From contig CALLKB010000016.1 in NCBI GenBank assembly GCA_938008575.1, positions 1 through 13,867 on the forward strand: a stretch of DNA of 13,867 bases. Reading direction: 5' to 3'. This document shows, piece after piece, positions 1-13,867 of this stretch; the first letter of the stretch is position 1; each line of letters begins with the position of its first letter. The notes below the pieces were generated by a model. That model did not search any database. It saw nothing but the letters and a program-made list of their open reading frames with translations, and was not told the origin of the DNA. Both the position numbers and the translations under genes were made by a program. This DNA is from an uncultured Cytophagaceae bacterium. GTDB lineage: Bacteria; Bacteroidota; Bacteroidia; Cytophagales; Spirosomataceae.

Positions 1-1022
1 CTGGCGTAAAAGAAGTCCGTGAAACACTCGAATTAGCGAAGAAAAACCGCATGTTCGAGGCGCAATCACCTATTCTTTTCATCGATGAGATTCACCGTTT
101 TTCAAAGTCCCAACAAGACTCCTTGCTAAATGCGGTTGAAAAAGGAATTGTCACTTTGGTGGGAGCAACAACGGAAAATCCATCGTTCGAAGTTATTTCA
201 GCCCTTTTGTCGCGATGTCAAGTATATGTATTGGAGGCACTGAATGATGTGCATTTACGCCAACTCATCGATAAGGCCATTAGCACGGATAAATTATTTG
301 CGAATAAAACCATCACGCTCACGGAAACGGACGCACTATTCCATTTTTCGGGTGGAGATGGTCGCAAATTATTGAATTTATTTGAATTGCTAATCACCAC
401 CGAAGGGGCAAATGAAATTGAAGTGACCAATGCACTCGTCACTGAACGCTTACAGAAAAACTTGGCGCAATATGACAAAGATGGCGAACAACATTATGAC
501 ATCATTTCAGCCTTCATTAAATCCATTCGCGGTTCTGATCCGGATGCGGCTGTTTACTGGTTGGCCCGCATGCTTGCCGGTGGCGAATCCTTGGAATTCA
601 TCGGTCGGCGTTTATTGATCTTAGCCTCAGAAGACATCGGTTTAGCCAATCCAAACGCCTTGCTCCTAGCGCAATCTTGCTTCGATTCCATCCGCGTCAT
701 TGGAAATCCAGAATCCCGCATTATTTTATCCCAAACGGTGATCTATTTGGCAACATCTCCAAAAAGTAATTCTGCCTATAATGCGATTAATAAAGCCATG
801 GCTTTTGTGGAGCAAACAGGAAATTTACCCGTGCCTTTGCATTTACGCAATGCACCTACGCGTCTCATGAAAGATTTGAATTATGGGGCCGATTATAAAT
901 ACCCGCATGATTACCCGGGCAATTGGGTGGAGCAAAACTACTTCCCGGAGGTTCCGTCGCGCCCCGTGTTCTACAAACCTTCCGAGCAAGACAAAATTAA
1001 TCGTGGCACTCCATCAAAATAA
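1..1022 (+). CDS. rarA: Replication-associated recombination protein A (RarA/MgsA), 5'-truncated
   Basis: This is an AAA+ ATPase of the RarA/MgsA/WRNIP1 family, which acts on stalled replication forks and is related to clamp-loader subunits. The reading frame is open from base 3, so the first ATG in view (51) is internal; the N terminus with Walker A lies outside the window, and about 339 of the usual 420-440 residues are visible. Visible marks are Walker B (ILFIDEIHRF), the sensor-1 region (GATTENPSFE), a following LLSRC with the likely arginine finger, the very conserved block around SEDIGLANPNA, and the C-terminal MgsA_C signature (HLRNAPTRLMKDLNYG, then YPHDYPGNWVEQ). Its last 26 bases overlap the 3' end of the convergent thiamine pyrophosphokinase gene, and no terminator separates them. 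The family assignment is secure; the role in this organism is taken from the family. Confidence 0.95.
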   Translation, partial: GVKEVRETLELAKKNRMFEAQSPILFIDEIHRFSKSQQDSLLNAVEKGIVTLVGATTENPSFEVISALLSRCQVYVLEALNDVHLRQLIDKAISTDKLFANKTITLTETDALFHFSGGDGRKLLNLFELLITTEGANEIEVTNALVTERLQKNLAQYDKDGEQHYDIISAFIKSIRGSDPDAAVYWLARMLAGGESLEFIGRRLLILASEDIGLANPNALLLAQSCFDSIRVIGNPESRIILSQTVIYLATSPKSNSAYNAINKAMAFVEQTGNLPVPLHLRNAPTRLMKDLNYGADYKYPHDYPGNWVEQNYFPEVPSRPVFYKPSEQDKINRGTPSK

Positions 1023-1650
1023 GGGCGCCACTTTCGTAGGAAATTTTCACCATCCCATCTTCTCGCGCCTCATTGCTAGAACTTGTCTGAGTCCCAAGCC
1101 GTAATACAGGATGGTTCAAATCGTATAATAAACCGGATGATTTTACCTCAAACGCCTCCCCATAAGGCATCAAGGAAATAGGTGTTTTGGCAGGATACCA
1201 TTTTTCAAACGCAGGGGGTAACAAATAGGAGGTTGAATAATCATCGAAGAAGACAATCTTCATTCGCCGACCGTATCGCACCATCGAATGAAAATTATTC
1301 AAGGTATGATCCATGCGCTTTCCGGAAGCCCAAACCACATTCACGGCGGGATAACCTTCGTCCAACAAATATTCAAAAGCCTTTTCTAAATCGGTCAAAT
1401 TTTGATCCGGTGTATGTACTTTTTTCAAGGGATAATCACTGAAATCAGTGATGTTTGTATGATCAAAATCGCCTAACCAAACATCCACTTTGATGCCCAA
1501 TGATATCACCCGTTCCAAAGCACCATCCAGGACAAGGACCGTTGGGGACCATTCTAATAATTGATCCAACATATCCATTGAACACGCCTCTCCATTCGCA
1601 ATGATCAGCGCGGGTTCTTGTTTTTCACGAATGATGTGATGCGAGGACAT
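997..1650 (-). CDS. Thiamine pyrophosphokinase
   Basis: The enzyme transfers pyrophosphate from ATP to thiamine to give thiamine diphosphate in the cytoplasm. The 217-residue length is normal for the family. Recognisable motifs are the N-terminal IIANGE (residues 16-21), VLDGAL (40-45), the metal-binding WLGDFDH (58-64; the family usually has GD-L/F-DS), DQNLTD (82-87) and GKRMDHTLNN (110-119), which together form the ATP and Mg site. The start ATG at 1650 shares its A with the TAA stop of moaC, so the two genes are probably translationally coupled and cotranscribed, although thiamine and molybdopterin syntheses are separate pathways. The 3' end runs 26 bases into rarA on the opposite strand. 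I see no TPP riboswitch upstream, which is expected for a salvage kinase placed second in an operon. Confidence 0.9.
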   Translation of the reverse strand: MSSHHIIREKQEPALIIANGEACSMDMLDQLLEWSPTVLVLDGALERVISLGIKVDVWLGDFDHTNITDFSDYPLKKVHTPDQNLTDLEKAFEYLLDEGYPAVNVVWASGKRMDHTLNNFHSMVRYGRRMKIVFFDDYSTSYLLPPAFEKWYPAKTPISLMPYGEAFEVKSSGLLYDLNHPVLRLGTQTSSSNEAREDGMVKISYESGALILMECHD

Positions 1651-2129
1651 TAGGCTTTGAAGTCAGATTTACCACCCGATTTTGAAATCAATTTGGTCTC
1701 TTTGATGACGATTCCTTTGGAAACTGATTTACACATATCATAAACAGTTAAAGCTGCGACAGAGGCGCCAACTAATGCTTCCATTTCAACACCTGTTTTA
1801 GCTTCCAACCGACAAATGCATGTAATCACGATCTGATCTGCGAGCACTTCCGTTTCAAATTTACAGGAATCCAAACCAAGCGGATGACACAAGGGAATCA
1901 AATCCGAGGTCTTTTTGGCCGCCATGGTGCCAGCAATGACAGCCGTTTGCAGGATGCTTCCTTTTTTATTTTGCCAACCGGCCGCTTCGAAATGTTGGAC
2001 GATTTCCGCACCTAAATAAACGATGGATTGCGCCTTTGCTTCGCGCACCGTTTCATTTTTGGAACTTACATCCACCATTCCTGGGGTGCCATCGGATTGT
2101 AGGTGTGAAAAATCAATTGACATATACAT
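1650..2129 (-). CDS. moaC: Cyclic pyranopterin monophosphate synthase MoaC
   Basis: MoaC converts 3',8-cyclo-7,8-dihydro-GTP, made by MoaA, into cyclic pyranopterin monophosphate, the first committed intermediate of molybdenum cofactor synthesis. At 159 residues it has the normal length. Signature blocks are GTPGMVDVSSKNETVREA (14-31), LIPLCHPL (77-84), KTGVEMEALVGASVAALTVYD (111-131) and DMCKSVSKG (131-139); D131 and K134 match the catalytic Asp/Lys pair of the family. Two in-frame ATGs lie at 2129 and 2123. A TAAATTTG box at 2139-2132 would start transcription about at these codons, so the second ATG (protein beginning MSIDFSHL) may be the real start. It is divergent from moeA, 76 bp away, and overlaps the downstream thiamine pyrophosphokinase gene by one base. 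Confidence 0.95.
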   Translation of the reverse strand: MYMSIDFSHLQSDGTPGMVDVSSKNETVREAKAQSIVYLGAEIVQHFEAAGWQNKKGSILQTAVIAGTMAAKKTSDLIPLCHPLGLDSCKFETEVLADQIVITCICRLEAKTGVEMEALVGASVAALTVYDMCKSVSKGIVIKETKLISKSGGKSDFKA

Positions 2130-2131
2130 TT

Positions 2132-2139
2132 CAAATTTA
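2132..2139 (-). promoter_or_regulatory. Possible -7 box for moaC
   Basis: The minus strand reads TAAATTTG here, an exact match to the Bacteroidota -7 consensus TAnnTTTG. It ends only 2 bases before the first possible moaC ATG and 8 before the second. The nearest upstream TTG is 25 bases away, too far for a good -33 element, so the call is weak. If used, it implies a near-leaderless moaC mRNA. I found no matching box for moeA on the plus strand of this 76-bp divergent gap. Confidence 0.25.
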
Positions 2140-2205
2140 GCACACGAAAATACGGGAGATTTGGCAATTTTTAGCGAAATTTATCAAATACGTAAACCAA
2201 CAAAC

Positions 2206-3342
2206 ATGATCAGCCCTATTGAAGCGATTGCCCTTTTAAAAAATATAACCATTCCTTTCCGGACTGAAAAATTACCCTTAGCGAAAACCTTGGGCATGAA
2301 TTTGGCTGAAAAAATTGTTGCGGACCGCGATTTTCCACCATTTGACCGTGTGATGATGGATGGTATTGCCGTGAAAGACATCACCGCTCCAACCTGGAAA
2401 ATCGAAGGCATTCTATATGCGGGAGAACCCGTAAAAGCGATTAAAAAAATCGATGGTGCCATGGAAATCATGACAGGTGCAACGGCTCCCAAAGGAACGG
2501 AAGCGATCATCAAAATTGAAGATTTAAGCATCGAGAAAAAGATTGCCACCTACATAGGTAAAACACCCTTAACAAAGGGTCAATTCATTCATACGCAAGG
2601 CATGGATGCCAAAGAAGGGACGATTTTAGTTAAAAAACGCACAAAAATCGGACCTGTGGAAATTGCCATTGCGGCTACAGTTGGCAAAGCTCACATCGAA
2701 GTGGAATCAAAACCACATGTGCACATTTTCTCCACAGGTGATGAAATTGTAGGACTTCATGAAACACCTGCGGTACATCAAATTCGGTCATCGAATGTCA
2801 TGATGATGAAATCTGTCTTGTTATCAAAAGGTTTCAAAGCAAATTCGAGTCATTTACCCGATTCCGAAGAAAAAATCAAAGCCAATATCGATAAGGTCTT
2901 AGAATCCAACGACATTATTTTATTGTCGGGCGGAGTCTCTGCTGGTAAAAAAGATTTGATTCCTGCCGTCTTAACGGAAGCTGGTTTCGAAACGATCTTT
3001 CATAAAATTGCTCAGAAACCGGGTAAACCGATGTTGGTAGCCACACGCCCCGACGGCAAAGTGGTATTCGCATTCCCAGGAAATCCGATCTCAACCTTGA
3101 CTTGTTTCTGGGTCTATTTCTTACCTTGGGTATCTGGCGATTTCCCTGAATACACAGAGAAAGAAATCAAGTTTTTACCTAAACCATCCGCAGAATTAGA
3201 TCAGTGGATTCCGGTTGAAAATGGCGAAACCTTGGCTCATAATGGCTCAGGCGATTTGATCAATTGGTCAAAAGCTGATGGATTAGTTTGGCAAAAAGCA
3301 GGGCAAAAAGATACCAAATTGCCATATATCCCACTTAAATAA
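2206..3342 (+). CDS. moeA: Molybdopterin molybdenumtransferase MoeA
   Basis: MoeA inserts molybdate into adenylylated molybdopterin (MPT-AMP), the last general step of molybdenum cofactor synthesis. The open frame begins at 2023, but those 61 codons run into moaC on the other strand and have no family similarity; ATG 2206 (MISPIEAIALL) gives the typical N terminus and a 378-residue protein. Motifs in order are FDRVMMDGIA (the family's S/R-x-x-DGYA loop), MTGATAPKGTEAII, FSTGDEIV (start of the MPT-binding domain), SGGVSAGKKD, KPGKPMLV and AFPGNPIST; the C-terminal beta domain is short but present. It is divergent from moaC and is the first gene of a tightly spaced plus-strand run: the dipeptide epimerase begins 6 bases after the stop, although the pathways are unrelated. 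MoaA, MoaD/E and MoaB/MogA are not in the window. Confidence 0.94.
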   Translation: MISPIEAIALLKNITIPFRTEKLPLAKTLGMNLAEKIVADRDFPPFDRVMMDGIAVKDITAPTWKIEGILYAGEPVKAIKKIDGAMEIMTGATAPKGTEAIIKIEDLSIEKKIATYIGKTPLTKGQFIHTQGMDAKEGTILVKKRTKIGPVEIAIAATVGKAHIEVESKPHVHIFSTGDEIVGLHETPAVHQIRSSNVMMMKSVLLSKGFKANSSHLPDSEEKIKANIDKVLESNDIILLSGGVSAGKKDLIPAVLTEAGFETIFHKIAQKPGKPMLVATRPDGKVVFAFPGNPISTLTCFWVYFLPWVSGDFPEYTEKEIKFLPKPSAELDQWIPVENGETLAHNGSGDLINWSKADGLVWQKAGQKDTKLPYIPLK

Positions 3343-3348
3343 TCGTGT

Positions 3349-4365
3349 ATGGAACTCAAGCTTCATCAATTTGATTTACCGCTCAAACACACCTTTACGA
3401 TCACACATGAATCGCGTGACGTACAGCCCACACTTATTGTGGAGTTAAGTTGGCACGGCAAAAGCGGATTCGGCGAAGCGACAGAAACCCCCTATTACGG
3501 CATCACCATGGAAAAGATGGTGGCACAAGTGGAGAGTATCCGACATTTATTACCTAGCGATATTCTTCCGCACCCGACGGATTTTTGGAAGTTGATTTCC
3601 AAAACCTTGTTGGACGACCACCCTTTCGCACTTTGCGCCCTGGATGTAGCCTATTGGGACCTTTGGGGCAAAACACATAATAAAGCGCTACATGAAATTT
3701 GGGGATTGGATATCTCCCACAACCCGATTACCGATTATACCATTGGAATTGATACCGTAGATGTCATGGTTTCCAAAATGCGGGAAATGCCCTTTCCTTT
3801 ATATAAAATCAAACTGGGCACGGATCAAGATTTAGAGATTGTAGAAGCCTTGCGCAAAGAAACCGAAGCAGTTTTTCGGGTGGATGCCAATACCGCTTGG
3901 ACTCCTGAACAGACGATTTATTTCGCACCGGAATTAAAAAAACTGGGCGTTGAATTTATTGAACAACCCTTAAAGGCCGATAACTGGGAAGGCATGAAGC
4001 GCGTTTACCAAGAATCCGCATTGCCCATCATTGCCGATGAGTCTTGTATTTTGGAAGAAGATGTAGCCAAATGCTCCGGATATTTTCATGGAGTTAATAT
4101 CAAGTTGATGAAATGTGGCGGTCTAACGCCTGCCCTACGAATGATCAAACAAGCGAAAAGTCTTGGCCTGAAAGTCATGGTCGGCTGCATGACCGAATCG
4201 ACGATCGGTTGTTCAGCCATCGCACAATTATTACCCTTGTTGGATTACGTGGACATGGACGGCTGTTTATTAGTTGACGACCAAATCTCAAAAGGCATTA
4301 CCATCGATTTTGGCATAGTACATTATGCCAATGCTCCTGGAACGGGTGCACAATTAATTCGTTAG
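3349..4365 (+). CDS. Dipeptide epimerase (L-Ala-D/L-Glu epimerase), enolase superfamily
   Basis: This enolase-superfamily enzyme of the muconate-lactonizing subgroup interconverts L-Ala-D-Glu and L-Ala-L-Glu, so that cell-wall dipeptide can be digested by ordinary peptidases (YcjG in E. coli, YkfB in B. subtilis). All catalytic marks are visible in 338 residues: the K153-I-K155 motif, metal ligands D179 (RVDANTAW), E205 (FIEQPL) and D230 (IADES), and the second acid/base lysine K252 in NIKLMKCGG. Near the C terminus D302-M-D304 corresponds to the Asp-x-Asp pair that in Ala-Glu epimerases holds the dipeptide amino group, favouring dipeptide epimerase over muconate cycloisomerase or o-succinylbenzoate synthase. 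There is no signal peptide, so it should be cytoplasmic. The next gene starts one base after its stop. The exact dipeptide specificity is inferred, since some relatives prefer other dipeptides. Confidence 0.88.
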   Translation: MELKLHQFDLPLKHTFTITHESRDVQPTLIVELSWHGKSGFGEATETPYYGITMEKMVAQVESIRHLLPSDILPHPTDFWKLISKTLLDDHPFALCALDVAYWDLWGKTHNKALHEIWGLDISHNPITDYTIGIDTVDVMVSKMREMPFPLYKIKLGTDQDLEIVEALRKETEAVFRVDANTAWTPEQTIYFAPELKKLGVEFIEQPLKADNWEGMKRVYQESALPIIADESCILEEDVAKCSGYFHGVNIKLMKCGGLTPALRMIKQAKSLGLKVMVGCMTESTIGCSAIAQLLPLLDYVDMDGCLLVDDQISKGITIDFGIVHYANAPGTGAQLIR

Positions 4366-4366
4366 T

Positions 4367-5362
4367 ATGTCGTATCAAATCCTTCAAAATCAGATCCCAG
4401 AACGCCTCGTGTCATTCGAAGGAAAAGAATACCGTTGGCTTGGGGGAACGAATTATTTGAACATTGGCACCCATCCCCTATTCCAAGAAAAACTACAGGA
4501 GGGTATTCGGATGTTTAGTCAAAATTGGGGTAGTTCCCGACTGAATAATTACCGCATGGATGTCTGGGAAAACTTGGAGCTTACACTCGCAAAACGCTTT
4601 CAGGTAGAAGCCGCCGCCTTATGCAGTTCAGGTTTAATTGCGGGCCAAATAGCCTTGCAATACATCACGCAAAAATATCCGAATGCAGATATTTCCTTAG
4701 CTCCTAAAACCCATCCAGCCTTATGGAGACATCCACATAAACCGGCAGCGGGTGCGTTCTCGGAATGGGAAAAAGATGCCCAAATTCTTTGCATGGATGG
4801 CATTGGAGCACCTTGGGTGGAAGAATTCTTAACAGGTTTTGAGCAAAATTTATCGGCCGACCAGACATTAATTGTCGATGAATCCCATCGCTTAGGAATC
4901 GTTTCTACGCACATTCAAACACCGGCGAATTTGATTCAAACCAGTTCTTTATCAAAAGCCTTTGGTATTCCTGCGGGGATTATTTTAGGCAAAAAAGCCG
5001 ACATCGACGCAATCAAACAAGATCCCTTTTGGGTAGGTGGTTCGCCGGCTAATCCGGCCTATGTATATGCCTGTTTACATGCCCAAGAAGCCTATAATGA
5101 ACGTATGAAGCAATCACAAGTTCTCGCTGAGGCGTTTACTAAAAATGCGATGCAGGTGAATTATGTGAAGAATTATCCAGCATTCAGTTCAGCGGATACA
5201 AAGCTTTTTGATCATTTAAAATCCTATGGATTTTTATGCAACCAATTCGCCTATCCTGACCCTCATGCTGCTCCTATTTGCAAAGCTATTTTACCCGCTT
5301 GCCTGCAAATGCAGGATATTGAAGACCTAAGCCAAGCCCTATCAACCTATGAAAACGCTTAA
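4367..5362 (+). CDS. Alpha-oxoamine-synthase-like PLP-dependent enzyme, function unknown
   Basis: This is a fold-type I PLP enzyme that resembles the BioF/KBL (alpha-oxoamine synthase) group. Visible marks are SSRLNNYRMDVWENLE (in the place of the GSRLxxG...H..LE segment of BioF), CSSGLIAGQIAL, a conserved-looking His in KTHPALWRH, DESHRLG (Asp that contacts the pyridine nitrogen, then His) and SSLSKAFGIPAGI, which holds the PLP-binding lysine. At 331 residues it is about 50-60 shorter than BioF or KBL, and the glycine and histidine of the usual early segment are replaced, so neither 8-amino-7-oxononanoate nor 2-amino-3-ketobutyrate synthesis should be assumed. It lies 1 base after the dipeptide epimerase and overlaps the following serine hydrolase by 14 bases, so a role in using cell-wall peptides or their amino acids is the best contextual guess. 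The reaction is unknown. Confidence 0.8.
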   Translation: MSYQILQNQIPERLVSFEGKEYRWLGGTNYLNIGTHPLFQEKLQEGIRMFSQNWGSSRLNNYRMDVWENLELTLAKRFQVEAAALCSSGLIAGQIALQYITQKYPNADISLAPKTHPALWRHPHKPAAGAFSEWEKDAQILCMDGIGAPWVEEFLTGFEQNLSADQTLIVDESHRLGIVSTHIQTPANLIQTSSLSKAFGIPAGIILGKKADIDAIKQDPFWVGGSPANPAYVYACLHAQEAYNERMKQSQVLAEAFTKNAMQVNYVKNYPAFSSADTKLFDHLKSYGFLCNQFAYPDPHAAPICKAILPACLQMQDIEDLSQALSTYENA

Positions 5363-6590
5363 ATTAGTACTCATCATGGGACTCTTTTCAACGTCATTGA
5401 TTCACGCACAGGACAATGTAATCGAACAATTATTAAAGGCTAATCCGGCTTATTTTAAAACACTCACCGACAATCCATCCAAATACCGTTTGCAAATTTT
5501 ATATACGCAAATTGACCGAGATGCGGAGAACAAGGCGCAATTCACTACCTATGGCTATCGGGTAGATGCCAACGAATATTTCTACCCCGCGAGTACCGTA
5601 AAATTGGCTGCAAGTGTGTTGGCTTTGGAAAAAATCAACCGTCTGAAAATCGATAAATCGACGATATTCCATACCCTAAAAAATCGGCCAACGCAGTTGG
5701 AGGTCCTAACAGACACCAGCTCCGCGAACGGCAAACCGAGCATTGAGCACTATATTAAGAAGATTTTATTGGTCTCCGACAACGAGGCCTACAACCGTTT
5801 ATATGAGTTTTTAGGCCAAAAAGATTTCAACAAAACCATGGCTTCCAAAGGTTTTGAGGGAGTTCGATTCACGCATCGTTTACAGACAAGCATTCCTTTG
5901 CTCGAAAATCAATACACAAACCCCGTGGAATTTGTGGATGAGCAAGGCCGACTTATTTGGCAACAAAAAGAGCAGTTCAACAAGAAGCAAATCGTCTCCG
6001 CGAATCCGATCATTATGGGAAAAGGAATCATGAACGACTCAGGGCGTATCATTCCACATCCGGTTAATTTTAGCTTTAAGAATGCTTATCCACTGCAAGC
6101 CCAACATGATTTCTTGAAACGCCTGATGTTCCCGGCTTCCTTTGAGAAAAAGGAACAATTCAAACTAAGCTCTGAGGATTATTCGTTTTTATATCGTTAC
6201 ATGTCGGAGTACCCAACCGAATCCAAACACCCGAATTACAGCGCAGATACTACAATCGGGCCAGCCTATTGCAAATTCCTGTACTATGGCGGAGATAAAA
6301 AGGCGAACATGAATCAGAATGTTCGCATCTTCAACAAAGTAGGCGATGCCTATGGATTCTTGCTGGACAATGCCTATTTCGTCGACTTCCAGAACAAGGT
6401 TGAATTTATGGTAACCGCAGCTATCTATAGCAATGAAGACGAAATATTCAATGACGACAAATACGATTATGAAACCATCGGGTTTCCCTTCTTTAAACAT
6501 TTGGGCGAGGTAATCTACCAACATGAACTAAGACGACCGAAAACAATTCAACCTAATTTAGACTATTTGAGATTCAATTATGCGGATTAA
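5349..6590 (+). CDS. Exported class A beta-lactamase-fold serine hydrolase
   Basis: A 413-residue protein with an N-terminal signal peptide (hydrophobic 5-18, likely cleavage after SLIHA at residue 20), so periplasmic. It belongs to the penicillin-binding-protein/class A beta-lactamase-related serine hydrolases. The nucleophile motif S82-T-V-K85 lies in FYPASTVKLAAS, and S143-D-N145 (VSDNEAYNRLYEFLG) matches the second motif of class A enzymes. The usual third motif K-T/S-G appears as K330-V-G332 (FNKVGDAYGF), which lacks the hydroxyl residue. The insert between the second and third motifs is much larger than in true beta-lactamases (about 290 residues in total). The gene starts 14 bases inside the PLP enzyme gene and overlaps the NlpC/P60 gene by 11, so all are probably cotranscribed. 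Action on cell-wall peptides is likelier than antibiotic resistance, but the substrate is unknown. Confidence 0.85.
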   Translation: MKTLKLVLIMGLFSTSLIHAQDNVIEQLLKANPAYFKTLTDNPSKYRLQILYTQIDRDAENKAQFTTYGYRVDANEYFYPASTVKLAASVLALEKINRLKIDKSTIFHTLKNRPTQLEVLTDTSSANGKPSIEHYIKKILLVSDNEAYNRLYEFLGQKDFNKTMASKGFEGVRFTHRLQTSIPLLENQYTNPVEFVDEQGRLIWQQKEQFNKKQIVSANPIIMGKGIMNDSGRIIPHPVNFSFKNAYPLQAQHDFLKRLMFPASFEKKEQFKLSSEDYSFLYRYMSEYPTESKHPNYSADTTIGPAYCKFLYYGGDKKANMNQNVRIFNKVGDAYGFLLDNAYFVDFQNKVEFMVTAAIYSNEDEIFNDDKYDYETIGFPFFKHLGEVIYQHELRRPKTIQPNLDYLRFNYAD

Positions 6591-7509
6591 AATCATTCTT
6601 TTATGCTTGTTGGCCCACATATCTTGGGCACAAAAAACGATTGGAATCGTCAACATATCGGTAGCGAATATTCGGACTGAGGCGCGCGAAGGGGCCGAAA
6701 TGAGTACACAAGCTTTGTTGGGCACACCTGTTCAATTGCTTGAAAAAGCGTCAACAAAAAATTGGTATCGCGTTCAATTGCCTGATCATTATCAAGGATG
6801 GGTTGAGGGAAGTACGATTATTCGGATGGATAGTGTAGAATTTCAGGCATACCACAAATCAGGGACGGAACTCATAATTACGGCTCCGTTCAGTAAAGTC
6901 TATCAATTCCCGAGTAGCAAATCGGAGATCATCAGCGAATTAGTTCAACATAACCGCTTAATGGCTATCCGTAAAAAGATCGGATTTTGGGAAATTCGCA
7001 TGGCTGATGGTGTCATAGGTTATGTTTCCTTGAAGGGTGCCGAGCAATATTCGACTTGGAAACAATCGAATTCAGGGCCAACTGAAAATCGTATACTTCA
7101 GTCGGCACACCAATTGATGGGCATTCCTTATTTGTGGGGAGGTACATCCATCAAAGGCATGGATTGCAGTGGATTTACGAAATTGGTATTCCAGTCGAAT
7201 GGCTGGATTATTCCGCGGGATGCGAGCCAACAAGCTCGCGAGGGAATATTAGTAGACAGCCTGAGAAACTGGGAAAATTTAAAACCGGGGGATTTGTTAT
7301 TCTTTGGCGAAAAGAGACCTGACGGAACTTATAAAGTCGTTCACGTGGGATTATGGGAAGGTCGGAATGCATATATCCATGCCGCCGACCGGACACGCAG
7401 AGCAAGTATGGATCCGCAATCCAAGGATTTTGATGCCTACAATTTGAACCGCTATTTATTCACAAAACGAATAAACGCGATTTCAAAAGAGGTACAAAAA
7501 ATCGACTAA
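6580..7509 (+). CDS. Exported SH3b-NlpC/P60 cysteine endopeptidase (murein peptide hydrolase)
   Basis: A 309-residue exported protein: signal peptide MRIKIILLCLLAHISWA, two bacterial SH3-like segments (about 20-85 and 95-155; GWVEG and GYVSL are typical ends), then a C40-family catalytic domain. The catalytic residues are C196 (GMDCSGF), H255 (VVHVGLW) and H267 (YIHAAD), with the typical WGGTS before the cysteine and LKPGDLLFF between. This architecture matches YkfC-type gamma-D-glutamyl-L-diamino acid endopeptidases, which release L-Ala-D-Glu from stem peptides with a free N-terminal alanine. That product is the substrate of the epimerase encoded three genes upstream, which supports the assignment. 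The gene begins 11 bases inside the preceding serine hydrolase gene and ends in a 4-base convergent overlap with lgt, with no terminator between. The exact bond cut is inferred from domain layout and context. Confidence 0.9.
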   Translation: MRIKIILLCLLAHISWAQKTIGIVNISVANIRTEAREGAEMSTQALLGTPVQLLEKASTKNWYRVQLPDHYQGWVEGSTIIRMDSVEFQAYHKSGTELIITAPFSKVYQFPSSKSEIISELVQHNRLMAIRKKIGFWEIRMADGVIGYVSLKGAEQYSTWKQSNSGPTENRILQSAHQLMGIPYLWGGTSIKGMDCSGFTKLVFQSNGWIIPRDASQQAREGILVDSLRNWENLKPGDLLFFGEKRPDGTYKVVHVGLWEGRNAYIHAADRTRRASMDPQSKDFDAYNLNRYLFTKRINAISKEVQKID

Positions 7510-8333
7510 GCTTTTCGGTACGAATATGCTAGCACAATCACGCCAAACAACACGGCGGGAATCGATAAAATTTGACCCATGTTCAAGGTCAAATCATTCT
7601 CAAATGCGCTTTGGTTTTCTTTCAAAAACTCGTAGAAAAAACGAAGAGTAAAGAGCACAATCATGAAATAACCCGTCATTAAACCTTCTTGGGTATCCTT
7701 TTTCTTTTTGGACCAGAACCACATCAAGGCAGCAAAAATCAACAAACAAGAAAGGGCTTCGTATAATTGTGATGGATGACGCGCAAGTACTAAATTGGGA
7801 TCACTATAAGGATTGAATTCCGTATCACGTAAAAATTTAAAGCCCCAAGGCAATTCTGTTGGCTTTCCAATAATTTCCGAATTCATCAAATTCCCCATTC
7901 GAATAAAGAAACCACCCAAAGCTACAGCAGGCACAATCCGATCCGTGATGTATAAATAAGACATGCCTGGATTTTTTCGTGAGTACAAGTAAAATGCAAT
8001 AAATAGACCAATCGAAGCTCCATGTGAAGCTAAACCCGAAAATGGGGGCGTGATCATTTGGATGAAAAAACGTAAGGGGTCCGCTTGCAACAAGGGAAAT
8101 TCATAGAAAAAATAATGCCCAGCGCGTGCTCCTACGATTGTCGCGACCATCGTGTACATGAGTAATTGGTCCGCCTGTTCTGTTGAACGCCCCTCTTGTT
8201 TGAACATGTAGTTCACAACACGAAAACCCGCCAAAAAAGCCATGGCAAAAAAGAAGCCATACCAGCGAATCGGAAATCCAAAAAGGTCAATGATTACGGG
8301 ATTGGGATCCCAAGAAATAAAAGCTGTGAACAT
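7506..8333 (-). CDS. lgt: Prolipoprotein diacylglyceryl transferase
   Basis: Lgt moves diacylglycerol from phosphatidylglycerol to the lipobox cysteine of prolipoproteins, the first step of lipoprotein maturation, in the cytoplasmic membrane. The 275-residue protein has about seven hydrophobic segments. Motifs are IRWYG (Y25), LASHGA (H104, matching the essential H103 of E. coli), the Lgt signature around R145-MGN-LMNSE153 followed by IIGKP, HPSQLYEA (186-193), and RFFYEFLKENQ near the C terminus. The ATG at 8333 gives the usual short periplasmic N terminus. It overlaps the stop of the NlpC/P60 gene by 4 bases. Upstream, 43 bases away on the same strand, is a 49-codon ORF with its own promoter, so the two may share a transcript; a TAATTTTG box just before lgt could give a separate start. 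Confidence 0.95.
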   Translation of the reverse strand: MFTAFISWDPNPVIIDLFGFPIRWYGFFFAMAFLAGFRVVNYMFKQEGRSTEQADQLLMYTMVATIVGARAGHYFFYEFPLLQADPLRFFIQMITPPFSGLASHGASIGLFIAFYLYSRKNPGMSYLYITDRIVPAVALGGFFIRMGNLMNSEIIGKPTELPWGFKFLRDTEFNPYSDPNLVLARHPSQLYEALSCLLIFAALMWFWSKKKKDTQEGLMTGYFMIVLFTLRFFYEFLKENQSAFENDLTLNMGQILSIPAVLFGVIVLAYSYRKA

Positions 8334-8352
8334 GGGCTTATCGAATGAAACC

Positions 8353-8360
8353 CAAAATTA
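8353..8360 (-). promoter_or_regulatory. Possible -7 box for lgt
   Basis: The minus strand reads TAATTTTG, an exact match to TAnnTTTG, ending 19 bases before the lgt ATG. No TTG lies at the right distance upstream (about 19-20 bases), so it is either a weak promoter or chance in AT-rich DNA. If real, it would let lgt be transcribed apart from the small ORF upstream. Confidence 0.3.
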
Positions 8361-8376
8361 AGAGAATTTTTAAGAA

Positions 8377-8526
8377 TTAACGCGATACTTTTCGCACGAG
8401 TACTTGAATCGATTTTTTAATGACTTTTGCAGGATAAAGCCTTTGGGGCAACCCTAAACCAAACATGCTCTGCGATGCAAATAGAAATACGACTAGTACC
8501 CAAAAGGTTCGTTGGTGATTTTTCAT
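8377..8526 (-). CDS. Small ORF, 49 residues, with hydrophobic N terminus (hypothetical)
   Basis: An ATG at 8526 opens a 49-codon frame ending at TAA 8377-8379. The protein begins MKNHQRTFWVLVVFLFASQS, which has a basic N terminus, a hydrophobic core of about 11 residues and a small-residue region resembling a signal peptide; the remaining ~25 residues are basic (six Lys/Arg in the last 18) and end VLVRKVSR. A well-formed promoter lies directly upstream (TTG, 19 bases, TATGTTTG), but it ends only 4 bases before the ATG, so the mRNA would be nearly leaderless, or translation would begin elsewhere. It lies 43 bases before lgt on the same strand. I do not recognise the protein. It may be a small secreted or membrane-attached peptide, or simply the leader of the lgt transcript with a chance ORF. 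Confidence 0.5.
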   Translation of the reverse strand: MKNHQRTFWVLVVFLFASQSMFGLGLPQRLYPAKVIKKSIQVLVRKVSR

Positions 8527-8530
8527 AGCA

Positions 8531-8560
8531 CAAACATACAACTAAAATAGTACTATGCAA
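8531..8560 (-). promoter_or_regulatory. Bacteroidota-type promoter upstream of the small ORF and lgt
   Basis: On the minus strand TTG (8560-8558) and TATGTTTG (8538-8531) are separated by 19 bases, which fits the -33/-7 layout of the primary sigma factor in Bacteroidota (TTTG or TTG, then TAnnTTTG). Transcription would begin near 8526 and read through the small ORF toward lgt. A 7-base inverted repeat (ATAGTAC at 8547-8553, GTACTAT at 8567-8573) flanks the -33 element and could bind a regulator. Confidence 0.55.
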
Positions 8561-8573
8561 TACAAGGTACTAT
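8547..8573. repeat. Inverted repeat ATAGTAC-N13-GTACTAT in the divergent gap
   Basis: Two 7-base arms, ATAGTAC (8547-8553) and GTACTAT (8567-8573), are exact reverse complements 13 bases apart. The first arm is part of a 10-base perfect palindrome (ATAGTACTAT, 8547-8556). The pair straddles the -33 element of the minus-strand promoter, a usual place for an operator. In AT-rich intergenic DNA such a repeat can also occur by chance. Confidence 0.35.
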
Positions 8574-8654
8574 AAATTTTAACAAATCTTATGAATTCGT
8601 AGACTTGATGTGTCGGTTCGTCGATTGCATCACCCTTATTACAATCCTAGCATA

Positions 8655-8662
8655 CATCTTTG
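8655..8662 (+). promoter_or_regulatory. Possible -7 box for the PepSY-like lipoprotein gene
   Basis: The sequence CATCTTTG differs from TAnnTTTG by one base and is followed by TAC, as is common in Bacteroidota promoters. It would give a 5' leader of about 50 bases before the ATG at 8719. No TTG sits at the right distance upstream, so the assignment is tentative. The rest of the gap 8573-8718 holds nothing else I can name. Confidence 0.35.
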
Positions 8663-8718
8663 TACAAGATTCGCTTAGAACCTAACGTTAACTCAGTGTT
8701 CAACTAAATTTAACAACC

Positions 8719-9891
8719 ATGAAAAAGCTCATTCTATTTGCCTTCGCTAGTACGGTACTTTTAAGCTCATGTAGCAAAGAAGAGGCCATGAATCCACAAG
8801 GATTCACAGCAATCAACGCGGCCAATGTACCACAAGCGGTACAATCTACGATCCAACAAAGTTTTCCAACGGCACAAGTAGCCTATTCTGTTATCCAACC
8901 GAATGCCTTGTATGTTGCAGATGTTACGACTCCTTCTACGGAAATGCAAATCGTATTATCATCTAAAGGTTCAATAAAAGAAGCTTTCTCTAAAATTGAT
9001 TCAACGGCATTACCTACGAGTGTATTGACCTATTTATCCACCAATTATCCAGGATACGATTTATTGCATGCATCGCAAAAAACAACGGGTACACCTACGG
9101 GTTACCGAGTTGTATTAAAATATAATTCCGAGTTTTATTCTGTATTATTTGACGAAAAAGGTGCCTTTGTTTCCCAAACGACAGGAATGCCTGGTGGCCC
9201 TAAAGGTGGTAAGGAAAAAGGGAGCCATGGTCCTACCGTTACGAGTTTGACACTTACAGACCTTCCAGCAGCGGTTCAAACGGCATTAAATGGATATACG
9301 TTCCAACGTGCTATGGCAAAAATAAATGACAAAGGAGTGACCATTTACCATGTACATGCAGAGAAAGCAGGTATCGTATATGAATTAGAAATCGCTGCCA
9401 GTGGTACCATTTTAGAAAGTGAGGCACAAGAAGTTAAGCCGATTATTACAAAAGTGGACCTAACAACATTACCAGCTGCCATCACAACCTATTTAAATAC
9501 CAATGCAGTTGGATGGACACTCAAAAATGCAGTGAGTGTTGCGGCTGATAATGTGATCATCCATTACCATGTTGTTGTTTCTGTAGGAGCTACAGTTCAA
9601 ACGTATATGTTTGACAAAGATTTTAAATTGGTTCAAAATGCAGGAAAAGGTCCTAAAGACAATCAAGAGCTTCCTAATTTCACGGTAGCAGAAATCACTC
9701 AAGCCCAAATTCCAGCAGCCGCAATTACATATTTGAATACGAATTATGCGGGTTGGACATTTACGAAAGCCCAAACGGTTTCAGCTGATACAACAGTAAA
9801 AGAATATGAAGTATTTATTGCCGTAGCAGGAAAAAATTACAAAGTTGAATTTGATGGAAACGGCGTTTTCACAGGTGCCAAACTAAAGTAA
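8719..9891 (+). CDS. Lipoprotein with five PepSY-like (DUF2874-type) repeats
   Basis: A 390-residue lipoprotein: signal MKKLILFAFASTVLLSSC with the lipidated cysteine at residue 18, followed by SKEE. The mature part consists of five diverged repeats of about 58 residues, near 36-93, 98-155, 182-238, 251-308 and 331-388. Each starts with a (L/V/I)P-(A/Q/T)-(A/S)-(V/I/A) helix, continues with a YLxTNYxGW-like segment, and ends in beta strands with an (F/L)D-x-x-G turn. This is the pattern of PepSY-like/DUF2874 proteins of Bacteroidota, which occur in the envelope and have no established reaction. Repeats 2 and 4 are each followed by a Gly/Lys/Pro-rich linker (GGPKGGKEKG at 159-168, GKGPKDN at 309-315), which suggests growth by duplication of repeat pairs. 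It is a single-gene unit with a strong terminator downstream. A role in protein-folding or protease inhibition is conceivable but unproven. Confidence 0.85.
   Translation: MKKLILFAFASTVLLSSCSKEEAMNPQGFTAINAANVPQAVQSTIQQSFPTAQVAYSVIQPNALYVADVTTPSTEMQIVLSSKGSIKEAFSKIDSTALPTSVLTYLSTNYPGYDLLHASQKTTGTPTGYRVVLKYNSEFYSVLFDEKGAFVSQTTGMPGGPKGGKEKGSHGPTVTSLTLTDLPAAVQTALNGYTFQRAMAKINDKGVTIYHVHAEKAGIVYELEIAASGTILESEAQEVKPIITKVDLTTLPAAITTYLNTNAVGWTLKNAVSVAADNVIIHYHVVVSVGATVQTYMFDKDFKLVQNAGKGPKDNQELPNFTVAEITQAQIPAAAITYLNTNYAGWTFTKAQTVSADTTVKEYEVFIAVAGKNYKVEFDGNGVFTGAKLK
8824..9882 (+). repeat. Five tandem coding repeats (PepSY-like modules)
   Basis: Five units of about 174 bases lie at roughly 8824-8997, 9010-9183, 9262-9432, 9469-9642 and 9709-9882. 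They are clearest at protein level: LPAAITTYLNTN in unit 4 against IPAAAITYLNTN in unit 5, each followed by GWT(L/F). DNA identity between units is limited, so the duplications are old and recent slippage is unlikely. Confidence 0.75.
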
Positions 9892-9910
9892 AACAAATAA
9901 TCTGTGATCA

Positions 9911-9950
9911 AGAAAAGGCTTGCTTCGGCAGGCCTTTTCTGTTTATTTTG
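9911..9950 (+). terminator. Rho-independent terminator with UUCG tetraloop
   Basis: AGAAAAGGCTTGC (9911-9923) pairs with GCAGGCCTTTTCT (9928-9940) across the loop TTCG (9924-9927): 13 pairs with one G-U wobble, closed by a C-G pair on a very stable UUCG loop. The 3' arm holds TTTT and is followed by GTTTATTTT. It begins 19 bases after the lipoprotein stop codon. The A-run in the 5' arm means it could also stop transcription from the opposite side. Confidence 0.9.
9920..9950 (+). promoter_or_regulatory. Possible promoter overlapping the terminator
   Basis: TTG (9920-9922) and TTATTTTG (9943-9950) are 20 bases apart; the second differs from TAnnTTTG by one base. The next gene starts at 9958, so it has almost no other room for a promoter after the terminator. 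If used, transcription would begin at about the start codon. The alternative is that the gene depends on read-through. Confidence 0.25.
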
Positions 9951-9957
9951 AGTCGAT

Positions 9958-10533
9958 ATGCAAGAAATCGAACCTTCCTTTCAGTGGGAATCCCTGTACA
10001 ACGCGGCTCACGACCGCAAATCCCCATTTTATGGCAGAAGTTATTCGCAAACCGAATACGAGAACGACATTTATGGTTATTACATTCACCCCCTTTGGGA
10101 TGAGATCGACTCCGAAACACTATATTGCAAAATTCTTTATAGCGATTACGCACAAGGCTATTCCATCATCGAATTATTCGGCGAATGGAACGATACGCTG
10201 CACAACGACATCATGTTGCTTAAAAGGCAAGTTATCGACCACCTCTTAGCTGTTGGGATTAAACATTTTATTTTAATCGGAGAAAATGTCTTCAACTTTC
10301 ATGGAAGCTATGAAGACGATTATTATGCCGAATGGTTCGAAGAAGTGGAAGATGGTTGGATCGTAGGATTGCATTTCGCAACTTTTGTTGAACAAGAATG
10401 GGCCAAATACCATGTCGATTATTACATCAATTTTGGTGGAAATTTGCAGATTCCCAATTGGCGTACCTTGAAACCGGAGATGATTTTTGCCTATTTACAG
10501 CATGTCATGGCGAAGCGACTAGGACCAGCATAA
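9958..10533 (+). CDS. Conserved Bacteroidota protein of unknown function, 191 residues
   Basis: The protein is soluble, acidic and rich in aromatic residues, with no signal peptide or membrane segment. It opens with FQWESLYNAAHDRKSPFYGR, continues through YYIHPLWDEIDS, FGEWNDTLHNDIMLLKRQ (74-91), an FILIGENVFNFH strand-turn (104-115), an acidic stretch EDDYYAEWFEEVEDGW and a C-terminal YYINFGGNLQIPNWRTLKPE segment. I recall similar uncharacterised proteins in Cytophagales but cannot name a domain or a reaction. ATG 9958 is the first in-frame ATG and follows the upstream terminator by 8 bases, so the start and its promoter are unusually close. The next gene is 68 bases downstream on the same strand. 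The strong conservation of W, D, E, N and H residues would fit an enzyme or a nucleic-acid partner, but this is only a guess. Confidence 0.75.
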   Translation: MQEIEPSFQWESLYNAAHDRKSPFYGRSYSQTEYENDIYGYYIHPLWDEIDSETLYCKILYSDYAQGYSIIELFGEWNDTLHNDIMLLKRQVIDHLLAVGIKHFILIGENVFNFHGSYEDDYYAEWFEEVEDGWIVGLHFATFVEQEWAKYHVDYYINFGGNLQIPNWRTLKPEMIFAYLQHVMAKRLGPA

Positions 10534-10601
10534 AAAATAAGCGAATCAGGATATTAATCCATTCAAATTCTACTACTTTAGCCCTTAAACTAACATTTCC
10601 T

Positions 10602-11345
10602 ATGAAAAATATCTTACTAATTTGCTTGCTTAGCATCTCATTTTTAGGCTTTGCCAAAAAGCCAAATACGCGCTATTTTGAAATGCGCATCTACTATTGC
10701 CACCCAGGCCGACTAGACGCATTACTGCAGCGATTTACGAATCATACTACAAAGATTTTCGAAAAACATGGCATGACAAATGTGGGCTATTGGATTCCGA
10801 ACAACAATACGGAGAATGCCTTGTATTACATTTTAGCTTATCCTTCTCAAGCTGCGCGTGATTCATCTTGGAAACATTTTGGCAGCGATCCTGAGTGGAA
10901 AGAAGTGGCAAGAAAATCCGAAGAAAGTGGCAAAATCGTAGCAAAAGTTACCAACATCTTCATGAATGCAACAGATTTCAGCCCTAAAATCAAGGCATCC
11001 CACAGCGATGCAGATCGTACCTTCGAAATGCGCACTTACACGGCAACTCCTGGAAAATTAGAAAACATTTTGACGCGCTTCCGCGACCACACGGTGAAAC
11101 TTTTCAAAAAGCATGGAATGGACAACATCGCCTATTTTACAACCATTCCAAAAGATGGTTCTCAGAGTAAATTGCTTTATTTCATCGCACACAAAAGTGA
11201 AGCTGCAGGCAAGGCAAGTTTTGATGCATTTCGCCTAGATCCTAAGTGGATTTCGGTGAGAGATGCATCCGAAAAAGATGGCAAAATCGTCGAAAAGGTG
11301 GAATCAATCTACATGAGCCCGACGAGTTTCTCGACAATTCGATAA
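10602..11345 (+). CDS. Secreted protein with two NIPSNAP domains
   Basis: The open frame begins at 10398 inside the preceding gene, but ATG 10602 opens a clear signal peptide (MKNILLICLLSISFLGFA, cleavage near residue 18), giving 247 residues. The mature part is two copies of the NIPSNAP domain, a ferredoxin-like dimeric alpha-beta barrel fold, at about 24-122 and 139-240. The copies align well: YFEMRIYYCHPGRLDALLQRF against TFEMRTYTATPGKLENILTRF, then KIFEKHGM against KLFKKHGM, and KIVAKVTNIFM against KIVEKVESIYM. A tandem pair would form within one chain the dimer that single-domain proteins make from two. The biochemical role of bacterial NIPSNAP proteins is not established; in Bacteroidota, exported versions are common. 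It stands alone between an unknown gene and a polysaccharide-type pair. Confidence 0.88.
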   Translation: MKNILLICLLSISFLGFAKKPNTRYFEMRIYYCHPGRLDALLQRFTNHTTKIFEKHGMTNVGYWIPNNNTENALYYILAYPSQAARDSSWKHFGSDPEWKEVARKSEESGKIVAKVTNIFMNATDFSPKIKASHSDADRTFEMRTYTATPGKLENILTRFRDHTVKLFKKHGMDNIAYFTTIPKDGSQSKLLYFIAHKSEAAGKASFDAFRLDPKWISVRDASEKDGKIVEKVESIYMSPTSFSTIR

Positions 11346-11352
11346 ATGGTCG

Positions 11353-11360
11353 TATCTTTG
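11353..11360 (+). promoter_or_regulatory. Possible -7 box for the propeller/glycosyltransferase pair
   Basis: TATCTTTG matches TAnnTTTG exactly and lies 33 bases before the ATG at 11393. No TTG is present at the right distance upstream (a TTTC lies 22 bases before it), so the -33 part is weak. Its last three bases belong to the left arm of the inverted repeat at 11358-11388. Confidence 0.4.
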
Positions 11361-11388
11361 GACGTGGTCTTTCAAACACCACGTCCAA
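11358..11388. repeat. Perfect 11-bp inverted repeat between the NIPSNAP and propeller genes
   Basis: TTGGACGTGGT (11358-11368) and ACCACGTCCAA (11378-11388) are exact reverse complements with a 9-base loop. The position 13 bases after the NIPSNAP stop fits a terminator stem, but only TTATAT follows, so it lacks a proper U-run. It also overlaps the predicted -7 box and start point of the next gene, so an operator or a leader hairpin is equally possible. Confidence 0.6.
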
Positions 11389-11392
11389 TTAT

Positions 11393-12298
11393 ATGCAGTG
11401 GATTAAAAAAGGGTTAATTTTCGACGATTGTCATGCACAAGTGCCGATTGTAGACACTCAACACAAAGGTTTTTGGAGAGTATATTTTTCAAAACGCATC
11501 AATCGAGGACCAAGTCTACCCTACTACATCGATGTAGAAGCGGGAAATCCAAGCAATATTTTATATAAATCTGATACCCCAGTATTATTGCCAGGGGAAC
11601 GTGGATCTTTTGATTGGGCAGGCGTAATGCCAACCGAAATATTAACCGTAGGCTCTAATAAATATCTATTTTACATTGGCTGGGCGAATCGATTAGACGT
11701 TCCCTATCATAACAATTTGGGATTAGCCCTAAGTACAGATGGCGGAAATACCTGGAAAAAATTCTCTGAAGGTCCTGTTTTAGCCACATCGTACAAAGAA
11801 CCTGGGTACGTTGGTACAATATCAATTATCAAGGAAAAAGAACTCTATTATGGTTATTATTTATCCTGTCGCAAATGGGAGGAAATTGATAATCGCATTG
11901 AGCCCATTTATGATATAAAAATTGCAACTTCGACCAATTTGATTGATTGGCTCCCTTTAAATGAAACGGCGATCTGCCTATCAGGAGATGAAGGTGGAAT
12001 TTCAAAAGCTTCAATTCTAAAATTAAAGGGAGCTTACTACATGTGGTATGCTGTTCGTAAATCAACAGATTACCGTGAAAATCCGCAAAACAGCTACCGA
12101 ATTAAATGCGCAAAAAGCGATGATTTAATACATTGGGAAAAAATTCAATTCATGGGCCTCGACATTGATCACACACCCTCTTGGGAAGACCAAATGGTCG
12201 AATACCCCCATGTCTTTGAATACCAGAATGAAATTTATATGTTCTACAATGGAAATGGATTTGGCGATACAGGCTTTGGCTACGCAGTTTTAAGTTAG
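11393..12298 (+). CDS. Cytoplasmic five-bladed beta-propeller glycosidase-like protein
   Basis: ATG 11393 gives 301 residues beginning MQWIKKGLIF; the frame is open from 11246 but the extra 49 codons overlap the NIPSNAP gene and the inverted repeat and have no family similarity. The protein has repeated propeller-blade strands typical of GH43/GH32/GH130-like folds: HAQVPIVD with GFWRVYFSKR, then YLFYIGWANRLDVPYHNNLGLALS, LYYGYYLSCRKW, AYYMWYAVRKSTDYR with IKCAKSDDLIHWE, and the closing EIYMFYNGNGFGDTGFGYAVL. There is no signal peptide. Relatives of this kind are often found inside O-antigen and capsule clusters beside glycosyltransferases, and the family 2 glycosyltransferase that follows after 4 bases fits this. 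I cannot confirm a catalytic acid/base pair by eye, so hydrolase, phosphorylase or sugar-binding activity all remain possible. Confidence 0.75.
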   Translation: MQWIKKGLIFDDCHAQVPIVDTQHKGFWRVYFSKRINRGPSLPYYIDVEAGNPSNILYKSDTPVLLPGERGSFDWAGVMPTEILTVGSNKYLFYIGWANRLDVPYHNNLGLALSTDGGNTWKKFSEGPVLATSYKEPGYVGTISIIKEKELYYGYYLSCRKWEEIDNRIEPIYDIKIATSTNLIDWLPLNETAICLSGDEGGISKASILKLKGAYYMWYAVRKSTDYRENPQNSYRIKCAKSDDLIHWEKIQFMGLDIDHTPSWEDQMVEYPHVFEYQNEIYMFYNGNGFGDTGFGYAVLS

Positions 12299-12302
12299 TA
12301 AA

Positions 12303-13331
12303 ATGAATTTCGACTATTTAAATAAAGACATTTACGGTCAACCAACACTTACTGAACATCCGAAAGTCAGTATTTGTGTGATTTCATATAATCACCAAAA
12401 CTATGTAAAGACATGTTTAAATAGCATATTAGAACAAAAAGTTGACTTTGCTTTTGAAATCATCTTGGGGGAGGATTGTTCAAAAGATCAAACTGCCGAA
12501 ATCATCATACAATATGCTGACCAATATCCTCACCTCATAAAAGCATATATCCGACAAAAAAATGTAGGAGCCAAAACAAACTTTTTACACTGTTTCCTGC
12601 AATGCAAGGGTGAATACATCGTTTTTATCGAAGCAGACGACTACTGGACTGACCCGCTCAAACTTCAACGCCAAGTTGATTTTTTAGACCAACATCCCCA
12701 TGCATCTGCCTGCTTTCACAATGCGCAAATCATTTTCGAAGATGGGAGCCATCGGGAACCCGTTTTGATTAATCCTATTGACCAAAAACCTTGGGTGGAA
12801 TCCGCCGACTTCCTCGTTGAAAAAGAAACTTGGTTCATGGCAACGGCTGCCGTGATGATGCGAAGAAAATTTGCACATCCGCTTCCAGAATGGTTTTTAC
12901 ACTCGAAAAGTGGTGATATTCCGCTCTATGTTATTTTGGCTGAACAAGGCCCCATTGGCTATTTACCAGAAGTGATGTCCGTCTACCGAAAAAACGAAGG
13001 GGGTATCAGCATGACCGACCATGTCCATGCAGATGCCTTTATTAAAAATCGGATTTTCATGTATTCGAGTATCAATGCCCATACAAAATACAAATACAAT
13101 CACCTCATTAAACCTATCCTGCAGGCATATTACCTAATGCGCATGGATTGCCACGAAAACAAATCCAATAAGGCCAAACAAGCTTTTTATTTCAGTCGGG
13201 CAACACTCCTAAATCCCCCGCGAACCGCGAAGGATTGGAAAAGCTATTTAAAAACGAATTTGTTAAGCCCCAAAAACCTGTTGACCTACCTCAATTTCCG
13301 TTCAAAATTGAATAAAATCATCAAAAGATAA
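12303..13331 (+). CDS. Family 2 glycosyltransferase
   Basis: A 342-residue GT-A fold glycosyltransferase. The N-terminal domain shows VSICVISYNHQNYV (22-35), IILGEDCSKDQT (53-64, nucleotide-sugar binding) and the metal-binding FIEADDYWTDP (108-118); AYIRQKNVGAKTNF and LPEVMSVYRKNEGGIS are also typical. No membrane segment is evident, so it probably acts on the inner face of the membrane in synthesis of a surface polysaccharide or O-antigen-like glycan, together with the propeller protein 4 bases upstream. Donor and acceptor are unknown. The C terminus is basic and hydrophobic (LNFRSKLNKIIKR). Its last seven codons (13311-13331) lie in the stretch that can also be read as the end of the foreign potC fragment, so the true C terminus in the source genome is uncertain. 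Confidence 0.9.
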   Translation: MNFDYLNKDIYGQPTLTEHPKVSICVISYNHQNYVKTCLNSILEQKVDFAFEIILGEDCSKDQTAEIIIQYADQYPHLIKAYIRQKNVGAKTNFLHCFLQCKGEYIVFIEADDYWTDPLKLQRQVDFLDQHPHASACFHNAQIIFEDGSHREPVLINPIDQKPWVESADFLVEKETWFMATAAVMMRRKFAHPLPEWFLHSKSGDIPLYVILAEQGPIGYLPEVMSVYRKNEGGISMTDHVHADAFIKNRIFMYSSINAHTKYKYNHLIKPILQAYYLMRMDCHENKSNKAKQAFYFSRATLLNPPRTAKDWKSYLKTNLLSPKNLLTYLNFRSKLNKIIKR

Positions 13332-13867
13332 GCTAAATGCAAGTAGTGCAGCGCCCGCTATACCAGGGGCCACTAGCGGAAGCGTAACTCTCCTGAATGT
13401 TTGAAATTCATTTGCATACAGATCCATAGCGGCTTGTTCTAACCGGGGATCAAGACTTGCGATACGAGCTTTAACAGTAACAACCACAAATGAGATACAG
13501 AACATTACGTGAGCGATAACAGTTGGCCAGAAGCCAGGGTTGATTTGGAAAACAAGGAAGAGCGAGAGCAGTGATGCACCTAAGACAATTTCTGGGGTTG
13601 CCATAGGTAAGAAAATCAACAAGTTAGATGAAGAACGACCCTTAAAGGCATAACGTCCAATCGCAAAAGCAATCATCGTTCCTAGAATTGTTGAAAAGAC
13701 TGTTGCCAGCAAACCGATTTTGATTGAATTACCAAGAGCTTCGCACACCTCTGGGGCGCCGCATGGGTTCTTCCAATTATCTAGCGTGAATCCTTTCCAA
13801 ACAAGATTGGATTTACCGGAATCATTAAATGAAAAGACAAAAGTGTAGGCAACTGGAATAAAGAGGT
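13302..13867 (-). CDS. potC: Spermidine/putrescine-type ABC transporter permease (PotC-like), partial at both ends, actinobacterial style
   Basis: The frame enters from the right edge of the window (codons from 13865 read LFIPVAYTFVFSFNDSG, then LVWKGFTLDNWKNP), so the GTG at 13748 is internal. It continues with LLATVFSTILGTMIAF, IFLPMATPEIVLGASLL, HVMFCISFVVVTVKAR and the EAA-loop LEQAAMDLYANEFQTFRRV-TLPLVAPGI that contacts the ATPase. This is the inner-membrane subunit type of polyamine importers, and the wording (CGAPEVC, PRLEQAAMDLYAN) resembles actinobacterial PotC. Similarity is clear up to SLSFDDFI at 13311; after that come Q-F and a stop, where the family continues with another 30 or more residues including the last membrane helix. 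The break lies in a 21-base stretch that also encodes the end of the glycosyltransferase. No ATP-binding or partner permease gene is in view. Assembly artefact is the likeliest reason. Confidence 0.85.
   Translation of the reverse strand, partial: LFIPVAYTFVFSFNDSGKSNLVWKGFTLDNWKNPCGAPEVCEALGNSIKIGLLATVFSTILGTMIAFAIGRYAFKGRSSSNLLIFLPMATPEIVLGASLLSLFLVFQINPGFWPTVIAHVMFCISFVVVTVKARIASLDPRLEQAAMDLYANEFQTFRRVTLPLVAPGIAGAALLAFSLSFDDFIQF

What the first reader, a model, noticed from the sequence alone, without database searches (positions are those of the whole stretch)
13302..13867. Probable chimeric join: actinobacterial-type potC fragment fused to a Bacteroidota contig
Seen: a PotC-like frame is coherent from the window edge to 13311 and then stops after two unrelated residues, losing the expected last helix. 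Exactly there, 13311-13331 (21 bases) reads sensibly in both directions, as the end of the glycosyltransferase on plus and as SLSFDDFI of PotC on minus. Known: PotC is about 260-280 residues and continues well past the DDF motif. Inference: two unrelated genomes share a short k-mer-sized identity at which an assembler joined them. The alternative, transfer of a broken gene fragment, is less likely.
Basis: partly seen in the sequence, partly recalled or inferred. Interest (0 to 1): 0.75.

Follow-up and report, generated by a model that had tools for sequence, protein, structure and literature searches.

The report
Chimeric contig: Aquirufa joined to Planktophila
The last half-kilobase of this freshwater Bacteroidota contig almost certainly comes from an unrelated lake actinobacterium and was stuck on by the assembly at a short chance match, so it is an artefact and not a biological feature.

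Summary
On the plus strand the glycosyltransferase (12303-13331) is complete: 342 of 342 residues align at 99% identity to an Aquirufa echingensis protein with the same last residues. On the minus strand, 13865-13311 encodes 185 residues of an intact-looking PotC, up to 97% identical to PotC of acI actinobacteria (Candidatus Planktophila and kin); 80 of 80 acI loci kept align without a gap. In those loci PotC runs on for 54-57 more residues. Identity breaks between 13311 and 13310 (base 13310 differs in 80 of 80). The 21 bases 13311-13331 occur exactly in 4 of 296 genomes of the acI family, each time at this place in potC; the reversed control occurs in 0 of 296. Codon usage separates the potC piece from all 14 other genes tested. 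Chance should give about two shared 21-mers between two genomes of such sizes, and about 0.0005 shared 27-mers. A join at a k=21 node of a short-read assembly is the best explanation. Reads, and Aquirufa DNA at and beyond the join, were not available. Nothing novel.

The parts
12303..13331 (+). Complete family 2 glycosyltransferase gene of an Aquirufa (last undisturbed gene of the host contig)
   Evidence: 99% identity over 342 of 342 residues to Aquirufa echingensis P0121, same C-terminus LNKIIKR; Pfam PF00535 E 1.8e-26
13311..13331 (.). 21-base stretch that fits both sources (NKIIKR-stop on plus, LSFDDFI on minus): the probable join
   Evidence: Exact 21-mer in 4 of 296 acI-family genomes, all at the potC place; in 2 of 80 acI loci (L009, L059); protein-level fit to Aquirufa
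13311..13865 (-). 185 codons of an acI actinobacterial potC (spermidine/putrescine permease), open at the window edge and cut before its last 54-57 residues
   Evidence: 87-97% aa identity to 80 acI loci, ungapped; at most 81% nucleotide identity; NF007047 E 3.6e-50
13302..13310 (-). Spurious end of the potC frame (QF-stop), which is Aquirufa glycosyltransferase sequence read backwards
   Evidence: Base 13310 differs from 80 of 80 acI loci and at most 1 of the next 12 bases agrees

Best explanation
Assembly chimera. Two freshwater bacteria were in one sample: an Aquirufa close to A. echingensis, and an acI actinobacterium of the Planktophila group with no close genome in the held sets. By chance both carry the 21-mer AATAAAATCATCAAAAGATAA, at the end of a glycosyltransferase gene in one and antisense inside potC in the other. 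At the lowest k of a de Bruijn assembly this shared node gave a false path, and a 536-base acI tail was left on the end of the Aquirufa contig. Shown: the two origins, the cut at 13311, that acI potC genes can carry the 21-mer, and the absence of decay. Inferred: that the two source genomes themselves carry the same 21 bases (on the Aquirufa side only protein was seen; the acI source species was not found), that the window end is the contig end, and that the assembler, not the library, made the join.
For: Glycosyltransferase 99% identical to Aquirufa echingensis over its full length. PotC up to 97% identical in protein to acI loci, 80 of 80 ungapped over 185 residues. Identity stops at 13311/13310. 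The 21-mer is in 4 of 296 acI-family genomes, always at the potC place; reversed control 0 of 296. Codon usage: 14 of 14 other genes lean to the window's own usage, PotC leans to acI within the range of 80 acI potC genes. Expected chance shared 21-mers between 1.3 and 2.5 Mb genomes about 2.05, 27-mers 5.5e-4 (sizes assumed). Chimeric contigs from graphs linked by shared k-mers are described, for closely related species (PMC7299287, passages). Both genera are among the most abundant in one river (PMC11916896, passages).
Against: No reads were seen. Aquirufa DNA was not obtained, so the 21-base identity on that side is inferred from NKIIKR-stop; the real overlap could be shorter if a source differs by a synonymous base. 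76 of 80 acI loci differ from the window at 2 or more of the 21 bases, so most acI species would not offer this match. GC content shows no step (0.438 against 0.416).
Confidence: 0.88

Rival explanations
1. The join was made before assembly: a chimeric DNA molecule formed in library PCR, ligation or whole-genome amplification at a short shared stretch, then assembled faithfully.
For: It explains the same two origins and the same short overlap. Short shared stretches in amplification chimeras are recalled, from no call.
Against: The shared stretch of up to 21 bases is close to the usual smallest k of short-read assemblers (recalled), which needs no special library step. Not testable here without reads.
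Confidence: 0.09
2. Real transfer: an Aquirufa genome took up a broken acI potC fragment just behind its glycosyltransferase gene.
For: Both live in fresh water and are among the most abundant genera of one river. The glycosyltransferase is left whole.
Against: No decay: 128 of 128 invariant residues kept, no residue unseen in the 80 loci, no stop. It keeps acI-like codon usage. No DNA match among 72,556 plasmid or 50,697 phage records; junction 30-mer absent from viral contigs. A real insertion would not need acI sequence to fit the last 21 bases of the Aquirufa gene.
Confidence: 0.03

Closest known systems
Inter-genome chimeric contigs of de Bruijn metagenome assemblies (PMC7299287, passages seen)
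   Same: Sequence of two genomes in one contig, joined where the graph shares k-mers
   Different: The passages speak of closely related species or sequencing errors; here the two are of different phyla and share only a chance-length stretch
PotC of Nanopelagicaceae (acI; Ca. Planktophila and kin)
   Same: Up to 97% protein identity, ungapped over 185 residues
   Different: The window's copy lacks the last 54-57 residues; at most 81% nucleotide identity to any acI genome searched
Family 2 glycosyltransferase of Aquirufa echingensis (P0121)
   Same: 99% identity, same length and same C-terminus
   Different: A few substitutions; none in the last residues

Membership tests
Chimeric metagenome contig (assembler join) | Parts on either side of the join belong to different organisms | tested here: met
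   Aquirufa against Nanopelagicaceae; codon usage also differs
Chimeric metagenome contig (assembler join) | Short stretch at the join common to both sources, of about k-mer length | tested here: inconclusive
   21 bases: acI potC genes with the exact 21-mer in 4 of 296 genomes; Aquirufa side seen on protein only
Chimeric metagenome contig (assembler join) | Depth step, or no reads spanning the join | not testable with these tools
   No reads held
Horizontally transferred gene fragment | Signs of residence in the new genome: decay or drift of codon usage | tested here: not met
   128 of 128 invariant residues kept; acI-like codon usage. A very recent transfer would also lack them
Horizontally transferred gene fragment | Same junction in other Aquirufa genomes | not tested
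The junction 30-mer is absent from viral contigs
PotC (NF007047) | Full-length match over the curated cut-off | tested here: not met
   171 bits against 326; model positions 18-201 of 257. It is a fragment of a PotC. Two acI genomes with the whole gene also stay under the cut-off (202-204 bits)

The most novel reading that the evidence does not exclude
A very recent real transfer of an acI potC fragment into Aquirufa across phyla, joined by recombination at a chance identity of about 21 bases.
Probability: 0.03. Interest if true: 0.3.

Novelty: not a real feature. Interest (0 to 1): 0.06.

Why it matters
It matters only as quality control: a gene caller would list a truncated polyamine permease in Aquirufa, and a transfer screen could count it as cross-phylum gene transfer. 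The contig should be cut at 13311-13331. It also illustrates that two bacterial genomes of these sizes are expected to share about two 21-mers by chance.

Tried and rejected
Mobile-element origin: no DNA match of 12303-13867 in plasmids or phages; neither protein has a relative by this scan in viral contigs; the 30-base junction pattern is absent there. tblastn of the PotC fragment against plasmids matched 1572 records, all under 60% identity. A glycosyltransferase like this one as a native acI gene: 74 of 296 acI-family genomes have some match, the best-scoring at 32% identity over residues 4-233, so not supported. Overlap of the window's two ends: none at 21, 27, 33 or 55 bases in either orientation. 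GC content as a discriminator: no step at the join (0.438 against 0.416).

Limits of the counts: one search scored only the 7999 candidates sharing most words and only 8000; the best 120 are listed in each. One search kept 80 of 152 loci. The residue-by-residue junction display covers the 66 of 80 rows without gaps; one search repeats the check on all 80. In one search I chose the starts of MoeA, NIPSNAP and the GH-like gene myself, and the GH-like gene, whose chosen length was no multiple of three, was scored after trimming but never used for training. The genome sizes (1.3 and 2.5 Mb) are assumptions.

Full report
What was claimed.

The frame 13865->13302 ends ...SLSFDDFIQF-stop. It matches NCBIfam NF007047 (PotC) at model positions 18-201 of 257 and Pfam BPD_transp_1 at positions 1-126 of 184. 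Among the 120 listed protein relatives, 118 continue SFDDFI-ITNFNS, one SFDDFI-VTNFNS, and one lacks the motif. In 80 of 80 acI loci 54-57 further residues follow before the stop. So the last part of PotC is really missing.

The two sides have different owners. The glycosyltransferase at 12303-13331 is 99% identical over all 342 residues to a protein of Aquirufa echingensis on a 601,830-base contig, and both end ...LNKIIKR. Its 15 best relatives are all 342 aa and end in register. Near the other end of the window, the thiamine pyrophosphokinase gene has its best match (98%) in a protein without a name; the first hits that name a genus are Aquirufa (74-75%), followed by Flectobacillus and Siphonobacter among other Bacteroidota. 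This fits Aquirufa or a near relative, but the species is not confirmed for that end. The PotC piece is 87-97% identical in protein to the 80 acI loci kept, the two best being an Actinomycetota MAG and a Ca. Planktophila MAG. 242 of 296 genomes of that family match it at DNA level, the best at 81%. Its exact source species is therefore not in the set searched. Taxonomy: Aquirufa is Bacteroidota, Flectobacillaceae; Planktophila is Actinomycetota, Nanopelagicaceae.

The cut. Of 80 blastn rows between the window's minus strand and acI loci, 52 end at 13311, 27 at 13312 and 1 at 13289; the last is a gapped alignment of L062. Base 13310 differs from the window in 80 of 80 loci, and of the 12 bases from there on none (54 loci) or one (26 loci) agrees. 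The 21-mer 13311-13331 occurs exactly in 4 of 296 acI-family genomes, and all 4 places are the ends of the potC matches (G068, G137, G227, G288); the same pattern read backwards occurs in 0 of 296. Among the 80 loci 2 have it exactly, 2 differ at one base and 76 at two to seven. So acI potC genes can carry this 21-mer, though most do not. The Aquirufa side is shown only on protein (NKIIKR-stop), because no Aquirufa DNA could be fetched; if either source differs by a synonymous base, the true overlap is shorter than 21.

Composition. Codon models were made from 346 acI ORFs (120,526 codons; ORFs with PotC motifs left out) and from the other window genes, each gene left out in turn. 14 of 14 window genes score towards the window's own usage (0.028 to 0.144 per codon). 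PotC scores towards acI (-0.065), within the range of the 80 acI potC genes (-0.172 to -0.009). GC content shows no step (0.438 against 0.416).

No sign of residence. The fragment keeps 128 of 128 columns invariant in the 80 loci and has no residue that none of them has. Against its nearest locus, 10 of 94 changed codons are nonsynonymous (0.11); that is above the mean between acI nearest neighbours (0.06) but within their range (0 to 0.17; the 59 loci whose nearest neighbour has 60 or more differences). An untended fragment in a foreign genome would be expected to decay, unless the transfer is very recent. No plasmid or phage DNA record matches 12303-13867, and the junction 30-mer is not in viral contigs.

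Why 21 bases. With the base compositions seen and assumed genome sizes of 1.3 and 2.5 Mb, chance should give about 2.05 shared 21-mers between two unrelated genomes, but 5.5e-4 shared 27-mers and 1.5e-7 shared 33-mers. Chance identity of just this length is therefore expected at k=21. That 21 is a usual smallest k of short-read metagenome assemblers is recalled, from no call. A review describes graphs linked by shared k-mers producing chimeric contigs, speaking of closely related species or sequencing errors (PMC7299287, passages). Both genera are among the 20 most abundant in the main river of one watershed survey (PMC11916896, passages), so a shared sample is natural.

Verdict. The finding is an artefact, correctly recognised. 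I put 0.88 on an assembler join, 0.09 on a library chimera and 0.03 on real transfer. Reads would settle it.

Noticed in passing
L003, L006, L009, L011, L034, L052, L055 (titles: Bifidobacterium breve); L017, L045, L067 (titles: Streptomycetaceae bacterium): Record titles name Bifidobacterium breve or Streptomycetaceae for MAG contigs whose potC is 92-96% identical in protein to the acI-type query. The titles look like wrong organism labels on acI MAGs.
   Followed up: no
protein P0125 (relative of window 12303-13331): This glycosyltransferase relative looks mosaic: its first third resembles other Aquirufa paralogues such as P0136, the rest is nearly identical to the window's protein (sequences). 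It may reflect recombination between paralogues, or another chimera.
   Followed up: no
protein P0002 (relative of window 13311-13865): A PotC from a 1,211-base contig holds RSSSNLLIFLPMAT twice in a row, possibly a small assembly error.
   Followed up: no
9958-10533: 191-aa protein with no Pfam family at E 0.001.
   Followed up: no
8719-9891: 390-aa lipoprotein-like protein with PepSY_like similarity (PF11396, E 9.8e-17) and several similar stretches in a row as read by eye.
   Followed up: no
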